DNA of 64,000 nt, taken from Marmoricola sp. URHB0036 (GTDB lineage: Bacteria > Actinomycetota > Actinomycetes > Propionibacteriales > Nocardioidaceae). A model generated the notes under the pieces. The model was not told the origin of the DNA, made no database searches, and saw nothing but the letters and a program-made list of their open reading frames with translations. The stretch covers positions 1-64,000 of the forward strand of contig NZ_AUEP01000018.1 in NCBI RefSeq assembly GCF_000426045.1, read 5' to 3'. Position numbers and translations under genes: made by a program. Shown piece by piece: positions 1-64,000 of this stretch; within the stretch, counting starts at the first letter, position 1, and every line of letters starts with the position of its first letter.

Positions 1-51
1 TCCGGACATGCCGCACAGACGCTGCCTCCGGCGGACTCGTATCGTTCAGGC

Positions 52-288
52 GTGGCGAAACACACCGGGGTGCTCTTGCGGTTTTCCGACGGCAGGAGGC
101 AGTTCATCGACGACGCGCACGTGCATGGGTTCCGCGACGGTGACCTGCTGATCGCACTTGGACCTGCTGAGGCGGGTCTCCATGCTGTGGTGGCTCGAAG
201 AGTTCCGGTCGCAGAGCTGGCCTTCGCTGACACCCGCAATGCCTATGACGACGACGGCGAGCCTGATACGCATACCCTCAACTGGTGA
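52..288 (+). CDS. Small hypothetical protein (78 aa)
   Basis: A 78-residue acidic protein starting at a GTG and ending in a TGA. I do not recognise a named family. The reading frame looks protein-like: a beta-rich stretch around FSDGRRQFID (residues 10-20), an Asp/Ala-rich middle, and a short polar tail ending in tryptophan. There is no signal peptide or membrane segment. The ribosome-binding site is weak and the gene stands alone, with about 700 bp of non-coding DNA before the next coding start. Codon use is less GC3-biased than in most neighbours. An overlapping minus-strand frame of similar length exists, so the call is tentative. Confidence 0.4.
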   Translation: MAKHTGVLLRFSDGRRQFIDDAHVHGFRDGDLLIALGPAEAGLHAVVARRVPVAELAFADTRNAYDDDGEPDTHTLNW

Positions 289-741
289 ACCGTCTTATGG
301 CGAGGACATCGCGATCAAGGTCTGGCTCGGACCGGCTCTGACATCGGATCAGCGGGTGGGTGGGGCCGGCCCTCGTGCCTCGGCCGTAACGTCCGCACAT
401 GCCGCGACGCGCTCGTGTCGAGATCGCACCCGTTCAGAGTCCAGGTGACGGCGTCGAGCGGCGAGGACGGCCAATCCGAGCCTGGAGACCGAACGATCAG
501 GTGGGAGGAGCACAACTGTCACCTGCTGACAGCAGGGCTCCTCCTAGTGCGTCACCCCCCACGCGGGGCACTCCCGGACTGCAGACCACGTCTCAGTGAT
601 CGCGGAGTGGCGAGCGTCGGTCTGAGAACTGGCAGAGAACTGCACAGGCAAGCAGACTGGTGGCGGTGGGACCGGTGTGCCCCACTGGGGCTGGTGCGGC
701 CGGGAGTGGCCGAGAACACACCGTGTCCACCCGCGCCCCGG
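289..741. other. Non-coding stretch upstream of the riboswitch gene
   Basis: No convincing gene, tRNA or repeat seen. The open frames here (both strands) are mutually overlapping, Arg/Pro/Ser-rich and lack family-like motifs. The only interpretable signals in the area are the promoter-like elements just downstream. Confidence 0.5.
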
Positions 742-771
742 TTGGCAGCGCGGCCCGATCTTTCCTAGGGT
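742..771 (+). promoter_or_regulatory. Candidate sigma-70-type promoter for the riboswitch transcript
   Basis: TTGGCA at 742-747 and TAGGGT at 766-771 are separated by 18 bp, a plausible -35/-10 pair. A start a few bases downstream would place the whole riboswitch (from 824) inside the 5' leader. Inferred from sequence only. Confidence 0.4.
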
Positions 772-823
772 GACGAACCTAGTGCCCCCGCACCAGCTCG
801 CCGACCCGGCGGGCTCGGGGGCA

Positions 824-984
824 GCGCCGAGTCTGGAACAGGTGCCCTCGGGGGAGACATCTGTACCGGAGCCGGGGACCCAAGTTCCTTGGGGTGAATC
901 CGGCGGACCTGCCACCGAACGTGGCGGATCTCGCTGGTAGGGCGTTCTTTGGGCCCGAACCCGTCAGCTCACCTGGTAGGCGTC
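824..984 (+). ncRNA. ydaO-yuaA (cyclic di-AMP) riboswitch
   Basis: The leader carries the hallmark blocks of the ydaO class in order: GCGCCGAGTCTGGAACAG near 824-841, the GGGGTGAATCC core near 894-903, and the 3' block CCCGAACCCGTCAGCTC then CCTGGTAGGCGTC ending near 984. The 5' GCGCC and 3' GGCGTC can form the closing P1 stem. The class binds c-di-AMP and in actinobacteria commonly sits ahead of cell-wall hydrolase genes, which fits the NlpC/P60 gene whose GTG start is 26 nt downstream. Expression platform not resolved by eye; it may act on the ribosome-binding site AGGAGA just 3' of P1. Confidence 0.9.
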
Positions 985-1010
985 TGAGACAAAGAGGAGA
1001 CCGACCGCTC

Positions 1011-1991
1011 GTGTTTGACGGCCGGAAGCGCCACCATGCCCGCGCGGTTGCAGGAGTCACCGGAGTGCTCGCCACGATGAGTCTCGGATTCGTCATGAGC
1101 CCTGCTGCTGCAGCCCCCGACACCGCCCAGAAGCTCGACGCCGCACAGGCCCGCGTCGACAAGCTTTCCCACAAGGCCCAGACCGCCGACCAGCGTCATG
1201 ACAAGGCGGCCGCGAAGCTCACCGAGACCCGCAAGCAGCTGCGCCAGACGGCCGCTGACATGCGGCGCCACCAGCGGCTGATCCAGGCCCTGCAGGCGCA
1301 GGTCGCGGCGACGGCTGTCGACGCCTACGCCGGCACCGCCGGGTCCACCGCCCCCGTCAGCACGTCGTCCCCCGCCCTCGACGCCCAGGTCAAGAAGGAC
1401 TCGACGGCCCTGCTGTCCAACGTGGTCCTCGTCAGTCAGGACGCGGGCGCTACTGCCGACGCCCTGGCCCGGTCGAACGCCGAGCTCGGGCAGCTCGCCC
1501 AGCGCAAGGCGGCACTGCAGGGCAGGCTGGACCTGCTCGCCCGTGGCGAGGAGGCCACGCGCAGCATGGAGCGGGTGGCCGACACGCGTCAGGCCAAGGC
1601 CTCGGCCACGCTGGCCGACCTCCAGGCCAAGCGGATGGCCGAGCTCGGCGGTCCCGCCGTGGCCTACGCGAAGTCCAAGATCGGCAACGGCTACGTCTAC
1701 GGTGCAGCCGGACCGAGCGTCTTCGACTGCTCGGGGCTGACCATGGCGGCGTGGAGCCAGGCCGGCGTGAGCCTGCCGCACAGCTCCTCGGCGCAGTACA
1801 GTTCAGGTCGGCACATCTCCGAGAGCGAGCTTCAGCCCGGTGACCTGGTCTTCTACTACAGCCCGATCAGTCACGTCGGCATGTACATCGGCAACGGGCA
1901 GATCGTGAATGCGCTCAACCCCGGCGCGGGAGTCGTCATCTCCGGACTCCACGACATGCCGTACGTCGGTGCTGTGCGCCCTGGGAACTGA
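1011..1991 (+). CDS. Secreted NlpC/P60 (C40) peptidoglycan endopeptidase
   Basis: A 326-aa secreted hydrolase predicted to cut peptide stems of peptidoglycan. The GTG at 1011 is chosen because AGGAGA lies 11 bp upstream and it gives a proper signal peptide (KRHHAR n-region, hydrophobic core, AAAA cleavage region near residue 35); a longer frame would run back through the riboswitch. Residues 38-215 are Ala/Gln/Lys-rich coiled coil; residues 218-326 are the NlpC/P60 domain with catalytic Cys240 in DCSGL and His288 in SHVGMY. The architecture matches RipA/CwlO-like actinobacterial hydrolases. Control by c-di-AMP through the upstream riboswitch is expected. A strong hairpin follows the stop. Confidence 0.93.
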   Translation: MFDGRKRHHARAVAGVTGVLATMSLGFVMSPAAAAPDTAQKLDAAQARVDKLSHKAQTADQRHDKAAAKLTETRKQLRQTAADMRRHQRLIQALQAQVAATAVDAYAGTAGSTAPVSTSSPALDAQVKKDSTALLSNVVLVSQDAGATADALARSNAELGQLAQRKAALQGRLDLLARGEEATRSMERVADTRQAKASATLADLQAKRMAELGGPAVAYAKSKIGNGYVYGAAGPSVFDCSGLTMAAWSQAGVSLPHSSSAQYSSGRHISESELQPGDLVFYYSPISHVGMYIGNGQIVNALNPGAGVVISGLHDMPYVGAVRPGN

Positions 1992-2000
1992 CGCTTCCCA

Positions 2001-2035
2001 CAGAGCCGCTCGCCCCTTCCGGGCGAGCGGCTCTG
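2001..2035 (+). terminator. Strong 15-bp hairpin after the NlpC/P60 gene
   Basis: Perfect 15-bp stem (2001-2015 with 2021-2035, starting CAGAGCCGCTCGCCC) closed by a 5-nt loop, 10 bp after the stop at 1991. No U-tract follows, as is common in high-GC terminators. Its right arm ends on the GTG that is the most economical start of the next gene, so it could also restrict translation of that gene. Confidence 0.7.
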
Positions 2036-3249
2036 TGCTGTCCGTGGTCCTCGCCGTCGTGCTGGCCGGGCTCACCGGGTGCGACCACGACGAGAGCATC
2101 ACGCCACCCTCTGCCTCGAAGGACAGCACCGCCCAGCACGCCCAGGAGGCCCAGCAGACGCTCGAGCAGCTCGTCCGGGCGGTGACCTCCGGGTCGAGGG
2201 ACGCCGCCGAGGCCACGGCGGCCAACGGCTCGCAGGACCTGCTCGGCTCGATCTACGACAATGCCGCCGCCCTGCACGTCGGTGACTTCTCGCTGCGCTA
2301 CGTCGACGAGGCGGCGCCGCTCGACGACAGCGACCAGGCCGAGCTCGGTCCGGGTGCCTGGCGCGGCACCGTCCAGCTCACCTACCGCAACGACGGGTTC
2401 GACAGGGCGCCGGCGCGGCTCGAGACCGCGGCCACCTTCGTGCCGACCGGCGACCACGTGCGGATCGCGTCCTTCGGCGGCCCGGGGGAGCGGACCCCGT
2501 TGTGGCTGGTCGAGCCGCTCAGCGTCGTACGCACTCCGCGGACGCTGCTCGCCGTTGCCGGCACCTCGACCGGGCGCTACCCCGGCCTGGTGGCCGAGGC
2601 GGTGCGGCAGGTCACCCGCGTGCTCCCGGACTGGAAGGGCCGACTGCAGGTGGAGGTGCCGGAGTCGGAGGACGAGCTGGAGGCTGCCCTCGACGCCCAG
2701 CCCGGCGAGTACGACAACATCGCGGCCGTCACCACCACCGCGGACGGCTCGCTGGCCCCGGACGCGCCGGTGCGCGTGTTCGTGAACCCGCAGGTCTTCG
2801 ACCGGCTCAAGCAGCGGGGCGCGCAGGTGGTGATGAGCCACGAGACCACCCACGTGGCGACCGACGCGCCGTTCGCCTCGATGCCGACCTGGCTGCTCGA
2901 GGGCTTTGCCGACTTCGTCGCCCTCGACCACGCCGGCGTGCCGGTCGACCGCGCCGCCGGGCAGATCCTGCCGCGCATCCGCAAGGAGGGCCTGCCCGAC
3001 CGGCTGCCGACCAGCCAGGACCTCGACCCGACCGCGAACGGCCTGGGCGCCACCTACGAGGAGGCGTGGCTGGCCTGCCGCTTCCTGGCCCAGGAGTACG
3101 GCGAGGACTCGATGGTGCGCTTCTACCGCACCGTCAACGCCGGTGCCTCGACGCAGCAGGCCTTCCGGACCGTCCTGCACACCACCCAGCGTGACTTCGT
3201 GACGCGATGGCGCGCCGACCTTGCCCGCCTTGCCGGGGTGGCAGGGTAG
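2035..3249 (+). CDS. Lipoprotein zinc metalloprotease (gluzincin / peptidase MA-like)
   Basis: About 404 aa. A hydrophobic N-terminus ends in the lipobox LTGC, so the protein should be anchored to the outer face of the membrane. HETTH near residue 269 is a zinc-binding HExxH motif, and LLEGFADFVA about 25 residues later supplies the third (Glu) ligand, as in gluzincins of the peptidase_MA_2 type. The substrate is unknown. The start is uncertain: GTG 2035 gives a short, uncharged signal; an in-frame GTG at 1969 gives an Arg-containing n-region but overlaps the previous gene and the hairpin. The next gene, also a protease, follows at 5 bp, suggesting co-transcription. Confidence 0.8.
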   Translation: MLSVVLAVVLAGLTGCDHDESITPPSASKDSTAQHAQEAQQTLEQLVRAVTSGSRDAAEATAANGSQDLLGSIYDNAAALHVGDFSLRYVDEAAPLDDSDQAELGPGAWRGTVQLTYRNDGFDRAPARLETAATFVPTGDHVRIASFGGPGERTPLWLVEPLSVVRTPRTLLAVAGTSTGRYPGLVAEAVRQVTRVLPDWKGRLQVEVPESEDELEAALDAQPGEYDNIAAVTTTADGSLAPDAPVRVFVNPQVFDRLKQRGAQVVMSHETTHVATDAPFASMPTWLLEGFADFVALDHAGVPVDRAAGQILPRIRKEGLPDRLPTSQDLDPTANGLGATYEEAWLACRFLAQEYGEDSMVRFYRTVNAGASTQQAFRTVLHTTQRDFVTRWRADLARLAGVAG

Positions 3250-3254
3250 TTGGC

Positions 3255-4517
3255 GTGACGCCACCCGCCCCCAGCCGCGCGTTGTGTCTGTGGTTGATGG
3301 GGGCCTCGGCGGTCGTGTTCGTGGTCCTGGCCGCCGTGTTCGTTCCGTGGTCGTGGGTGCCGGGTGGCCACGTCGTGCACGTGCGGGGGAGCGAGGTGTT
3401 CAGCGCCGAGCAGCTGCGTCGCGGCCAGACCTACGCCTCGATGCAGCGGCACCTCGGCTGGGCCTCGCTCGCGGTCTCGCTCGCCGTGGCGCTGGTGCTC
3501 GGTCTGACCCGGCTCGGTGCTCGGCTGGTGCGGCTGCTGCCCGGTCCCTGGTGGGTCAAGGCGCTGGCGGGGACGCTGCTGATCCTGCTGGTCGGGCAGC
3601 TCGCGACCCTGCCGTTCGACCTCGCGATCCGTGGGAACGCCCTCGTCTACGGCCTGACCCGTCAGTCGCTCGGTGGCTGGCTCAGGGACTCCGCGGTCTC
3701 ACTGCTCGTCAGCTGGGTGTTCGCCGGCGGCACCGTGCTCGTCGTGATGGTCTCCGCCCGTCGGTCGCCCCGTCGCTGGCCGTTGTGGGCGGGTCTGGCC
3801 GGAGCCGTCCTGAGTGTCCTGGGCTCGTGGGTGTACCCGGTGGTCGTCGAGCCGTTGTTCAACCACTTCACACCGCTGCCGCACGGTGAGCTGCGGACGA
3901 GGATCCTTGCCCTGGCGGAGAAGGAGCACGTGCACGTCTCGGACGTGCTGGTCGCCGACGCGTCCCGTCGCACGACGACCCTGAATGCCTATGTCTCGGG
4001 ATTCGGCAGCACCCGCCGCGTGGTGCTCTACGACAACCTCGTCGACGACGTGCCGCAGCGGGAGACGCTGGTGGTGGTGGCCCACGAGCTCGGGCACGCC
4101 CACCACGACGACGTCCTGCTCGGGACGGCCCTCGGCGCGACGGGCGTCGTCTTCGCCAGCGGGTTGCTGGGGCTGCTGTTCACGCGCCGCCGGTTGCTCG
4201 ACCGGGCCGGCGTACCGGACCCGGGCCAGCCGGAGGTGGTGGCTCTGCTCCTGGCGCTGGTAGCGGTGGGGACGTTGCTGGCCAGCCCGATCCAGAACGT
4301 GATCAGCCGGGCGATCGAGGCGCGTGCCGACCGGGCCTCGTTGCAGGCGACGGGTGACTACTCGGGGTTCGAGAAGATGCAGGTGCAGCTCGCCACGCGT
4401 TCGCTCAGCGATCCCGATCCGCCCTGGCTCAGCCAGCTCTGGTTCGGGTCGCATCCCACCGCGCTGCAGCGGATCGGCATGGCACGTGCGATCGAGCAGG
4501 AGCACGCCCCTCGCTGA
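3255..4517 (+). CDS. M48 family integral-membrane metalloprotease (Ste24/HtpX-like)
   Basis: A 420-aa multi-pass membrane protease. Five to six hydrophobic segments are visible (for example near residues 11-30, 70-90, 100-120, 155-175, 190-210 and 295-315). The zinc motif HELGH lies at about residue 277, with the downstream EARADRAS (residues near 355) as the third-ligand motif typical of M48. The length and the N-terminal multi-TM region match Ste24/CAAX-protease-1 relatives rather than short HtpX. In bacteria such enzymes degrade or process membrane proteins; the natural substrate here is unknown. GTG 3255 is preferred over an upstream frame overlapping the previous gene. Confidence 0.9.
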   Translation: MTPPAPSRALCLWLMGASAVVFVVLAAVFVPWSWVPGGHVVHVRGSEVFSAEQLRRGQTYASMQRHLGWASLAVSLAVALVLGLTRLGARLVRLLPGPWWVKALAGTLLILLVGQLATLPFDLAIRGNALVYGLTRQSLGGWLRDSAVSLLVSWVFAGGTVLVVMVSARRSPRRWPLWAGLAGAVLSVLGSWVYPVVVEPLFNHFTPLPHGELRTRILALAEKEHVHVSDVLVADASRRTTTLNAYVSGFGSTRRVVLYDNLVDDVPQRETLVVVAHELGHAHHDDVLLGTALGATGVVFASGLLGLLFTRRRLLDRAGVPDPGQPEVVALLLALVAVGTLLASPIQNVISRAIEARADRASLQATGDYSGFEKMQVQLATRSLSDPDPPWLSQLWFGSHPTALQRIGMARAIEQEHAPR

Positions 4518-4538
4518 GAGGTTCGGGACGGGAGCTGG

Positions 4539-4736
4539 TCAGCAGGTGGCGCTGGCGCTGCCCTTGCTGGAGACGACGCCGCAGGTCTTGGAGAAGGAGC
4601 TCTTGATCATCCCGCCCATGACGAAGACGATGGCCACGATCAGCGCAGCGATCCCGGCCACGAGCATGCCGTACTCGACTGCGCTGGCGCCGGTCTCGTC
4701 GCGGCGACGGGTGATGGTGCGGATGTACTCGAGCAT
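4539..4736 (-). CDS. flp: Flp/Tad type IVb pilin (second copy)
   Basis: A 65-aa prepilin. A short basic leader (about 15 residues) ends in GASAVEYG, the Flp processing region with the conserved Glu/Tyr pair, followed by a 20-residue hydrophobic helix (LLVAG-type, AALIVAIVF) and a short Cys-containing tail ending in SATC. A TadV/CpaA-type peptidase would cleave it before assembly into Tad pili. ATG 4736 is preceded by AGAGGGGAAA, a strong ribosome-binding site. It lies downstream of a close paralogue (5053-5253) and at the 3' end of the tad locus. Its C-terminal tail has two cysteines (KTCG and ATC) that could pair. Confidence 0.93.
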   Translation of the reverse strand: MLEYIRTITRRRDETGASAVEYGMLVAGIAALIVAIVFVMGGMIKSSFSKTCGVVSSKGSASATC

Positions 4737-4778
4737 CGTGTTTCCCCTCTGGGAATGGTGACTCTCTGACCGGGTGAG

Positions 4779-4813
4779 CGCCCGGCCCCTGCCGGCTTGG
4801 GCGGGGCCGGGCG
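4779..4813. other. 11-bp hairpin between the two flp genes
   Basis: Inverted repeat CGCCCGGCCCC (4779-4789) with its complement at 4803-4813, 13-nt loop. It sits in the 5' leader of the distal flp gene, between it and the hairpin at 5010-5039; it may set the pilin ratio by attenuation or RNA stability. Confidence 0.5.
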
Positions 4814-5009
4814 ACCCGTGTCGGTAGCTCACCACCCCCCGGCAGTGCAGGCGCGTTGCTCATGCGCGCCCGCTGAGGAGCCACCTCCACACCTGCACTC
4901 CGTGGTAGTGCAGGAGATTCAGCTGGTGCTCGGCAGGGGGTCCGGTGCCTCGGGCCGCGAGGCGTTGTGTCCTTGCAGACCGGTGGCGAGATGCCCCTGG
5001 AGAGCGGAA

Positions 5010-5039
5010 CCCGGAGAGACCCTGTCGGGTCTCTCCGGG
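5010..5039 (-). terminator. 13-bp hairpin directly after the first flp gene
   Basis: Perfect 13-bp stem (5010-5022 with 5027-5039; arm CCCGGAGAGACCC) and a 4-nt loop, starting 13 bp past the stop of the 5053-5253 pilin on the minus strand. No U-run. Likely a terminator or 3' stabiliser that separates expression of the two pilins. Confidence 0.65.
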
Positions 5040-5052
5040 TCGAGCCGAGAGG

Positions 5053-5253
5053 TCAGGAGCAGGTGGACGCGGCGGTACCGTTGCCCTTGATGGTCTTGCA
5101 GGTGCTGTCGAAGGAGTTCTTGATGACTCCACCGAACAGGAAGACGATGGCGACGATCAGCGCCGCGATGCCGGCGACGAGCAGGCCGTACTCAACGGCG
5201 GACGCGCCGTCTTCGGTACGACGGCTGGTGATGTTACGGATGAACTCGAGCAT
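5053..5253 (-). CDS. flp: Flp/Tad type IVb pilin (first copy)
   Basis: A 66-aa prepilin with a basic leader, the GASAVEYG processing region, hydrophobic helix AALIVAIVFLFGG and a tail ending in AASTCS. It is about two-thirds identical by eye to the 4539-4736 pilin, with the N-terminal half nearly invariant and the tail diverged. ATG 5251-5253 has the strong ribosome-binding site GGAAGGAA. About 200 bp of relatively AT-rich DNA separates it from the response-regulator gene, so it probably has its own promoter and is expressed far above the assembly genes, as is usual for major pilins. Confidence 0.94.
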   Translation of the reverse strand: MLEFIRNITSRRTEDGASAVEYGLLVAGIAALIVAIVFLFGGVIKNSFDSTCKTIKGNGTAASTCS

Positions 5254-5453
5254 GGTGGGTTCCTTCCCTCGGGAACTCGGCGGGCGGTGCGATTGACGTG
5301 GAACCGACTTATTCGGTCCAACAGGTAGAAAGTATTCCAAAAGGGACAGATCGGTACATCATTCATCCGGTTTGATCCCAATGACCTTAATGGGTGGTTT
5401 TGGGAATAGTCCGAACGGGCTATGGCATCGCCAGCCGCTGCTGGCTTACGCCG
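5254..5453 (-). promoter_or_regulatory. AT-rich leader upstream of the flp genes
   Basis: The lowest-GC stretch of the tad locus. It contains the 5-bp inverted repeat ACCGA-CTTAT-TCGGT (5302-5316) and an AT-rich run around 5328-5395, consistent with a promoter and operator for the pilin genes. Exact -35/-10 elements cannot be fixed by eye. Confidence 0.45.
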
Positions 5454-6092
5454 CTATTCGGTGGGAGCGGCCGAGGAGATCAGGCCCAACCGCATGGCCA
5501 TGACCAGGGCCTGGGCCCGGTTGGCCGCGCCGAGCTTGTCGTAGATGCGGCCGATGTGGCTCTTCGCGGTCGACTCGCTCAGGTAGAGCCGCGCGGCGAT
5601 GGCGGTGACGCCCAGTCCCTCCGCGAGCAGGTCGAGCACCTGACGCTCGCGGTCCGAGAGCCGGGGGGCCCCTGAGCTCATCCGCCTCACCATGGCCTCG
5701 GCCAGGCCGGTGCACGTGAAGGTCAGCGGGGCGACGACGGCCTGGCGCGCGGCACTGATGACGCTCGAGGTGGGGGCGTCCTTGCCGACGAAGCCGGACG
5801 CACCGGCGTCCATGGCAGCGAACAGCTGCTCGTCGCCGGCGTACATGGTCAGCACGACGAGGCCGATCTGCCGGTTCTCCTTGCGCAGGGTCCGGACGAT
5901 CTCGAGGCCCGACCCGTCGGGCAGGCGTACGTCGGTGACCACCACGTCCGGATGGAGCTCCTCGGCCAGTGCGATGCCCTCGGCCACCGAGCCAGCCTGG
6001 CCGGACACCTCGAACCCGTCGGCCTGGCTGAAGGCACCGGCCAGTCCCTGGCGGATCAGCTCGTGGTCGTCGATGAGCAGCACGCTGGTCAT
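5454..6092 (-). CDS. NarL/LuxR-family response regulator of the tad locus
   Basis: A 212-aa regulator: receiver domain (residues 1-115; acidic patch IDDHE, phospho-acceptor Asp in VVTDVRLPDG, Lys in GKDAP) followed by a LuxR helix-turn-helix (LSDRERQVLDLLAEG, residues about 145-205). It lies 39 bp downstream of a HisKA_3 kinase gene that itself overlaps tadC, so the pair is embedded in the pilus operon and probably controls flp or tad transcription. ATG 6092 is taken as the start; a GTG two codons earlier (6098) is equally possible. Confidence 0.93.
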   Translation of the reverse strand: MTSVLLIDDHELIRQGLAGAFSQADGFEVSGQAGSVAEGIALAEELHPDVVVTDVRLPDGSGLEIVRTLRKENRQIGLVVLTMYAGDEQLFAAMDAGASGFVGKDAPTSSVISAARQAVVAPLTFTCTGLAEAMVRRMSSGAPRLSDRERQVLDLLAEGLGVTAIAARLYLSESTAKSHIGRIYDKLGAANRAQALVMAMRLGLISSAAPTE

Positions 6093-6131
6093 GGGCACCC
6101 GGGATGTCGGCTCCCGGCCTCCAGTCGCAGG

Positions 6132-7664
6132 CTAACGGGTTCGCTCCCGCGCAGGTGAGCCGACGCGCACCGTCACCTGCGTCCCCGGCCGATCGGTCGT
6201 GGGCTCGGTGACGACCAGCTCGGCCCCGATGGTGCGTGAGCGCTCCCGCATGATCTTCAGGCCCTGGGAGTCGCTGCGAGGCGTGTGGGCGTTGGTGCCG
6301 TCGTCGCGCACCTCGATCTCGGCGTACGGCGGCCGGATCGTGCAGCGCAGCCACAGGTTGGCCGCCCCGGAGTGCTTCCGGGCGTTGGCCATCGCCTCCT
6401 GGGCGATGCGCAGCAGCTCGTACTCCACGTCTGCGGGTAGCCGTGGACCCTGTTCGTCGAGGGTGACGTGCACGGCCATCGGGGAGGTGGTGCTGACGTG
6501 GTTGGCGTACGCCGAGAGGCTCTCGCCGAGGCCGGACCCGGCGGCGAGCTCGTGGCGCAGGTCGAAGATCGAGTGCCGCAGCTCGGTGACCACCCGGGTG
6601 ACCTCGCTGCGCAGCTGTCCGATCCGGGCCTGCTGGTCGGGGTCCGACGTCCCGATCGCGAGGTTGTCGACCAGGTAGCCGAGGGAGGCGACGTCTTGGG
6701 CCACACCGTCGTGCACCTCGCGCGCGATCCGCTGGCGCTCCTCGCTGGTGGCGGTGTCGCGGACCCGCCCGAACAGCAGCGCGGCCTGGAGCTGCACGGC
6801 GTGCCGCCCGAGGTGGTTGCGCAGGGCGACGGCCGTCGTCGACTCGACCTCACCGAGCGTCTCGAGGACCAGCACCGCGATCATCTCGTCGTTCGCGAGG
6901 AGCGGGATGGCGACGCGGGACTCCCGCAGCACCATCGCCTCGTACTCCCAGCACTTCGCGGCCAGCGCGCCGGCCCAGGCCATCGCCCCCGGCAGCGTGC
7001 CGGCGGAGTACCGCAGGGGCGCCATGGTGCCGTTGTCGGACTGCACGAAGACCCCGGCGCTGCGCGTCGGCACCACCGTGTCGGCGTCTCCCATCACCTG
7101 TTCGGCAATGCCGACGGCGTCGAGGCCTCCGCTGAGCTTGCCCGAGAGCGCCTCCAGGCGGCGGATCAGCCCCACCGCGCTGCGGTAGCTGGCGTCGGCG
7201 TCGGTGGTGCTCATGGCCCGTCGGAGGGCGACCCCCATCAGGCCGATCCCCACGGCGCAGGAGAGCCACGTGAACCCGCCAGCGGCGAACTGACGGTCCC
7301 AGCCCTGGATCACGATGGCGGAGGTGGCCACCAGCACCACGAACTCGGCGGCGATGACCCGCAGCATGCCCACGCGGCCGAGGTCGACCGCGGCGATCAG
7401 CACCGGGATCACCAGGTAGGGGGTGACGGTTGCCTGGTCGGGCCGGGCCAGCACTGCCAGCGCCGCGATCACGCCGCCCTCGAAGAGTGCGACGGTGTGC
7501 TCCGGCACCCGCCCGACCATCGCCACCGCCTGGGCGATGGCCGCGGTCAGGACGACCAGCAGGGCACCGTCGAAGTACCGCGGGCCAGCCACCGCGGCGA
7601 GCGAGGTGAGGGCGGCAACGGTGAACACACGGGCCGCGAGAGCGACCCGACCGACATCGGTCAC
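6132..7664 (-). CDS. Membrane sensor histidine kinase (HisKA_3), tad-linked
   Basis: A 510-aa kinase. Residues 1-150 hold about six hydrophobic segments; residues 195-340 resemble a GAF-like sensory domain; the dimerisation box EERQRIAREVHDG carries the phospho-acceptor His (near 345); the HATPase_c domain follows, with an N-box around AMANARKH and a G-box at RDDGTN. This is the NarX/LiaS-type kinase class that pairs with LuxR response regulators such as the downstream gene. The GTG at 7664 overlaps the tadC stop by 4 bp (GTGA), so translation is coupled to the pilus gene. An upstream frame overlapping tadC was rejected as start. Confidence 0.92.
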   Translation of the reverse strand: MTDVGRVALAARVFTVAALTSLAAVAGPRYFDGALLVVLTAAIAQAVAMVGRVPEHTVALFEGGVIAALAVLARPDQATVTPYLVIPVLIAAVDLGRVGMLRVIAAEFVVLVATSAIVIQGWDRQFAAGGFTWLSCAVGIGLMGVALRRAMSTTDADASYRSAVGLIRRLEALSGKLSGGLDAVGIAEQVMGDADTVVPTRSAGVFVQSDNGTMAPLRYSAGTLPGAMAWAGALAAKCWEYEAMVLRESRVAIPLLANDEMIAVLVLETLGEVESTTAVALRNHLGRHAVQLQAALLFGRVRDTATSEERQRIAREVHDGVAQDVASLGYLVDNLAIGTSDPDQQARIGQLRSEVTRVVTELRHSIFDLRHELAAGSGLGESLSAYANHVSTTSPMAVHVTLDEQGPRLPADVEYELLRIAQEAMANARKHSGAANLWLRCTIRPPYAEIEVRDDGTNAHTPRSDSQGLKIMRERSRTIGAELVVTEPTTDRPGTQVTVRVGSPARERTR

Positions 7665-8602
7665 TTGGAAAGTGTGCCCGAGAAGTTCTCCATGATGTGG
7701 ATACCCGCCGGACCGAGCACGGCGATGAAGAGCGTGGGCAGGATGCAGAAGATCAGCGGGACCAGGATCTTGACCGGCACCTTCTGGGCGGCTTCCTCCG
7801 CCCACTGGCGGCGCTTGACCCGGATCTCGGAGGACTGCACACGCAGCACCTGGCCGACCGGGATGCCGAACGCGTCGGCCTGCACCATGGCGCTCACGAA
7901 CGACCGGAGGTCGGGCAGGTTGGCGCGATCACCCATCGACCGCAGGGCCTCCGAGCGTCCGCGACCGATCTGCATCTCCTGCAGCATCCGGGCGAACTCC
8001 TCGGACAGCGGTCCTTCGGTGTTGCGCGCCACCTGGGCACAGGCCGCGTCGAACCCGAGGCCGGACTCGACCGAGATGGTGAGCAGGTCGATCGCGTCCG
8101 GCAGGGCACGTTGCAACGTGTCCATCCGGTTGTACGTCGCCTGGTAGAGGTACAGGTTCGGTGCCATGTAGCCGACGAGCGAGGCGATCACCACGAAGCC
8201 CAGCGTGGGGAGGAAGCCCAGGCCCATCAGCAGGGCCAGCACCAGCGACACGACGAGCGCGATCGCGAAGCCCACGACCTTCCCGGCCATCACCCGCTCG
8301 ACGGTCCAGCCGGCCGGGTTGCCCGCCATCTCCAGCTTCTCGCGGATGCGCTCGCTGGCGTCCTCGGGGGTGAGCCGCCGACCCATCTGCTGGCTGCGCG
8401 CCAGCAGGGGGAAGAGCACCCGGTCGCTGAAGCTCTGGTCGAGCTCGCCCTTCATCTCGGCGGGCGCGCTGGTGAGTGCCTCGAGGACCGCGATGGAGCG
8501 GTTCACACCGGGCTGCTCCTTGAAGATGCCGCCCACGGCGCCGAAGACGAGGAGCAGGGCGACGAAGATCAGCGCGAACGCAACGATCACCACCGGGCTC
8601 AT
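7661..8602 (-). CDS. tadC: TadC-like inner-membrane platform protein (T2SSF domain)
   Basis: A 313-aa membrane protein. It has an N-terminal TM (VVIVAFALIFVALLLVF), two central TM segments near residues 110-150 and a C-terminal TM (LIFCILPTLFIAVLG), with a T2SSF/GspF domain at about residues 155-285 containing the PDAIDLL motif. With TadB it forms the inner-membrane platform that couples the CpaF motor to Flp pilin polymerisation. ATG 8602 overlaps the tadB stop by one base (TGATG-type junction) and the stop overlaps the kinase start, so three genes are translationally coupled. Confidence 0.93.
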   Translation of the reverse strand: MSPVVIVAFALIFVALLLVFGAVGGIFKEQPGVNRSIAVLEALTSAPAEMKGELDQSFSDRVLFPLLARSQQMGRRLTPEDASERIREKLEMAGNPAGWTVERVMAGKVVGFAIALVVSLVLALLMGLGFLPTLGFVVIASLVGYMAPNLYLYQATYNRMDTLQRALPDAIDLLTISVESGLGFDAACAQVARNTEGPLSEEFARMLQEMQIGRGRSEALRSMGDRANLPDLRSFVSAMVQADAFGIPVGQVLRVQSSEIRVKRRQWAEEAAQKVPVKILVPLIFCILPTLFIAVLGPAGIHIMENFSGTLSK

Positions 8603-10566
8603 CAGACATCCACCTTCGCGAGCTTGGACATCCAGAAGATGCCGACGGACAACAGGGCCCCCATGACGATCAGCAGGATCCAGCCGATCGGAGTCGTGTA
8701 CATCACGCGCACGTAGTCGGGCCTGGTGACGGCCAGGTAGACCATGAAGGCGGGCGGCAGGCCGCCGAGGATGTAGCAGGAGAGGCGGCCTTCGGCCGAC
8801 AGCGCACGGACGTGACGGCGCAGGAACTCGCGCTCACGCAGGGTGGCGGCCACGGTGAGCAGGAGCTCAGCCAGGTTGCCGCCCACCTCGCGCTGGATGC
8901 GGATGGCCATCACGACCCAGCCGAAGTCACGACTCTGCATCCGCTCGGCGACGCCCTCCATCGAGTCCTCGAGGGTGACCCCGAGGCGGGTCTCCACGAC
9001 GACGCGGCGGAACTCGCTGGCGATGGGGTCGACACCCTCGCGCACGATCGTGTCGATCGACTGCGCCAGCGACAGTCCGGCCGAGAGGCTGCCCGACATC
9101 AGCTGCAGCGTGTCGGGCAAGGCCGTGGCGAAGGCCTTCAGCCGTTTGGCGGCCTTGACCCGGAGGTAGATCGGGGGCGCGACCAGCACAGCGACCACGA
9201 GCAGGATGCCCAGGACGAGGTTGCCGGCGCCGATCAGGATCCCGAGGAGACCGCCGGCCACGCCGATTCCGGCCCGGAACAGCAGCCACTCGGCCGGTCG
9301 CAGGTCAACACCGGCGGATTCCAGGGCGGCAGCGAGTTTCGCCTCGTAGTTCTTGTTGTTGGCCAGCGCCTTCTCGGCGGCCTGACGGGCCTGACCGGCG
9401 AGGGGAGTAGGACCGGCGTCGTCGCGGCGCGGCCCGGCCTGGCCCGGGACCGACATCACGCCGTAGGCCTGGATCTGCTCGGACAGGGTGAGGTTCTGGG
9501 CGGGCTTGTTGCCCCCGATCGCCAGGACGCCGACGAGACCGAGCAGGCCGACGCCGATGGCGCCGACGGCTCCGAGGACGACGTTGCGCGAGACGGTGAG
9601 CGGACCGGCCTTGACCGGCTGTGGAGCCGCCGCTGCCGCCTGCTCGGCGGCGATGTCGGCAGCGGTGCGCACCGGGACGTACGCCGACGCGGTGTACGCC
9701 TGGCTGTCCGTCGGCACCGTCACGTCGACGTTGGAGCTGGTCTCCCGGAAGCTCGTGGGGACCTGGGCTGTCACCACGATCTGACGAGCGAGGGCTGCGG
9801 CCTCGCTGGCGAAGGCGGTCGAGAGGGCGGCGGGGTCTGCGGTGGTGAAGACCTTGCCCTTGCCGGCGCTCGCCATCGCCTCGAGGGGCTGGTTGGCGTC
9901 GCCCTGCTGGAGGGAGACCACGTCGACGCCGACGCCGGACGCCTTGATCGCGTCGAGCACGTCGGTGAGGTTGGTCGCGGTGGTGTCCTCTCCGTCGGAC
10001 AGGACCAGGATCTTGCGCTGGCCGGAGTCCGCGCCCCCGGGACCGGCGGCCTTGATGGCGCCGAGCACCCCGTCGTACAGCGCCGTGTGCAGGGTGAGGG
10101 TCAGCTCCCCGATGGCCCGGGTCGCCGCTGCCCGGTCCAGCGTCGGGGCGACCAACGTCTTGACGGAGTCGTCGAAGCTGACGACACCCACCTTCACGTT
10201 GTCGGGGACGCTGGCGAGGTAGGCCAGTGCGGCCTTCTTGGCCTCCGCGATGCGGGGGCCCTTCATGCTGTTGCTGGTGTCGATGGCCAGGATCGAGGTG
10301 CGTTCCACGTTCGTCGTCGAGGCCGCGACGGCCTCGGAGCCGACGGTGGTGCCGTCGATCTCGACCCCGACCTTGTCGTAGTCGACCGGGTCGGTGCCGG
10401 GCACCGACACGAGCAGCCGCACGGCGCCCTTGGTCGGCTGGGCGTGGTCGATCACCGCGGTGTCGTCGGCCGCCGATGCGGGCGACGACGCGAGCAGCGC
10501 GAAGGAGACCAGGCCCAGGAACAGGGCCAGGACGGTCGCGGTGACGCGGTGGACGGTGCGAGTCAT
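8602..10566 (-). CDS. tadB: TadB platform protein fused to a secreted von Willebrand A domain
   Basis: A 654-aa fusion, about twice the usual TadB length. Residues 1-33 are a signal peptide ending in ASA. Residues 90-270 form a VWA domain with the full MIDAS signature DTSNS at 96-100 and a later SDGED. A TM near 345-370 leads to a cytoplasmic linker, then TM pairs around 440-475 and a T2SSF domain (about 480-610, PDTLQLMSG). The VWA part would sit outside the membrane and could bind the pilus, peptidoglycan or a surface, while the T2SSF part works with TadC and CpaF. The start overlaps the cpaF stop (ATGA). There is no frameshift: it is one continuous frame. Confidence 0.9.
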   Translation of the reverse strand: MTRTVHRVTATVLALFLGLVSFALLASSPASAADDTAVIDHAQPTKGAVRLLVSVPGTDPVDYDKVGVEIDGTTVGSEAVAASTTNVERTSILAIDTSNSMKGPRIAEAKKAALAYLASVPDNVKVGVVSFDDSVKTLVAPTLDRAAATRAIGELTLTLHTALYDGVLGAIKAAGPGGADSGQRKILVLSDGEDTTATNLTDVLDAIKASGVGVDVVSLQQGDANQPLEAMASAGKGKVFTTADPAALSTAFASEAAALARQIVVTAQVPTSFRETSSNVDVTVPTDSQAYTASAYVPVRTAADIAAEQAAAAAPQPVKAGPLTVSRNVVLGAVGAIGVGLLGLVGVLAIGGNKPAQNLTLSEQIQAYGVMSVPGQAGPRRDDAGPTPLAGQARQAAEKALANNKNYEAKLAAALESAGVDLRPAEWLLFRAGIGVAGGLLGILIGAGNLVLGILLVVAVLVAPPIYLRVKAAKRLKAFATALPDTLQLMSGSLSAGLSLAQSIDTIVREGVDPIASEFRRVVVETRLGVTLEDSMEGVAERMQSRDFGWVVMAIRIQREVGGNLAELLLTVAATLREREFLRRHVRALSAEGRLSCYILGGLPPAFMVYLAVTRPDYVRVMYTTPIGWILLIVMGALLSVGIFWMSKLAKVDV

Positions 10567-12167
10567 CGGAAGTCCATGGCGGTGGCGAACAACCGCGGGT
10601 CGACGACGACGTTGTTGTGCTGCATCTTCTCCAGGAACTTCGGTCGCAGACCGGTGGCCTTGAGGCTGCCGAGCGAGCGCCCCTCGGAGTCGAAGCCGGC
10701 GGAGTTGTCGAACAGGAAGATGTCCTGAAGCGTGATGACATCGCCCTCCATCCGCTCGACCTCGGTGACGTGCGTGATCCGGCGAGTGCCGTCCTTGAGG
10801 CGCGCCTGGTGCACGATCAGGTCCACGGCCGAGGAGACCTGTTCGCGGATGGCCCGGACCGGCAGCTCCATGCCCGCCATCAGCACCAGAGTCTCGAGGC
10901 GCGAGAGGGTGTCGCGAGGACCGTTCGAGTGCACCGTGCAGATCGAGCCGTCGTGGCCGGTGTTCATCGCCTGGAGCATGTCCAGGGCCGAGGCGTCACG
11001 GACCTCACCGACGACGATGCGGTCCGGGCGCATACGCAACGCGTTGCGGACGAGGTCGCGGATGGTCACCGCGCCCTTGCCCTCGATGTTGGACGGACGC
11101 GACTCGAGCCGGACGACGTGGTCCTGCTTGAGCTGGAGCTCGGCAGCGTCCTCGATGGTGACGATGCGCTCGTCGGAGGGGATGAACGACGAGAGCACGT
11201 TGAGGGTGGTGGTCTTACCGGCACCGGTACCGCCGGAGACGACCACGTTGAGGCGACCGCGCACACAGGCGTCGAGGAAGTCGGCGGTGCGCTCGCTGAG
11301 CGAGCCGAACTGGATCAGGTCGTTGACCGTCAGGGGGTCGGCGGCGAACTTGCGGATGGTCAGCGTGCTGCCGTCGATCGCCAGGGGCGGTACGACGGCG
11401 TTGACACGGCTGCCATCGGGGAGGCGGGCGTCCACCATGGGGGAGGCCTCGTCCACGCGACGACCGATGCGGGAGACGATCTTGTCGATCGTGCGCCGCA
11501 GGTGCGCCTCGTCCTTGAACTTGCCGTCGACCTTGACCAGCTTGCCCTTGCGCTCCAGCCAGATGCTGAACGGTCCGTTGACCATGACCTCGGCGACGTC
11601 GGTGTCGCGCAGGTAGGGCTCGAGGGGTCCGTAGCCGAGGATGTCGTCGGCGATGTCCTGGGTGATGCGTTCCCGGTCGACGCGGGTCAGCGGCCGGTTG
11701 GTGGCGGCGAGCACGTCGGCGAGCACGACCCGGACCTTGGTGGCGAGCTCCTCGGCATCGAGGTTGGCGTCGTACAGCTGCGGGCCGAGCTGCTGGAGCA
11801 GCTCGGTGTGCACGCTCTCCTTGAGGTCCTCGAACCGGTCCTTGGCGGCGTCGTTCCGGGTGGCCGTCGTCGCGGCGGCGCGGGACTGGTGGCTGGAGGC
11901 GCCGACGGCCTTGCCGAGGCCCGACGGGCCGGAGGTCGAGCCAGTGCCCTGGGAGCTGGCGGGGGGCAGCTGGCCGGCGCCGGAGTGGCTGCCCTGGACG
12001 GACGAGGGGGTGCGCGCCGGTGCGGCGTCCGGTGTCGCCGGGGCGTCCGTGGGTACGTCGGCACGCCGCTTGGGGGCCGGCGACTGGCCGTCCTCCGGGG
12101 ACTCGGCCTCCGTGGCCGGACCTGTCGTCCGGTTCAGGGCCGCCAGGCGCTCGCTGAGACTGCTCAT
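10563..12167 (-). CDS. cpaF: Tad pilus assembly ATPase CpaF/TadA
   Basis: A 534-aa secretion ATPase that powers Flp pilus assembly. The first 115 residues are Pro/Ser/Thr/Ala-rich and probably disordered; an all-alpha N-domain follows, then the T2SSE/VirB11 core: Walker A GGTGAGKTT with Lys318, Asp box TIEDAAEL, Walker B RIVVGEVRD and His box CTVHSNG. It is longer than typical CpaF only because of the N-terminal linker. It starts 18 bp after cpaE and overlaps tadB by 4 bp, in the standard cpaE-cpaF-tadB-tadC order. Confidence 0.96.
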   Translation of the reverse strand: MSSLSERLAALNRTTGPATEAESPEDGQSPAPKRRADVPTDAPATPDAAPARTPSSVQGSHSGAGQLPPASSQGTGSTSGPSGLGKAVGASSHQSRAAATTATRNDAAKDRFEDLKESVHTELLQQLGPQLYDANLDAEELATKVRVVLADVLAATNRPLTRVDRERITQDIADDILGYGPLEPYLRDTDVAEVMVNGPFSIWLERKGKLVKVDGKFKDEAHLRRTIDKIVSRIGRRVDEASPMVDARLPDGSRVNAVVPPLAIDGSTLTIRKFAADPLTVNDLIQFGSLSERTADFLDACVRGRLNVVVSGGTGAGKTTTLNVLSSFIPSDERIVTIEDAAELQLKQDHVVRLESRPSNIEGKGAVTIRDLVRNALRMRPDRIVVGEVRDASALDMLQAMNTGHDGSICTVHSNGPRDTLSRLETLVLMAGMELPVRAIREQVSSAVDLIVHQARLKDGTRRITHVTEVERMEGDVITLQDIFLFDNSAGFDSEGRSLGSLKATGLRPKFLEKMQHNNVVVDPRLFATAMDFR

Positions 12168-12185
12168 CGCGTTGCTCTCTTCCCG

Positions 12186-13349
12186 CTACTTCTTGCGACC
12201 GAACAGACCACGCTTGGCCGGCTCGGCCGGCTTCGCGTGTGCGGACTCACCGGCCAGGCGCATGGCCAGGCCGATGATCGCCTTGGACACCGGGTGGTCC
12301 GGCTTGGACAGGACGATGGGCTGCCCGTGGTTGGTGGCGCTGGCGACCGCGGGGGAGCTCGGCAGCGCGACCGCCACCTTGATCCCGAGGATGTCCTCCA
12401 CGTTGCCCTGGTTGAGGCCGACCTCCTCGTCGGCCCGGTTCAGCACGAGGTGCCGGTTGCCGGGGACCAGGTTGAGCAGGTCGAGGGTCTCGATGGCGAC
12501 CTTGGTGTTCTTGATGGTCGGCACGTCGAGGGTGGCGACGATGATGCACTCGTCGGTCTCGTCGAAGGCGCCCAGCACCTGGTCGTCGAAGCCGGGAGGC
12601 GTGTCGATCACCACGTAGTCGAAGTGACGACGCAGCGTCTGCACCACGCGTCGGGCCAGTGAGGCCGTGATCAGGTCACGACCCTCGGGGTGCGTCGGTG
12701 CCGCGAGGATGGTCAGGCCGCTCTCGTGGCGGGTGAGCAGCTTCTGCAGCAACGAGAAGTCCATGTCGTCCTCGGACACCGCTGCCTCGGTGATGGTGTG
12801 CTCGGGGATCAGCTGCATCGTGATCGCGACGTCGCCGAAGGCGAGGTCGAGGTCGACGACGCACACCTCGACGCCGGTGCGCGCCAGGGCGACGCTGAGG
12901 TTGACCGCCATGGTGGTCTTGCCGACACCGCCCTTGGGCGAGAACACCATGAACACCTGGCCCTGTCGCTCACCCTCGACCACGCCGGTCGGGCCGTGGA
13001 TGGCCTCCCAGGTGCTGCGAGCGCGGGTGACGGCGGTGCCGAGGGCCGCGTGGTCGTCGGCCGCCACCACGGCACCGATGCCCGCCTGCATGGCCTGGGC
13101 GTAGACCTGGGGTTCGAGCTCGAGCCGAGTGAGCACGATCGAGGTCCCGGGGTGGCCGGTGCGGACTCGTTCAGCGAGTCCGACGGCGGCCGTCATCTCG
13201 AGCGTGGGTCCGATCACGAGCGCGTACTCACCGCGCCCGTTGAGCCAGCCCTCCACCTCGTCAGCACGAGCGACGACCTGGGCTCCACCGGGAAGTGCCG
13301 AGGTGAGCACTCCAGCGGTGGTGGAGTCGGGTTCCACGAGGATGGGCAT
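12186..13349 (-). CDS. cpaE: CpaE/TadZ-like pilus localisation ATPase
   Basis: A 387-aa protein. Residues 1-115 form a receiver-like domain without an obvious phospho-acceptor set, as in CpaE. Residues 130-350 are a ParA/MinD-type ATPase with the deviant Walker A KGGVGKTT (Lys144) and DTPPGFD as switch II. CpaE/TadZ positions the Tad machine at a cell site. The C-terminal tail ends in basic GLFGRKK, which could contact membrane. It lies between cpaB (27 bp) and cpaF (18 bp). Confidence 0.94.
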   Translation of the reverse strand: MPILVEPDSTTAGVLTSALPGGAQVVARADEVEGWLNGRGEYALVIGPTLEMTAAVGLAERVRTGHPGTSIVLTRLELEPQVYAQAMQAGIGAVVAADDHAALGTAVTRARSTWEAIHGPTGVVEGERQGQVFMVFSPKGGVGKTTMAVNLSVALARTGVEVCVVDLDLAFGDVAITMQLIPEHTITEAAVSEDDMDFSLLQKLLTRHESGLTILAAPTHPEGRDLITASLARRVVQTLRRHFDYVVIDTPPGFDDQVLGAFDETDECIIVATLDVPTIKNTKVAIETLDLLNLVPGNRHLVLNRADEEVGLNQGNVEDILGIKVAVALPSSPAVASATNHGQPIVLSKPDHPVSKAIIGLAMRLAGESAHAKPAEPAKRGLFGRKK

Positions 13350-13376
13350 GGGGGTCCTTCCGGGTTGTGCGCGGGG

Positions 13377-14090
13377 TCAGCGGAAGAGGTTCAGGTCGGT
13401 GGCGCCCTGGGAGGGAGCCACCACGGAGTCGTCGTTGAGCAGGCCGAAGGCGAGCTCGCCGAGCTTCTGGGCCAGCAGCACCCGCTCGGCGTCCTGCTGC
13501 GAGACGGCCAGGGTGAGCAGGGTCTTGGGCAGCTGCTCGGTGCTCTGTGCGCCACTCGCGTCGGTCGTCGTCGTGGTGGTGACGGTGGTCGTGCCGGCAC
13601 CGATCACCGTGACGCTGGGCAGGAGCAGCCGGGCGCCCTTCTCGGTGGTCAGGAAGATGGCCACCTTGTCGCCCGGGTTCACGAAGCCGGCGACGCGGGA
13701 CGGGTCGGAGAGGTTGATCGAGATCGCGATCTTGCCCTTGGGGATGGCCAGGCCGTTGGCGGTGTTGGTTGCTCCGAACTTCGAGGAGACCAGCTGCTCG
13801 CCGGGGTAGATGGCGGTCGTGGCGACCTTCCCGGCGATGGGCTGGGTGCCGGTCAGGGCGTCGGGCAGCAGGTCCTTCTTGGAGACCGAGCCGGACTCGA
13901 TCTTGCCGGCCGACTGGGCCGCCTCGACGGTCTCACCGGCAGCGATGGGCTTGACCACGCGGAGCACCTGAACGGCGTCGTACCGCTGGTCGGCGCGAGT
14001 GTCCGCCCCGCGTACGTAGAGGAACACCAGCAAGGTGCCCACTGCGGCGATGACGGCAGCGACGAGAAGCAGAGCTTTCCTGCGATCCAT
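13377..14090 (-). CDS. cpaB: Flp pilus assembly protein CpaB/RcpC
   Basis: A 237-aa protein: short basic N-terminus, one TM (LLLVAAVIAAVGTLLVFLYV, residues 6-25), then an SAF-type domain (residues about 40-110; VVKPIAAGETVEA) and a RcpC/CpaB C-terminal domain containing a Thr run near residue 170. CpaB proteins sit in the envelope and help assemble or gate the Tad channel. ATG 14090 is selected: a longer frame adds a non-TM lead without a ribosome-binding site. It is the first gene of the tad operon. No outer-membrane secretin is present, as expected in an actinobacterium. Confidence 0.92.
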   Translation of the reverse strand: MDRRKALLLVAAVIAAVGTLLVFLYVRGADTRADQRYDAVQVLRVVKPIAAGETVEAAQSAGKIESGSVSKKDLLPDALTGTQPIAGKVATTAIYPGEQLVSSKFGATNTANGLAIPKGKIAISINLSDPSRVAGFVNPGDKVAIFLTTEKGARLLLPSVTVIGAGTTTVTTTTTTDASGAQSTEQLPKTLLTLAVSQQDAERVLLAQKLGELAFGLLNDDSVVAPSQGATDLNLFR

Positions 14091-14251
14091 GAACGGAGCC
14101 TTTTCTAGTCCGTGGAGCGCGGATTCTGCATCGCGGCTCCCGTTGGCACCGTGAGACAACTCGACTTTCACGGCATGAGACAGATTGCCCCACTAGAGTC
14201 CGTTTTGTACGTGAAATTCGAGACTGGTACACAAATTGGGGAAATTGGGAC
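14091..14251 (-). promoter_or_regulatory. Leader upstream of the tad operon
   Basis: A 161-bp intergenic stretch, AT-rich for this genome around 14195-14245, with a short direct repeat AAATTGGGG/AAATTGGGA (14232-14250 region). It must hold the promoter of cpaB and the 3' end of the acyl-CoA ligase transcript. No exact promoter assigned. Confidence 0.4.
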
Positions 14252-16057
14252 TCAACGGATGTAAAGGGCGTCCACGTCGTCGCGGTGTTCACGCATCACG
14301 ACGCCCCTCTTCAGCTTGAGGCTGGGGGTCAGCTGACCGCCCTCCTCGGTCCACGCCGCAGGCACGATCGCGAACCGGCGGATGGACTCCGCCTTCGAGA
14401 CCGCCTTGTTGGCCTCCTCGACCGCGGACTCGATCTCGGCCCGCAGGTCGGGGTCGTCGACGAGGGCGTGGATGTCACCGGACTTGCCGTGCTGCTCGAC
14501 CCACGTCGGCAGGGTCTCGACGTCGATGGTGACCAGGGCGCCGATGAACGGCTGGCCGTCACCGACCACGATGCACTGGTCGACGAGGTGGTGCGCCCGC
14601 AGGCGGTCCTCGAGTACGGCGGGGGCGACGTTCTTGCCGCCGGCCGTCACCAGGATCTCCTTCTTCCGCCCGGTGATCCGCACGAAGCCCTCGTCGTCGA
14701 TCTCGCCGACGTCGCCGGTGTGGAACCAGCCCTGGGCGTCCTTGGCCTCGGCCGTCGCCTCGTCGTTGTGCCAGTAGCCCGCGAACACCTGACCACCACG
14801 GAAGAGCAGCTCGCCGTCGTCGGCCACGCGCACGCTGGTGCCCTGGAGGGGGCGCCCGACCGTGCCGATCTTCTGGGCGTCGGGCAGGTTGGCGGTCAGG
14901 GCGGCCGTGGTCTCGGTCAGGCCGTAGCCCTCGAGCACGTTGACCCCGATGCCCCGGTAGAAGTGGCCGAGCCGGTCACCGAGCGGGGCACCCCCGGACA
15001 CGGCGTACTCGCACTGGCCGCCGAGCGCGGCCCGCAGCTTGGCGTAGACGAGCCGGTCGAACACACGGTGCTGGGCCCGGACAGCGAGGCCCGTGCGGCC
15101 GCTCTCCTGGCCGCGCGACCAGGCGATCGCGACGTCGGCGGCCCGGTCGAAGATCTTGCCGCGCCCGTCGGCGACGGCGCGCTGGGAGGCGGTGTTGAAG
15201 ACCTTCTCGAAGACCCGTGGCACGGCGAGGATGAACGTCGGCCGGAAGGCCGCGAAGTCGTCGAGCAGGTTCTTGATGTCGGCCGAGTGACCCATCCGCA
15301 CCCGGGCCTTGACGCAGCCCACCTGGATGATGCGGGCGAAGATGTGGGCGAGAGGCAGGAACAGCAGCGTGGAGGCGCCCTCGCCCTGCTCGCCGGACGG
15401 GGCGAACAGCGGGTCGAGCTCATCGATCGCGACGGTGAGCTCGAACATGAAGTTGCCATGGGTGAGCATGCAGCCCTTGGGGCGCCCGGTCGTGCCCGAG
15501 GTGTAGATCAAGGTGGCGAGGTCACCCGGTCCGGTCGCCGTACGACGCTCCTCCAGCTGCTCGTCGCTGACGTCGTGCCCGAGGGTCATCAGCACGCCGA
15601 TGCCGTTGCCGTCGATCGACCAGACGTGGTGCAGCTCAGGGAGGTCGTCGCGGGCCTCCTTGACCCGTGACCCGTGCTCGGCGGTCTCCACGAACGCCGC
15701 CCGTGCGCCCGAGTCCTCGAGGATCCACGCCACCTGGGCCGAGCTCGAGGTCTCGTAGACCGGCACGGTGGCGGCGCCGGCGAACCAGATCGCGTAGTCG
15801 AGCAGCGTCCATTCGTAGCGGGTGCGCGAGATCAGGGCGACCCGGTCACCGGCCTCGACGCCAGCGGCGATCAGGCCCTTGGCCACGGCCCGGACCTCCT
15901 CGAGGAACTCGCCGGCAGTGACGTCCGCCCATGCGCTGCCGGCCCGTCGCGAGAACACCACGACGTCGGCGTACTCGGTGCCGTTGGTGACGACGTCGTC
16001 GGTCAGGTTGCCCGTCGTCGGGACGCTGACCTGCAAAGCGGTGGAGTACTCGCGCAC
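14252..16057 (-). CDS. Long-chain acyl-CoA ligase (AMP-forming, FadD15-like)
   Basis: A 601-aa ANL-superfamily enzyme that activates fatty acids to acyl-CoA through acyl-AMP. The AMP-binding signature YTSGTTGRPKG is at about residues 185-195; the hinge and A8 region GDVGEIDDEGFVRITGRKKE lies near 455-475, followed by VTAGGKNVAP with the C-terminal catalytic-lysine region. It is a soluble form without membrane anchor. The GTG start (16057) is chosen because translation upstream is Arg-rich and runs into the divergent promoter region. It is divergent from the SRPBCC gene, a linkage familiar from Streptomyces. Confidence 0.93.
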   Translation of the reverse strand: MREYSTALQVSVPTTGNLTDDVVTNGTEYADVVVFSRRAGSAWADVTAGEFLEEVRAVAKGLIAAGVEAGDRVALISRTRYEWTLLDYAIWFAGAATVPVYETSSSAQVAWILEDSGARAAFVETAEHGSRVKEARDDLPELHHVWSIDGNGIGVLMTLGHDVSDEQLEERRTATGPGDLATLIYTSGTTGRPKGCMLTHGNFMFELTVAIDELDPLFAPSGEQGEGASTLLFLPLAHIFARIIQVGCVKARVRMGHSADIKNLLDDFAAFRPTFILAVPRVFEKVFNTASQRAVADGRGKIFDRAADVAIAWSRGQESGRTGLAVRAQHRVFDRLVYAKLRAALGGQCEYAVSGGAPLGDRLGHFYRGIGVNVLEGYGLTETTAALTANLPDAQKIGTVGRPLQGTSVRVADDGELLFRGGQVFAGYWHNDEATAEAKDAQGWFHTGDVGEIDDEGFVRITGRKKEILVTAGGKNVAPAVLEDRLRAHHLVDQCIVVGDGQPFIGALVTIDVETLPTWVEQHGKSGDIHALVDDPDLRAEIESAVEEANKAVSKAESIRRFAIVPAAWTEEGGQLTPSLKLKRGVVMREHRDDVDALYIR

Positions 16058-16209
16058 GCTGTACCTCTGTAGGTGTGGTGAGAGCCTGAACTGCACCTGC
16101 ACGGTACTCGTCGGCGCCCCTTCCCGCCGCCCGCGGGAGGGTGAGGCGGACAGGTGGGCTTGCACTACCCTTGGGCTGCCCAGCAGCCCCGACGTCAGGA
16201 CTTCACCAG

Positions 16210-16647
16210 ATGGCCGAGCAGACCACGTCCAGCATCGTCATCGACGCCCCTGCGGCCGAGGTGATGGCCGTGATCGCCGACTTCCCTGCCTACCCCGAGT
16301 GGGCCCAGGGGATGAAGAAGGCCGAGGTCGTCGAGGAGGGCGCGGGCGGTCGCGCGGACAGGGTGCACTTCGAGCTCGAGGCCGCGCCGATCAAGGACTC
16401 CTACACGCTGGCCTACGACTGGAAGGGTGACTCCTCGGTCACCTGGGTGCTGACCGAGGGGAAGATGCTCAAGGCGATGGAGGGGGCCTACGTCCTCGAG
16501 CCGTCGGGGTCCGGGACCGAGGTCACCTACCGACTGGCCGTCGACCTGAGCATCCCGATGATCGGCCTGCTGCGCCGCAAGGCCGAGAAGGTCATCATCG
16601 ACACCGCTCTGAAGGGCCTGAAGAAGCGCGTCGAGTCGCTGCGCTGA
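16210..16647 (+). CDS. SRPBCC (START-like) lipid/polyketide-cyclase-type protein
   Basis: A 145-aa single-domain protein of the polyketide_cyc2/SRPBCC fold. The N-terminal TTSSIVIDAPAAEVMAVIADFPAYPEWAQG pattern (beta strand, then the helix-grip DFPAYPEW) is diagnostic in sequence style. Members bind hydrophobic ligands. Placed divergent from an acyl-CoA ligase and 23 bp ahead of an ArsA-like ATPase, it may act in lipid handling, but its ligand is unknown. ATG 16210 begins right after the expected leader; an upstream in-frame ATG (16141) would overlap the likely promoter. Confidence 0.88.
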   Translation: MAEQTTSSIVIDAPAAEVMAVIADFPAYPEWAQGMKKAEVVEEGAGGRADRVHFELEAAPIKDSYTLAYDWKGDSSVTWVLTEGKMLKAMEGAYVLEPSGSGTEVTYRLAVDLSIPMIGLLRRKAEKVIIDTALKGLKKRVESLR

Positions 16648-16670
16648 CGCGCGCAGGAGCTGGCTGATCC

Positions 16671-17858
16671 GTGAGCGTTCGCATCATCCTGTTCACCGGC
16701 AAGGGCGGGGTCGGGAAGACCACCAGTGCGGCCGGTACGGCCGCACTCGCCGCCCGGGCCGGCCAGCGCACCCTCGTCCTCTCCACCGACGCCGCGCACT
16801 CGCTCGGTGACGCGTTCGGCCGGCAGGTGGGCCGCGAGCCGGTCGAGGTGGCCACGAACCTGTGGGTGCACCAGGTCGACGCCCAGCGTCGCTTCGAGCG
16901 GTCCTGGGGTGAGATCCAGGGCTACCTGATGTCGGTCCTCGACGCCGCCGGGGTCGATCCGATCACCGCCGAGGAGCTCACCGTCATCCCCGGTGCCGAG
17001 GAGGTGCTGGCGCTCCTGGAGCTGCGCAACCACGTGGTCAGCGGAGACTGGGACGTCGTCATCGTCGACTGCGCCCCCACCGCCGAGACACTGCGGTTGC
17101 TGGCCCTGCCCGAGGCCCTCGGGTGGTACATGACGCGCGTGTTCGGGGTCCAGCGTCGCGTGGTGCGGGCACTGCGGCCGATGCTCAGCCGCGCGGCCGG
17201 GGTGCCGATGCCGGAGGACGCGGTGTTCGACGCCGTCGAGCGGCTGCACGCCGACCTCGAGCAGGTCCAGCAGATCCTGACCGAGAAGGACGCCACCGTC
17301 CGGCTGGTGCTCACCCCCGAGACCGTGGTCGTGGCGGAGGCGCGGCGCTCGCTGACCACCCTCTCGCTCTACGGCTACCGCGTCGACGGCGTGATCGCCA
17401 ACCGGGTCTTTCCCGAAGGTGGCGGCGACGAGTGGCGTGCCGGCTGGGTGGCGGCGCAGCAGGCGGTGCTGGCCGAGGTGCGGCAGTCGTTCGCCGACCT
17501 GCCGATCTGGCTCTCCGGCTACCGGGCCGACGAGCCGATGGGAGTCGACGCACTGGCCGGCTTCGCCGAGGCGGCGTACGGCGGGGACGACTCGCTCGCG
17601 ATCCCGGAGAGCGGCGAGGGACCGCTCACGATCACCCGCACCAGCACCGGCGCCGTCCTGCGCATCGCGCTGCCCTTCGCCCAGCGACAAGACGTCGACC
17701 TGGCCCGCCACGGCGACGAGCTGGTCGTGACGGTCGGCTCCTACCGTCGCCTGCTCTCGCTCCCCGCCGCCCTCAGCCGGCACACCGTGTCGGCCGCGCG
17801 CGTCGAGGACGGCGCGCTGCAGGTACGGTTCCGGTTCGAGCAGGAGGAGCAGCCGTGA
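16671..17858 (+). CDS. ArsA/GET3-family ATPase
   Basis: A 395-aa soluble ATPase. The P-loop GKGGVGKTTSAAG is at residues 10-22, followed by LSTDAAHSLGDAFG (switch I, with the intradimer Asp) and DCAPTAETLRLLALP (switch II). Residues about 310-390 look like the Hsp20-like ArsA C-terminal domain found in actinobacterial and cyanobacterial versions. No arsenite-binding cysteine triad or arsB/arsD neighbour is visible, so a GET3-like chaperone or other targeting role is more likely than arsenic export. It starts at a GTG 23 bp after the SRPBCC gene and overlaps the next gene by 4 bp. Confidence 0.9.
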   Translation: MSVRIILFTGKGGVGKTTSAAGTAALAARAGQRTLVLSTDAAHSLGDAFGRQVGREPVEVATNLWVHQVDAQRRFERSWGEIQGYLMSVLDAAGVDPITAEELTVIPGAEEVLALLELRNHVVSGDWDVVIVDCAPTAETLRLLALPEALGWYMTRVFGVQRRVVRALRPMLSRAAGVPMPEDAVFDAVERLHADLEQVQQILTEKDATVRLVLTPETVVVAEARRSLTTLSLYGYRVDGVIANRVFPEGGGDEWRAGWVAAQQAVLAEVRQSFADLPIWLSGYRADEPMGVDALAGFAEAAYGGDDSLAIPESGEGPLTITRTSTGAVLRIALPFAQRQDVDLARHGDELVVTVGSYRRLLSLPAALSRHTVSAARVEDGALQVRFRFEQEEQP

Positions 17859-18316
17859 GCGACACCGAGGGACCCACCGAGGGGCATCAGCCACCGCCCG
17901 GATCCGGTGAGGGACCCCAGGGGAGCGGGGGAGAGCACGAGCCCGTCGGCTCCGTGGGCGAGGAGGCCGCGAAGCTCCTGGGGGCGCTGTCGGAGTGGGC
18001 GCGCGACCAGGGCACCGACTACGCCGGGAGCGCGGCCGGTGCCGCGAGCACGTTCGCGCACGCCGTCCGCGACGTGAACGAGCACATCGCCACCGACAGC
18101 GAGGACTGCCGCTACTGCCCGGTCTGCCAGGTGATCCACGTCGTACGCTCGACCAGCCCGGAGGTGCGCGAGCACCTCTCGGTGGCGGCCAGCTCGCTGA
18201 TGCACGCGGCCGCCGGCCTGCTCGCCACCCATACCAGCCCGTCCTCCTCCCCGCCGGTGCAGAAGATCGACCTCGACGACGGAGACGACGGGGGCAGCTG
18301 GGACGAGGAACCGTGA
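17855..18316 (+). CDS. Conserved actinobacterial protein with a CxxCPxCQ zinc motif
   Basis: A 153-aa acidic protein. Residues 1-40 are Gly/Pro/Glu-rich; the middle has an amphipathic helix; CRYCPVCQ near residue 87 is a zinc-knuckle-like motif followed by a helical stretch; the tail is Asp-rich. It resembles the DUF5304-type proteins encoded between ArsA-like and glucokinase genes in Streptomyces, but I assign no function. It overlaps the ATPase upstream (GTGA) and the ROK kinase downstream (GTGA), so it is tightly co-translated with both. Confidence 0.8.
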   Translation: MSDTEGPTEGHQPPPGSGEGPQGSGGEHEPVGSVGEEAAKLLGALSEWARDQGTDYAGSAAGAASTFAHAVRDVNEHIATDSEDCRYCPVCQVIHVVRSTSPEVREHLSVAASSLMHAAAGLLATHTSPSSSPPVQKIDLDDGDDGGSWDEEP

Positions 18317-19257
18317 GCTACACGGTCGGCGTCGACGTCGGCGGCACCAAGATCGCGGCCGGGCTCGTCGACGAGCACGGCCAGGTGATCGCGCGGGAAC
18401 GCACCCAGTCGCCGGCCACCGACCCGAAGCAGATCGTGCGCACGATCGGTGAGCTGGTGCGCACCCTCACCGACTCCCAGCCCGTCGAGGCGGTGGGGGT
18501 CTCCGCCGCGGGCTTCGTCGACAAGGCGCGCGCGATGGTGGTCTTCGCCCCCAACCTCGCCTGGCGAGACGAGCCGTTGAAGCGCTTCCTGGAGGAGGAG
18601 CTGGAGCTCCCGGTCATCGTCGAGAACGACGCCAACGCGGCTGCCTGGGCCGAGTTCACGTTCGGTGCCGGCGAGGACGTCGAGGACCTGCTGATGCTGA
18701 CGGTCGGCACCGGCGTCGGCGGCGGAGTGGTGATCGACGGCGAGCTGGTGCGCGGCGGCTTCGGCATGGGTGGCGAGGTCGGCCACATCACGATGGTGCC
18801 CGGCGGTGTCGTCTGCGGCTGCGGCAACCTCGGCTGCCTGGAGTCCTACGGCTCGGGACGGGCCCTGGTGCGCGTCTCCCGCGAGCTCGCGGTCACCGAC
18901 CCCGAGTCAGCCAAGGGCCTGCTCGCGCGGGCGGGGGGCGACCCGAGCAAGATCACGGGGCCACTGGTCACGGCGGCCGCCCAGGACGGCGACCCGTTCG
19001 CTGTCGCGCGCCTGGCGGAGCTCGGCGACTGGCTCGGCCAGGGGGTGGCCACGCTCACCGCCGTGCTGGATCCCAACGTGGTGGTGATCGGGGGCGGCGT
19101 CGGCGAGGCGGGAGCCCTGCTGCTCGACCCGCTCCGGGAGAGCTTCGAGCGGCACGTCACCGCCCGCGGGCACCGGCCGATGCTCGAGATACGCCAGGCC
19201 AGGCTCGGCAATGCGGGCGGCCTGATCGGGGTCGCCGACCTGGCGAGACACCGGTGA
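18313..19257 (+). CDS. glkA: ROK-family glucokinase
   Basis: A 314-aa sugar kinase. The ATP-binding DVGGTKIAAG is at residues 8-17, the catalytic ENDANAAAWAE near 113-123, the ROK signature around GVGGGVVIDGELVRGG, and the zinc site GHITMVPGGVVCGCGNLGC (written GHxxxx...CxCGxxGCxE) near 160-178. The position beside ArsA-like and zinc-motif genes matches the Streptomyces glkA locus, whose product phosphorylates glucose and takes part in carbon catabolite repression. No N-terminal DNA-binding domain, so it is a kinase rather than a ROK repressor. Confidence 0.9.
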   Translation: MSYTVGVDVGGTKIAAGLVDEHGQVIARERTQSPATDPKQIVRTIGELVRTLTDSQPVEAVGVSAAGFVDKARAMVVFAPNLAWRDEPLKRFLEEELELPVIVENDANAAAWAEFTFGAGEDVEDLLMLTVGTGVGGGVVIDGELVRGGFGMGGEVGHITMVPGGVVCGCGNLGCLESYGSGRALVRVSRELAVTDPESAKGLLARAGGDPSKITGPLVTAAAQDGDPFAVARLAELGDWLGQGVATLTAVLDPNVVVIGGGVGEAGALLLDPLRESFERHVTARGHRPMLEIRQARLGNAGGLIGVADLARHR

Positions 19258-19273
19258 GCTCGGAGCCCGCCTC

Positions 19274-20269
19274 GTGATCCCGTCGATCGGGGTCGACATC
19301 GGTGGCACCAAGGTGCTCGCCGCCGTCGTCGACAGCACCGGCCGGGTGCTGGACACCGAGGCGACCGCCACGCCGGGCACCGGCACAGGGCCGGAGGGCG
19401 CCACCGCGGCCGAGGTCGAGGATGCCCTGGTCGACGTCACCAGCCGGCTGCTCGCCGTCTACGGCCGCTGCCCGGTCGGCGTCGCGGCGGCCGGGTTCGT
19501 CGATCGGGACGCACAGCGGGTGCGCTTCGCCCCCCACCTGCCGTGGCGTGACGAGCACCTGTCGAAGCAGCTCACCACGCGGCTCGCCGGCCGGATCCAG
19601 GGCGACGTCCTCGTCGACAACGACGCCACGGCGGCGCTCTGGGCCGAGGGGCGGTTCGGCGCGGCACGGGGGATGCGCGACGCCGTCATGATCACGCTCG
19701 GCACCGGGATCGGGGGCGGCCTGATGGTGCACGGTTCGCTGCACCGCGGCGCCAACGGCATGGCGGGCGAGTTCGGGCACATGCAGGTGGTCCCCGACGG
19801 ACGCGCGTGCCAGTGCGGGCGCCGGGGGTGCTGGGAGCAGTACTGCTCGGGTCGAGCGCTGGCCCGGGCCGCCGAGGAGGAGGGCTCCGACCTCTCCGGT
19901 CCGGCCCTCACGACGGCGGCCTACGAGGGTGACCTGGTCGCGACCGCGGCGTACGAGCAGGTGGCCTACTGGCTCGGCGTCGGTGCGGCCAACCTCACCG
20001 CGGCCTTCGACCCGGAGATCATCGTCGTCGGCGGTGGCGTCTCGGCGGCCGGTGAGCTGCTCCTCGAGCCTGCGCGGGCCGCCCTGGCAGACAGCCTGGT
20101 GGGCGCCGGCTTCCGCGACCTGCCCCAGCTGGTCCGCGCCGAGCTGGGTCCGCTCGCCGGCGTGGTGGGTGTCGCCGACCTCGCCCGGACCGCCGGTCGG
20201 ATCAGGCGCGTCGGTAGGTGGGGGAGAGCTCCATCGCGAGTTGTTCGAGGAAGAGCCCGACGTCGGTGA
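19274..20269 (+). CDS. Second ROK-family sugar kinase
   Basis: A 331-aa paralogue in tandem with the glucokinase, 16 bp downstream. It keeps DIGGTKVLAA at the N-terminus, DNDATAALWAEG as the catalytic block and CQCGRRGCWEQY as the zinc motif, so it should be active. The sugar may be glucose or N-acetyl-type hexoses; it is not resolved. About 23 extra C-terminal residues are Arg/Gly/Trp-rich (RRVGRWGRAPSRVV) and are encoded over the 3' end of the convergent gene, suggesting a run-on tail without conserved function. GTG start. Confidence 0.88.
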   Translation: MIPSIGVDIGGTKVLAAVVDSTGRVLDTEATATPGTGTGPEGATAAEVEDALVDVTSRLLAVYGRCPVGVAAAGFVDRDAQRVRFAPHLPWRDEHLSKQLTTRLAGRIQGDVLVDNDATAALWAEGRFGAARGMRDAVMITLGTGIGGGLMVHGSLHRGANGMAGEFGHMQVVPDGRACQCGRRGCWEQYCSGRALARAAEEEGSDLSGPALTTAAYEGDLVATAAYEQVAYWLGVGAANLTAAFDPEIIVVGGGVSAAGELLLEPARAALADSLVGAGFRDLPQLVRAELGPLAGVVGVADLARTAGRIRRVGRWGRAPSRVVRGRARRR

Positions 20270-21440
20270 CGATGCCGCGGGCCTGCGAGGACCCCCGGTC
20301 GGCCAGCTTGGTGACGGTGGCCGGGTTGATGTCGACGCAGACGAGCGGCACCGAGGCCGGCAGGATGTTCCCGGTCGCGACCGAGTGGAGCATGGTGGCC
20401 ACCATCAGGCAGAAGCCGACGTCAGCCAGCTTGGCTCGCATCGCGCGCTGGCCGTCGATGACGTCGGTGTAGACGTCCGGCAGGGGTCCGTCGTCGCGCA
20501 CCGAGCCCACCAGCACGAACTCCTTGTCGTGGGTGACGAGCGAGTGCATGATCCCGCTGCTCAGCACGCCCTGCTCCACCGCGGCGCCGATCGACCCCGC
20601 CTTGCGGATGGTGTTGATGGCGCGGATGTGGTGCTCGTGACCGTGCTTGACCCCGCGGCCCTCTGCCAGGTCGATGCCCAGCGAGGTGCCGTAGAGCGAG
20701 GACTCGATGTCGTGGGTGGCCAGGGCGTTGCCGGCGAAGAGGACGTCGACGTACCCCGCCTCGATGAGGGCCACCATCGCCGGCGCCGCACCGGTGTGCA
20801 CGACGCCCGGACCGCCGACCCACAGCACCTTCTTGCCGGCCTCCTTGGCCTCGCGCATCCCCTCGGCCACCTGGCGCACCAGCACCGCCTGCGGCTTCTC
20901 GCTGGACACGTCGGACTCCATGAAGCCGAAGTCGCCGTCGCTCGTCTCCGTCACCGGCACCGTCACCTTGATGCCGTCGGCGCCGCACAGGACCTTCATG
21001 CCCTTCTCGACGTCCGCCATCGGCAGGGTGCGTACGACGATCCCGGGGCCCTCGCCCTCCACGATGAGGCCGCAGTCCATCTCGGGGTGCTGTACGTCGA
21101 TCCAGCGGCCCTCGAGTCGCACCTGCGTCTCGAGGTTGGTGCTGGAGTAGAAGCCGTCGGGGAAGACGCCGTCGAGCTCGGCCACACTGACCTCGGCCTC
21201 GCCGGGATCGACCTGGTTGACCCCGTGGATCTGCAGGCGCATCAGGATCCGCTGGAGGATGTCCTCGTGGTCGGCGGACACGCTGATGCGGCAGTACGAC
21301 GGGTCGTCGGAGCCGTGCCCGATGTCGAACTGCTCGACCCGGTAGTCGCCGCCGTACTCGCCGATGTCGTTGAGCACCTTGGACAGGGATGCCGTGTCGA
21401 TCAGGTGGCCCCGGATCTCGACGATCTCGCTGTAGCTCAC
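20202..21440 (-). CDS. TIGR00300-family enzyme (LOR/SDH-like, candidate ornithine cyclodeaminase)
   Basis: A 412-aa protein matching the style of the TIGR00300/LOR-SDH conserved family: an ACT-like N-terminal region (IRGHLIDTASLSKVLNDI), then a Rossmann-like region with WVGGPGVVHTGA and the highly conserved GNALATHDIE block near residues 225-240. In cyanobacterial ArgZ/AgrE this domain follows an arginine-guanidine-removing domain and acts on ornithine; archaeal stand-alone versions convert ornithine to proline. Here the guanidine-removing domain is absent. The 3' end overlaps the convergent ROK gene by 68 bp. ATG start, no obvious operon partner. Confidence 0.8.
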   Translation of the reverse strand: MSYSEIVEIRGHLIDTASLSKVLNDIGEYGGDYRVEQFDIGHGSDDPSYCRISVSADHEDILQRILMRLQIHGVNQVDPGEAEVSVAELDGVFPDGFYSSTNLETQVRLEGRWIDVQHPEMDCGLIVEGEGPGIVVRTLPMADVEKGMKVLCGADGIKVTVPVTETSDGDFGFMESDVSSEKPQAVLVRQVAEGMREAKEAGKKVLWVGGPGVVHTGAAPAMVALIEAGYVDVLFAGNALATHDIESSLYGTSLGIDLAEGRGVKHGHEHHIRAINTIRKAGSIGAAVEQGVLSSGIMHSLVTHDKEFVLVGSVRDDGPLPDVYTDVIDGQRAMRAKLADVGFCLMVATMLHSVATGNILPASVPLVCVDINPATVTKLADRGSSQARGIVTDVGLFLEQLAMELSPTYRRA

Positions 21441-21473
21441 GCGTAGTCCTCCCAGCTGGATCCCGGCGCGGGC

Positions 21474-21929
21474 CTAGAGGACCGCCCCGTCGTCGTAGTC
21501 GTCGCCGGCTCCCGGACGCATGGAGGCGACCAGGTAGACGAACCCGCCGACGAACCAGACCATGAGTATCAGACCCAGCCAGTTCGGCAGGTTCACCTGG
21601 GCCATCAGCGCGACCAGCACGACCGACGGCACGCCGAACAGGCCCAGCCAGGCCAGCAACCGGCGCGGCTCGGGCCGGGGGAGCGGCGGTGGAGCGGGAG
21701 GCACGTAGTGCTCCTCGACCTCGACCGGCTCGGGCGGCTCCGGCTCCTCCTCGGGGAACGCGCCGCGGGGCGAACCCGGGATCTCGATCTCGGGCTCGTC
21801 GGTGATCTCGGGGCGGTCGCCGTAGTTGTCGATGATCGAGCGCCAGGCCGCCTCGTCGGCGGAGACGCCGCCGGAGAGGTCGTCCTGACCGCCCGGGGTC
21901 TCGTCGTCGGGGTCGCGGGGCGTGCTCAC
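21474..21929 (-). CDS. Small two-TM membrane protein with acidic, Pro-rich N-terminus
   Basis: A 151-aa protein with an acidic Asp/Glu/Pro-rich cytoplasmic N-terminus (residues 1-90), a proline run near 75-88 and two TM helices (about 97-115 and 120-138), ending in an acidic tail. I do not recognise a named family; similar proteins are common in actinobacteria. GTG 21929 overlaps the stop of the hydrolase gene by 4 bp, so it is the second gene of that transcript. Confidence 0.75.
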   Translation of the reverse strand: MSTPRDPDDETPGGQDDLSGGVSADEAAWRSIIDNYGDRPEITDEPEIEIPGSPRGAFPEEEPEPPEPVEVEEHYVPPAPPPLPRPEPRRLLAWLGLFGVPSVVLVALMAQVNLPNWLGLILMVWFVGGFVYLVASMRPGAGDDYDDGAVL

Positions 21930-22726
21930 GGCTCGGCCTGGCCCCCGGTCGCGCCCGAGGTCAGGCCGGCCACCCGCTCGACGAACGCCACCGAGCCGTC
22001 GAAGATCTGCTGCGCGTCGTTGTCGAGCGTCGCGACGTGGTAGCTGTTCTCGAGCATCTCCTCGCGGACGTCGGTCGAGGAGACGGCGCCGCGGATGGCG
22101 CGGCTGCTGGAGGGGTCCACCACGTGGTCCTCGGTCGAGCGGAGCAGCAGGATCGGGCAGGTGACGCGGCCGAGCTCGGAGACCAGCACCTTGTAGGCCC
22201 GGAACATGGAGTCGGCGGCCCGGAGCGGCGTCTTGGTGTAGCCGTGCTCCTCGACTCCCGGCTTCTTGATGTCGTTGGCGATCCCGGGCATGGCCGGGAT
22301 GACGTGCTTGAGGACGGGCAGCAGCTTGACGTCCTTGCGGTCGCTCCCGACCGCCGGGTTGACCAGCACCAGGCCGGCGACGCGGTCGGGGTGGTTGGCG
22401 GCCAGCCGGAGGGCCAGCCCGCCACCCATGGAGAGTCCGCAGACGACCACGGTGTCCACCTGGTTGGCCAGTGCCTCGAACGCACGCTCGACCTCGCCGT
22501 ACCAGTCGGCCCACGTCGTCTTGTTCATCTCCTGCCAGGTCGTCCCGTGCCCGGGGAGTCGCGGCACCGACACGGCGTACCCCTGGGCGGCGAGGTGCTC
22601 GGCCCAGGGCTTCATCGAGGCCGGGGAGCCGGTGAACCCGTGGCTGAGCAGGATGCCGACCCGGCCGCGGGGGGAGGTGGCATCCCCGTCGGCGACGAAC
22701 GGCTCGGCGAGAGGATGCACGGACAC
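21926..22726 (-). CDS. Alpha/beta hydrolase (carboxylesterase / monoacylglycerol-lipase type)
   Basis: A 266-aa serine hydrolase. The oxyanion region HGFTGSP lies near residue 30; the nucleophile elbow is GLSMGGG with Ser near 97; acid and base are expected in RSTEDHVVD (near 205) and SYHVATLDND (near 235). The fold matches Est30-like carboxylesterases acting on short acyl esters or monoglycerides. GTG 22726 is preferred because AGGAGA lies 8 bp upstream; a longer start was rejected. It is divergent from plsC. Confidence 0.9.
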   Translation of the reverse strand: MSVHPLAEPFVADGDATSPRGRVGILLSHGFTGSPASMKPWAEHLAAQGYAVSVPRLPGHGTTWQEMNKTTWADWYGEVERAFEALANQVDTVVVCGLSMGGGLALRLAANHPDRVAGLVLVNPAVGSDRKDVKLLPVLKHVIPAMPGIANDIKKPGVEEHGYTKTPLRAADSMFRAYKVLVSELGRVTCPILLLRSTEDHVVDPSSSRAIRGAVSSTDVREEMLENSYHVATLDNDAQQIFDGSVAFVERVAGLTSGATGGQAEP

Positions 22727-22887
22727 GGATGGTCTCCTGGCGGGCTGTGACGGGGGGCGCGGCAATCGTGTCACGCGTTCCTGAGCGGGGCCAGTGGGAT
22801 CGTGGCCGGAGGGTCGAGCGAAGTTCGGGTACGGCCACTAAGGTTCGTCCGTGAGGGCGCGAGCAGCATGAAGGGGAGGTGTGCCGA

Positions 22888-23652
22888 GTGTTCTACTGGT
22901 TCTTGAAGTGGATCGCCATCGGTCCGCTCCTGCGAGTGGTCTTCCGCCCGCGGGTCTCGGGTTCGGAGAACATCCCGGACGAGGGTCCGGCCATCCTGGC
23001 CAGCAACCACCTCTCCTACGCCGACTGGCTGTTCATGCCGCTCACGCTCGCGCGCCGGGTCACGTTCGTGGCCAAGGCGGAGTACTTCAACTCCCCGGGC
23101 ATCAAGGGCTGGTTCCAGAAGCGCTTCTTCTCCGGGGCCGGCCAGGTGCCCATCGACCGTTCCGGTGCGTCGGCCGCCGAGGGTGCGATGACCGCGGCCA
23201 AGCGGGTGCTCGATGAGGGTGAGCTGTTCGGCATCTACCCCGAGGGCACCCGATCGCACGACGGCCGTCTCTACCGCGGCAAGACCGGCGTCGCCCGACT
23301 CGCGCTCGAGACCGGCGTCCCGGTGGTCCCCGTCGCCGTCGTGGGCACCGACGTGGTCGCGCCACCCGGAAAGCGGTTCGGCAGCTTCACCCGGCCGATG
23401 GTCCGCTTCGGCAAGCCGCTCGACTTCTCGCGCTACGAGGGCCTGGAGAACGACCGCTACATCCTGCGGTCGATCACCGACGAGATCATGTACGAGATCA
23501 TGCGGCTCTCCGGCCAGGAGTACGTCGACCAGTACGCCTCCGTGGCCAAGGAGGAGCAGAAGAAGGCCGACCAGAAGAAGGCGGACCCGAAGTCCGAGAA
23601 GGTCGCCGGGACCGGCGAGAGCACGTCCGGCCCGGACGCGAAGGCCTCCTGA
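22888..23652 (+). CDS. plsC: 1-acyl-sn-glycerol-3-phosphate acyltransferase (PlsC-like)
   Basis: A 254-aa membrane-associated acyltransferase in phospholipid synthesis. It has an N-terminal hydrophobic segment, the NHLSYAD block (HX4D catalytic motif, near residue 41), the substrate block PIDRSG and the FGIYPEGTRSHDG block (near 113-125). The tail is Lys/Glu-rich (EEQKKADQKKADPKSEK) and probably disordered. AGGGGAGG fits GTG 22888; a GTG nine bases earlier is an alternative. The macS gene starts 4 bp after its stop. Confidence 0.92.
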   Translation: MFYWFLKWIAIGPLLRVVFRPRVSGSENIPDEGPAILASNHLSYADWLFMPLTLARRVTFVAKAEYFNSPGIKGWFQKRFFSGAGQVPIDRSGASAAEGAMTAAKRVLDEGELFGIYPEGTRSHDGRLYRGKTGVARLALETGVPVVPVAVVGTDVVAPPGKRFGSFTRPMVRFGKPLDFSRYEGLENDRYILRSITDEIMYEIMRLSGQEYVDQYASVAKEEQKKADQKKADPKSEKVAGTGESTSGPDAKAS

Positions 23653-23656
23653 CCCC

Positions 23657-24826
23657 GTGACGCCGGCGGCGACAGCCCCCGAGCCGCGGTTCGACCCGGA
23701 GATCGGCCCGGAAATCGGCTTTGGGCGGCACGTGCCGGTCCAGGACACGATGCTGCGCGCCCTCGGGGTGCTTCGGTTCGTGGTGCTGCTCAACGCCATC
23801 GGCATCTACCTGGTGCGCTACGACCACTACGACCACCCCGTCGCGGGCTGGCTGGTGATGGGGTTCCTCGTCGTGTGGACCGTCTTCGCCGTGTGGGCGT
23901 ACGCCGCACCGGCTCGGCGTACTCCGTTGCTCCTGGTCGCGGACCTGCTCGTCGCGGTCGCGGCGATCGGCGTCTCGCCGTACGTCAAGGGCGAGGGGTT
24001 GAACGCGACCCTGCCCGGCTTCTGGGTGATGGGGGCCGTGCTCGCGTGGGCGATCCTCTGGCGCTGGCAGGGCGGTCTCGCTGCGGCCGTGGTGGTCTCC
24101 GTCGCCGACATCAGCATCCGCGACGACATCACCCAGAAGATCTACGGCAACATCTTCCTACTGGTCGTGGGCGGCGCCATCGTCGGCTTCCTCTCCGGGC
24201 TGCTCCAGCAGATGGCCGGGCAGCGGGACCGGGCCGAGCGCGCCGCCGCCACTGCGGCCGAGCGCCAGCGGCTGGCCCGCGTGGTGCACGACGGGGTGCT
24301 GCAGGTGCTCGCTCTCGTGCAGCGACGGGCTCCGGAGCTCGGGCCCGACGGCCGCGAGCTCGGCCGGTTGGCAGGGGAGCAGGAGGTGCAGCTGCGGGGG
24401 CTCGTGCAGCAGGACTCGCGTGAGCTGGTGGCGCCGCTCGGTGACCGCGACCTCGTACGGATGCTGGCCGAGCTGCAGAGTCCGAACGTCCACGTGGCCG
24501 TGCCGGGAACTCCCGCGATGCTGCCGGCCGAGCGGGCCAGCGAGGTACTGGCGGCCGTCGAGTCCTGTCTCAGCAATGTGCGCCACCACGTCGGGCGCGA
24601 CGCGGAGGCCTGGGTGCTGCTGGAGGAGCTCGACGACCGGTGGGTCGTGTCGGTGCGCGACGACGGGCCGGGCATCCCCGAGGGGCGCCTCGAACAGTCC
24701 GCTGCCGAGGGACGACTGGGCGTGCAGCAGTCGATCGTCGGCCGGTTGCGCGACCTCGGGGGTACGGCGACGCTGCGGTCGACGGCCGGCCAGGGCACCG
24801 AGTGGGAGCTCGACGTGCCGCGATGA
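23657..24826 (+). CDS. macS: MacS-family sensor histidine kinase
   Basis: A 389-aa kinase with four to five TM helices in residues 35-185 (PspC/DUF5931-like sensor region), the HisKA_3 box ERQRLARVVHDGVLQ with the phospho-acceptor His near 215, and a HATPase_c domain (N-box SCLSNVRHHVG, G-box VRDDGPGIPEG). In Streptomyces, MacRS controls morphogenesis and antibiotic production. The GTG follows plsC by 4 bp, and the stop overlaps a small flavin-reductase-like gene (ATGA) that separates it from macR. Confidence 0.88.
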   Translation: MTPAATAPEPRFDPEIGPEIGFGRHVPVQDTMLRALGVLRFVVLLNAIGIYLVRYDHYDHPVAGWLVMGFLVVWTVFAVWAYAAPARRTPLLLVADLLVAVAAIGVSPYVKGEGLNATLPGFWVMGAVLAWAILWRWQGGLAAAVVVSVADISIRDDITQKIYGNIFLLVVGGAIVGFLSGLLQQMAGQRDRAERAAATAAERQRLARVVHDGVLQVLALVQRRAPELGPDGRELGRLAGEQEVQLRGLVQQDSRELVAPLGDRDLVRMLAELQSPNVHVAVPGTPAMLPAERASEVLAAVESCLSNVRHHVGRDAEAWVLLEELDDRWVVSVRDDGPGIPEGRLEQSAAEGRLGVQQSIVGRLRDLGGTATLRSTAGQGTEWELDVPR

Positions 24827-25329
24827 CCATCCATTCCGAGCATCCCTTCCTCGACCCGGACCCGGATCCCGTACGCCGCCTCCGCGGTCGACTCGGCGGG
24901 GCGGTCACGCTCTGGACGAGCGGCACCGAGGAGTGGGCCGGCCTCACCGTCTCCTCGGTGATGGTGGCCGGTGGCGAGCCGGGTCGCCTGATCGCCCTGC
25001 TCGATCCCGACTCGGACCTGCGCTCGGTGCTGGCGGAGACGGGTCGGTCCGTCGTACAGCTGCTCGAGTGGGGGCACCGCGACCTCGCCGAGGCCTTCGC
25101 CGGCCAGCTGCCGTCGCCCGGCGGCCCGTTCCGGATGGGTGAGTGGGAGCAGACCGAGTTCGGGCCACGCCTCGTCTCGGCGACCTCCTGGGCAGCGGTC
25201 GAGCTCGAGTCGAGCGAGACCGTCGGCTGGTCGGACCTCGTGGTCACCCGGGTCGTCGACGTCGTCCTCGGTGACGACGCCGAGCCGCTGGTGCATCGAC
25301 GTGGGCGATACCGCCGCCAGGACGGGTGA
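24823..25329 (+). CDS. Flavin-reductase-like (FMN-binding split-barrel) protein between macS and macR
   Basis: A 168-aa protein with the flavin_reduct pattern: RRLRGRLGGAVTLWT, then WAGLTVSSVMVAGGEPGRLIALLDPDSDL, an FMN-binding split-barrel motif, and WGHRDLAEAFAG. Such proteins bind FMN and reduce flavins or act as flavin sensors. It is translationally coupled to macS (ATGA) and 19 bp ahead of macR, so it is a built-in member of the signalling operon and may link redox state to the MacRS output; this role is inference. Confidence 0.82.
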   Translation: MTIHSEHPFLDPDPDPVRRLRGRLGGAVTLWTSGTEEWAGLTVSSVMVAGGEPGRLIALLDPDSDLRSVLAETGRSVVQLLEWGHRDLAEAFAGQLPSPGGPFRMGEWEQTEFGPRLVSATSWAAVELESSETVGWSDLVVTRVVDVVLGDDAEPLVHRRGRYRRQDG

Positions 25330-25348
25330 GGGCGGCTAGGGTGCGCGC

Positions 25349-26041
25349 GTGACCTCGGACACGGACGAGCAGCAGCTGCGGGTGATGGTCGTCGACGACC
25401 ACCCGATGTGGCGCGAGGGCGTGGCCCGCGACCTGACCGAGGCCGGCATGCGCGTCGTCGCCACCGCGTCGAACGGCACCGAGGCGATCACCCGGTTCCC
25501 GGCCGCGCGGCCCGACGTACTCGTGCTCGACCTGCAGATCCCCGAGCCCAACGGCGTGGCGGTGACCGCCGAGGTGGTCCGCCAGAACCCGGGCGTGCGG
25601 GTGCTGATCCTGTCCGCGAGCGGCGAGCAGCAGGACGTGCTCGAGGCCGTGAAGGCGGGCGCGACCGGCTACCTGGTCAAGTCGGCATCTCGCGACGAGC
25701 TGCTCGACGCCGTACGACGGGTCGCCCACGGTGACACCGTCTTCACCCCGGGCCTGGCCGGGCTGGTGCTGGGGGAGTACCGCCGCCTCTCCGACACCCC
25801 GGCCGACGCCACGGACGGCGCCCCGCGACTGACCGAGCGCGAGACCGAGGTGCTGCGGATGGTGGCGAAGGGGCTCTCCTACAAGCAGATCGCTGAGCGT
25901 CTGGTGCTCTCGCACCGGACCGTCCAGAACCACGTCCAGAACACCCTGCGCAAGCTGCAGCTGCACAACCGGGTGCAGCTGGTGCGCTACGCGATCGAGC
26001 AGGGCCTCGACGACGAGGATCTCCCCGGGGGCGCGCCGTGA
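25349..26041 (+). CDS. macR: MacR-like LuxR-family response regulator
   Basis: A 230-aa response regulator: receiver domain with VVDDHP, phospho-acceptor Asp in LVLDLQIPEPNG (near residue 59) and Lys in LVKSASRDE; a LuxR-type helix-turn-helix at LTERETEVLRMVAKG through HRTVQNHVQNTLRKL (residues about 160-210). It is the partner of the MacS-like kinase in the same operon. GTG start at 25349. Confidence 0.9.
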   Translation: MTSDTDEQQLRVMVVDDHPMWREGVARDLTEAGMRVVATASNGTEAITRFPAARPDVLVLDLQIPEPNGVAVTAEVVRQNPGVRVLILSASGEQQDVLEAVKAGATGYLVKSASRDELLDAVRRVAHGDTVFTPGLAGLVLGEYRRLSDTPADATDGAPRLTERETEVLRMVAKGLSYKQIAERLVLSHRTVQNHVQNTLRKLQLHNRVQLVRYAIEQGLDDEDLPGGAP

Positions 26042-26115
26042 GGCCGGGCGCGCGCGGGGAAGAACCACGCGTTGGGTAGCGTTGACCACGAGACACACCG
26101 GAGAAGGAGCACGAC

Positions 26116-26421
26116 ATGGGCCAGGGAACGTTGCTGTTCCGCGCATCGCTCGGTGACGTGCTGAGGGCCGAGCGGATGCGTCAGGGAATGACCCTGCGCG
26201 AGCTCTCGTCGTCCGCCCGGGTCAGCCTCGGGTACATCTCCGAGATCGAGCGCGGCCAGAAGGAAGCCTCCTCCGAGCTCCTCGCCGCCCTCTGCGAAGC
26301 CCTCGACGTCCCCCTGTCCGGCGTACTCCGCGAGGTCAGCGACCAGGTCGCCGACGAGGAGCTCGCCCTCGAGGCCCTCCAGCCGCCCGCCCCGGGTGGG
26401 GTTGTCGCGTCGGCCGCGTAG
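26116..26421 (+). CDS. clgR: ClgR-type XRE transcriptional regulator
   Basis: A 101-aa HTH_3 protein: [24 protein letters not shown] and [20 protein letters not shown] form the two halves of the helix-turn-helix (residues 9-62), identical in style to ClgR of actinobacteria, which activates clp protease and stress genes. The C-terminus ends in VVASAA; a terminal Ala-Ala is the signal by which ClgR proteins are recognised by ClpP proteases, so it is probably self-limiting through proteolysis. ATG 26116 with ribosome-binding site GGAGAAGGAG. Composite repeat A begins 8 bp after its stop. Confidence 0.88.
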
Positions 26422-26429
26422 AGGACAGG

Positions 26430-26488
26430 GTTTCCCCGGACGTCCGGGGAAACTGAGGGCTGGCAGGCAAAGTTTGGTGCGCCAGCCC
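26430..26488. repeat. Composite repeat copy A (24-nt palindrome, 3-nt spacer, 32-nt hairpin)
   Basis: 26430-26453 is a perfect 24-nt palindrome with half-site GTTTCCCCGGAC. After TGA comes a 32-nt hairpin (26457-26488): 8-bp stem GGGCTGGC/GCCAGCCC around a 16-nt loop AGGCAAAGTTTGGTGC. It lies between the convergent ends of clgR and the DUF559 gene. The palindrome is identical to that of copy B on the far side of the DUF559 gene; see also copy C at 33499-33584. Confidence 0.85.
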
Positions 26489-26522
26489 GGAAGGTCGGCT
26501 GCCAACCTTGGTGGATTTGTTG

Positions 26523-27476
26523 TCAGACGTGGACGGGGCCACCGGCCAGGGCCGACATGATGCGGGCGATCATCTGTTCGGGTTGATACAGGTCGGCCCA
26601 GGTGATCCGAATACATCGCCAGCCGGTGAGACCGCAGATCCGCTCCTCGCGCTTCTTCTCGCGAAGAATGGCGTCCAGCGGCTTCTCGCCCGGGCGAAGG
26701 TACTTGAGGTACTTCTCCTTCCCGTCGAACTCGAGGAAGACACCCAGCTCAGGCCAGGCGAAGTCGAGCCGGGCCAGCAACTTTCCGGCGGCATCGCAAA
26801 TGTCGTAACCGGTCTTCGGTGCGGGCACGCCATGGCGCCAGAGCTTGTAGGACGTTCGTGACTCGCCGACCGATTCGCAGCGTGGGTTGGCCAGGCGGAT
26901 GACGAGGTCAGTCGTCAGGGTGTCCTTCCACAGACGCATGGCCTCGGCTCCCTCCCGGAGATTCGCCTTGGTCGTTGCGCCGACATGCAGAAAGTGGTCG
27001 ACGACGGCGAGACTGTGCTCGACGTCCAGAATTCGCGTCACATCGAGTGCCGTTCGGGTCGGGGACGTGACGCTGAGTGAGTCGAGTTCGACGATGTCTC
27101 GGGGGACCAGCAGCCCCCGATGCTGCACGAGTCCGGCCTCTGAGCGCCCACCCCTGCGGTCGGTGCGCGTCACGTGCACCATGTCGAGTGGAAGCTCCCA
27201 GGTTGGCGCACCGTGCAGGACAACCGCGGTGACGTGAGAGAAGACCAGGTTGGTCTTTGCGGTGCGCAGGGCTGCCATGGCACGCACGATGTGCCGTTCA
27301 TCGCCGGGCAGCGGATCCCACAGCTCCCGGAAGAAGTAGGACCCGTGTCGTACGCGTGTCAGGACCCCACGTCGGACGGCGCGTGCCAAGTGCTCATCGG
27401 TGTAGCCGAGGGCAATCGCTTCGTGCCGCAGGAAGATCCCATGTGTGTCGCAGATCTGGCGAAGTTCGTCGTACAT
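26523..27476 (-). CDS. AbiEi-like wHTH plus DUF559 (Vsr/PD-(D/E)XK-fold) protein
   Basis: A 317-aa two-part protein. Residues 1-50 resemble the AbiEi antitoxin winged helix (GYTDEHLARAVRRGVLTRV); residues 195-300 are DUF559-like, related in fold to Vsr nucleases, with candidate catalytic residues Glu205, Asp238 (RLDFAW) and the EFDGK motif (Glu249, Asp251, Lys253). The middle (residues 75-190) matches the common AbiEi-C-like link. No toxin or methylase neighbour is present. The gene is visibly less GC-rich than its neighbours and is bracketed by repeats A and B, both signs of a mobile or transferred unit. Nuclease activity is inferred only. Confidence 0.85.
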   Translation of the reverse strand: MYDELRQICDTHGIFLRHEAIALGYTDEHLARAVRRGVLTRVRHGSYFFRELWDPLPGDERHIVRAMAALRTAKTNLVFSHVTAVVLHGAPTWELPLDMVHVTRTDRRGGRSEAGLVQHRGLLVPRDIVELDSLSVTSPTRTALDVTRILDVEHSLAVVDHFLHVGATTKANLREGAEAMRLWKDTLTTDLVIRLANPRCESVGESRTSYKLWRHGVPAPKTGYDICDAAGKLLARLDFAWPELGVFLEFDGKEKYLKYLRPGEKPLDAILREKKREERICGLTGWRCIRITWADLYQPEQMIARIMSALAGGPVHV

Positions 27477-27594
27477 GCGGTGAGGGTGTGCCAGGTCCGT
27501 GGCGCCGCGCGCGGCTCGTCATCCGAGCTGTGGAGCGCACCGCCGTGGTCGCCTCTGTGGACGCGAAATGGTCAGAGCTGGCAGGCAGTCTTGT

Positions 27595-27653
27595 GGGCTG
27601 GCAGGCGAAGTATTGCCCGCCAGCCCTGGGTTTCCCCGGACGTCCGGGGAAAC
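27595..27653. repeat. Composite repeat copy B (32-nt hairpin, 3-nt spacer, 24-nt palindrome)
   Basis: 27595-27626 is a 32-nt hairpin with the same 8-bp stem as copy A and loop AGGCGAAGTATTGCCC; after TGG comes the 24-nt palindrome (27630-27653), identical to that of copy A. The hairpin has the same orientation as in A but the palindrome is on the opposite side, so the DUF559 gene is bracketed P-H...H-P. A half-unit GCTGGCAGGCA precedes it at 27577. It lies 18 bp past the stop of the WS/DGAT gene. Confidence 0.85.
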
Positions 27654-27671
27654 CGCGGCACCCACGAGCCC

Positions 27672-29078
27672 CTACGCCACCCCCGCCGCCTTCTCCAGCG
27701 CACCCAGCTCGTCATCGAGGTGGGTGAGCAGGCGCTGGAGGTGGGGGACGCTGCGGCGGCAGCCGGTGAGGCCGAAGTCCATGTCGTCGGCGTAGCTGTT
27801 GCAGGTGATGTTCAGGGCCATGCCGTTGATCGGGATCGACAGCGGGTAGGTGCCGGTCATCCTGGCGCCGTTGAGGTACTGCACCGAGCGGGGGCCGGGC
27901 ACGTTGCTGATGATCAGGTTGAACGGCGGGCGGATGATGCCGTGCAGGCGCAGCATCGGCGTGACGATCGACGGGGCCATGCCCAGGGCGCTCATCGCCA
28001 TGATCTGCAGCTGGGTCATCGAGCCGAGCGCCTCCTTGCCGGTCTTCATCGACCCGTGGATCGCAGCGAGCCGGTCGGCCGGGTCGTGCAGCTCGGTGCC
28101 GAGCTTGACCATCACCGCACCGACCGCGTTGCCGCCCTCGCCGGAGGCCGACTGCGACTGCTTCGCGTTCAGGCCCACCGGCACCATCGAGACGAGCCCC
28201 GAGTCCGGCAGGGCGTCGTGCTCGATGAGGTAGGTACGGATCGCGCCGGAGCACATCGCGAGCACCACGTCGTTCAGGGTCGTCCCGCTGGCCTTGCCGA
28301 TCGCGCGCAGCCGCTCGATCGGCCAGCCCTGCGCGGCGAAGCGACGCGAGCCGGTGATGGTGGTGTTGAACATCGTGCGCGGGGCGTAGAGCGAGAGGGC
28401 CGACGTCTCGTTCTTCAGGCCGCTCCTCAGGGTCTTGACCAGGGCCGCGGGCAGTCCGGCGGCGTCGGCGGTGATGCCGAGCGCCGTACGCATGGCGTCG
28501 AGGGGTACGGCGGCCAAGCTGTGCTCGGCCTCGTCACGGGCCTTCTCGGTCTTCTTGCCGGGCCGGGCCGCCCACATCGCGGGCATGTCGCGCTTGTCGG
28601 GGTCGGTGGTCATCACGCTCTGCAACAGCCGCATCGCGGAGATGCCGTCGACCAGCGAGTGGTGCATCTTGGTGTAGAGCGCCACCCGCCCGTCGCGCAT
28701 GCCCTCGATCAGGTGCGCCTCCCACAACGGCCGCTCGCGGGCCAGACGAGTGCTGTGCAGCCGCGAGCACAGCTCGAGCAGCTCGCGGACGCGACCCGGC
28801 TTGGGCAGGGCGCTGTGCCGGAAGTGGTACTCGAGGTCGAAGGCGTCGTCCTGCGTCCAGGCCCACTGGCCGGCAGTGGTGATGCCGCGGGTCGGCCGCT
28901 TGAGGAACAGCGGCGCCATCTCCTCGACCTCGGACATCTGCTCGTAGATCTGACGCACGTAGTCGCGCGGAGCGCCCTCGGGCTTCTCGAAGAGCTGCAG
29001 GCCACCGACGTGCATCGGCATCTGCCGGTTCTCGGCGTACAGGAACGCCGCCGACGTCGGATCCATCGGAACTGCCAC
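27672..29078 (-). CDS. Wax ester synthase / diacylglycerol acyltransferase (WS/DGAT)
   Basis: A 468-aa enzyme of the actinobacterial WS/DGAT family, which makes triacylglycerol or wax esters from acyl-CoA. The N-terminal MDPTSAAFLYAE block, the catalytic HHSLVDG (HHxxxDG, near residue 140), the ND-type block GTTLNDVVLAMCSGA and the PxxxNIxISNVPGP-like block LIISNVPGP near 370 are all present. GTG 29078 has GAGAGGGGG upstream; an ATG four codons later is an alternative. It is divergent from the GMC oxidoreductase. Confidence 0.93.
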   Translation of the reverse strand: MAVPMDPTSAAFLYAENRQMPMHVGGLQLFEKPEGAPRDYVRQIYEQMSEVEEMAPLFLKRPTRGITTAGQWAWTQDDAFDLEYHFRHSALPKPGRVRELLELCSRLHSTRLARERPLWEAHLIEGMRDGRVALYTKMHHSLVDGISAMRLLQSVMTTDPDKRDMPAMWAARPGKKTEKARDEAEHSLAAVPLDAMRTALGITADAAGLPAALVKTLRSGLKNETSALSLYAPRTMFNTTITGSRRFAAQGWPIERLRAIGKASGTTLNDVVLAMCSGAIRTYLIEHDALPDSGLVSMVPVGLNAKQSQSASGEGGNAVGAVMVKLGTELHDPADRLAAIHGSMKTGKEALGSMTQLQIMAMSALGMAPSIVTPMLRLHGIIRPPFNLIISNVPGPRSVQYLNGARMTGTYPLSIPINGMALNITCNSYADDMDFGLTGCRRSVPHLQRLLTHLDDELGALEKAAGVA

Positions 29079-29210
29079 AAGGGCCCCCTCTCACAGGTGT
29101 GCGCATCCTCGCGTGTCTGACGCCGATTGAACACCCGGCGTCCGCAGCCGGGCACCGCGACGGGGTATAGGTTCGGCCTCGGGCGACGACGTCGAGCACC
29201 GGGAGGTCCC

Positions 29211-30806
29211 GTGACCCAGACCAGCGCGCGCTTCGGCGGGCACGACTACGTCATCGTCGGTGCCGGGAGCGCCGGCGCGGTCCTCGCGGCCCGACTCACC
29301 GAGGACCCGGGCGTGCGCGTGCTGCTGCTCGAGGCCGGCCCGGAGGCGGAGGCCGACGAGATCTCGATCCCGGCCGCGTTCCCGGCGCTGTTCAAGACGC
29401 GGTGGGACTGGAACTACACCACCACCGAGCAGAAGCAGCTGCACAACCGACGCGCCTACTGGCCGCGGATGAAGGCGCTCGGCGGGTGCTCGTCGATGAA
29501 CGCGATGATCTACATCCGGGGCAACGCCGCCGACTACGACTCCTGGCGCGACGAGTACGGCGCCAAGGGCTGGGGCCACGAGGACGTGCTCCCGTACTTC
29601 ATCCGTGCCGAGGGCAACACCCGGCTCGGCGCGCCGTACCACGGCCACGACGGCCCGTTGCACGTCGAGGACCGCCGCTACACCCACGAGCTCACCGACC
29701 TGTGGGTCGAGAGCGCGGTCAGCGCCGGCCTGAAGCCGACCGATGACTTCAACGGCGCCGAGCAGGAAGGAGCCGGCCGCTACCAGGTGACCTGCAACAA
29801 GGGTCGCCGCTGGTCGGTCAACGAGGCCTACCTCAAGCCGGTGCGCGACCGCGAGAACCTCGACGTCGAGACCGGCGCCTTCGCCACCCGCATCGTGGTC
29901 GAGGGTGGTCGCGCGACCGGGGTGACCTACCGCGCCGGTGGCCGCGAGATCACGGCCACGGCGACGCGGGAGGTCCTCCTGTGCGGTGGTGCGATCAACA
30001 GCCCGCAGCTGCTGATGGTCTCCGGCATCGGGCCGGCTGCCCACCTCGAGGAGCACGGCGTCGACGTCGTCGCCGACGTCTCGGGTGTGGGGCAGAACCT
30101 CCAGGACCATCCCGTGGTCCCGATGCTCTGGTACACCCGCGGCACCACCGACCTGGCGGAGTACAACAACGTGCGCAGCCTGCTGCGGTGGAAGACCAGG
30201 GGCACCGGACCGCTGACCTCCAACGTCGGTGAGGGGGGCGGGTTCCTGCGCACCCGCGACGACCTGCCGGCCCCCGACGTCCAGTACCACGTGGCCCCCG
30301 CCGGCTTCTACGACAACGGGTTCCACGAGCCCACCGAGCGGATGTTCACCGCCGCCCCGACCCTGGTCTCGGTGCGCAGCCGCGGTTCGCTCCGGCTGCG
30401 CTCGGCCGATCCGGCCTGGCACCCGGAGATCGATGCTGCGTACTACGACGACGGCGCTGACCTCGACGCGATGCTCGCCGGCATGAAGCGGGCCTGGGAG
30501 ATCTCCAGCCAGGGACCGCTCGCCCGCCACCTGGTCCGGCCCTGGCAGCTGCCGGACAGCCCGAGCGACGACGACTTCGTCGAACACCTGCGCACCTGGT
30601 CGCAGACGCTCTACCACCCCGTCGCGACGTGCGCGATGGGCTCGGGCGAGGACGCCGTGGTCGATCCCGAGCTCAGGGTCCACGGGGTCGACGGTCTCCG
30701 GGTCGTGGACGCCTCCGTGATGCCCGCCGTACCCCGGGGGAACACCAACGCCCCCACCGTGATGATCGCCGAGAAGGCGTCCGACCTGATCAGGAGCGCG
30801 CAATGA
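29211..30806 (+). CDS. GMC-family FAD alcohol oxidoreductase (choline-dehydrogenase-like)
   Basis: A 531-aa flavoprotein. The dinucleotide fold VIVGAGSAGAVLAARLTEDP is at residues 13-33; the GMC signature 1 GGCSSMNAMIYIRGN lies near residue 92; signature 2 GAINSPQLLMVSGIGP near 262; the active-site His block YHPVATCAMG near 470. It oxidises a primary alcohol to the aldehyde, which the next gene (aldehyde dehydrogenase, ATGA overlap) can oxidise further. Substrate not resolved: choline, a polyol or a long-chain alcohol are possible. GGGAGG precedes GTG 29211. Confidence 0.93.
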   Translation: MTQTSARFGGHDYVIVGAGSAGAVLAARLTEDPGVRVLLLEAGPEAEADEISIPAAFPALFKTRWDWNYTTTEQKQLHNRRAYWPRMKALGGCSSMNAMIYIRGNAADYDSWRDEYGAKGWGHEDVLPYFIRAEGNTRLGAPYHGHDGPLHVEDRRYTHELTDLWVESAVSAGLKPTDDFNGAEQEGAGRYQVTCNKGRRWSVNEAYLKPVRDRENLDVETGAFATRIVVEGGRATGVTYRAGGREITATATREVLLCGGAINSPQLLMVSGIGPAAHLEEHGVDVVADVSGVGQNLQDHPVVPMLWYTRGTTDLAEYNNVRSLLRWKTRGTGPLTSNVGEGGGFLRTRDDLPAPDVQYHVAPAGFYDNGFHEPTERMFTAAPTLVSVRSRGSLRLRSADPAWHPEIDAAYYDDGADLDAMLAGMKRAWEISSQGPLARHLVRPWQLPDSPSDDDFVEHLRTWSQTLYHPVATCAMGSGEDAVVDPELRVHGVDGLRVVDASVMPAVPRGNTNAPTVMIAEKASDLIRSAQ

Positions 30807-32317
30807 CCCCCGAGATGACCGCCGAGATGACCGCCACCCGGCAGACCTTCGACTCGCTCAACCCGCGCACCGGCGACGTGGTCGGGACCCATCCGGTGCA
30901 CACCCCCGACGAGGTCAAGGCCGCTGTCGACCGTGCCCAGGAGGCTGCGGCCTGGTGGTCCGGCCTGTCGTACGACGAGCGGGCGGACCTGCTGACCCTG
31001 TGGAAGGGCGTGATGACGCGCCGGATCGCCCAGCTCGCCAACGTCGTGCACGAGGAGACCGGCAAGCCGCACAGCGACGCCACCCTCGAGGCCGCGCTCG
31101 CCCTCGACCACGTGTCCTGGGCCGCCAAGCGCGCCAAGAAGGTCCTCGGCCGTCAGAAGGTCTCCGCCGGACTGGTGATGGCCAACCAGGCGGCGACGGT
31201 GCAGTACCTCCCGCTCGGCGTGATCGGCGTGATCGGCCCGTGGAACTACCCGGTGTTCACCCCGATGGGCTCGATCGCCTACGCCCTGGCCGCCGGCAAC
31301 GCAGTGGTGTTCAAGCCGAGCGAGCTGACGCCCGGGGTCGGCCAGTGGCTGGCCGCGACGTTCGCCGAGGTGGTCCCCGATCACCCCGTGTTCCAGGTCG
31401 TCACCGGCCTCGGCGAGACCGGCGCCGCCCTGTGCCGGTCCGGGGTGAACAAGCTCGCCTTCACCGGCTCGACCGCGACCGGCAAGAAGGTGATGGCCGC
31501 CTGCGCCGAGACGCTGACGCCCGTGGTGATCGAGGCCGGTGGCAAGGACGCCGTGCTCGTCGACGAGGATGCCGATCTCGAGGCGGCGGCCGACGCCGCC
31601 CTCTGGGGCGCGTGCTCCAACGCCGGCCAGACCTGCGTCGGGGTCGAGCGCATCTATGTCCACGACCGGGTCTACGACGAGTTCCTCTCCCAACTGGTCG
31701 ACAAGGCCCGGGACCTCACCGCCGACGACAGCCCCGACTCGAAGATCGGGCCGATCACGATGCCCAGCCAGCTCGGCGTCATCGGCTCCCACATCCAGGA
31801 CGCCATCGACCGCGGCGGCCGGGCGGTCCTCGGCGGTCCCAACGCGGTGGGTGATCGCTTCGTGCAGCCGACGATCCTGGTCGACGTACCCGAGGACTCC
31901 TCGGCGGTGCAGGAGGAGACCTTCGGCCCGACGGTGACCGTCACCCGGGTCAGGGACATGGACGAGGCCGTGGCCAAGGCCAACGGCACCCGCTACGGAC
32001 TGGGCTCGACGGTGTTCTCCAAGGCGCGCGGCATGGAGCTCGCCGAACGAATCCGCTCCGGCATGACCGCGGTCAACGGGATGATCACCTTCGCCGGCAT
32101 CCCGGCGCTCCCGTTCGGCGGGGTCGGCGACTCGGGCTTCGGCCGGATCCACGGGCCCGACGGGCTCAAGGAGTTCACCTACGCCAAGGCGATCGCCCGC
32201 CAGCGGTTCAAGCCGGCGCTCGCGCTGACCACCTTCGCCCGCACCGCCAAGGCCGACAACCAGCTGACCCAGATCGTCACGATGCTCCACGGCCGTGGAT
32301 CCACGCTCAAGAAGTAG
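30803..32317 (+). CDS. NAD(P)-dependent aldehyde dehydrogenase
   Basis: A 504-aa ALDH. Visible are the cofactor motif GPWNYPVF, FTGSTATGKKVM, the general base in VIEAGGKDA (Glu near 247) and the nucleophile in NAGQTCVG (Cys near 281). It is translationally coupled to the GMC oxidoreductase, forming a two-step alcohol-to-acid module. The first eight codons contain three ATG codons (MTPEMTAEM), so the exact start may be slightly downstream. A betaine-aldehyde role is possible but unproven. Confidence 0.93.
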   Translation: MTPEMTAEMTATRQTFDSLNPRTGDVVGTHPVHTPDEVKAAVDRAQEAAAWWSGLSYDERADLLTLWKGVMTRRIAQLANVVHEETGKPHSDATLEAALALDHVSWAAKRAKKVLGRQKVSAGLVMANQAATVQYLPLGVIGVIGPWNYPVFTPMGSIAYALAAGNAVVFKPSELTPGVGQWLAATFAEVVPDHPVFQVVTGLGETGAALCRSGVNKLAFTGSTATGKKVMAACAETLTPVVIEAGGKDAVLVDEDADLEAAADAALWGACSNAGQTCVGVERIYVHDRVYDEFLSQLVDKARDLTADDSPDSKIGPITMPSQLGVIGSHIQDAIDRGGRAVLGGPNAVGDRFVQPTILVDVPEDSSAVQEETFGPTVTVTRVRDMDEAVAKANGTRYGLGSTVFSKARGMELAERIRSGMTAVNGMITFAGIPALPFGGVGDSGFGRIHGPDGLKEFTYAKAIARQRFKPALALTTFARTAKADNQLTQIVTMLHGRGSTLKK

Positions 32318-33452
32318 TGGTGCGCGCGAGCAGCTGACGCGCTACGGGGCCGCAGCCGCCCCGCACCTCGAGCTCGCGATGACCCGCGGCCGCACCTCGT
32401 TGCGGCAGCGGGGGGCCCGGCTCCGGGCGAAGAGCTGGCAGGTCGGCCAGTGCGCGATCGCGGCCGGGACGGCGTGGGCGATCGCCACCGACGTCTTCGA
32501 CCACCAACGCGCCTTCTTCGCGCCGGTGGCGGCGGTGGTCTGCCTCGGCACGTCCTACGGCCAGCGCCTGCGGCGGGTCGGCGAGGTCACCGTCGGGGTG
32601 TCCCTCGGGGTCTTCCTCGGCGACATGCTCATCCAGGCGCTCGGGGTCGGGGGCTGGCAGGTGGCCCTGATCGTGACCCTCGCCATGTCCACCGCGCTGC
32701 TCCTGGACCAGGGCAACCTGCTCGTCACCCAGGCGGCCGTCCAGGCGGTGGTGGTGGCGACGCTGCTGCCCTACCCGGGCGCGGCCTTCTCCCGCTGGAC
32801 CGACGCCCTGATCGGCGGGGGAGTCGCCCTGGTCGCGGCTGCCGTCGTACCCCGGGCACCGTTGCGGCGTCCTCGCGAGCAGGCCGGCGTGATCGTCCGG
32901 AAGATCTCCGCACTGCTGCGCGCGGCCGCGGAGAGCATCCTGGACGGGGAGGTCGACCAGGCGCTCGAGGTGCTCCGCGACGCGCGAGCCACCGACGAGC
33001 TCATCGGTGAGCTCCGCGCAGCCGCCGACGAGGGCCTCTCGGTGGTGCGGTCGTCGCCCTTCCGGCGTCGGCACCGCGGGCGGGTGCGCGCGATGGCCGA
33101 GCTGGTCGAGCCCCTCGACTTCGCGCTGCGCAACACCCGCGTGCTGGTCAGGCGGGTGGCGGTGGCTGCCTACCGGAACGAGCCGATCCCACCGTCGTAC
33201 GCCGCCCTGCTGGACGACCTCGCCAACCTCACCGACGCCATCGCCGACGAGCTGCGTGCTGGCCGAGCGGCCACCGCCGTGCGCGACCGGCTGGTCGAGC
33301 TGGGGCGCGAGACGGCCCACGTCGAGCGCACCCGTGATCTCTCCGCCGAGGTGATCCTCGCGCAGGTGCGCTCGCTGGTGGCAGACCTGCTCGCCGTCAC
33401 CGGGCTCGACCCGCTCGCCGCCACCGACCTGATCCCGCTGGCGCCGGAGTAG
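32295..33452 (+). CDS. FUSC/aromatic-acid-exporter-like membrane protein
   Basis: A 385-aa protein of the FUSC/ArAE class: about six TM helices in residues 50-190 (blocks AFFAPVAAVVCLGTSYGQR, VSLGVFLGDMLIQALG, LLVTQAAVQAVVVATLL), followed by a soluble alpha-helical C-terminal half rich in Arg/Glu/Leu. Relatives export aromatic acids or weak organic acids; placed after the alcohol/aldehyde dehydrogenase pair it might export their product, which is inference. GTG 32295 overlaps the ALDH gene by 23 bp; later in-frame starts (for example 32379) are possible. Confidence 0.82.
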   Translation: MDPRSRSSGAREQLTRYGAAAAPHLELAMTRGRTSLRQRGARLRAKSWQVGQCAIAAGTAWAIATDVFDHQRAFFAPVAAVVCLGTSYGQRLRRVGEVTVGVSLGVFLGDMLIQALGVGGWQVALIVTLAMSTALLLDQGNLLVTQAAVQAVVVATLLPYPGAAFSRWTDALIGGGVALVAAAVVPRAPLRRPREQAGVIVRKISALLRAAAESILDGEVDQALEVLRDARATDELIGELRAAADEGLSVVRSSPFRRRHRGRVRAMAELVEPLDFALRNTRVLVRRVAVAAYRNEPIPPSYAALLDDLANLTDAIADELRAGRAATAVRDRLVELGRETAHVERTRDLSAEVILAQVRSLVADLLAVTGLDPLAATDLIPLAPE

Positions 33453-33463
33453 GCCCGTCGGTC

Positions 33464-33499
33464 GGTGGTCGCATTGGTGGTCGCTTTGGTGGTCCGTGG
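33464..33499. repeat. Three 12-bp tandem repeats
   Basis: GGTGGTCGCATT, GGTGGTCGCTTT and a degenerate GGTGGTCCGTGG run in tandem immediately before composite repeat C, in the convergent gap after the FUSC gene. Confidence 0.6.
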
Positions 33500-33584
33500 T
33501 TTGGCCGGGCGCCCGGCCAAACTGTCAGTGGAGGGGTGAAACATCGCGCCTCCACTGAACAGATGGCCGGGCGCCTGGCCAAAC
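33499..33584. repeat. Composite repeat copy C (palindrome-hairpin-degenerate palindrome)
   Basis: 33499-33522 is a perfect 24-nt palindrome with half-site GTTTGGCCGGGC; TGT; a 32-nt hairpin 33526-33557 (9-bp stem CAGTGGAGG/CCTCCACTG); AAC; then a degenerate 24-nt palindrome 33561-33584 (AGATGGCCGGGC then GCCTGGCCAAAC). Geometry is 24-3-32-3-24. Relative to A and B the palindrome keeps GTTT..CCGG.CG.CCGG..AAAC while the differing bases change in complementary pairs. It lies between convergent unrelated genes. Confidence 0.85.
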
Positions 33585-33606
33585 TGGCCCGCCCAGACGC
33601 CAGCGC

Positions 33607-34719
33607 TCAGAGCTCGCGCACCACCGAGTCGACCACGGCCACCAGATCCCCGTCGGTGCGCTCGGCGACGCGCCGCTGGCGCTGGTAGGACGCACCTCGG
33701 CGAGGGATGTCCTCGACCAGGGCGAGGTCGGCACTGCAGCCGAGACGCTCCGCGACGGGAGCCAGCTCCTCGAGGAGCCGGGCCAGGTCCTCCTGCAGGA
33801 GGCACTCGTTGGAGTGCTCGTCGAGGATGATCCAGGCGTCCAGGCCGTAGCGGGCGGCTCGCCACTTGTTCTCCTGCACGTGCCACGGCGGCATCGACGG
33901 CAGGGTCTCACCGCGGGACAACCGGTCGGAGAGGTCGACGACGAGGCAGTGGGTCAGCGCCACCAACGCACGCATCTCGTCGAGCGTGGAGACGCCGTCG
34001 CAGATCCGCACCTCGACCGTGCCGAGGCGCGGCGCCGGCCGCACGTCCCAGCGGATCTCGTCGATCTCCTCGATCACGCCGGTGACCTGCAGGTCGTGGG
34101 CGTAGGCCTCGAAGTCGGCCCAGGTCTCGAACTGGAACGGGAGCCCGGCTGTCGGCAGCTGCTGGAACATCATCGCCCGGTTGCTGGCGTAGCCGGTGTC
34201 GGTGCCGGCCCAGATGGGGGAGGAAGCGGAGAGGGCCTGCAGGTGGGGGTACCACTTCAGGAGGCTGGAGACGATCGGCATGGCGTGCTCGCGGGGTACG
34301 CCGACGTGGACGTGCACGCCCCAGATCAGCATCTGCCGACCCCACCACTGGGTCCGCGCGATCAGCTCCTCGTAGCGGTGTCCCGGCGTCAGCAGCTGGT
34401 GTGACCACGCGGCGAAGGGATGGGTGCCGGCGGAGTACAAGTCGACGCCGAGCTCGTCGGCGGACGGACGGACGAGCTCGATCAGCCCGGCCAGCTCGGA
34501 CATCGCCTGGTCCGTCGTACGGCAGATGCTGGTGGTCAGCTCGACGGTGTTGCGGAGCAGCTCCTTGTGGATCCGTGGCTGTACGCCGTGCCGGGAGGTG
34601 ACCAGGTCGAACAGCTCCGAGGCGGCGTTGACGAGATCGCGCGACCGCTTGTCGACCAGGGCGAACTCCCACTCCACGCCGAGGGTCGGCTCGGGTGAGT
34701 CCGCGAATTCGATGGGCAC
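33607..34719 (-). CDS. Carboxylate-amine ligase, glutamate-cysteine ligase GCS2/YbdK type
   Basis: A 370-aa ATP-dependent ligase. Family blocks visible are TLGVEWEFALVD at the N-terminus (Mg/ATP Glu residues), RIHKELLRNTVELTT, SAGTHPFAAW, GVHVHVGV near residue 135, and VEVRICDGV near 240. The family forms a gamma-glutamyl-amine bond; YbdK has weak glutamate-cysteine ligase activity and the natural amine is usually unknown. Length is normal for YbdK. The start is GTG. The coding end faces repeat C. Confidence 0.9.
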   Translation of the reverse strand: MPIEFADSPEPTLGVEWEFALVDKRSRDLVNAASELFDLVTSRHGVQPRIHKELLRNTVELTTSICRTTDQAMSELAGLIELVRPSADELGVDLYSAGTHPFAAWSHQLLTPGHRYEELIARTQWWGRQMLIWGVHVHVGVPREHAMPIVSSLLKWYPHLQALSASSPIWAGTDTGYASNRAMMFQQLPTAGLPFQFETWADFEAYAHDLQVTGVIEEIDEIRWDVRPAPRLGTVEVRICDGVSTLDEMRALVALTHCLVVDLSDRLSRGETLPSMPPWHVQENKWRAARYGLDAWIILDEHSNECLLQEDLARLLEELAPVAERLGCSADLALVEDIPRRGASYQRQRRVAERTDGDLVAVVDSVVREL

Positions 34720-34737
34720 GCGCTCATCGTTCCACGG

Positions 34738-36048
34738 TCAGGGGGCGGGGGTCGCCCCCGCGCTGGCCGCCAGCAACCGGGCGAAGGAGCCGTCCGCGTT
34801 GCGGAAGCCGTCGGACCCGATCACGTAGACGACCAGGTTGCCGCCGGCGTGCACCGCCTGCAGCGTCACCTGCTGGCCGACGAGACCGGCGAACTCCTGA
34901 GCGTTGCTCTCGACGGTGCCGTCGTGGTCGAAGTCGGCGCTCGCCTTGTCGTTCAGGCCGTTCTGCGGGCCCAGGTCGAGGTTCGTCGTGCCGAGGCAGA
35001 ACGAGCTGCCGCAGGCCTGCCAGGTCCCGTCGACCCGGTCGAGCTTCGGCGCAGCAGGCGTGGGCGTCGCGGTCGGCGTCGGGGTCGGCTTGGGCGTGGG
35101 CTTCGGGGCCGGCTTCGACGGCGTGGTCGTCGCGGGCTTCGGGGCGGCCGGGTGCTGGACGACGTGCTTCTTGGTCGTGGCGTGCACGGCGTGCTTGCGC
35201 ACGACCCGGGTCTTCTCGGGCGCCGGCGGCGGCGGGGAAGGCACGGCGAAGACGCCGGTCTGGTAGCCGGTCTGGAAGGACATCACCAGCTGCACGTAGT
35301 AGTCGGAGTGGTTGTAGCGGAAGGCTGCTCGGGCCACGCCCGCCGGGTCGGCCAGGCTGCCGCCGGCGCCGCACAGGTAGACCGCGGCACCGAGGGCGCT
35401 GTCGTCGATGTCGTCGGGGTTCTTCTGCCCGTCGCCGTCACCGTCGCGGGCCACGGCTTTCCAGGTCTGCGGCAGGAACTGCATCTGGCCCACGGCGCGG
35501 TCCCAGACCAGGTCGTGGTCGAGAACGCCGTGGTCGCTGTCCTTGATCGCGGCGAAGGCGCCGGCGCCGTTGAGCTGGGGTCCGCGGATCTCCGGACGGG
35601 AGACGCCGTCGGAGCCGAGCTGGGCACCGCCGAAGCGGCCGTGGTTGGACTCCACCCGACCGATGGCGGCCAGCAGGGTCCAGGAGATGTCGCAGCCCGG
35701 GTCGGCGGTGGCCATCACCTTCTCCGCGTGGTGGTAGGCCCGCAGTGCCGCCTCGGGTACGTCGTTGCTGCCCGTGCTGCTGATCTCGAAGAACTGCTTG
35801 TCGCTGCGCGTCCCGTGCGAGTCGTGGTGCGTCCCGCGGCTGACCAAGGTGGTGCCGGGCACGACCTGCTGCAGCGTGGTCAGCTGCCAGTAGAAGCCGA
35901 GGGGGGCGGCGTCCGGCGCGGAGGAGACGCCCTGGGTGGTGGCGCTGACCTCGGAGGCGGACGCGGTCTGCTGGTGGCTCAGTGGGGAGGCACCGAGGCC
36001 GACGAGGGCCAGGACCAGGGGGCTGATGAGCACCCAGACGTACTTCAT
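34738..36048 (-). CDS. Secreted lytic transglycosylase with EF-hand-like C-terminal domain
   Basis: A 436-aa exported protein. The N-terminal hydrophobic signal (VWVLISPLVLALVGLGA) is followed by an SLT_2/MltB-type domain (about residues 120-275; ISWTLLAAIGRVESNHG carries the catalytic Glu, and RAVGQMQFLPQTWK the second block). A Pro/Thr/Lys-rich linker of about 60 residues (KPTPKPTPTPTATPTP) leads to a C-terminal domain with DFDHDGTVESNAQEF, an EF-hand/calcium-loop-like sequence. It should cleave glycan strands; the tail may bind calcium or wall. ATG 36048 gives the clean signal peptide. Confidence 0.88.
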   Translation of the reverse strand: MKYVWVLISPLVLALVGLGASPLSHQQTASASEVSATTQGVSSAPDAAPLGFYWQLTTLQQVVPGTTLVSRGTHHDSHGTRSDKQFFEISSTGSNDVPEAALRAYHHAEKVMATADPGCDISWTLLAAIGRVESNHGRFGGAQLGSDGVSRPEIRGPQLNGAGAFAAIKDSDHGVLDHDLVWDRAVGQMQFLPQTWKAVARDGDGDGQKNPDDIDDSALGAAVYLCGAGGSLADPAGVARAAFRYNHSDYYVQLVMSFQTGYQTGVFAVPSPPPPAPEKTRVVRKHAVHATTKKHVVQHPAAPKPATTTPSKPAPKPTPKPTPTPTATPTPAAPKLDRVDGTWQACGSSFCLGTTNLDLGPQNGLNDKASADFDHDGTVESNAQEFAGLVGQQVTLQAVHAGGNLVVYVIGSDGFRNADGSFARLLAASAGATPAP

Positions 36049-36126
36049 CGCGGGACTTTCGTGAGGGTTCGGGCGAGCACCCCCCAGCCTAGGTAGCAAA
36101 ACGGTCGGCTCTGTCCAGAAAGCCCC

Positions 36127-36146
36127 AAAAATGCCCAAAACGGGCT
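36127..36146 (-). terminator. Rho-independent-like terminator after the DUF402 gene
   Basis: On the minus strand GCCC, a 5-nt loop GTTTT, GGGC, then ATTTTT, starting 18 bp after the DUF402 stop. The stem is short but the U-run is one of the few clear ones in this window. Confidence 0.55.
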
Positions 36147-36163
36147 TAATAGGTCTAACCGGA

Positions 36164-36712
36164 CTAGACAGGTCCGCCGCTCAGCTGGCGCAGCCGGGCC
36201 AGCCAAGGCAGGTGCGTGCCGTCGAACGGCGCGGCGCGCCTGGTGACCGAGGCGAGGACGTGCTGGCAGCTGGTGACTGCCTGCTCGGTCACCTCGTCGG
36301 GGTAGCCGAGCGCGACCCGGTGGGCCGCGAACTCGTCCTCGTCGTCGACCCAGATGCGTCCGGTCGTTCCCTGGATCACATCGAGGTCGAGGTCGACGGC
36401 ACGGACGAGGTCGTCGCCGTGCCAGACCGCAGGCGTGGCGATGTCGACGTAGGTGTCGAAGGGTCGCTTGGCGTCGTCGCCGTAGAACGTGCCGAGCCAC
36501 CAGGCGTCGTGGGGGACCAGCGTCACGTGGTCGGCTGTGGCGTGGAAGGCGCGCACCGGGCTGGCCAGCAGGGTGCCTTCGGTGATGCCGATCCAGGTCC
36601 CGTGGCCGTCCACCCCTAGCCGCACTCCGTCGAACTCCCAGTGCGGGTCGTCGGGCCACTTGCGGCACTCGACGCGCACAGGACGCGCGGACCGGCTGGG
36701 CCGAGAGGACAT
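36164..36712 (-). CDS. DUF402-family protein
   Basis: A 182-aa protein of the DUF402/FomD-like fold: the conserved WWLGTFYGDD region (near 70), DTYVDIATPAVWHGDDLVRAVDLDLDVI (paired Asp-rich strands) and WVDDEDEFAAHRVALGYP. Relatives include nucleoside-diphosphate phosphatases and FomD, but the substrate here cannot be given. Divergent from the PLP dehydratase, 23 bp apart. Confidence 0.87.
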   Translation of the reverse strand: MSSRPSRSARPVRVECRKWPDDPHWEFDGVRLGVDGHGTWIGITEGTLLASPVRAFHATADHVTLVPHDAWWLGTFYGDDAKRPFDTYVDIATPAVWHGDDLVRAVDLDLDVIQGTTGRIWVDDEDEFAAHRVALGYPDEVTEQAVTSCQHVLASVTRRAAPFDGTHLPWLARLRQLSGGPV

Positions 36713-36735
36713 GGGGGCGAGGATACGTTGGGCCG

Positions 36736-37671
36736 GTGGCCGACATCCCCCTCCCGACGTACGACGACATCCGGGCGGCGGTGGCCCTGATCGCTCCGTG
36801 GGTACGCCGTACGCCGATCCTCGAGGTCGACGTGGACGGGCGGCCCGTCGCGCTGAAGCTGGAGCTGTTCCAGCACTCCGGCTCGTTCAAGGCCCGCGGT
36901 GCCTTCACCAGCGTGCTCTCGGCACCCGAGCCGCCGACTGCGCTGGTGGCTGCGTCGGGCGGCAACCACGGCCTCGCCGTCGCCCACGTCGGCCACCGGC
37001 TGGGCATCCCGACCCGCATCTTCGTGCCGGAGGCCGCCCCGGCAGTCAAGGTCGACGCGATCGCGGCGCTCGGGGCCGAGGTCGACCGGGTGGGCTCGAC
37101 CTACGCCGAGGCCTTCCTGGCCAGCCGCGAGGCGGCCGAGCGGCCCGGTGTGCTGGCGCTGCACGCCTACGACTCGTTCGGCACGGTCACCGGCCAGGGG
37201 ACGCTCGGCGCCGAGGTCGGCCAGCAGCTGCCCGACGTCGACACCGTGCTCCTCGCGGTCGGTGGCGGTGGCCTCTGCTCAGGAGTGACCCTGGGGCTGG
37301 CGGGGTCACGACCGGCGGCCCGGGTGCTGGCCGTGGAACCGACGACCTGTCCGACGCTGCACGACGCCCTTGCGGCAGGCGCTCCCGTCGACGTGCAGGT
37401 CGGCGGGGTGGCGGCCGACGCGCTGGGCGCCTCCCGGCTCGGCCAGATCGCCTTTGCCGCAGTCACCGAGCACGACACCGCGTCGGTGCTCGTCGAGGAC
37501 GACGCGATCGTCGAGGCCCGTCGCTGGCTGTGGCGAGAGGCGAGGGTGGCGGCCGAGCCGGCCGGGGCGACGGCACTCGCGGCCGTGCTCACCGGTGCCT
37601 ACGTGCCGTCCGAGGGCGAGCGGGTCTGCGTGGTGGTCTGCGGCGGCAACGCCGACCCGGCGGGGTTGTGA
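36736..37671 (+). CDS. Threonine/serine dehydratase-like PLP enzyme
   Basis: A 311-aa fold-type II PLP enzyme. The PLP lysine is in SGSFKARGAF (near residue 53), the substrate loop is SGGNHG (near 78) and the phosphate cradle is VGGGGLCSG (near 178). It lacks the C-terminal ACT regulatory domain of biosynthetic IlvA, so it resembles catabolic threonine or serine dehydratases and related racemases. GTG start with no operon partner on this strand. Confidence 0.9.
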   Translation: MADIPLPTYDDIRAAVALIAPWVRRTPILEVDVDGRPVALKLELFQHSGSFKARGAFTSVLSAPEPPTALVAASGGNHGLAVAHVGHRLGIPTRIFVPEAAPAVKVDAIAALGAEVDRVGSTYAEAFLASREAAERPGVLALHAYDSFGTVTGQGTLGAEVGQQLPDVDTVLLAVGGGGLCSGVTLGLAGSRPAARVLAVEPTTCPTLHDALAAGAPVDVQVGGVAADALGASRLGQIAFAAVTEHDTASVLVEDDAIVEARRWLWREARVAAEPAGATALAAVLTGAYVPSEGERVCVVVCGGNADPAGL

Positions 37672-37674
37672 GCC

Positions 37675-38196
37675 TCAGGCGTCCGGACGCCACTCGAGGA
37701 TGACTGACGGCGGGTCGTCGGGTCCGTCCTCGGAATGCCGGCGTTCGCCGACCTCGACCAGACCGGCAGCGCGGGCGGTGGCCATCGAGGCGTGGTTGTG
37801 CCGCTTCACCGTCGCCCGCACGGTGTGCCCGGGGAGCTCCTCGCGGACGCCGGCCATGATCGCCTGCGCGAGCTCGCGGCCGTAGCCGCGCCCGAGCGCG
37901 TCGTGGGCGAGGCGGTAGTAGAGGTTCACGACCGTCTCGTCGGGCGTCGGCTTGACCCCGCCCCAGCCGACCAGCCGTCCGGTCGACAGCTCCTCCACGG
38001 CGACGTACCCGTAACCGAACTGCTCCCAGTCGAGGAGGTATGACGCCAGCCGCTGCTCGCACTGCTCGGGCGTCGGCATGCTGGCCGGCGCGTGCGCGTA
38101 GGTGCGCGGGTCGCTGTGCAGCTCGGTGAACGCCGCCAGGTCCTCGCCCACCGGTCGACGCAGCCGCAGGTGCTCGGTCTCCCGCTCGAAGGGCAT
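37675..38196 (-). CDS. GNAT-family N-acetyltransferase
   Basis: A 173-aa acetyltransferase of the RimJ/RimL-like Acetyltransf_3 group. It starts with TEHLRLRRPVGEDLAAF; the acetyl-CoA loop is in DALGRGYGRELAQAIM (motif R/QxxGxG/A, near 105); then VKRHNHASMATARAAGLVEVGE. Such proteins acetylate protein N-termini or small amines; target unknown. It ends 4 bp after the convergent dehydratase gene. Confidence 0.9.
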   Translation of the reverse strand: MPFERETEHLRLRRPVGEDLAAFTELHSDPRTYAHAPASMPTPEQCEQRLASYLLDWEQFGYGYVAVEELSTGRLVGWGGVKPTPDETVVNLYYRLAHDALGRGYGRELAQAIMAGVREELPGHTVRATVKRHNHASMATARAAGLVEVGERRHSEDGPDDPPSVILEWRPDA

Positions 38197-38236
38197 GCGT
38201 CATCCTCCCCGGCCGGACGTATGACGCACGGGCGGG

Positions 38237-39073
38237 TCAGTGCTTGCGGGTCGGCATCGTCTTGGGGGCGAGTCGGGCGACGACGTCCTGGTAGCGCGAG
38301 CCGAGGAGCTTGGCGAAGTGGTGCATGGCGTGGGCGTCGATGCCGACGAGCACTCGTGCCTTCCCGGCGAGGGCGCCGTCGAGGATGATGCGGGCGGCCT
38401 TCTCGGCAGTCATCCGGGCCAGCTTCTTCTCGAAGAAGGAGTCGATCGCGGCCGCGTCCTGGCTGGCCGTCTTGCGGCCGTGGCGGGCGATGCCGGTCTT
38501 GATGCCGCCGGGGTGGATGCAGGTCACGGTCACGGGGTGGCCGTTGATCAGCATCTCCTCGCGCAGGGCCTCGGTGAAGCCGCGGACGGCGTACTTGGTC
38601 GCGTTGTACGCCGTCTGGCCCGGCATGCTGATCAGGCCGAACAGGCTGGAGATGTTCACCACGGCGCCGTCGCCCGAGGCGATCAGGTGCGGCAGGAACT
38701 CCTTGGTGCCGTTGATGACGCCCATGAAGTTGACTCCGACGATCCAGTCGAAGTCGTCGTAGGTCATCTCCTCGAAGTCGCCGGTCACGGTTACGCCGGC
38801 GTTGTTGACCACCATGTTCACGCGGCCGAACTGCTCGACGACTGCCTGGGCGAGGTCGGCGACGGCGCTGCGGTCGGAGACGTCGACGACGTCGCTGCGC
38901 AGCTCGCGGGCACCGGCTTCCTTGAGCAGGTCGACGGTCTCGGCCAGTGCCTCCTCGTTCCAGTCCGAGACGGCGAGGAGTGCTCCGCGGCGAGCAGCGA
39001 GCAGCGCCATCTCGCGGCCCATGCCGGAGCCGGCGCCGGTGATCACGACGACCTTGTCGTTGAGGTCCTTCAT
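38237..39073 (-). CDS. Short-chain dehydrogenase/reductase (SDR)
   Basis: A 278-aa classical SDR: cofactor motif TGAGSGMG (residues 12-19), NNAG at about 90, catalytic Ser in NISSLFGL and YNATK (Tyr/Lys near 155-159). The C-terminal extension (about 60 residues) resembles the SDRs that accompany class B flavin monooxygenases. ATG overlaps the stop of the monooxygenase gene (ATGA), so the two are co-translated and probably work on the same ketone/alcohol substrate. Confidence 0.92.
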   Translation of the reverse strand: MKDLNDKVVVITGAGSGMGREMALLAARRGALLAVSDWNEEALAETVDLLKEAGARELRSDVVDVSDRSAVADLAQAVVEQFGRVNMVVNNAGVTVTGDFEEMTYDDFDWIVGVNFMGVINGTKEFLPHLIASGDGAVVNISSLFGLISMPGQTAYNATKYAVRGFTEALREEMLINGHPVTVTCIHPGGIKTGIARHGRKTASQDAAAIDSFFEKKLARMTAEKAARIILDGALAGKARVLVGIDAHAMHHFAKLLGSRYQDVVARLAPKTMPTRKH

Positions 39074-40581
39074 GCGACGTTCTCCTGGGGGATCGGGGTG
39101 GCAGTGCGCCTGGTGACGACGTACTGGTCGAGGTCGAAGCTACGCAACAGCCCGCGGAACGCGAACGTGGTGCGTGGCCACAGGGTGGTGTTGCGGCCGT
39201 GGGAGTCGATGTACCAGCTCGCGCAGCCGCCGGTGCTCCAGACGGTGCGCTTCATCCGGCGCTGCACGTCGTCGTTCCAGGCGTCCTGTGCCTGCTGGGT
39301 GGGCTCGACGGTGGCGATCCCGCGCTCGCCCATCTGTTGCAGCGCTGAGCGGATGTAGGCGATCTGGCTCTCGATGATGAACACCATCGAGGAGTGCCCG
39401 AGCCCGGTGTTGGGGCCGACGATCTGGAACAGGTTGGGGAAGCCGGCGATCGTGGTGCCCTTGTACGCCGCCATGCCGGTCTCGCGCCAGGCGTCCGCGA
39501 GGGTGCGGCCGTCGCGACCCTTCACGTGCTCGGCGATCGGCTGCTCGGTCGTGTAGAAGCCGGTCGCCACCACGATCGCATCGACCTCGCGGACGGTGCC
39601 GTCGGCAGTGACGATGCCGGTCGGCGTGATCTCGCGGATGCCGTCGGTGACGAGGTCGACATGGTCGGAGTCGAGCGCGGGGTAGTAGTCGTTGGAGATC
39701 AGGATGCGCTTGCAGCCGATCTGGAAGTGCGGGGTGACGGCCTTGCGCAGCTCGGGGTCGGAGATGCCTCGCTCGATGTTCTGGAGTGCCAGCTTCTTCG
39801 CCGGGACGGCCAGCCTGGGGTTGATGGTGAACCCGGGGACGAAGCACTCACGGCCCCAGTAGATGCCGGTGCGGTAGGCCTTCTGCACCAGCGGCAGGTG
39901 CCGGAACGCGAACCGCTCGATCGCCTTGTAGGGCCGGTCGCCGCGCGGCATCACCCAGGGAGCGGTGCGCTGGTAGACGTCGAGGTGCGCGGCCTGCTTG
40001 GCCACCTCCGGCACGATCTGGATCGCCGACGCGCCGGTGCCGATGACGGCTACCCGCTTGCCGGTGAGGTCGTAGTCGTGGTTCCAGCGCGCCGAGTGGA
40101 AGATCTCGCCGGCGAAGGAGTCGATGCCGGCGATGTCCGGCAGCTTGGGCTCGGAGAGCCCTCCGGAGCCGGTGACCAGGATGTCGGCGAGGACCTCGCC
40201 GTGGTCGGTGCCGATGTGCCAGACGCGCTCCTCCTCGTCCCAGGCGGCGTCCTCGACCGTGACGCCGAACCGGAACCGGTCCAGCACTCCTGCTTCGCGG
40301 GCGGTGCGCTCGAGGTAGGCCTGGATCTCCGGTTGGGGGGAGAAGGACCGCGACCAGTCCGGGTTGGGCGCGAAGCTGAACGAGTAGAGCTGACTGGGCA
40401 CGTCGCAGGCCGCACCGGGGTAGGTGTTGTCGCGCCAGGTCCCGCCGACGCTCTGGCCCTTGTCGACGACGAGGAAGTCGCCGAAGCCGTGCTCGTCGAG
40501 CTTGATCGCGGTGCCCAGGCCGGCGAAACCAGCGCCGACGACGAACACCCGGACGCGCTCGGGGAGGGAGATCGAGGTCAT
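39070..40581 (-). CDS. Flavin-containing (Baeyer-Villiger-type) monooxygenase
   Basis: A 503-aa class B flavoprotein monooxygenase. The FAD fold is VVGAGFAGLG near residue 14; the Baeyer-Villiger fingerprint FAGEIFHSARW (FxGxxxHxxxW) lies near 155; the NADPH fold is VIGTGASAIQ near 178; an ATGF block (VVATGFYT) is near 340. It inserts oxygen next to a ketone to give an ester; the coupled SDR would make the ketone from an alcohol. The gene is divergent from a TetR regulator, with an inverted-repeat operator between. Confidence 0.93.
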   Translation of the reverse strand: MTSISLPERVRVFVVGAGFAGLGTAIKLDEHGFGDFLVVDKGQSVGGTWRDNTYPGAACDVPSQLYSFSFAPNPDWSRSFSPQPEIQAYLERTAREAGVLDRFRFGVTVEDAAWDEEERVWHIGTDHGEVLADILVTGSGGLSEPKLPDIAGIDSFAGEIFHSARWNHDYDLTGKRVAVIGTGASAIQIVPEVAKQAAHLDVYQRTAPWVMPRGDRPYKAIERFAFRHLPLVQKAYRTGIYWGRECFVPGFTINPRLAVPAKKLALQNIERGISDPELRKAVTPHFQIGCKRILISNDYYPALDSDHVDLVTDGIREITPTGIVTADGTVREVDAIVVATGFYTTEQPIAEHVKGRDGRTLADAWRETGMAAYKGTTIAGFPNLFQIVGPNTGLGHSSMVFIIESQIAYIRSALQQMGERGIATVEPTQQAQDAWNDDVQRRMKRTVWSTGGCASWYIDSHGRNTTLWPRTTFAFRGLLRSFDLDQYVVTRRTATPIPQENVA

Positions 40582-40599
40582 GGGACCACCCTGCCAACG

Positions 40600-40641
40600 T
40601 ACTGAACAACCGTCAATAGCGTTGTTGACCCGAGTTCAGTA
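40600..40641. promoter_or_regulatory. Nested inverted repeats, candidate TetR operator
   Basis: TACTGAAC (40600-40607) and GTTCAGTA (40634-40641) form a perfect 8-bp inverted repeat; inside it GTCAA (40612) and TTGAC (to 40629) form a second one. They fill the divergent gap between the monooxygenase and tetR genes, the expected site for autorepression and control of the catabolic operon. Confidence 0.7.
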
Positions 40642-40652
40642 ACATGGGACAC

Positions 40653-41261
40653 ATGTCCACCACCCGGATCCGGATGAGTCCCGACAGCCGGCGCGAGCAG
40701 CTGATCGAGCTCGGCGTGCGCCTGCTCGCGACCCGGTCGCTGGAGGACCTCTCCATCGAGACACTGGCCGAGGAGGCCGGCATCTCCCGCGGGCTGCTCT
40801 ACCACTACTTCGGCGGCAAGCAGGAGTTCCACACCGCCGTCGTACGTCGCGCCGCCGACGACCTCTTCGCCGTGACGGCTCCCGACGGGGACGGCAGCCC
40901 CCTCGAGCAGCTCGAGGGCTCCCTGGCCCGCTACGTCGACTACGTCGTGGACAACTACGAGGGCTATGTCTCGCTGGTCCGTGGCGCCGCCGGCGGGCAC
41001 GAAGGCCTGCGCGAGATCTACGAGGAGTCCCGCGAGGCCCTCACCGGCCGTCTCTTCGAAGGCCCGGTCGCCGAGGAGGCCGCGCAGCTCGGCCTGGTCG
41101 ACACGCCTGCGGTCCGGCTGATCGTCCGGGGCTGGTCGGCCTTCACCGAGGAGGTCGTCCTCGACTGGGTGCGCGACCCCCGCGGCATCACTCGCGAAGA
41201 GCTGCTGCAGACCCTCTCGGCGTCGTTGCCCGCCATCCTGGCGCCGCAGGCCCGCGGCTGA
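40653..41261 (+). CDS. TetR-family repressor of the monooxygenase/SDR operon
   Basis: A 202-aa regulator with a TetR_N helix-turn-helix (residues about 12-58: RREQLIELGVRLL, then IETLAEEAGISRGLLYHYFGGKQEF) and an all-alpha ligand domain. ATG 40653 is used; an ATG nine bases earlier is possible. Divergent from the monooxygenase/SDR genes with nested inverted repeats between, so it probably represses them until substrate binds. Its last 74 bp overlap the 3' end of the convergent glycosyltransferase gene. Confidence 0.92.
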   Translation: MSTTRIRMSPDSRREQLIELGVRLLATRSLEDLSIETLAEEAGISRGLLYHYFGGKQEFHTAVVRRAADDLFAVTAPDGDGSPLEQLEGSLARYVDYVVDNYEGYVSLVRGAAGGHEGLREIYEESREALTGRLFEGPVAEEAAQLGLVDTPAVRLIVRGWSAFTEEVVLDWVRDPRGITREELLQTLSASLPAILAPQARG

Positions 41262-42453
41262 AGACCCAGAGCTTCATCGCACCGAACCGCAGCACGGTCA
41301 CGCCCAGGTTGGCGAGCGTGAGTACGACGACCTCGGCCCCTCGACCGGGAGAGCTCACCGCGTGGAGCAGCCACAGCGAGCCCGTCGTGGCCGCGAGCCC
41401 GGCCGCGAAGATGACGAGCCCCTGCACCTGGTGACGTACGACGTCCCGCGGGCCGCGCACGCCGAAGGTGAACCGCCGGTTGGCCGCCGTGTTCGCGATG
41501 GCCGTCAGCAGCAGTGCGCTGAAGTTGGCCCACCACGACGTCATCGTCGACCGGAGCGCCAGGTAGAGCACGGCGTAGGCCAGTGTCGAGCCGACGCCGA
41601 TCACCAGGAAGATGCCGACCTGCATGCCGAGTCGACCCCGACCCGCCTCCGAGCTGGTCCGGCCGAGCCGCTCGCCGATCTCGCGGAGGGGGAGTGTGCC
41701 GCGCACCAGCGAGCGTCCCAGCCGGACCATGCCCTTGAGGTCGTCGACCGCCGTACGCACGAGGTCCACGCTGCTGTCGGGGTCGTCGACCCAGTCGACG
41801 GGCACCTCGTGGATCCGCAGGCCGGCCCGCTCGGCGACGACGAGCAGCTCGGTGTCGAAGAACCACGCGTTGTCCTCGACCAGCGGCAGCAGCTCGCGGG
41901 CCGCGTCGCGGCGGATCGCCTTGAACCCGCACTGGGCGTCGCTGAACCGGGCCCGGAGCACCTGCCGCAGCAGCAGGTTGTAGCTGCGCGAGATCAGCTC
42001 CCGCTTCGCGCCTCGCTCCACCCGCGAGTGGCGGGCCAGGCGCGAGCCGATGGCGACGTCGGAGTGACCGCTGACCAGCGGTGCGACGAGGGGGAGCAGC
42101 GCGGCCAGGTCGGTGGACAGGTCGACGTCCATGTAGACCAGGACGTCGCTCTCCGAGGCGCTCCACACCCGCTTCAGGGCTCGCCCCCGACCCTTCTCGG
42201 CGAGGTGCACGACCGAGACCTCGGGGTTGGTGTGGCTGAGGCGACGGGCGATCAGTGCCGTCTGGTCGGTGCTCGCGTTGTCGGCGATCGTCACCCGGAA
42301 CGACCAGGGCATCGTGCGCAGGTGTTCCAGCACCCGCTCGACCGAGGCTGCGAGCTGCGCCTCCTCGTTGTAGACCGGGATCACCACGTCCAGGACCGTC
42401 GTCGTGGCGAACCCGGGCTCACCGGGGGAGGCCGGCTGCACCAGCGCGCTCAC
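41188..42453 (-). CDS. GT2 glycosyltransferase fused to a GtrA membrane domain
   Basis: A 421-aa fusion. Residues 20-255 are a GT2 domain of the polyprenyl-phosphate sugar synthase type (VVIPVYNEEAQL, DNASTD, and YMDVDLSTD for the DxD metal site); residues 285-405 hold four TM helices of a GtrA domain (VGSTLAYAVLYLAL, NRRFTF). Such fusions load a sugar on a lipid carrier and flip or present it. GTG 42453 overlaps the GT39 gene (GTGA), so donor synthesis and transfer are coupled. The 3' end overlaps tetR by 74 bp. Confidence 0.9.
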   Translation of the reverse strand: MSALVQPASPGEPGFATTTVLDVVIPVYNEEAQLAASVERVLEHLRTMPWSFRVTIADNASTDQTALIARRLSHTNPEVSVVHLAEKGRGRALKRVWSASESDVLVYMDVDLSTDLAALLPLVAPLVSGHSDVAIGSRLARHSRVERGAKRELISRSYNLLLRQVLRARFSDAQCGFKAIRRDAARELLPLVEDNAWFFDTELLVVAERAGLRIHEVPVDWVDDPDSSVDLVRTAVDDLKGMVRLGRSLVRGTLPLREIGERLGRTSSEAGRGRLGMQVGIFLVIGVGSTLAYAVLYLALRSTMTSWWANFSALLLTAIANTAANRRFTFGVRGPRDVVRHQVQGLVIFAAGLAATTGSLWLLHAVSSPGRGAEVVVLTLANLGVTVLRFGAMKLWVFSRGPAAPGWRATTPRGSAAALRE

Positions 42454-44522
42454 TTGATCCCGCCCGAGAGGTCGTAGAGGGTCACGCCGTCCACGGTGGT
42501 CGCGGTGAAGTTGGCAGCGACCCACTGGGCGATCTCGCTGCTGTCGTTGCTGCCGGTGCCACCCGGTCCGCCGCCGACCCCACCGCTGCCGATGAACCAG
42601 TGGACCTGTCCGTCGGCGACGTACTTCTCGAACTGTGCGAGCGTCGGGCTCGGGTCGCTGCCGTTGAAGCCGCCGATCGCCATCACCGGCTCCTCGCTGG
42701 CCAGCTGGTAGCCGGCGGCGTTGTTGGCGCCCAAGGCCGCGGCTGCCCAGGTGTAGCTGTCGGCGTCGTTCTGCAGGAGCTTGGTCACCGCCGCACTCGA
42801 GGTGCTCCCGTTGAGCAGGCCGCCCATGCCGCCGCCGGTGGGTGCGGTCCTGGTGGTGCCTCCCTGAGCCGGGCCGGTCTGGCCCTGGCCCTGGCCTTGG
42901 CCCTGGGCCGGCGGGGTCCCCAGCTGGCGCATGCCCCCGGGCAGCCCGCCCGGGCCACCCATCCCGCCGGCCGTGGTCGGTCCGGCGCTCGGGATGGAGC
43001 CGGTGTGCGGGGTGGACGCGGTGCTCACGGCGTACGCCGCCGGCCCGGCCAGGCCGGTCACCAACGCGGCCGCCGCCACGGCCAGAGCCACCCTGTGGGG
43101 CAGGTGACGTACGCCGGCCAGGACGAGTGCCGCCGCGAGACCGGCGACCACGACGACCCACTTCAGCCAGGGGACGAAGCCGTCGGCCCGGTCGAGCAGG
43201 TACCACGCGAGCACCGACGTCATGGCCGTGGTGAACGCGAGCACTCCGCTGGCGGCGTACGACGCGCGGTGCTGCCACAGCACCCAGGCGCCGATGCCGA
43301 CGAGCGCCGCGATCGCCGGCGCCAGGGCGACCGTGTAGTAGGCGTGGAAGATGCCGGCCATGAAGCTGAAGGTCAGCGCCGTCACGAGCAGCCAGGCCAG
43401 CCAGAGGGTGAGCGCACTGCGCAGGTGCTGGTGGCGCCGCCCGAACCAGAGGGCGGCTCCACCCAGCACGAGGGCGGCCGGGAGCAGCCAGGCGATCTGG
43501 CCGCCGATCTCGGTGTCGAACAGCCGGAACAGCCCGGTCGCGCCCCAGTTGCCGGCGCCGCCACCGCCGCCGCCGACCGAGCCGGTCTCGTTGCCGCTGA
43601 GTCGCCCGAGCCCGTTGTAGCCGAGGGTCAGCTCGAGGATGGAGTTGTCCTGGGAGCCGCCGATGTAGGGACGGCTCGACGCCGGCCACAGCTGGACGAT
43701 CGCGATCCACCAGCCACCCGCGAGCAGCATCGTCCCGAACGCCACCATCAGGTGACCGAGGCGCTTGCCCCACGAGGTCCGGGCGAACAGCAGGTACGCG
43801 AGCGCCAGGGCCGGCAACACCAGGAACGCCTGCAACATCTTGGTCAGGAAGGCGAGTCCGACCAGGGCACCCCCGAGGGAGAGCCACCGGACGGGGTGGC
43901 CACCCTCGCGGCCACTGGAGTCGACGGCGCGCAGAGTGGCTCCGGCAGCGCCGACCATCAGCAGGGTGAGCATCGCGTCGGGGTTGTTGAACCGGAACAT
44001 CAGCACGGCGACCGGTGCCAGCGCCATCGTGGCGCCGGCGACCAGACCGGCCGCGGCCGATCCCGTCGTACGACGGACCAGGCGGTGCAGCAGCCCGACG
44101 GTGGCCACGCCCATCAACGCCTGCGGGACCAGGATGCTCCAGCTCGACAGCCCGAAGACGCGCACCGAGAGGGCCATCGGCCACAGCGACAGCGGAGTCT
44201 TGTCGACCGTGATCGAGCCGGCCGCGTCACTGGAGCCGAAGAAGAACGCCTTCCACGACTCGGAGCCGGCCTGCACGGCGGCGGAGTAGAAGGAGTTGGC
44301 CCAGCCGCTGGCCCCGAGCCCCCAGAGGTAGAGGACCCCGGTCGCGACGAGCAGCGCGATCAGTGCCGGTCGTGCCCAGGCCGGCTCGTCGGCCGGCCCG
44401 CGCCAGAGACGGACGATCCGGTCGGGAACCTGCCCGGAGCGACGGGTTCGGTCGGAGGGGAGCGCTCCTGGCTCCCAAGTGGTCGTGGGTCCCGAGGGCC
44501 GGGGAAGCGTGGTGGTGTCCAT
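42450..44522 (-). CDS. GT39/ArnT-like polyprenyl-phosphate-sugar transferase
   Basis: A 690-aa integral membrane glycosyltransferase (PMT_2 class) with about eleven TM helices in residues 45-500. The first periplasmic loop has the catalytic acidic region and TVDKTPLSLWP typical of ArnT/YfhO-like enzymes. After residue 500 a Gly/Gln-rich low-complexity stretch (GQGQGQGQ near 545) leads to a globular extracytoplasmic domain of about 130 residues (LLQNDADSYTWAAA, EEPVMAIGGFNGSDP). It would use the lipid-linked sugar from the downstream GT2-GtrA protein. Target glycan or protein unknown. Confidence 0.9.
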   Translation of the reverse strand: MDTTTLPRPSGPTTTWEPGALPSDRTRRSGQVPDRIVRLWRGPADEPAWARPALIALLVATGVLYLWGLGASGWANSFYSAAVQAGSESWKAFFFGSSDAAGSITVDKTPLSLWPMALSVRVFGLSSWSILVPQALMGVATVGLLHRLVRRTTGSAAAGLVAGATMALAPVAVLMFRFNNPDAMLTLLMVGAAGATLRAVDSSGREGGHPVRWLSLGGALVGLAFLTKMLQAFLVLPALALAYLLFARTSWGKRLGHLMVAFGTMLLAGGWWIAIVQLWPASSRPYIGGSQDNSILELTLGYNGLGRLSGNETGSVGGGGGGAGNWGATGLFRLFDTEIGGQIAWLLPAALVLGGAALWFGRRHQHLRSALTLWLAWLLVTALTFSFMAGIFHAYYTVALAPAIAALVGIGAWVLWQHRASYAASGVLAFTTAMTSVLAWYLLDRADGFVPWLKWVVVVAGLAAALVLAGVRHLPHRVALAVAAAALVTGLAGPAAYAVSTASTPHTGSIPSAGPTTAGGMGGPGGLPGGMRQLGTPPAQGQGQGQGQTGPAQGGTTRTAPTGGGMGGLLNGSTSSAAVTKLLQNDADSYTWAAAALGANNAAGYQLASEEPVMAIGGFNGSDPSPTLAQFEKYVADGQVHWFIGSGGVGGGPGGTGSNDSSEIAQWVAANFTATTVDGVTLYDLSGGIK

Positions 44523-44628
44523 GCCGAGAGGTTCGGCGACCCACCTGCGACGGCCGTGTGGTCGTTCTGTGGGGGCGCTGTGAGGGTGGCGCCCGCCCGG
44601 ACACGAACGTGGACGGGCGCCGCGTCGC

Positions 44629-44901
44629 TCAGTGGTAGAAGTACGGGTCGAGCACCGACACCTCGGTGATCACGTCGACCGGCAGCTCGTTGGTGCCGGC
44701 GGCGCTCCGGATCGCCGCCGGGTCCGGCGCGTCGTAGATGCAGAACGAGGTGTGGTGGTCGGGCGAGACGTAGGAGTGCAGCCAGGTGACGCCGTGGCCG
44801 GCGTTCCCGGCCACCACCTTGAGGCATGTCTCGGCACCGGTGTGGTCGACCGGGATCTCCAGGCCGTCCGGGAAGGTGCGCTGTACGAGGTAACGAGGCA
44901 T
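44629..44901 (-). CDS. DUF4242 small protein
   Basis: A 90-aa protein of the DUF4242/nickel-binding-protein-like family (ferredoxin-like fold): N-terminal PRYLVQRTFP, a conserved HSYVSPDH with HHTSFCIYDAPDP and C-terminal VITEVSVLDPYFYH. Members are often stress-linked; function unproven. ATG 44901. It lies 72 bp from the 3' end of the large LuxR regulator on the same strand, so it may be transcribed with it. Confidence 0.85.
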   Translation of the reverse strand: MPRYLVQRTFPDGLEIPVDHTGAETCLKVVAGNAGHGVTWLHSYVSPDHHTSFCIYDAPDPAAIRSAAGTNELPVDVITEVSVLDPYFYH

Positions 44902-44973
44902 CGGGATTGTCCTTCGTGTGTGGGTGGGACTTGATGCCTCGATCCTGTGCGGGCCGGTGGCCTGCGACATCGG

Positions 44974-47559
44974 TCACCGGTGCCCATGTTTCGGCGAGGC
45001 GATGACCTGGTCGGTCCACGCCGCCACGGCCCGCGCGGCCTCGCGTCGGTTGGCGACACCCAGCTTGGCGAGCACGGCCGAGACGTGATGGGCCGCCGTC
45101 CTGGCCGAGATGAACAGCGCGGCACCGATCTCGGCGTTGGTCGCGCCGTGGCCCAGCAGGCGAGCCACCTCGAGCTCGCGGTCGGTCAGGCCGGCCGGGT
45201 TGGCGGCCGTCGTACGACGCGGTCGGACGGCGACCGTGAGCCCGAGGTCGCGCATCCGTTGCGCCGTGCGGGCGGCGTCCTGCCGGGCTCCCAGCCGGTG
45301 CAGCTCGGCCGAGGCCTGCTCGAGGTCGTCGGCGTCGTCCGTCTCCGACAGCGCAAGTGCCGCCTCCCACGGACAGCCGATCTCCCGCCACTGCGCGGCG
45401 GCGGCCTGCCAGCGTTGCTCCACCATGGCGCGGTACGGCGCCGCCATCGGGAGGTCCTCGACGACGCCGGTCGCGCGCCACCGCCACCAGGCCAGCTCGC
45501 CGGTCGCCCAGGGATGGCCGAGACCCACGGCGAGCTCGAGGGTCGGCGTCACGAGGGCGGGGATCTGGTCGGTACGCCCGGAGTACCAGGCGGCCTCGGC
45601 CTGTCCGGCCGCGACCGGCCACAGGCGCTGGAGGTGACCCGTGCGTTCTGCCAGCGCCTGTGCGGTGTCGAGCAAGGCGGGTCCACCCGGTTCTCCGCGT
45701 CGGACGAGCACCTTGGCTGCGACCGGCAGGGCGCCGATCCGCGAGATCGGGTCGGTGTCGTCGGGGAGACTGCTGGCCAGCGTGAACGCACGGTCCCAGT
45801 CGCCCTGCTCGAGGGCGATCCGGGCCAGCCAGCAGACGGCGTAGTCACGGCTGTGGTCGAGGTCGCGCTCCGTGCAGAAGCGGCGGTTCTCCTCGAGCCA
45901 GTGCCGGGCCGTCCGGTAGCGGCGTACCTCTCCGGCGCCCGAGCCGAGGTTGACCATGGCAGAGGCTGTCGCGATGTCGTCGCGCAGCCGCCGGGCGGTC
46001 TCGAGCGACTCGACCAGCAACGGCTCGGCGGCCTCGGGGTCGGCGAACCAGTTGGCCGTGCCGACGGCGTTCAGTGCCCACACGAGACCGTGGCCGTCAC
46101 CCCGCTCACGGGCCAGGCCGATGGCACGCCGGCCGGTCTCCAGCGAGAGCGGGATCTCGCGGGCGAGCATGTACAGCGCGCTGGCGGTGCCGAGCACGTC
46201 CACCTCCCCGACCGAGCCGGGGGAGGCGAGCACCAGCTCGACGGCCTCGTCCACGGCGGCCCGGGAGTCGGCGCGACCGAGGATCCACAGCACGCGGGCA
46301 TGGATGGCCAGGTGCCTCGGCAGGTCGTCGAGGTGGTGGTCCCGGCTGATGGCCACGGCCCGGCTCGAGGCGTCGAGGGCCTCGTCGAGGCGGCCGGTGG
46401 CCTGGAGGATCGGGGCGGCCCGTCCGAGGATGTTCGCGGCCCGCGTCGGTTCGGCCCCGTCGAGGTGGGCGACCGCACGGGCCATCTGGGCCGCCGCCTC
46501 GCGATGGGAGCCCAGGCGAGCCGCCTGCTCGGCCGCCGCCACCGCGTTCGTCAGCACGGTGGCCGACTCGCCGGCCAGGTCGGCGTGATGGGCGATGCGT
46601 GCCTCGTGGTGACCCGATCGGGTGAGCAGCTGGGCGACGACACCCGCGTGCAGCTGCTGGCGTCGTACGGCGGGCAGGCTGTCGAGCACGGCGTTGCGGG
46701 CCAGCTCGTGGCGGTACGTCGCGACCCGCGACTCGATCTCGAGCAGGTCGGCGCGCTCGCACTCCTCGAGATCGAGAGCCGTCGATCCGCTGACCGCGAG
46801 CAGCAGGTCGAGCTCGACCCGGTCGGGCACGACGGCGGCGGTCTCGAGCGCAGCTCGCGCGCCCTCCGTCAGCCCGGCGGCCCGTCCGACGACGGCGTCC
46901 CGTACCGAGGCCGGCACGACGTCGTCCTGGGAGGCGAGCACCTCGGTCACGAAGAACGGGTTCCCCGCCGTGACGGCGTGCACGTGCTCGGCCCGGACCC
47001 GGTGGCCCTCGGCGAGTCGGCCGACGGCCTCGACGGACAGCGGAGCGAGGGCCACCCGCAGGCTCCGCTGCGACCGGGCGAGATGACCGGCCACCTCGGC
47101 CAGCCGCGGCGGTGCGTCCGGGGCGTGCTCGCGAAGGGTGAGCAGGAGCGTCGAGGTGGTGTCCGCCATCCGCCGGCCGAGGAAGACGAGCAGGTCGAGG
47201 GTGGCCTCGTCGGCCCAGTGGACGTCCTCGACGACGACCACGGTCGGCGACTCGGCGAGTGACTCCAGCGCGGCGGTGAACAGCTCGTGACGCCCGGCAT
47301 CGCTCGCCATCAGCCCGGCCAGCCGGCCACCGGTCTGCAGAGCGATGTCGTGGAGCGGTTGCAGCGGCCGCGGGGTGGTGAGGGGCTCGCAGGCACCGGT
47401 GAGCACGCGTCCCTGGTGGCTGTGTGTGAAGGCGCGGACCAGGCTGGTCTTGCCGATCCCGGCCTCGCCGGCGACCAGCACGACGCCGCCCCCGTGCTCT
47501 GTCGACCCGGCCGCGAAGGCGGTCAGGTCGTCGAGCTGCCGATCGCGCTCCAGAAGCAC
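44974..47559 (-). CDS. LAL-type LuxR-family regulator with AAA ATPase domain
   Basis: An 861-aa large regulator. Residues 1-220 are an AAA/STAND ATPase (Walker A GEAGIGKTSL near 31; Walker B VVVVEDVHWAD near 103). The middle holds TPR-like helical repeats. The C-terminus has a LuxR helix-turn-helix (LTDRELEVARLLGHG through RTAAHHVSAVLAKLG, near 795-845). LAL regulators respond to nucleotide and small-molecule cues and often control sugar or secondary-metabolite genes; target not evident here. The DUF4242 gene directly downstream is the nearest candidate. Confidence 0.92.
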   Translation of the reverse strand: MLLERDRQLDDLTAFAAGSTEHGGGVVLVAGEAGIGKTSLVRAFTHSHQGRVLTGACEPLTTPRPLQPLHDIALQTGGRLAGLMASDAGRHELFTAALESLAESPTVVVVEDVHWADEATLDLLVFLGRRMADTTSTLLLTLREHAPDAPPRLAEVAGHLARSQRSLRVALAPLSVEAVGRLAEGHRVRAEHVHAVTAGNPFFVTEVLASQDDVVPASVRDAVVGRAAGLTEGARAALETAAVVPDRVELDLLLAVSGSTALDLEECERADLLEIESRVATYRHELARNAVLDSLPAVRRQQLHAGVVAQLLTRSGHHEARIAHHADLAGESATVLTNAVAAAEQAARLGSHREAAAQMARAVAHLDGAEPTRAANILGRAAPILQATGRLDEALDASSRAVAISRDHHLDDLPRHLAIHARVLWILGRADSRAAVDEAVELVLASPGSVGEVDVLGTASALYMLAREIPLSLETGRRAIGLARERGDGHGLVWALNAVGTANWFADPEAAEPLLVESLETARRLRDDIATASAMVNLGSGAGEVRRYRTARHWLEENRRFCTERDLDHSRDYAVCWLARIALEQGDWDRAFTLASSLPDDTDPISRIGALPVAAKVLVRRGEPGGPALLDTAQALAERTGHLQRLWPVAAGQAEAAWYSGRTDQIPALVTPTLELAVGLGHPWATGELAWWRWRATGVVEDLPMAAPYRAMVEQRWQAAAAQWREIGCPWEAALALSETDDADDLEQASAELHRLGARQDAARTAQRMRDLGLTVAVRPRRTTAANPAGLTDRELEVARLLGHGATNAEIGAALFISARTAAHHVSAVLAKLGVANRREAARAVAAWTDQVIASPKHGHR

Positions 47560-47576
47560 CGCTCGATCGTAGAGCG

Positions 47577-48986
47577 CTACGCCGGCAGGGTCACCGTGAA
47601 CGTGGTGTCGCCGGGCTCGGACCGGACCGAGGTGCTGCCGGCGTGTGCCTGGACGATCGCGGCGACCAGCGACAGTCCCAGGCCGGCCCCTCCGCTCGCA
47701 CGCGTGCGCGAGCTGTCGCCACGGGTGAATCGCTCGAAGACGTGGTCGGCGAGTCCTGGGGGGAGGCCCGGGCCGTCGTCGTGCACCGTGATGGTGATGC
47801 CGCTGTCGCTCGGCTCGGCCGAGACGGTGACCGTCGTCCCGGGAGGCGTGTGGTGGCGGGCGTTGCTGAGCAGGTTGGTGACCACCTGGTGCAGTCGCTG
47901 CTCGTCGCCGGTGACGGTCACCGGCTCCTCGGGCAGCCGGAGCTGCCAGCGGTGGCCGGGAGCGAGCACCCGGGCGTCGCCGACCGACTCGAGCAGCAGC
48001 CGGGTGACGTCGACCTCGACACGGTCGAGCGGGCGGCCGGAGTCGAGCCTGGCCAGCAGCAGCAGGTCGTCGACCAGCGTCGACATCCGGTCGGTCTCGG
48101 TCTCGACCTTGGTCAGGGCGCTGGCGAGGGCAGCCGGGTCGTCCGGCGTACGACGGGACAGCTCGGCGTAGCCGTGGATCGTGGCCAGCGGCGTACGCAG
48201 CTCGTGGGAGGCGTCGGCCACGAACTGGCGCACCTGCTGCTCGCTGCGGTGCCGGGCCGTCAGCGAGACCTCCACGTGCTCGAGCAGCGTGTTCAGCGCC
48301 GCCCCGACCTGGCCGACCTCGGTGCGCTCGTCGGTGAGCCGCTCCGGCACCCGCTCGGTGACGCCGATGTCACCGGAGTCCAGGGGGAGTACGGCGACGG
48401 CGTGCGCGGTCTGCGCGACGTCGTTGAGCGGACGCAGCTGCCGTCGTACGACGAGCGTGCCGGCTCCTCCGGCGGCGACCACGCCGAGCAGGCCGAGCAG
48501 GACCTCCAGCCAGATCAGGCTGGACAGGATGTCGTGGACCTCGGTGGTGGGAAGCCCGGTGACGATCTTGCCGCCCGTGACGTCGCGCGCGATGACGCGG
48601 TAGTCGCCCAGAGCCGTCAGGTTGACGGTGTGCAGGGCGCCGTCGGTCGGCACCTTGTCGAGCTGCTCGGTCACCGTGGTGGAGACCGATCGCTTCACCC
48701 CTCGATTGTCGTCCCGGGTCGTCACCACGAAGGCCTGGGCCGGCCCCTCCTCGGGGTAGAGCCCGGTGACCGTGCGCAGCTGGGCGCCGAGGTCGGGCCC
48801 GGGACCGATGTCGCCGCCCGGAGGGCGACCGAGGTCGAAGCTCTTCATGACCTGGTCGTCCAGCCGGCTGTAGAGATAGCTGCGCATCGCGAGTGCCGTG
48901 ACCGTGCCGATCAGCACCGAGGTCACGGCGACCAGCACCACCGTGGTGATGACCAGGCGTGACGTCAGCGAACGAGGAAGCCTCAT
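47577..48986 (-). CDS. HAMP/HisKA sensor histidine kinase (MprB/TrcS-like)
   Basis: A 469-aa kinase: TM1 near residues 10-32 (VVLVAVTSVLIGTVTAL), a periplasmic sensor (about 35-160), TM2 near 165-185, HAMP, then HisKA with FVADASHELRTPLATIHGY (His near 262) and HATPase_c (N-box NLLSNARHHTPPG, G-box DDGPGLPPG). It belongs to the OmpR-pair class and overlaps its response-regulator gene by 4 bp (ATGA). The periplasmic domain has no recognised ligand motif. Confidence 0.93.
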   Translation of the reverse strand: MRLPRSLTSRLVITTVVLVAVTSVLIGTVTALAMRSYLYSRLDDQVMKSFDLGRPPGGDIGPGPDLGAQLRTVTGLYPEEGPAQAFVVTTRDDNRGVKRSVSTTVTEQLDKVPTDGALHTVNLTALGDYRVIARDVTGGKIVTGLPTTEVHDILSSLIWLEVLLGLLGVVAAGGAGTLVVRRQLRPLNDVAQTAHAVAVLPLDSGDIGVTERVPERLTDERTEVGQVGAALNTLLEHVEVSLTARHRSEQQVRQFVADASHELRTPLATIHGYAELSRRTPDDPAALASALTKVETETDRMSTLVDDLLLLARLDSGRPLDRVEVDVTRLLLESVGDARVLAPGHRWQLRLPEEPVTVTGDEQRLHQVVTNLLSNARHHTPPGTTVTVSAEPSDSGITITVHDDGPGLPPGLADHVFERFTRGDSSRTRASGGAGLGLSLVAAIVQAHAGSTSVRSEPGDTTFTVTLPA

Positions 48987-49708
48987 GTGGTCGGCTTCAG
49001 CACGTAGCCGGCCCCGCGCATGGTGTGGATCATCGGCTCGCGACCGGCGTCGATCTTCTTGCGCAGGTAGGAGATGTAGAGCTCGACGACGTTGGCCTGC
49101 CCGCCGAAGTCGTAGTTCCAGACACGGTCGAGGATCTGGGCCTTGCTGAGCACCCGGCGGGGGTTGCGCATCATGAAGCGGAGCAGCTCGAACTCGGTCG
49201 CGGTCAGGCTGATCTCCTCACCGGCCCGGCTCACCTCGTGGCTGTCCTCGTCGAGCTGCAGGTCACCGACGACCAGGGCCGTGGTCGTCGAGGTCTGTTG
49301 TGCACCCGACCTCCGCATCAGAGCTCGCAGCCGGGCCACCACCTCCTCGAGCGAGAACGGCTTGGTGACGTAGTCGTCGCCGCCGGCGGTCAGGCCTGCC
49401 ACCCGGTCCTCGACCGAGTCGCGAGCGGTCAGGAACAGCACGGGTACGTCGTCCTGGTCGCCGCGCAGCCGGCGCAGCACCTCCATGCCGTCGAAGTCGG
49501 GCAGCATCATGTCGAGCACGACGGCATCGGGTCGCTGCTTCTTGGCGGTCGACACCGCCTTGGACCCGGTGAGCGCGACCTCGACCTCCCAGCCCTCGTA
49601 GCGCAGCGCCATCCGCAGCAGCTCGGCGATGTTCTCCTCGTCGTCGACCACGAGGACGCGCAGAGGGCTGCCGTCGGCTCGGGTGAGGTCGGGCTCAGCG
49701 CTCTTCAT
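48983..49708 (-). CDS. OmpR/PhoB-family response regulator
   Basis: A 241-aa regulator: receiver domain (VVDDEENIAELL; phospho-acceptor Asp in AVVLDMMLPDFDG, near 67; Lys in VTKPFSLEE) and a winged-helix Trans_reg_C domain (LTATEFELLRFMMRNPRRVLSK, then YISYLRKKID). The kinase gene follows with a 4-bp overlap. ATG 49708 is used; a GTG three codons upstream is possible. The divergent gap carries 11-bp-spaced direct repeats suited to OmpR-type binding. Confidence 0.94.
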   Translation of the reverse strand: MKSAEPDLTRADGSPLRVLVVDDEENIAELLRMALRYEGWEVEVALTGSKAVSTAKKQRPDAVVLDMMLPDFDGMEVLRRLRGDQDDVPVLFLTARDSVEDRVAGLTAGGDDYVTKPFSLEEVVARLRALMRRSGAQQTSTTTALVVGDLQLDEDSHEVSRAGEEISLTATEFELLRFMMRNPRRVLSKAQILDRVWNYDFGGQANVVELYISYLRKKIDAGREPMIHTMRGAGYVLKPTT

Positions 49709-49807
49709 GCTGCTCACTCTGGTGGCTGCGCCACCGGGGAGTCCATGAGGTGGCTGTGCGTTTCCTGTGAACGCGCTGCCGTGGGCGTGCCGGGTTTCGT
49801 TGCCGAG

Positions 49808-49825
49808 ACACAGGACAAACACAGG
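49808..49825. promoter_or_regulatory. Direct repeats ACACAGG, candidate response-regulator box
   Basis: ACACAGG at 49808-49814 and again at 49819-49825, spaced by exactly 11 bp (one helical turn), with a reverse-complementary CCTGTG at 49764-49769. They lie in the divergent gap between the OmpR-type regulator and the one-TM protein; such phased repeats are typical binding sites of PhoB-fold regulators. Confidence 0.5.
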
Positions 49826-49846
49826 TTCTCGGCGCACCATGAGTGC

Positions 49847-50293
49847 GTGACCGACGTACCTCCGGAATCGCGCCCGGTTCCGCCGCCCGAACCCGACCCG
49901 GCCTCCACGCACGTGCTGCCTCCCGACCAGGTGCCTGCCCCGCCCAGGCAACGCTTCGTCGACCGGCTCTGGTCCTTCCGCGCGCTGATCGCGGTGGCGC
50001 TGGCCTCGGTCATCATCGGCGGTCTCGCAGGCGCGGCCCTGGCCAGCGCCGGCGACGGCAACGACCGACGTGGCGGTCCGATGCGGTTCCAGCGTGGCGG
50101 CCCGATGGCACCTCCGGGCGGGCGGCACTGGCAGTGGGGCGACGGCCCCGGCAGTGGACCCGGCGGGGGGCAGGGCACCGACCCGATGCCGCGCTGGCGC
50201 GGTCCCCAGCAGGGCGACGGCAACGGTCCGCGCATCCTCCCCCCGAACAGCGCCCCGACCCCCACCCCACCGAACGCGACTCCCTCGCCGTAG
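49847..50293 (+). CDS. One-TM Pro/Gly-rich envelope protein divergent from the two-component genes
   Basis: A 148-aa protein with a Pro-rich cytoplasmic N-terminus (about 40 residues), one TM helix (LIAVALASVIIGGLAGAALA, near 46-66) and an extracytoplasmic Gly/Pro/Met/Arg/Gln-rich tail (GGPM repeats, ending in PTPTPPNATPSP). No family recognised. Its position opposite the response regulator, with phased repeats between, suggests it is a regulon member or an accessory sensor of the system. GTG start. Confidence 0.7.
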   Translation: MTDVPPESRPVPPPEPDPASTHVLPPDQVPAPPRQRFVDRLWSFRALIAVALASVIIGGLAGAALASAGDGNDRRGGPMRFQRGGPMAPPGGRHWQWGDGPGSGPGGGQGTDPMPRWRGPQQGDGNGPRILPPNSAPTPTPPNATPSP

Positions 50294-50481
50294 CCGGCAA
50301 CCGGCGGAATCCCCGGCTGACCGGGTATCCATGGCCAGTTCAGGCGTTGCAACACCCGAACAGAACATGCACGGCCCGGGGAGTGGCTGCCGCACCTTGC
50401 CTCGGGCCATGTCTTCGCCGCAGCCGCACAGCAACAACCCGCTTGGCCCGGTGAGCACGTGCCGGGGAGAATGGCGACGCT

Positions 50482-53400
50482 GTGCGCATCCACTTCCCAC
50501 CCGACCTGCCGGTCTCGGCCCGTCGTGACGACATCGCCGAGGCCATCCGGGACAACCAGGTGGTCGTGGTGGCCGGCGAGACCGGGTCGGGCAAGACCAC
50601 CCAGCTGCCGAAGATCTGTCTGGCGCTGGGCCGTGGTGACCCCGGTGCCCCGGGCGGCGGGATGATCGGCCACACCCAGCCGCGGCGCATCGCCGCGCGC
50701 AGCGTCGCCGAGCGCATCGCCGAGGAGCTCGGCACCGAGCTGGGCGAGACGGTCGGCTACCAGGTCCGGTTCACCGACCGTACGTCGAAGCAGAGCCGCG
50801 TCAAGGTGATGACCGACGGGATCCTGCTCGCGGAGCTCCAGCGCGACCGCGACCTGAAGCGCTACGACACGATCATCATCGACGAGGCCCACGAGCGCAG
50901 CCTCAACGTCGATTTCCTGCTGGGCTACCTCAAGCGCCTGCTGCCGCGACGTCTCGACCTCAAGGTCGTGATCACCTCGGCGACCATCGACCCGGAGCGG
51001 TTCGCGACCCACTTCGCCGACTCGAGTGGCCGCCCGGCTCCGATCATCGAGGTCTCGGGCCGGACCTACCCGGTCGAGGTGCGCTACCGGCCCCTGCTCG
51101 AGGAGTCGTACGACGACGAGGAGGGTGAGCCGGTCCAGCGGGACCAGACCGAGGCGATCGAGGCGGCTGTCGACGAGCTGCTCGCCGACACGGCCGGGGA
51201 CATGCTCGTCTTCCTGCCGGGGGAGCGCGAGATCCGCGACACTGCAGAAGCCCTGGCCCGCAAGGCCGAAGGGCCTCGGGGCTTCGACATCGTGCCGCTC
51301 TACTCGAGGCTCTCGGCCGCCGAGCAGCACCGTGTCTTCGAGCGGCACACCCGCCGTCGTGTCGTGCTCTCCACCAACGTGGCCGAGACCTCGCTCACCG
51401 TCCCGGGCATCATCGCGGTCATCGACACCGGGCTGGCCCGGATCAGCCGCTGGTCGACGCGCACCAAGGTGCAGCGGCTGCCGATCGAGCCGATCAGCCA
51501 GGCCTCGGCCCAGCAGCGCTCCGGTCGCTGCGGCCGGGTCGAGGCCGGCATCGCGATCCGCCTCTACAGCCAGGAGGACTTCGAGGGCCGTCCGGAGTTC
51601 ACCGAGCCGGAGATCCTACGCACCTCGCTGGCCAGCGTGATCCTGCAGATGACCTCGCTCGGGCTGGGGCAGGTCGAGCAGTTCCCGTTCGTCGACCCGC
51701 CGGACACGCGCGCGGTGCGGGCCGGCGTACAGCTGCTGGAGGAGCTCGGTGCCCTGGCGCCGGGCCGCGACGACCGCCGGCGCCTGACCGGTGTGGGCCG
51801 CAAGCTCGCCCGGCTGCCGATCGACCCCCGGATGGCGCGGATGATCCTCGAGGCGGACCGGTTCGGCTGCCTGCGCGAGGTGCTGGTGATCACGGCCGCC
51901 TTGTCGATCCAGGACCCGCGCGAGCGTCCGGTCGAGCAGCGTGCTCGAGCCGACCAGCTGCACGCCCGGTTCCGCGACCCCCGCTCGGACTTCATCGCCT
52001 GGCTCAACCTCTGGCGGCACCTGAAGACCCAGCAGAAGGAGCTCGGCTCGAGCGCGTTCCGTCGTCTGTGCCGCCAGGAGCACCTGAACCACCTCCGCGT
52101 GCGCGAGTGGCAGGACTTCGAGTCCCAGCTGCGCCAGGTGGCCAAGCAGGTGGGACTCAAGCCGGGTACGCCGGCCACGGTGCCCGACGCCGACGGGATC
52201 CACCAGGCGCTGCTCTCCGGGCTGCTGTCCCACATCGGGCTGCGCGACGTCGACCGGCGCGACTACCTGGGCGCGCGCGGGGCACGGTTCGCGATCTTCC
52301 CGGGGTCGGGCCTGTTCAAGTCCCAGCCCGATCTCGTGATGGCGGCCGAGCTGGTCGAGACCTCCCGCCTGTGGGGCCGGCAGAACGCTGCGATCGACCC
52401 GGTGTGGGCCGAGCGGCTCGGCGGCGACCTGGTCAAGCGCACGTACTCCGAGCCCTACTGGTCGAAGAAGCGGGAGTCCGCGCTCGCCCACGAACGCGTC
52501 ACTCTCTACGGCGTGCCACTCGTCGCCGACCGCGTCGTACCCCTCGGCCGGCACCAGCCCGACGTCGCGCGCGAGCTGTTCATCCGGCACGCCCTCGTGC
52601 AGGGGGAGTGGCGGGCGCGGCACCGGTTCTTCGAGACCAACCGCCGGCTGCTCGACGAGGCCGCCGAGCTCGAGCACCGCGCCCGTCGGCACGACATCGT
52701 GGTCGACGAGGAGACCTTGTTCGACTTCTACGACGCGCGCATCCCGGCCGAGGTGATCTCCGGTGCGCACTTCGACACCTGGTGGAAGCGGGAGCGCCGC
52801 GACCGCCCCGACCTGCTGACCTTCGACCCGACGATGCTCGTGCACGAGGGCGCGGGGCTCGACGAGGCCGACTTCCCCGACGAGTGGCAGGAGGGGCGGC
52901 TCACCCTGCCGCTGCGCTACCACTTCGAGCCCGGCCACGAGGCCGACGGCGTCACCATCGACGTGCCCCTCGCCACCCTCAACACCGTCGGCTCCGCGCC
53001 GTTCACCTGGAACGTGCCCGGCCTGCGGCACGAGCTGGTCACCGCGCTGATCCGCTCGCTGCCCAAGCAGCTGCGGGTCAACTTCGTGCCGGCGCCGGAC
53101 GTCGCGCGCCGGTTCCTCACCGCCGTGCCGCCGGGGGAGGAGCCCCTGCTCGACGCGCTGTCGCGCTACCTGCGCTCGCTCAACGGGGTGCACGTGCCCG
53201 CCGAGGCGTGGGACCTCGACAAGGTGCCCGCCCACCTGAGGCCCACCTTCCGGGTCCTCGACGACCGGGGGACCGAGGTCGGCGCCGGCAAGGACCTCGA
53301 GGCGCTCAAGGCGCCGTTGCGTCCGTCGCTCGACCGGGCGATCAAGCAGGTGGCCGACGAGTCGGGCCTGAGCTCGACCGGCCAGACCACGTGGACGTTC

Positions 53401-54216
53401 GGCACGATCGAGGCGTCGTTCGTGCAGACCCGCGCCGGCCACGAGGTGCACGGCTATCCGACGCTGGTCGACGAGGGCAGCACCGTCGGCCTCCGGGTAG
53501 CCGCCTCGGCCGACGAGCAGGAGGCCCAGCACCGTCTCGGCGTACGACGCCTGCTGCTGCTCGCGGTCCCGTCACCTGTGGCCGGGCTGGTCGAGGGACT
53601 GGACAACACCGCCAAGCTCGGGCTCGCTGCTTCGCCGTACTCCAACGTGCGGGCGCTGATCGCGGACTGTGTCGTCGCGGCGGCCGGCGAGCTGGTCGAC
53701 CAGGCGCCCCCCGTGCGGGACGCGGACGCCTTCCAGGCCCTGGCCGAGCGGGCCGCCGAGGAGCTGCCGGAGCGGTCGGCTGCCGTGCTCCGCCAGGTGC
53801 TGCGCGTGCTGGCCGAGTGGCGGCCGGTGGACAAGGCGCTGCACGGTCGGGTGGAGATGGCGCAGCTCCCGGCGATGAACGACCTGCGTGCCCAGCTCGC
53901 CCGGCTCGTGCACGACGGGTTCGTCAGCGAGGCGGGAGCGGCGCTGCGCGAGTACCCCCGCTACCTCCAGGCGATGACGGTGCGCATCGACAGGCTGGGC
54001 GAGCTGGCCCGCGACCGCGAGCTGATGGACCGGGTGGAGGAGCTCCAGCAGGCCTGGCAGCACCGCGTCGACGCGCTGCCGGAGGGTCGCCCGATGGGAG
54101 CTCGGCTGCGCGCGGTGCGCTGGCTGCTCGAGGAGTACCGCGTCAGCCTGTGGGCCCAACAGCTCGGGACGGCTCAGCCGGTCTCCGATGCGCGGATCCG
54201 CAAGGCTCTCGGCTAG
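50482..54216 (+). CDS. hrpA: ATP-dependent RNA helicase HrpA
   Basis: A 1244-aa DEAH-box helicase. Motif I GETGSGKTTQL is near residue 33; motif II DEAHERS near 134; motif III SAT near 170; motif VI QQRSGRCGR near 338; then winged-helix and ratchet domains, an OB-fold and the long HrpA-specific C-terminal DUF3418 region. Length is typical for HrpA. In E. coli HrpA takes part in rescue of stalled ribosomes. GTG start; single gene, with a 188-bp leader holding no other gene. Confidence 0.95.
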   Translation: MRIHFPPDLPVSARRDDIAEAIRDNQVVVVAGETGSGKTTQLPKICLALGRGDPGAPGGGMIGHTQPRRIAARSVAERIAEELGTELGETVGYQVRFTDRTSKQSRVKVMTDGILLAELQRDRDLKRYDTIIIDEAHERSLNVDFLLGYLKRLLPRRLDLKVVITSATIDPERFATHFADSSGRPAPIIEVSGRTYPVEVRYRPLLEESYDDEEGEPVQRDQTEAIEAAVDELLADTAGDMLVFLPGEREIRDTAEALARKAEGPRGFDIVPLYSRLSAAEQHRVFERHTRRRVVLSTNVAETSLTVPGIIAVIDTGLARISRWSTRTKVQRLPIEPISQASAQQRSGRCGRVEAGIAIRLYSQEDFEGRPEFTEPEILRTSLASVILQMTSLGLGQVEQFPFVDPPDTRAVRAGVQLLEELGALAPGRDDRRRLTGVGRKLARLPIDPRMARMILEADRFGCLREVLVITAALSIQDPRERPVEQRARADQLHARFRDPRSDFIAWLNLWRHLKTQQKELGSSAFRRLCRQEHLNHLRVREWQDFESQLRQVAKQVGLKPGTPATVPDADGIHQALLSGLLSHIGLRDVDRRDYLGARGARFAIFPGSGLFKSQPDLVMAAELVETSRLWGRQNAAIDPVWAERLGGDLVKRTYSEPYWSKKRESALAHERVTLYGVPLVADRVVPLGRHQPDVARELFIRHALVQGEWRARHRFFETNRRLLDEAAELEHRARRHDIVVDEETLFDFYDARIPAEVISGAHFDTWWKRERRDRPDLLTFDPTMLVHEGAGLDEADFPDEWQEGRLTLPLRYHFEPGHEADGVTIDVPLATLNTVGSAPFTWNVPGLRHELVTALIRSLPKQLRVNFVPAPDVARRFLTAVPPGEEPLLDALSRYLRSLNGVHVPAEAWDLDKVPAHLRPTFRVLDDRGTEVGAGKDLEALKAPLRPSLDRAIKQVADESGLSSTGQTTWTFGTIEASFVQTRAGHEVHGYPTLVDEGSTVGLRVAASADEQEAQHRLGVRRLLLLAVPSPVAGLVEGLDNTAKLGLAASPYSNVRALIADCVVAAAGELVDQAPPVRDADAFQALAERAAEELPERSAAVLRQVLRVLAEWRPVDKALHGRVEMAQLPAMNDLRAQLARLVHDGFVSEAGAALREYPRYLQAMTVRIDRLGELARDRELMDRVEELQQAWQHRVDALPEGRPMGARLRAVRWLLEEYRVSLWAQQLGTAQPVSDARIRKALG

Positions 54217-54222
54217 GTCTCG

Positions 54223-54645
54223 TCACTGGAGGTACGGCTTCGCGGCGGCGATCACGGCGTCGAACATCGCGCGGTCCAGTGCAGCCCCCTCGCGTCGTAC
54301 GCCGGACGGGTCGACGCGCAGCAGCCGGTTGAGCCGCACCTCGCTCGGCCGCCGCTCGCGGTCCCAGGCGCCGGTGCCGATGTCCATCCACTCGCGCCCG
54401 TCGCGATGCTCCTGGGCGGCGTCGACGTCGTGGTCGCGCGAGGTCAGCTGGAGCGCGAGCAGCGAGTCACCGTCCTCGCCGATCACCAGCACCGGACGGT
54501 CCTTGCCCTGCGTCGGGTCGTCCTCGTAGGGGACCCACGTCCACACGACCTCGCCGGGGTCGGGCCGCCCGTCGGGCTTCGGCGCGTAGCGCAGCCGCGG
54601 CGTCACCGGGTTGCGCAGACGCAGGCGCGGGAGGCGGAACGCCAT
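54223..54645 (-). CDS. PemK/MazF-like protein, solitary
   Basis: A 140-aa protein with a MazF/PemK-fold signature: PDPGEVVWTWVPYEDDPTQGKDRPVLVIGED, then LLALQLTSRDHD and the C-terminal SEVRLNRLLRVDPSGVRREGAAL. Residues 1-28 are basic and Pro/Arg-rich. MazF-type proteins are RNases, but many stand-alone actinobacterial relatives are chromosomal and unpaired; no antitoxin gene is visible on either side. The upstream leader (54646-54831) contains a multi-hairpin structure. Confidence 0.8.
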   Translation of the reverse strand: MAFRLPRLRLRNPVTPRLRYAPKPDGRPDPGEVVWTWVPYEDDPTQGKDRPVLVIGEDGDSLLALQLTSRDHDVDAAQEHRDGREWMDIGTGAWDRERRPSEVRLNRLLRVDPSGVRREGAALDRAMFDAVIAAAKPYLQ

Positions 54646-54673
54646 CGGGGCACCTCACGTCGGGAGAAGTAGA

Positions 54674-54754
54674 GCGTCGGGCCGGGAGCGCCTCACGGCG
54701 CGTGGCCGCTCGTAGCGGCTTAATTTGGGACCCGGGGCTGCCACGGCCCGACGC
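54674..54754. other. Multi-hairpin structured element upstream of the PemK-like gene
   Basis: A 10-bp outer inverted repeat (GCGTCGGGCC at 54674-54683 with its complement at 54745-54754) closes two inner hairpins: GCGCC-TCAC-GGCGC (54688-54701) and GCCGCT-CGT-AGCGGC (54705-54719). No known RNA family recognised. On the minus strand it lies in the 5' leader of the PemK-like gene. Confidence 0.5.
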
Positions 54755-54788
54755 GCCCCCAACTCTACAAGTGCAACCCGCTGACTCA

Positions 54789-54802
54789 ACGGCAAACGCC
54801 GT
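54789..54802 (-). terminator. Short hairpin after the 54832-55461 gene
   Basis: ACGGC-AAAC-GCCGT, a 5-bp stem lying 30 bp past the stop of the upstream minus-strand gene; no U-run. Weak terminator candidate. Confidence 0.35.
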
Positions 54803-54831
54803 GGTGAGTGTCACTGCTCTCGTACAGGTGA

Positions 54832-55461
54832 CTAGGCGAGCGCTCCGGACAGCTCGAGGCGCGCGGCGTGCTGGAGCTGGTCGGCCAGGGTGATGAGACG
54901 TGAGGCCGACACGTCGGCGGCGTACGACGACCCGCCCTCCGGCGCGACCAACGGCACGTCGTGCACCCGTCCTGCTGCTGCCACACGCGCGAACGCTGCC
55001 GCGCGGAACAGGGTGTCGGCGAACTCGCCCACGACCACGCCGCTGAGCACCTCGTCGACCAGTGCCCGCACCTCGTCCGGTCCCGGAGGCTCGACCACGC
55101 CGGAGATGACCTCGGCCACCGGCACGTGGGCCCGGCCACGGTCGAACTCGGCGGCCGCGGTCCGTGGGTCGGCGTACACCCAGCTGCGGAGCAGGTAGAG
55201 CCGCCACAGCGCACCGGCCAGGGAGTCCGCCGCCGCTCCTGACCAGAGCTCGGCCAGGGTCTCGAGCCCCTCGGAGTCGGCGAGGTGCACCACGCGGTCC
55301 ACGAGCGCCTCGTCGGCCTGCGTGCGGGCGCCGCGCACGAGGGCGTGAGCGGCCCGGTCGGCCGCCTCGCTGAGGGCTGCCGGGTCCGCGTCACCCTCGA
55401 TCGCCTCGAACGCCTGGGCGCCCGGCATCGAGGGGCGGTGGTGGTGCCGGTCGGTGCTCAT
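54832..55461 (-). CDS. Conserved actinobacterial alpha-helical protein
   Basis: A 209-aa Ala/Glu/Leu-rich, largely helical soluble protein. The His-rich start (TDRHHHRP) is followed by QAFEAIEGDADPAALSEAADRAAHALVRG and a block WRLYLLRSWVYADP near residue 85. I recognise its type as a conserved actinobacterial hypothetical but cannot name a function. ATG start. It is separated from the lipoprotein gene upstream by only 3 bp, so the two are probably co-transcribed. Confidence 0.75.
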   Translation of the reverse strand: MSTDRHHHRPSMPGAQAFEAIEGDADPAALSEAADRAAHALVRGARTQADEALVDRVVHLADSEGLETLAELWSGAAADSLAGALWRLYLLRSWVYADPRTAAAEFDRGRAHVPVAEVISGVVEPPGPDEVRALVDEVLSGVVVGEFADTLFRAAAFARVAAAGRVHDVPLVAPEGGSSYAADVSASRLITLADQLQHAARLELSGALA

Positions 55462-55464
55462 CCG

Positions 55465-56211
55465 TCACATCTTGGCTGATGCGGCCTTGACGGCAAGTTC
55501 CATGGGGTCCTGACCGGCGGGGTAGTCATGGTCCTGGCCGCCGTGGTCCATCTTCAGCAGCGTCATCCGGTTGCCCTTGGACACCAGGCCGAAGGAGTGG
55601 AAGTGGCCGGCGCCGGCGCGCTCCCAGCTGGCGACGTACCACCAGCCCTTGCCCTGGGGCACCGCGACCGACGTGATCGGTCCGACCTTGATGTTGCTGC
55701 CCTTGATCTGGCTCTTGCAGGTGTTGTGCCAGGCCTCGAAGACCTTGCCGGCACGCACCGTGTTCTGCGCGTCGGGGTACTCCACGACCTGCTGCCCGGC
55801 GCTGTCGCCCGGGCTGCCGGCGAAGCTGCGCTCCACGACGCTCATGGCGCCGATGGAGAGGGCGTCGAACCGCTGGCAGACGCCGAACGACGTCGGACCG
55901 GGCACCGTCGTGCCCTTCTCGGTCCACGGCGACGAGGCATTGAGCGGCGGCAGCTGGGCTGCGCCGAGCAAGGCGCTCGCGGGGTCGGCCTTCGTGGTGG
56001 CCGAGCTGCTGGCTGTGGGGGTCGGCGTCGCGGGGGCGGGCGTACCGGTCGCCTCCTCGGTCGCAGTCGGGGTCGGCGTCGCATCGGGGGCCGAGGAGGT
56101 GTCGGGCTTGTCGTCGTCCTTGCTCAGGGAGCAGCCGGCGAGGGCGCCGTTGAGGAGGAGTCCGAGCGTGGCGACGGCGACCGCCGCCCCGCGCTTCCTG
56201 GTCGTTGGCAT
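55465..56211 (-). CDS. Putative lipoprotein, PknH-sensor-like size
   Basis: A 248-aa lipoprotein: signal with basic n-region (TTRKRG) and lipobox ALAGC near residue 27, a Thr/Pro/Ala-rich linker (about 28-75), then a globular domain beginning LLGAAQLPPLNASSPW. Three Cys pairs are suggested by VCQRF and NTCKSQ. The domain resembles the PknH-like extracellular sensor family of actinobacteria in length and in the layout of its two cysteines, but this is a weak match by eye. ATG 56211. Confidence 0.7.
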   Translation of the reverse strand: MPTTRKRGAAVAVATLGLLLNGALAGCSLSKDDDKPDTSSAPDATPTPTATEEATGTPAPATPTPTASSSATTKADPASALLGAAQLPPLNASSPWTEKGTTVPGPTSFGVCQRFDALSIGAMSVVERSFAGSPGDSAGQQVVEYPDAQNTVRAGKVFEAWHNTCKSQIKGSNIKVGPITSVAVPQGKGWWYVASWERAGAGHFHSFGLVSKGNRMTLLKMDHGGQDHDYPAGQDPMELAVKAASAKM

Positions 56212-56356
56212 GGCGTCAGCGTAGAGGCCGAGACCCACTCGACACCGCGCCGCGCAACGGTGTGGCGTGTCCCGATATCGTGGCGTGGCCGGTGGTCGAG
56301 GACGTCTCCCTGAGCCGGCCTGACTCGGGCGGATGCGACGGAAAGGTGCTGTACGG

Positions 56357-57715
56357 ATGGTGAGGTCGTCGCTGCGTCGAGGTGTGGCCGGCATCGCCGT
56401 CGTCCTCGTGATAGCCGCAGGATGCGCCTCCAACGACAGCCCGCCCGAGGCCAAGCCGTCACCGACCCCGAACGCCCGGACCCAGGTGACCTTCGCCGTC
56501 TACGGGCCCAAGGAGGTCATCGACGCCTACAAGCGCATCGCCGCCGACTTCACCGTCCAGCACGACGGCGTCAAGGTCGTCGTCAAGGACTATCCGACGC
56601 ACGACGACGCGATGGTGGCGTTGAACAAGGCCCGGGCCGCCGGGAACCCGCCTGACCTCTTCCTGATGGACCACGACGACCTGGCCGGTCTCACCGAGGA
56701 GAAGGCCGTACGCCGGGTCGACGACCTCCTGGCCGAGCGCGAGGTCGACTTCGGCGACGGCTACACCCGCAACGGGCTCGAGGCGTTCAGCGCGGACGCG
56801 GCCCTTCAGTGCATGCCGATCGACGTCTCGCCGATGGTCGTCTACTACAACCCCAAGCTCATCGAGCTCGACCGGATCAACGACCCGGGGAGCAAGCCGG
56901 TCACCCAGGAGACCGGCTGGTCGCTCGACCAGTTCCGCACCGCGGCCCTCCAGCCGCGACGCCCGGGCGTGCGCGGGCTCTACATCGCGCCCGACCTCGA
57001 GCAGGTCGCCCCGTTCATCTGGTCCGGCGGTGGCGACGTCGTCGACGACACCGACGACCCGACCACGCTGACGCTCTCCGACGGTCCTTCCGAGAACGCC
57101 ATGGAGAAGCTCCTCGAGACCGTGCGCAACCCGACACTGACCTTCAACGAGAAGGCCCTGGCCAACCGGTCCGCCCTCCAGCGGTTCGAGGACGGCCGGC
57201 TCGGCATGATGCTCGGGTTCCGTGACCTCACTCCGGTGCTGCGCGAGCAGCAGACGCTCACCTTCGACGTGATGCCACTGCCCCGGGTCGGGAGCAGCGC
57301 CACCATCGCGCGGATGTCGGGCATGTGCCTGTCCGAGGGGTCCCAGCACACCAAGGAGGCGGCCGACTTCCTCGCCGCACTGATCTCCGACAAGAACGCC
57401 GGGATCCTCGCCGCCACCGGCTACGTGATGCCCTCCAACGTCGACGTGCTGAACAGCGACGACTTCCTCCAGACCGGCCAGCGGCCCCTGCACTCCGAGG
57501 TGTTCGCCCGCGAGCTGCGCCGGGCCCAGATGCTGCCGAGCACCACCACCTGGCCGTCGGTGGAGGAAGCCACCGGCGAGTCGCTGACCCAGCTGTTCTA
57601 CGACCCGGTCATCCTCCCGCTGCAGGACCGCCTGGAGGCGATCGACGCCGCCTCGGTGCCGTTGCTGAACCCGTCGAAGGCATCGCCGTCGTCCTCGCCG
57701 TCGGCCACTCCCTGA
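56357..57715 (+). CDS. ABC-type extracellular solute-binding lipoprotein, orphan
   Basis: A 452-aa solute-binding protein of the family 1 (sugar) type: basic n-region (RSSLRR), lipobox VIAAGC, a Pro-rich linker, then the bilobed fold (VTFAVYGPKEVIDAYKRIAADF, NPPDLFLMDHDDLAGL, MVVYYNPKLIELD). It should bind an oligosaccharide or related solute outside the cell, but no permease or ATPase gene lies beside it. GGAAAGG suits ATG 56357; an upstream ATG (56333) is an alternative. Confidence 0.88.
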   Translation: MVRSSLRRGVAGIAVVLVIAAGCASNDSPPEAKPSPTPNARTQVTFAVYGPKEVIDAYKRIAADFTVQHDGVKVVVKDYPTHDDAMVALNKARAAGNPPDLFLMDHDDLAGLTEEKAVRRVDDLLAEREVDFGDGYTRNGLEAFSADAALQCMPIDVSPMVVYYNPKLIELDRINDPGSKPVTQETGWSLDQFRTAALQPRRPGVRGLYIAPDLEQVAPFIWSGGGDVVDDTDDPTTLTLSDGPSENAMEKLLETVRNPTLTFNEKALANRSALQRFEDGRLGMMLGFRDLTPVLREQQTLTFDVMPLPRVGSSATIARMSGMCLSEGSQHTKEAADFLAALISDKNAGILAATGYVMPSNVDVLNSDDFLQTGQRPLHSEVFARELRRAQMLPSTTTWPSVEEATGESLTQLFYDPVILPLQDRLEAIDAASVPLLNPSKASPSSSPSATP

Positions 57716-57721
57716 GCGGGC

Positions 57722-59023
57722 TCAGTCGACCGCTGCCGCCTTGGGCTCCAGGATCGCCTGGGTGATCATCGGTGCCGTGATCGCGATCTGCCAGGCACGG
57801 GCGCCGAGACGCGCGAGCTCTTCCTCGACGGCGGCCTCCATGTCACCGGTGGTCACCGGCGGCTTCCACAGCACCCGCCGCAGGTAGTCGGGGGTCAGCA
57901 GGTTCTCCACCGGCACGTCGTGCTCCTCCGCGAAGGCGTTGACCAGCGCCCGTGCCGTCGACAGCCGGGCGGCCGCCACCGGGTCGCGCTCGGCCCAGAC
58001 CCGCGGAGCCGGCGGACCGTCGGAGCGGATCGTCAACGGGGGCAGCTCGTTGTCGCGCAGGGCCTTGGCCCGGGCGAGGGCAGCGAGCCACTGGTCGGAG
58101 TAGCGGCGCGCCCCGCGACCGTGGAAGCCCTGGGTGTCCAGCAGCTCGGAGGTGGTGCTCGGCATGGTGTTGGCGGCCACGATGAGCGCGGAGTCGGGGA
58201 TCAACCGGCCGGGCGTCGTGTCGCGCTGGGCGGCGATCGTGTCGCGGGCCGTCCACAGCTCGCGTACGGCGGCCAGCGCGCGCCGCCCCTTGGCCTTGTG
58301 GATCCCGGACGTACGCCGCCACGGGTCCTGACGAGGCGGCGGGACGTGGTTGATGAGGTGCTGGAACTCCTGCTCGGCCCAGTCGTCCTTGCCCGACTCG
58401 ACCAGGGCCGCGGCGATCACGTCGCGCAGCTCGACCAGCACCTCGACGTCGAGGGCGGCGTACTCCAGCCAGGGTTGGGGCAACGGCCGCCGTGACCAGT
58501 CGACCGCGGAGTGCTCCTTGCGCATCGACCGGCCCAGGATGACCTCGACCAGGGTGGCCAGGCCGACGCGGGGATAGCCCAGCAGCCGGGCTGCCAGCTC
58601 GGTGTCGAAGAGCCGCACCGGCGTGAGCCCGACCTCGCGCAGGCAGGGGAGGTCCTGGCTGGCGGCGTGCAGGATCCACTCGGCGTCGCCGATGGCCTCG
58701 TTCAGCGAGGACAGGTCGGCGAAGGCGATCGGGTCGATCAGCGCCGTACCCGATCCCTCGCGGCGCAGCTGGATCAGGTAGGCGCGGGGGGAGTAGCGGT
58801 AGCCGGACGCGCGCTCGGCGTCGAGGGCGATCGGTCCAGTGCCGGCCGCCACCCTGGTCACGACGTCGGCCAGGGCTGCCTCGGTCTCGGTGATGTCGGG
58901 CAACCCGTCGCGCAGCGTCAGCAGCGGCGCAGGAGGCGCCTCCGGCTCTGCGGAGGTCGCGTCAGTGGTGTCGATGGGCTCGCGGTCGTCGGTGGGCTCT
59001 GGCGGATTGCTCGGCCCCGACAT
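57722..59023 (-). CDS. rnd: Ribonuclease D
   Basis: A 433-aa 3'-5' exoribonuclease. The DEDD-Y exonuclease sites are visible: DAE in IALDAERASGYRY (near 67), Asp in ASQDLPCLREVGL (near 120) and YAALDVEVLVELRD (near 190). An HRDC-like region follows (about 215-300). The first 35 residues are acidic and probably disordered. RNase D trims tRNA and other RNA 3' ends. The start overlaps the DUF3000 stop by one base, so the two are co-translated. Confidence 0.93.
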   Translation of the reverse strand: MSGPSNPPEPTDDREPIDTTDATSAEPEAPPAPLLTLRDGLPDITETEAALADVVTRVAAGTGPIALDAERASGYRYSPRAYLIQLRREGSGTALIDPIAFADLSSLNEAIGDAEWILHAASQDLPCLREVGLTPVRLFDTELAARLLGYPRVGLATLVEVILGRSMRKEHSAVDWSRRPLPQPWLEYAALDVEVLVELRDVIAAALVESGKDDWAEQEFQHLINHVPPPRQDPWRRTSGIHKAKGRRALAAVRELWTARDTIAAQRDTTPGRLIPDSALIVAANTMPSTTSELLDTQGFHGRGARRYSDQWLAALARAKALRDNELPPLTIRSDGPPAPRVWAERDPVAAARLSTARALVNAFAEEHDVPVENLLTPDYLRRVLWKPPVTTGDMEAAVEEELARLGARAWQIAITAPMITQAILEPKAAAVD

Positions 59024-59619
59024 CAGCCGCCACGTTGTCCGCGTCGGGAGGGCATCGTCGCCACGCCCTCGGGCACCGGCGGGAGTCCGACGGCGGTGCA
59101 GAGCAGCTCACCCCATGCCTCGACGTGGGCCGTGAGGTCGCCGGTCGGTGACCAGGACGCCCGGATCTCGAGCTGGGCGGTGGCCGGCTCGTCGGCCATC
59201 CCGCCGAAGCTCTCGGAGCTGACGCAGGTGACGCTGCCCGACGGCACGGCGTACGCCGCTCCGTGGGCCTCCAGCGCCTCGGTGAGCCAGCTCCAGCCGA
59301 CGCCGGCCAGCATGGGATCGCTGACCAGCTCGGGGTCGATCTCGGCGCGGGCGTAGGCCACGCAGCGGAAGGTGCCGAGCCAGGCGTCGTTGCCGGCCGG
59401 GTCGTGGAGCACGACGATGCGACCCGACCCGACGTCCTCGCCCTCGACGGTCACGTCGGCCGACAGGGCAGACGCGAACGGGGCGATCCGCTGGGGGGCG
59501 GGCATCTCCTCGACGAAGAGCTCGGAGCGGAACTTCGCCGCCCTCATCTGCTTCACGGCGCGACTGAACTCGGGCGGAGCCGACGGTGGCTCGATGCGGG
59601 GTTGCTCGGGTGCCGCCAT
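59023..59619 (-). CDS. DUF3000-family protein
   Basis: A 198-aa actinobacterial protein of the DUF3000 family ([40 protein letters not shown] at the N-terminus, written here in its two conserved blocks [11 protein letters not shown] and [14 protein letters not shown]; then [17 protein letters not shown]). Function unknown; it is usually encoded between RNase D and hemE, exactly as here. Divergent from hemE. Confidence 0.88.
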
Positions 59620-59688
59620 GTCGACAGGTTAGGCCGACGCGGTGGTCCCGGGGACCCGACTCGCCGCCTGACCTGCGAAGATCGGCGC

Positions 59689-60741
59689 ATGCCCGCCGCC
59701 TCCGCGACCAATCCGGCGCTGCGCGACTCGGCCTTCCTGCGCGCCGCGCGGAGCGAGCCGACGCCCTACACGCCGGTGTGGTTCATGCGTCAGGCCGGGC
59801 GCTCGCTGCCGGAGTACCTCAAGATCCGCGAGGGCACCACCATGCTCGAGTCGTGCATGCGGCCCGAGCTGGTCGTGGAGATCACCATGCAGCCGGTGAG
59901 GCGGTACGGCGTCGACGCGGCGATCTTCTTCAGCGACATCGTGCTGCCCCTGAAGGCCGTAGGCGTCGACCTCGAGATCGAGCCGGGGGTCGGGCCGGTC
60001 GTGGCCGAGCCGGTGCGCACGCTCGCTGACGTCGAGGCCATCCCCGACCTCACCCCCGAGCACGTCCCGTTCATCACCGAGGCGGTGCAGGGGCTGGTCG
60101 GCGAGCTCGGGAACACACCGCTGATCGGCTTCGCCGGTGCGCCGTTCACCGTGGCGTCGTACCTCGTCGAGGGAGGTCCCTCCAAGGAGCACGCCCAGAC
60201 CAAGGCGCTGATGTTCGGGGCTCCCGACGTGTGGGACGCGCTGATGCGCAAGATCTCCGGGATCGCGGCGGCCTACCTCGAGGTGCAGGTCGACGCCGGT
60301 GCCTCGGCGGTGCAGCTGTTCGACTCCTGGGCCGGTGCGGTGACGCGCGACGACTACGGCACCTATGTCCAGCCGTGGTCGGCCGAGGTGCTGAGCCGGA
60401 TCGGTGAGACCGGCGTGCCGCGGATCCACTTCGGGGTCGGCACCGGCGAGATCCTCGACCTGATGGGCGAGGCCGGCGCCGACGTGGTGGGCGTCGACTG
60501 GCGGGTGCCGCTGTCAGCAGGCATCGAACGGGCCGGTGGCCGCGCCGTCCAGGGCAACCTCGACCCGACACTCGTCTTCGCGCCCACCGAGGTCATGCTC
60601 GAGCGGGCCCGCCAGGTGCTCGATGCCGGTGCTGCGGCTCCCGGTCACATCTTCAACCTCGGCCACGGCGTGATCCCGTCCACCGATCCCGACCAGCTGG
60701 CCCGGCTGACCGCCTTCGTCCAGGAGCACTCGGCCCGCTGA
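59689..60741 (+). CDS. hemE: Uroporphyrinogen decarboxylase
   Basis: A 350-aa cytosolic enzyme that removes four acetate carboxyls from uroporphyrinogen III to give coproporphyrinogen [18 protein letters not shown] (the Arg/Gln substrate block, near 27-41), the FFSDIVLP Asp near 86 and GFAGAPFT near 148 are present. Length is typical. ATG 59689. It opens the haem cluster: hemE, then (after a convergent DUF4349 gene) hemY and hemQ. Confidence 0.96.
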
Positions 60742-60745
60742 CCGC

Positions 60746-61678
60746 TCAGGCCTCGGCGACCGGGGTCGACGGCAGCCGGCGGCGGCGTACCACCCACCAC
60801 AGAGGTACGCCGAGCAGCGCCAGCAGCACGGCGAACGGGAGCACGGCCCCGAGCCCCGTGAGCACTGCCACGAAGGTGGCCCGGAACGCGTCCCAGCCGT
60901 TCTCCAGCCCGGCCAGGAACCCCTTCGCCTCGTGCGTCGTGCCGTGCACCATCGGGCGGCTCAGGTACACCGTGATCGTGCTGAGCGAGGTCTGGTCCTC
61001 CAGCCACGCCTGCTGCGACTTCAGCGAGTCGAGGTCGGCCTGCCGGCGGGCGAGGTCGTTCTCGATCGCGATGACGTCGCCGAGCTTCTGCGCCCGCGAG
61101 AGCAGGGCCTCGATCTGCTGCACGCTGCGCTCGCCCGCGCGGACCCTGGCATCGGTGTCGATCACCTTGGTGGTGACGTCCTCGGACTTCTGGCTGCGCT
61201 GCTCGACCTCGCCGAGCGTCCCGAACGCGCTCATCGCCTCGTCGAAGTGGTCGCTCGGCACCCGCAGGGTGAGGGTGCTGTCCGCCAGCCGCCCGTGCTC
61301 GTCGCTCGTGCTCTGCTCGTCCGCCACCGACCCGCCCCACGACGTGACCAGCCGGACGACCTCGGACCGGGCCCTGGCCATGTCCTTGGCGTGCAGTGTC
61401 ACCTGCCCGGTCGAGATGACCGCGCGCGTCATCGGCGTGGTGACGGAGGCCTCCCGGATGGACGAGTCGGGCTCCGCCTTCAGCGCTGACGCGCTGGGCT
61501 CGGTGCTGCCACCGGCCGTGTCGGCCGTGGCACCCGAGCTGTCGCTGTTGGCCACGTTGTCGCCGTCGCGGCCGCCGAGCACCATGGCCGCGTAGACGAC
61601 GCCGAGGACGACGAGGAGGACGGTGATCACCAGAGCCTGCTTCTTGGTCATGGTGCTGTGACGCGGGTGACGCCGCAT
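60746..61678 (-). CDS. DUF4349 membrane protein
   Basis: A 310-aa membrane protein of the DUF4349 family: an N-terminal TM (VITVLLVVLGVVYAAMVLGG, near 17-36), an extracytoplasmic region with LVTSWGGSVADEQ and LTLRVPSDHFDEAM, a coiled coil (ERSVQQIEALLSRAQKLGDVIAIE, near 165-215) and a C-terminal TM (VLPFAVLLALLGVPLWWVV). Function unknown. It sits on the opposite strand inside the haem cluster, convergent with hemE and divergent from hemY. Confidence 0.88.
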   Translation of the reverse strand: MRRHPRHSTMTKKQALVITVLLVVLGVVYAAMVLGGRDGDNVANSDSSGATADTAGGSTEPSASALKAEPDSSIREASVTTPMTRAVISTGQVTLHAKDMARARSEVVRLVTSWGGSVADEQSTSDEHGRLADSTLTLRVPSDHFDEAMSAFGTLGEVEQRSQKSEDVTTKVIDTDARVRAGERSVQQIEALLSRAQKLGDVIAIENDLARRQADLDSLKSQQAWLEDQTSLSTITVYLSRPMVHGTTHEAKGFLAGLENGWDAFRATFVAVLTGLGAVLPFAVLLALLGVPLWWVVRRRRLPSTPVAEA

Positions 61679-61713
61679 CGGTTCCCCCGATGCCGTTGTG
61701 CCACGCTTGCGAC

Positions 61714-63135
61714 GTGCGCGAACCCAGCAGCAGACCGGTCGTGGCGGTCGTCGGCGGCGGAGTCTCCGGTCTCGCGGCCGCACACCGTGTGCAGCAGCTG
61801 CTGCCCACTGCCGAGGTCGTCGTGCTGGAGGCCTCGCCGCGCATCGGAGGCAGCCTGCGCACCGCCGAGGTCGCCGGTCTCGTCACGGACGTCGGCGCCG
61901 AGTCGATCCTCAACCGGCGCCCCGAAGGAGTGGACCTGGCCCGTGAGGTGGGGCTCGGCGACGACCTCGTGCACCCGGCGACCATCACGGCCAGCCTGTG
62001 GAACCGCGGCCGGCTGGTGCCGATGCCGCGCACCTTGATGGGCGTCCCGCTCGACCTGCACGGCCTCGACGACGTCCTGTCCGCGAAGGGCCGGGCCAGG
62101 GCGGCCATGGATGCCGTGCTCCCGCAGACCGAGCTCGGCGATCGCGACGTCAGTGTCGGCCACCTCGTGGAGGAACGGCTCGGCAAAGAGGTCGTCGACC
62201 GGCTCGTGGAGCCACTGCTCGGCGGGGTGTACGCCGGGCACGCCCGCGAGATCTCGGCCCGGGCCGCCGTACCCCAGCTGGTGGCGAAGCTCGGTCAGGA
62301 CCGCTCCCTGATGCACGCCGCAGCGGCCGCCACCCGTCCGCCCGACTCGACGGCCGCGCCAGTGTTCGCCGGCCTGCGCGGGGGAGTGGGGCGCCTGCCC
62401 GGGGAGCTGGCCCGCGCCGCTGGCGCCACGATCCGCACCGGCGCTACGGTCCGGGAGCTGGCGCGCCGACCGGACGGTGGCTGGAGTCTCGTCGTCGGTC
62501 CGACTCGTGACCTGGAGCTGGTCCTGGCGGACGCCGTCGTGCTGGCGACGCCGGCCCGCGCCACCTCGAGGCTGCTCGCCGATGCTGCGCCGGCGTCCGC
62601 GCTGGCGCTCGGGCGTGTCGAGTACGCCTCGATGGCCATCGTCACGCTGGCCGTCGCGTCTGCGGCGTTCCCCGAGGTGCCCGGCTCCGGCTTCCTGGTA
62701 CCACCGGTCGACGGGCACGCCGTGAAGGCATCGACCTTCTCCTTCGCCAAGTGGGACTGGGTCCGCGAGGCGGGAGCGGGCGCCTCTGATCCGGTGGTCA
62801 TCCTGCGTTGCTCGCTGGGCCGTCACCGGGAGGAGCAGACGCTCCAGCGCACCGACGAGGAGCTGGTCGGGCTGGCCCTGCGTGACCTCACCGATGCGAT
62901 CGGGCTCTCGGTCCGGCCGGTCGACACGCACGTGCAGCGGTGGGGTGGCGCACTGCCTCAGTACGCCGTGGGCCACCTCGACCGGGTCTCCTCGATCCGG
63001 GCCGAGCTGGCTCGGCTGCCCGGCATCGCGGTCTGCGGCTCGGCGTACGACGGAGTGGGGATCCCCGCCTGCATCGCCTCGGCACACCTGGCGGCTGCGG
63101 AGGTCGTGGAGGACCTTGCGACAATGGGGCCATGA
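61714..63135 (+). CDS. hemY: Coproporphyrinogen III oxidase / protoporphyrinogen oxidase (HemY/CgoX type)
   Basis: A 473-aa FAD enzyme. The dinucleotide fold [15 protein letters not shown] is near residue 10 and [12 protein letters not shown] near 38; the C-terminal [18 protein letters not shown] block closes the FAD site. In organisms with HemQ this protein oxidises coproporphyrinogen III to coproporphyrin III (CgoX activity) rather than acting last in the protoporphyrin route. GTG 61714 is preferred over the upstream ATG 61690. The hemQ gene overlaps its stop (ATGA). Confidence 0.94.
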
Positions 63136-63830
63136 CCAGCGGGAAGAAGGCGCGCGAGCTCAACGACACGATCCGCTACACGATGTGGTCGGTGTTCCGG
63201 CTGCGCGACGTGTTCGGCGACGACGCGTTCCGCCACGAGGAGGCGCGGCAGGTCGACGAGCTGGTCGCCAAGCTCGCGGCGGACGACGTCGTGGTCCGGG
63301 GCATGTACGAGCTCAGCGGACTCCGCGCCGACGCCGACGTGATGGTCTGGTGGCACGCAGAGGAGATCGAGAAGCTCCAGGACGCCTACCAGCAGCTGCG
63401 GCGTACGTCGTTCGGCAGTCGGCTCGAACCCGTGTGGTCACAGGTCGCCCTGCACCGCCCGGCGGAGTTCAACAAGAGCCACATCCCGGCCTTCCTGGCC
63501 GACGAGGAGGCCCGTGCCTACGTCTGCGTCTACCCGTTCGTGCGCTCCTACGAGTGGTACCTCCTCGAGGACTCCGAGCGCCGTCGCCTGCTCGCCGAGC
63601 ACGGCCAGATGGCGCGTGAGTACCCCGACGTCCGCGCCAACACCGTCGCCAGCTTCGCCCTCGGCGACTACGAGTGGCTGCTGGCCTTCGAGGCCGACGA
63701 GCTGCACCGCATCGTCGACCTGATGCGCCACCTCCGCGGCTCGGAGACCCGCCGCCACGTCCGCGAGGAGATCCCCTTCTACACCGGCCGCCGGCGTACG
63801 CCGACCGAGCTGGTCACCTCGATGCCGTAG
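63132..63830 (+). CDS. hemQ: Coproheme decarboxylase / hydrogen-peroxide-dependent haem synthase
   Basis: A 232-aa member of the chlorite-dismutase-like HemQ family that converts iron-coproporphyrin to haem b using hydrogen peroxide. The N-terminal YTMWSVFRL, the middle [19 protein letters not shown] (near 57-75) and [12 protein letters not shown] with [15 protein letters not shown] (near 135-195) are characteristic of the actinobacterial subfamily. It is co-translated with hemY. Together with hemE this marks the coproporphyrin-dependent haem pathway; the ferrochelatase hemH is not in the window. Confidence 0.95.
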
Positions 63831-63838
63831 CCGCCGAC

Positions 63839-64000
63839 ATGCCCACCTTCACGACGACCGTGCTCCAGGACGGCAACAACACCGGCATCGAGGTGCCCGA
63901 GGAGATCGTGCTCGGCTTCGGCGCCGGCAAGCGCGTGCCGGTCGTGGTCACCCTCAACGGCCACACCTGGCGCTCGACGGTCGCGGTGTACGGCGGCAAG
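63839..64000 (+). CDS. DUF1905-domain protein, cut by the window edge
   Basis: The first 54 residues only. TTTVLQDGNNTGIEVPEEIVLGFGAGKRVPVVVTLNGHTWRSTVA matches the beta-barrel DUF1905 type (the two strands around GTG-like GFGAGKRVPVVV are the clearest part). ATG 63839 lies 8 bp after hemQ. Continues beyond 64000; function unknown. Confidence 0.8.
   Translation, partial: MPTFTTTVLQDGNNTGIEVPEEIVLGFGAGKRVPVVVTLNGHTWRSTVAVYGGK

Follow-up and report, generated by a model that had tools for sequence, protein, structure and literature searches.

A gene for an AbiEi- and Vsr-like protein between palindrome-hairpin ends: a candidate family of actinobacterial mobile elements

Architecture of the locus

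The window, by which we mean the whole 64,000-nucleotide stretch analysed here (contig NZ_AUEP01000018.1 of Marmoricola sp. URHB0036), contains a 1,224-bp unit at 26430–27653 on the minus strand, which lies between an XRE/HTH gene (26116–26421, plus strand) and a convergent gene for a WS/DGAT acyltransferase (27672–29078, minus strand). These two genes, which are kept beside each other in relatives, are the left and right neighbours of the target site. The unit has the order P-H-gene-H-P and is delimited as a whole by empty orthologous sites in relatives and by the anatomy that its homologues share.

At the left edge stands a terminal palindrome, P (GTTTCCCCGGACGTCCGGGGAAAC, 26430–26453), followed by a hairpin, H (stem GGGCTGGC..GCCAGCCC, 26457–26488), whose pairing register is that of dispersed copies in which H covaries, and by a distal end segment (TCGGCTGCCAACC..TTTGTTG, 26489–26522) that alignment identifies as homologous to the inner end of dispersed 93-bp elements. 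The gene (26523–27476, minus strand) encodes a 317-amino-acid protein with predicted AbiEi-type N-terminal DNA-binding and middle domains (residues 1–200) and a predicted Vsr/I-Bth0305I-like nuclease domain (residues 200–317). On the right, the distal end segment placed by alignment consists of the half-hairpin GAGCTGGCAGGC plus GACGCGAAAT with a TTTGTC-like inner end (27561–27594), and is followed by the right H (27595–27626), established by direct reading, alignment and covariation, and by a terminal P with the same letters as the left one (27630–27653). Both palindromes are read directly and supported by genome and window counts, the chance expectation in the window being 0 matches at up to 3 mismatches.

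The original prediction, made from the letters of this DNA, described identical palindromes, a shared hairpin stem and 3-nt spacers, and direct reading bears out all three: the spacers are TGA and TGG, and the left (GGGCTGGCAGGC..GCGCCAGCCC) and right (GGGCTGGCAGGC..CCGCCAGCCC) hairpins have a common stem and different loops. Its description of a gene bracketed by a pair of P-H elements likewise stands; the palindrome, however, forms the outermost portion of an end sequence that is 93 bp long and in which a distal half-hairpin sits inside of H. P starts with GTTTCCCC, and the bases outside it are TAGGGGCGGCG, with stop codons at −11.

Dispersed gene-less copies

P occurs at 57 sites with up to 3 mismatches in the 4.83-Mb genome, compared with 0 for a reversed control pattern, and the 93-bp repeat that ends in P is dispersed about 50 times in intergenic DNA. 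Thirty-five sequences around solo copies (solos) of both GTTTCCCC-type palindromes align gap-free over 93 columns in the order P (24), 3 nt, H (32) and a distal half-hairpin with NTTTGTC close to its end. The alignment, across which P is nearly invariant, takes in both ends of the unit in the window. H varies on both of its sides with pairing kept, giving 45 double-change cells against 24 (s.d. 3.8) after shuffling and at most 18 after sliding, a signal for part of which two subfamilies account. Compact P-H-P elements with a 62-nt spacing are also present in the genome, measuring 86 bp where P-H measures 93 bp. A search of Rfam returned no RNA family (best E value 0.85).

The solos are intergenic, with P often 8 nt past a stop codon, at which position TAG outnumbers TGA by 9 to 3; nine P sites fall inside ORFs as predicted by a crude composition method, all of them close to an ORF end. 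Mobile activity may be low or past, because the solos of this genome are old, with a mean identity of 66% outside P.

The encoded protein

AbiEi_4 is the only Pfam match of the 317-residue protein, and the DUF559 profile matches just 2 of 31 homologues. Since a search of the genome with Pfam DUF559 (PF04480) gave no match at E ≤ 0.001, the family was traced by protein and alignment searches. Searching solved structures by sequence likewise yielded nothing meaningful for this protein, and a fold search was therefore required. An AlphaFold2 model built with the 31 homologues as input has a mean pLDDT of 94. In this predicted structure, residues 1–200 resemble the AbiEi antitoxin fold (6y8q, Z 11.1; Rv2827c, 1zel, Z 9.8), while residues ~200–317 resemble the catalytic domain of I-Bth0305I (3r3p, Z 9.2, rmsd 2.6, 96 of 97 residues) and, with a Z of 7.7, Vsr. 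These two folds account for the whole chain, and no transposase of the DDE, HUH, serine or tyrosine class was found in it. The protein had been proposed to be a DUF559 protein with a Vsr-like fold; the structural model clearly shows the Vsr-like nuclease domain, but the family label is not returned by Pfam, where AbiEi_4 alone is matched.

Five residues, E205, D238, E249, D251 and K255, are invariant among the 31 homologues, so that four of the five positions named in the original prediction are retained and the fifth, given there as K253, is corrected to K255. The catalytic pattern, with E249-x-D251 followed by K255, departs from the exact EDxHD set: D251 and K255 stand in place of the HD pair, and the histidine is absent. 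By analogy with AbiEi and Rv2827c, which bind 23-bp inverted repeats (PMC7319586), we can fairly infer that the front AbiEi-type module binds H or P.

Flanking ends among homologues and paralogues

To follow the ends across relatives we denote this genome G000, relatives' genomes G003, G008, G009 and so on, and loci by L numbers. Of 90 homologous genes (80 from named loci, the other 10 from the genomes analysed), 75 have matching inverted flanks, taken as an inverted match between left and right that scores above 20; the same holds for only 2 of 217 control genes, which were neighbours in the same loci. This is the enrichment around genes of the family that had been put forward as a check on the first reading; about one sixth of the homologues are without a flanking repeat. 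For 40 units an automatic search recovered one and the same palindrome core on either side, with little variation in distance, P typically lying 150–220 nt upstream of the start and 60–95 nt after the stop. Across these 40 units palindrome distance tracks protein distance (Mantel r 0.39, p 2e-4, with shared ancestry not removed), and distant relatives in other genera and orders likewise have inverted ends of 60–104 bp.

The abundance of P also follows the gene. With a P pattern derived partly from these same genomes, 10–55 copies were counted in seven of seven genomes that hold a homologue at least 47% identical, whereas the other 51 genomes have 0–1 copies in all but one, which has at least 10.

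Each paralogue examined pairs with its own P-H, as seen for two genes in G000, for three homologous genes with three palindromes in G003, and in G008, which has two genes. The second G000 gene (C4:198781), 55% identical to the window protein, is bracketed by the palindrome GTTTGGCCGGGCGCCCGGCC(A/G)AAC and the hairpin CAGTGGAGG..CCTCCACTG. Gene-less P-H-P copies of this sister type are dispersed, and one mini-element lies in the window at 33499–33584, with GTTTGGCCGGGCGCCCGGCCAAAC as P and CAGTGGAGG..CCTCCACTG as H.

Further genes were encountered in the same searches. A third, distant G000 homologue (31%; L213, C4:131547–132257) stands within an inverted end of another kind, built up of ~35-nt repeats of the CCGACCGGGCAGTTCTGGTTGGCAGC type. 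Two tandem distant homologues lie at G000:C7:54223–56049 (L215, L216), where no flanking repeats were detectable and the script-chosen ORF may be off. In G003 a secreted metalloprotease-like gene stands between two P copies (L081:7852–9104, equivalent to G003:C1:12851–14103), and G000 lacks this block at the orthologous position (L045), which raises the possibility of passenger capture.

Empty sites, insertion and replacement

Ten relatives have −4 to 40 nt between the HTH and WS/DGAT genes, and three more have up to 152 nt; in this genome the distance is 1,250 nt, and 1,224 of these run from P to P. The comparison of empty with filled sites that had been called for thus shows the junction to lack the unit in most relatives. 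A second locus, between tilS and an LLM gene, contains a unit in G003, G008 and G009, while the two genes abut or overlap in G017, G012 and G002. The possibility that the G003 unit (2475781) occupies a different site from the G008 and G009 units was rejected by comparison of the flanks, which places all three at the same locus. Solo P-H and P-H-P elements similarly differ by presence and absence at orthologous places of G000 and G003. No target-site duplication is evident at either the HTH-WS or the tilS-LLM junction, the empty sites there having diverged too far for a short one to be recognised. At the empty tilS-LLM sites (L221, L222) the overlapping convergent stop codons form TCAGCTGA, and at the filled ones, in G003 and G009, the terminal palindrome directly adjoins the stop codon of tilS.

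Of 76 units, 46 are situated between convergent genes, an arrangement seen in 29 of 225 background gene pairs. A search for a vehicle gave four distant plasmid matches and 0 phage matches, and no carrier was found among them.

Resident units are also replaced, with the edges of replacement at P. Between G008 and G009 the flanks are 93–96% identical, and identity drops on reaching the left P and is restored at the right P. At fourfold sites the unit is 48% identical, which is near saturation, while the neighbouring genes are 82–86% identical. Fast protein evolution is the explanation put forward for the analogous pattern of RAYT genes by those who described it (PMC2817692); here, positive selection as the sole cause is rejected, since saturation at fourfold sites is seen in the unit but not in its neighbours, and same-site replacement by a diverged unit would account for the G008/G009 pattern better than fast protein evolution does. 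Similar identity profiles were obtained for L107/L108, L110/L143 and L104/L113; in other pairs, such as L148/L160, the unit was simply inherited.

A model for mobility and its alternatives

We consider it probable that the block belongs to an undescribed family of mobile elements and that the nuclease it encodes mobilises it. Its ends would be the ~93-bp inverted sequences, composed of the terminal perfect palindrome P, then H, then a half-hairpin, and its sole protein an AbiEi-type DNA-binding module joined to a Vsr/EDxHD-like nuclease domain. In this model the AbiEi module would bind the H/P end sequences of its own unit, and probably autoregulate its own gene, while the nuclease would cut at P or close by. 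Repair could then insert either the cut unit or a copy of its end into short convergent-gene junctions or, alternatively, put it in the place of a resident unit. The P-H (93 bp) and P-H-P (86 bp) elements that lack a gene would be non-autonomous derivatives spread in trans. The first reading of the ~1.2-kb block as a possible mobile unit is thus supported by the empty sites and the flank pairing, and its loose analogy to RAYT-REP pairs holds for the anatomy, the cognate dispersed copies and the co-divergence; as for the protein acting on the elements, we infer that it binds and cuts the end sequences and drives mobility.

A rival explanation is a homing or gene-conversion cassette, in which the nuclease would cut the corresponding site, whether this is an empty junction or one occupied by a rival unit, and the whole unit would be copied in by repair from a homologous chromosome, with no transposition and with solos that are decayed remains or were spread otherwise. 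The nearest catalytic domain is indeed that of a homing endonuclease, I-Bth0305I, sister species keep the locus yet swap in diverged units with edges at P, and no target-site duplication is obvious. We nevertheless regard homing as unlikely, as it leaves unexplained the ~50 end copies with the same P-H at unrelated intergenic places, as well as the paralogous units that one genome carries at several loci whose flanks differ (for example, L106, L108 and L109).

Less likely still is a domesticated regulator or chromosome organiser, for which P-H would be binding sites at gene ends and mobility a thing of the past. An AbiEi-like module, solos directly after stop codons, the old divergence of those solos, and the presence of one copy per subfamily kept long at its locus are what such a function would leave, but the nuclease residues are invariant, and the history of insertion and replacement and the lineage-specific repeats speak against it.

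It is highly improbable that what stands on both sides of the gene is a set of ordinary transcription terminators, or of REP repeats, placed around a cargo gene by chance. Although the elements occur at gene 3′ ends and their hairpins are GC-rich, their sequences are specific to genome and gene subfamily, P marks the edge of insertions and replacements, and a reading as terminators alone is ruled out by flank bracketing far above controls (75/90 versus 2/217), by the paralogue-specific pairs and by P itself, at which no T-run terminator was found. We give practically no credence to REP elements that a RAYT transposase of the HUH type moves and that carry the DUF559-type gene along as a passenger, despite an anatomy like that of REP/REPIN/RAYT, because Y1_Tnp (RAYT/IS200) had 0 matches in this genome, estimated to be 100% complete, and 34 relatives while control genomes were positive, which confirms the absence of an HUH transposase noted at the outset and rejects RAYT as the mobiliser.

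Relation to known systems

The described system closest in way of life is that of RAYT (TnpA-REP) genes and REP/REPIN elements (PMC2817692). As there, a single-copy gene is bracketed by inverted palindromic repeats that are also dispersed between genes as solos and pairs; each gene has its own repeat, and repeat abundance is tied to gene presence; orthologues hold their locus while the repeats change yet stay palindromic; and the gene is more diverged than its neighbours, with repeats and protein co-diverging. Unlike RAYT, however, the enzyme is an unrelated AbiEi and Vsr-like nuclease rather than an HUH tyrosine transposase, the end is a perfect palindrome with a separate hairpin and without a GTAG/GTGG head at the palindrome foot, synonymous-site saturation points to cassette replacement and not only to fast protein evolution, and the units prefer convergent stop junctions.

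With EDxHD homing endonucleases (I-Bth0305I) and Vsr the unit shares the fold of its C-terminal domain and the swapping of units at fixed sites, but it differs in the AbiEi DNA-binding module in front, the inverted ends that flank its gene, the dispersed non-autonomous copies, the lack of an intron or intein, and the replacement of the HD pair by D251..K255. The AbiE type IV toxin-antitoxin systems (AbiEi; Rv2827c) offer the antitoxin fold of residues 1–200 and known members that bind inverted repeats; here, by contrast, the neighbours are the HTH and WS/DGAT genes, with no adjoining AbiEii nucleotidyltransferase toxin gene, a nuclease domain is added, and the inverted repeats stand on both sides and are dispersed. 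Like insertion sequences and MITEs, the unit has one gene within inverted ends of 60–100 bp and gene-less mini-elements that share them, but it lacks a transposase of the DDE, serine or HUH type, shows no evident target-site duplication and is present mostly as one copy per subfamily. Classed by its enzyme, the unit falls outside RAYT and the known insertion sequences; classed by its way of life, RAYT-REP would be the milder label.

In the openly accessible journal papers that were searched we found no report linking DUF559 with palindromes, transposition or inverted repeats and no description of a Vsr-like nuclease with an antitoxin-type module as a mobiliser, and such a mobile system thus appears undescribed in the searchable literature. 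With less assurance than for the block itself, we lean towards a wider reading in which these units are a widespread form of actinobacterial mobile DNA: an AbiEi-guided Vsr-like nuclease would recognise palindrome-hairpin ends, enter or take over convergent stop-codon junctions and spread gene-less end copies in trans, with palindrome specificity changing as the protein changes, so that the RAYT-REP way of life would have been invented twice and independently. If true, this would establish a mobile-element family whose sole enzyme is a Vsr-like nuclease with an antitoxin-type DNA-binding module, and give a concrete role to a large, mostly unannotated gene group now labelled AbiEi antitoxin, DUF559 or hypothetical. 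It might also provide an answer for palindromic repeats without a RAYT, such as the CGTC-tagged REPs described without an associated transposase (PMC3733652). The many natural protein-palindrome pairs make DNA-recognition rules directly testable.

Related repeat families

About half of the G000 solos form a subfamily, P3, in which P has a GCGC centre and H is of its own type (for example, L052:11301–11393); no gene with the exact P3 palindrome was found in this genome. Solo palindromes of GCGC or mixed type also lie near 9950–10050 in L058, L059, L072, L075 and L079, where the inner sequence after P is another, such as CTCGTGTCAC..GTGTGGCACGAG, instead of H, and these may represent another subfamily. 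A hairpin repeat of the GACGTCATACGA(A/G)TTGG..CCA(G)TTCGTATGACGTC type, seen at L045:18700–18860 and L089:5750–6140, lies between convergent genes of G000 and G003 and seems to be another family of repeats.
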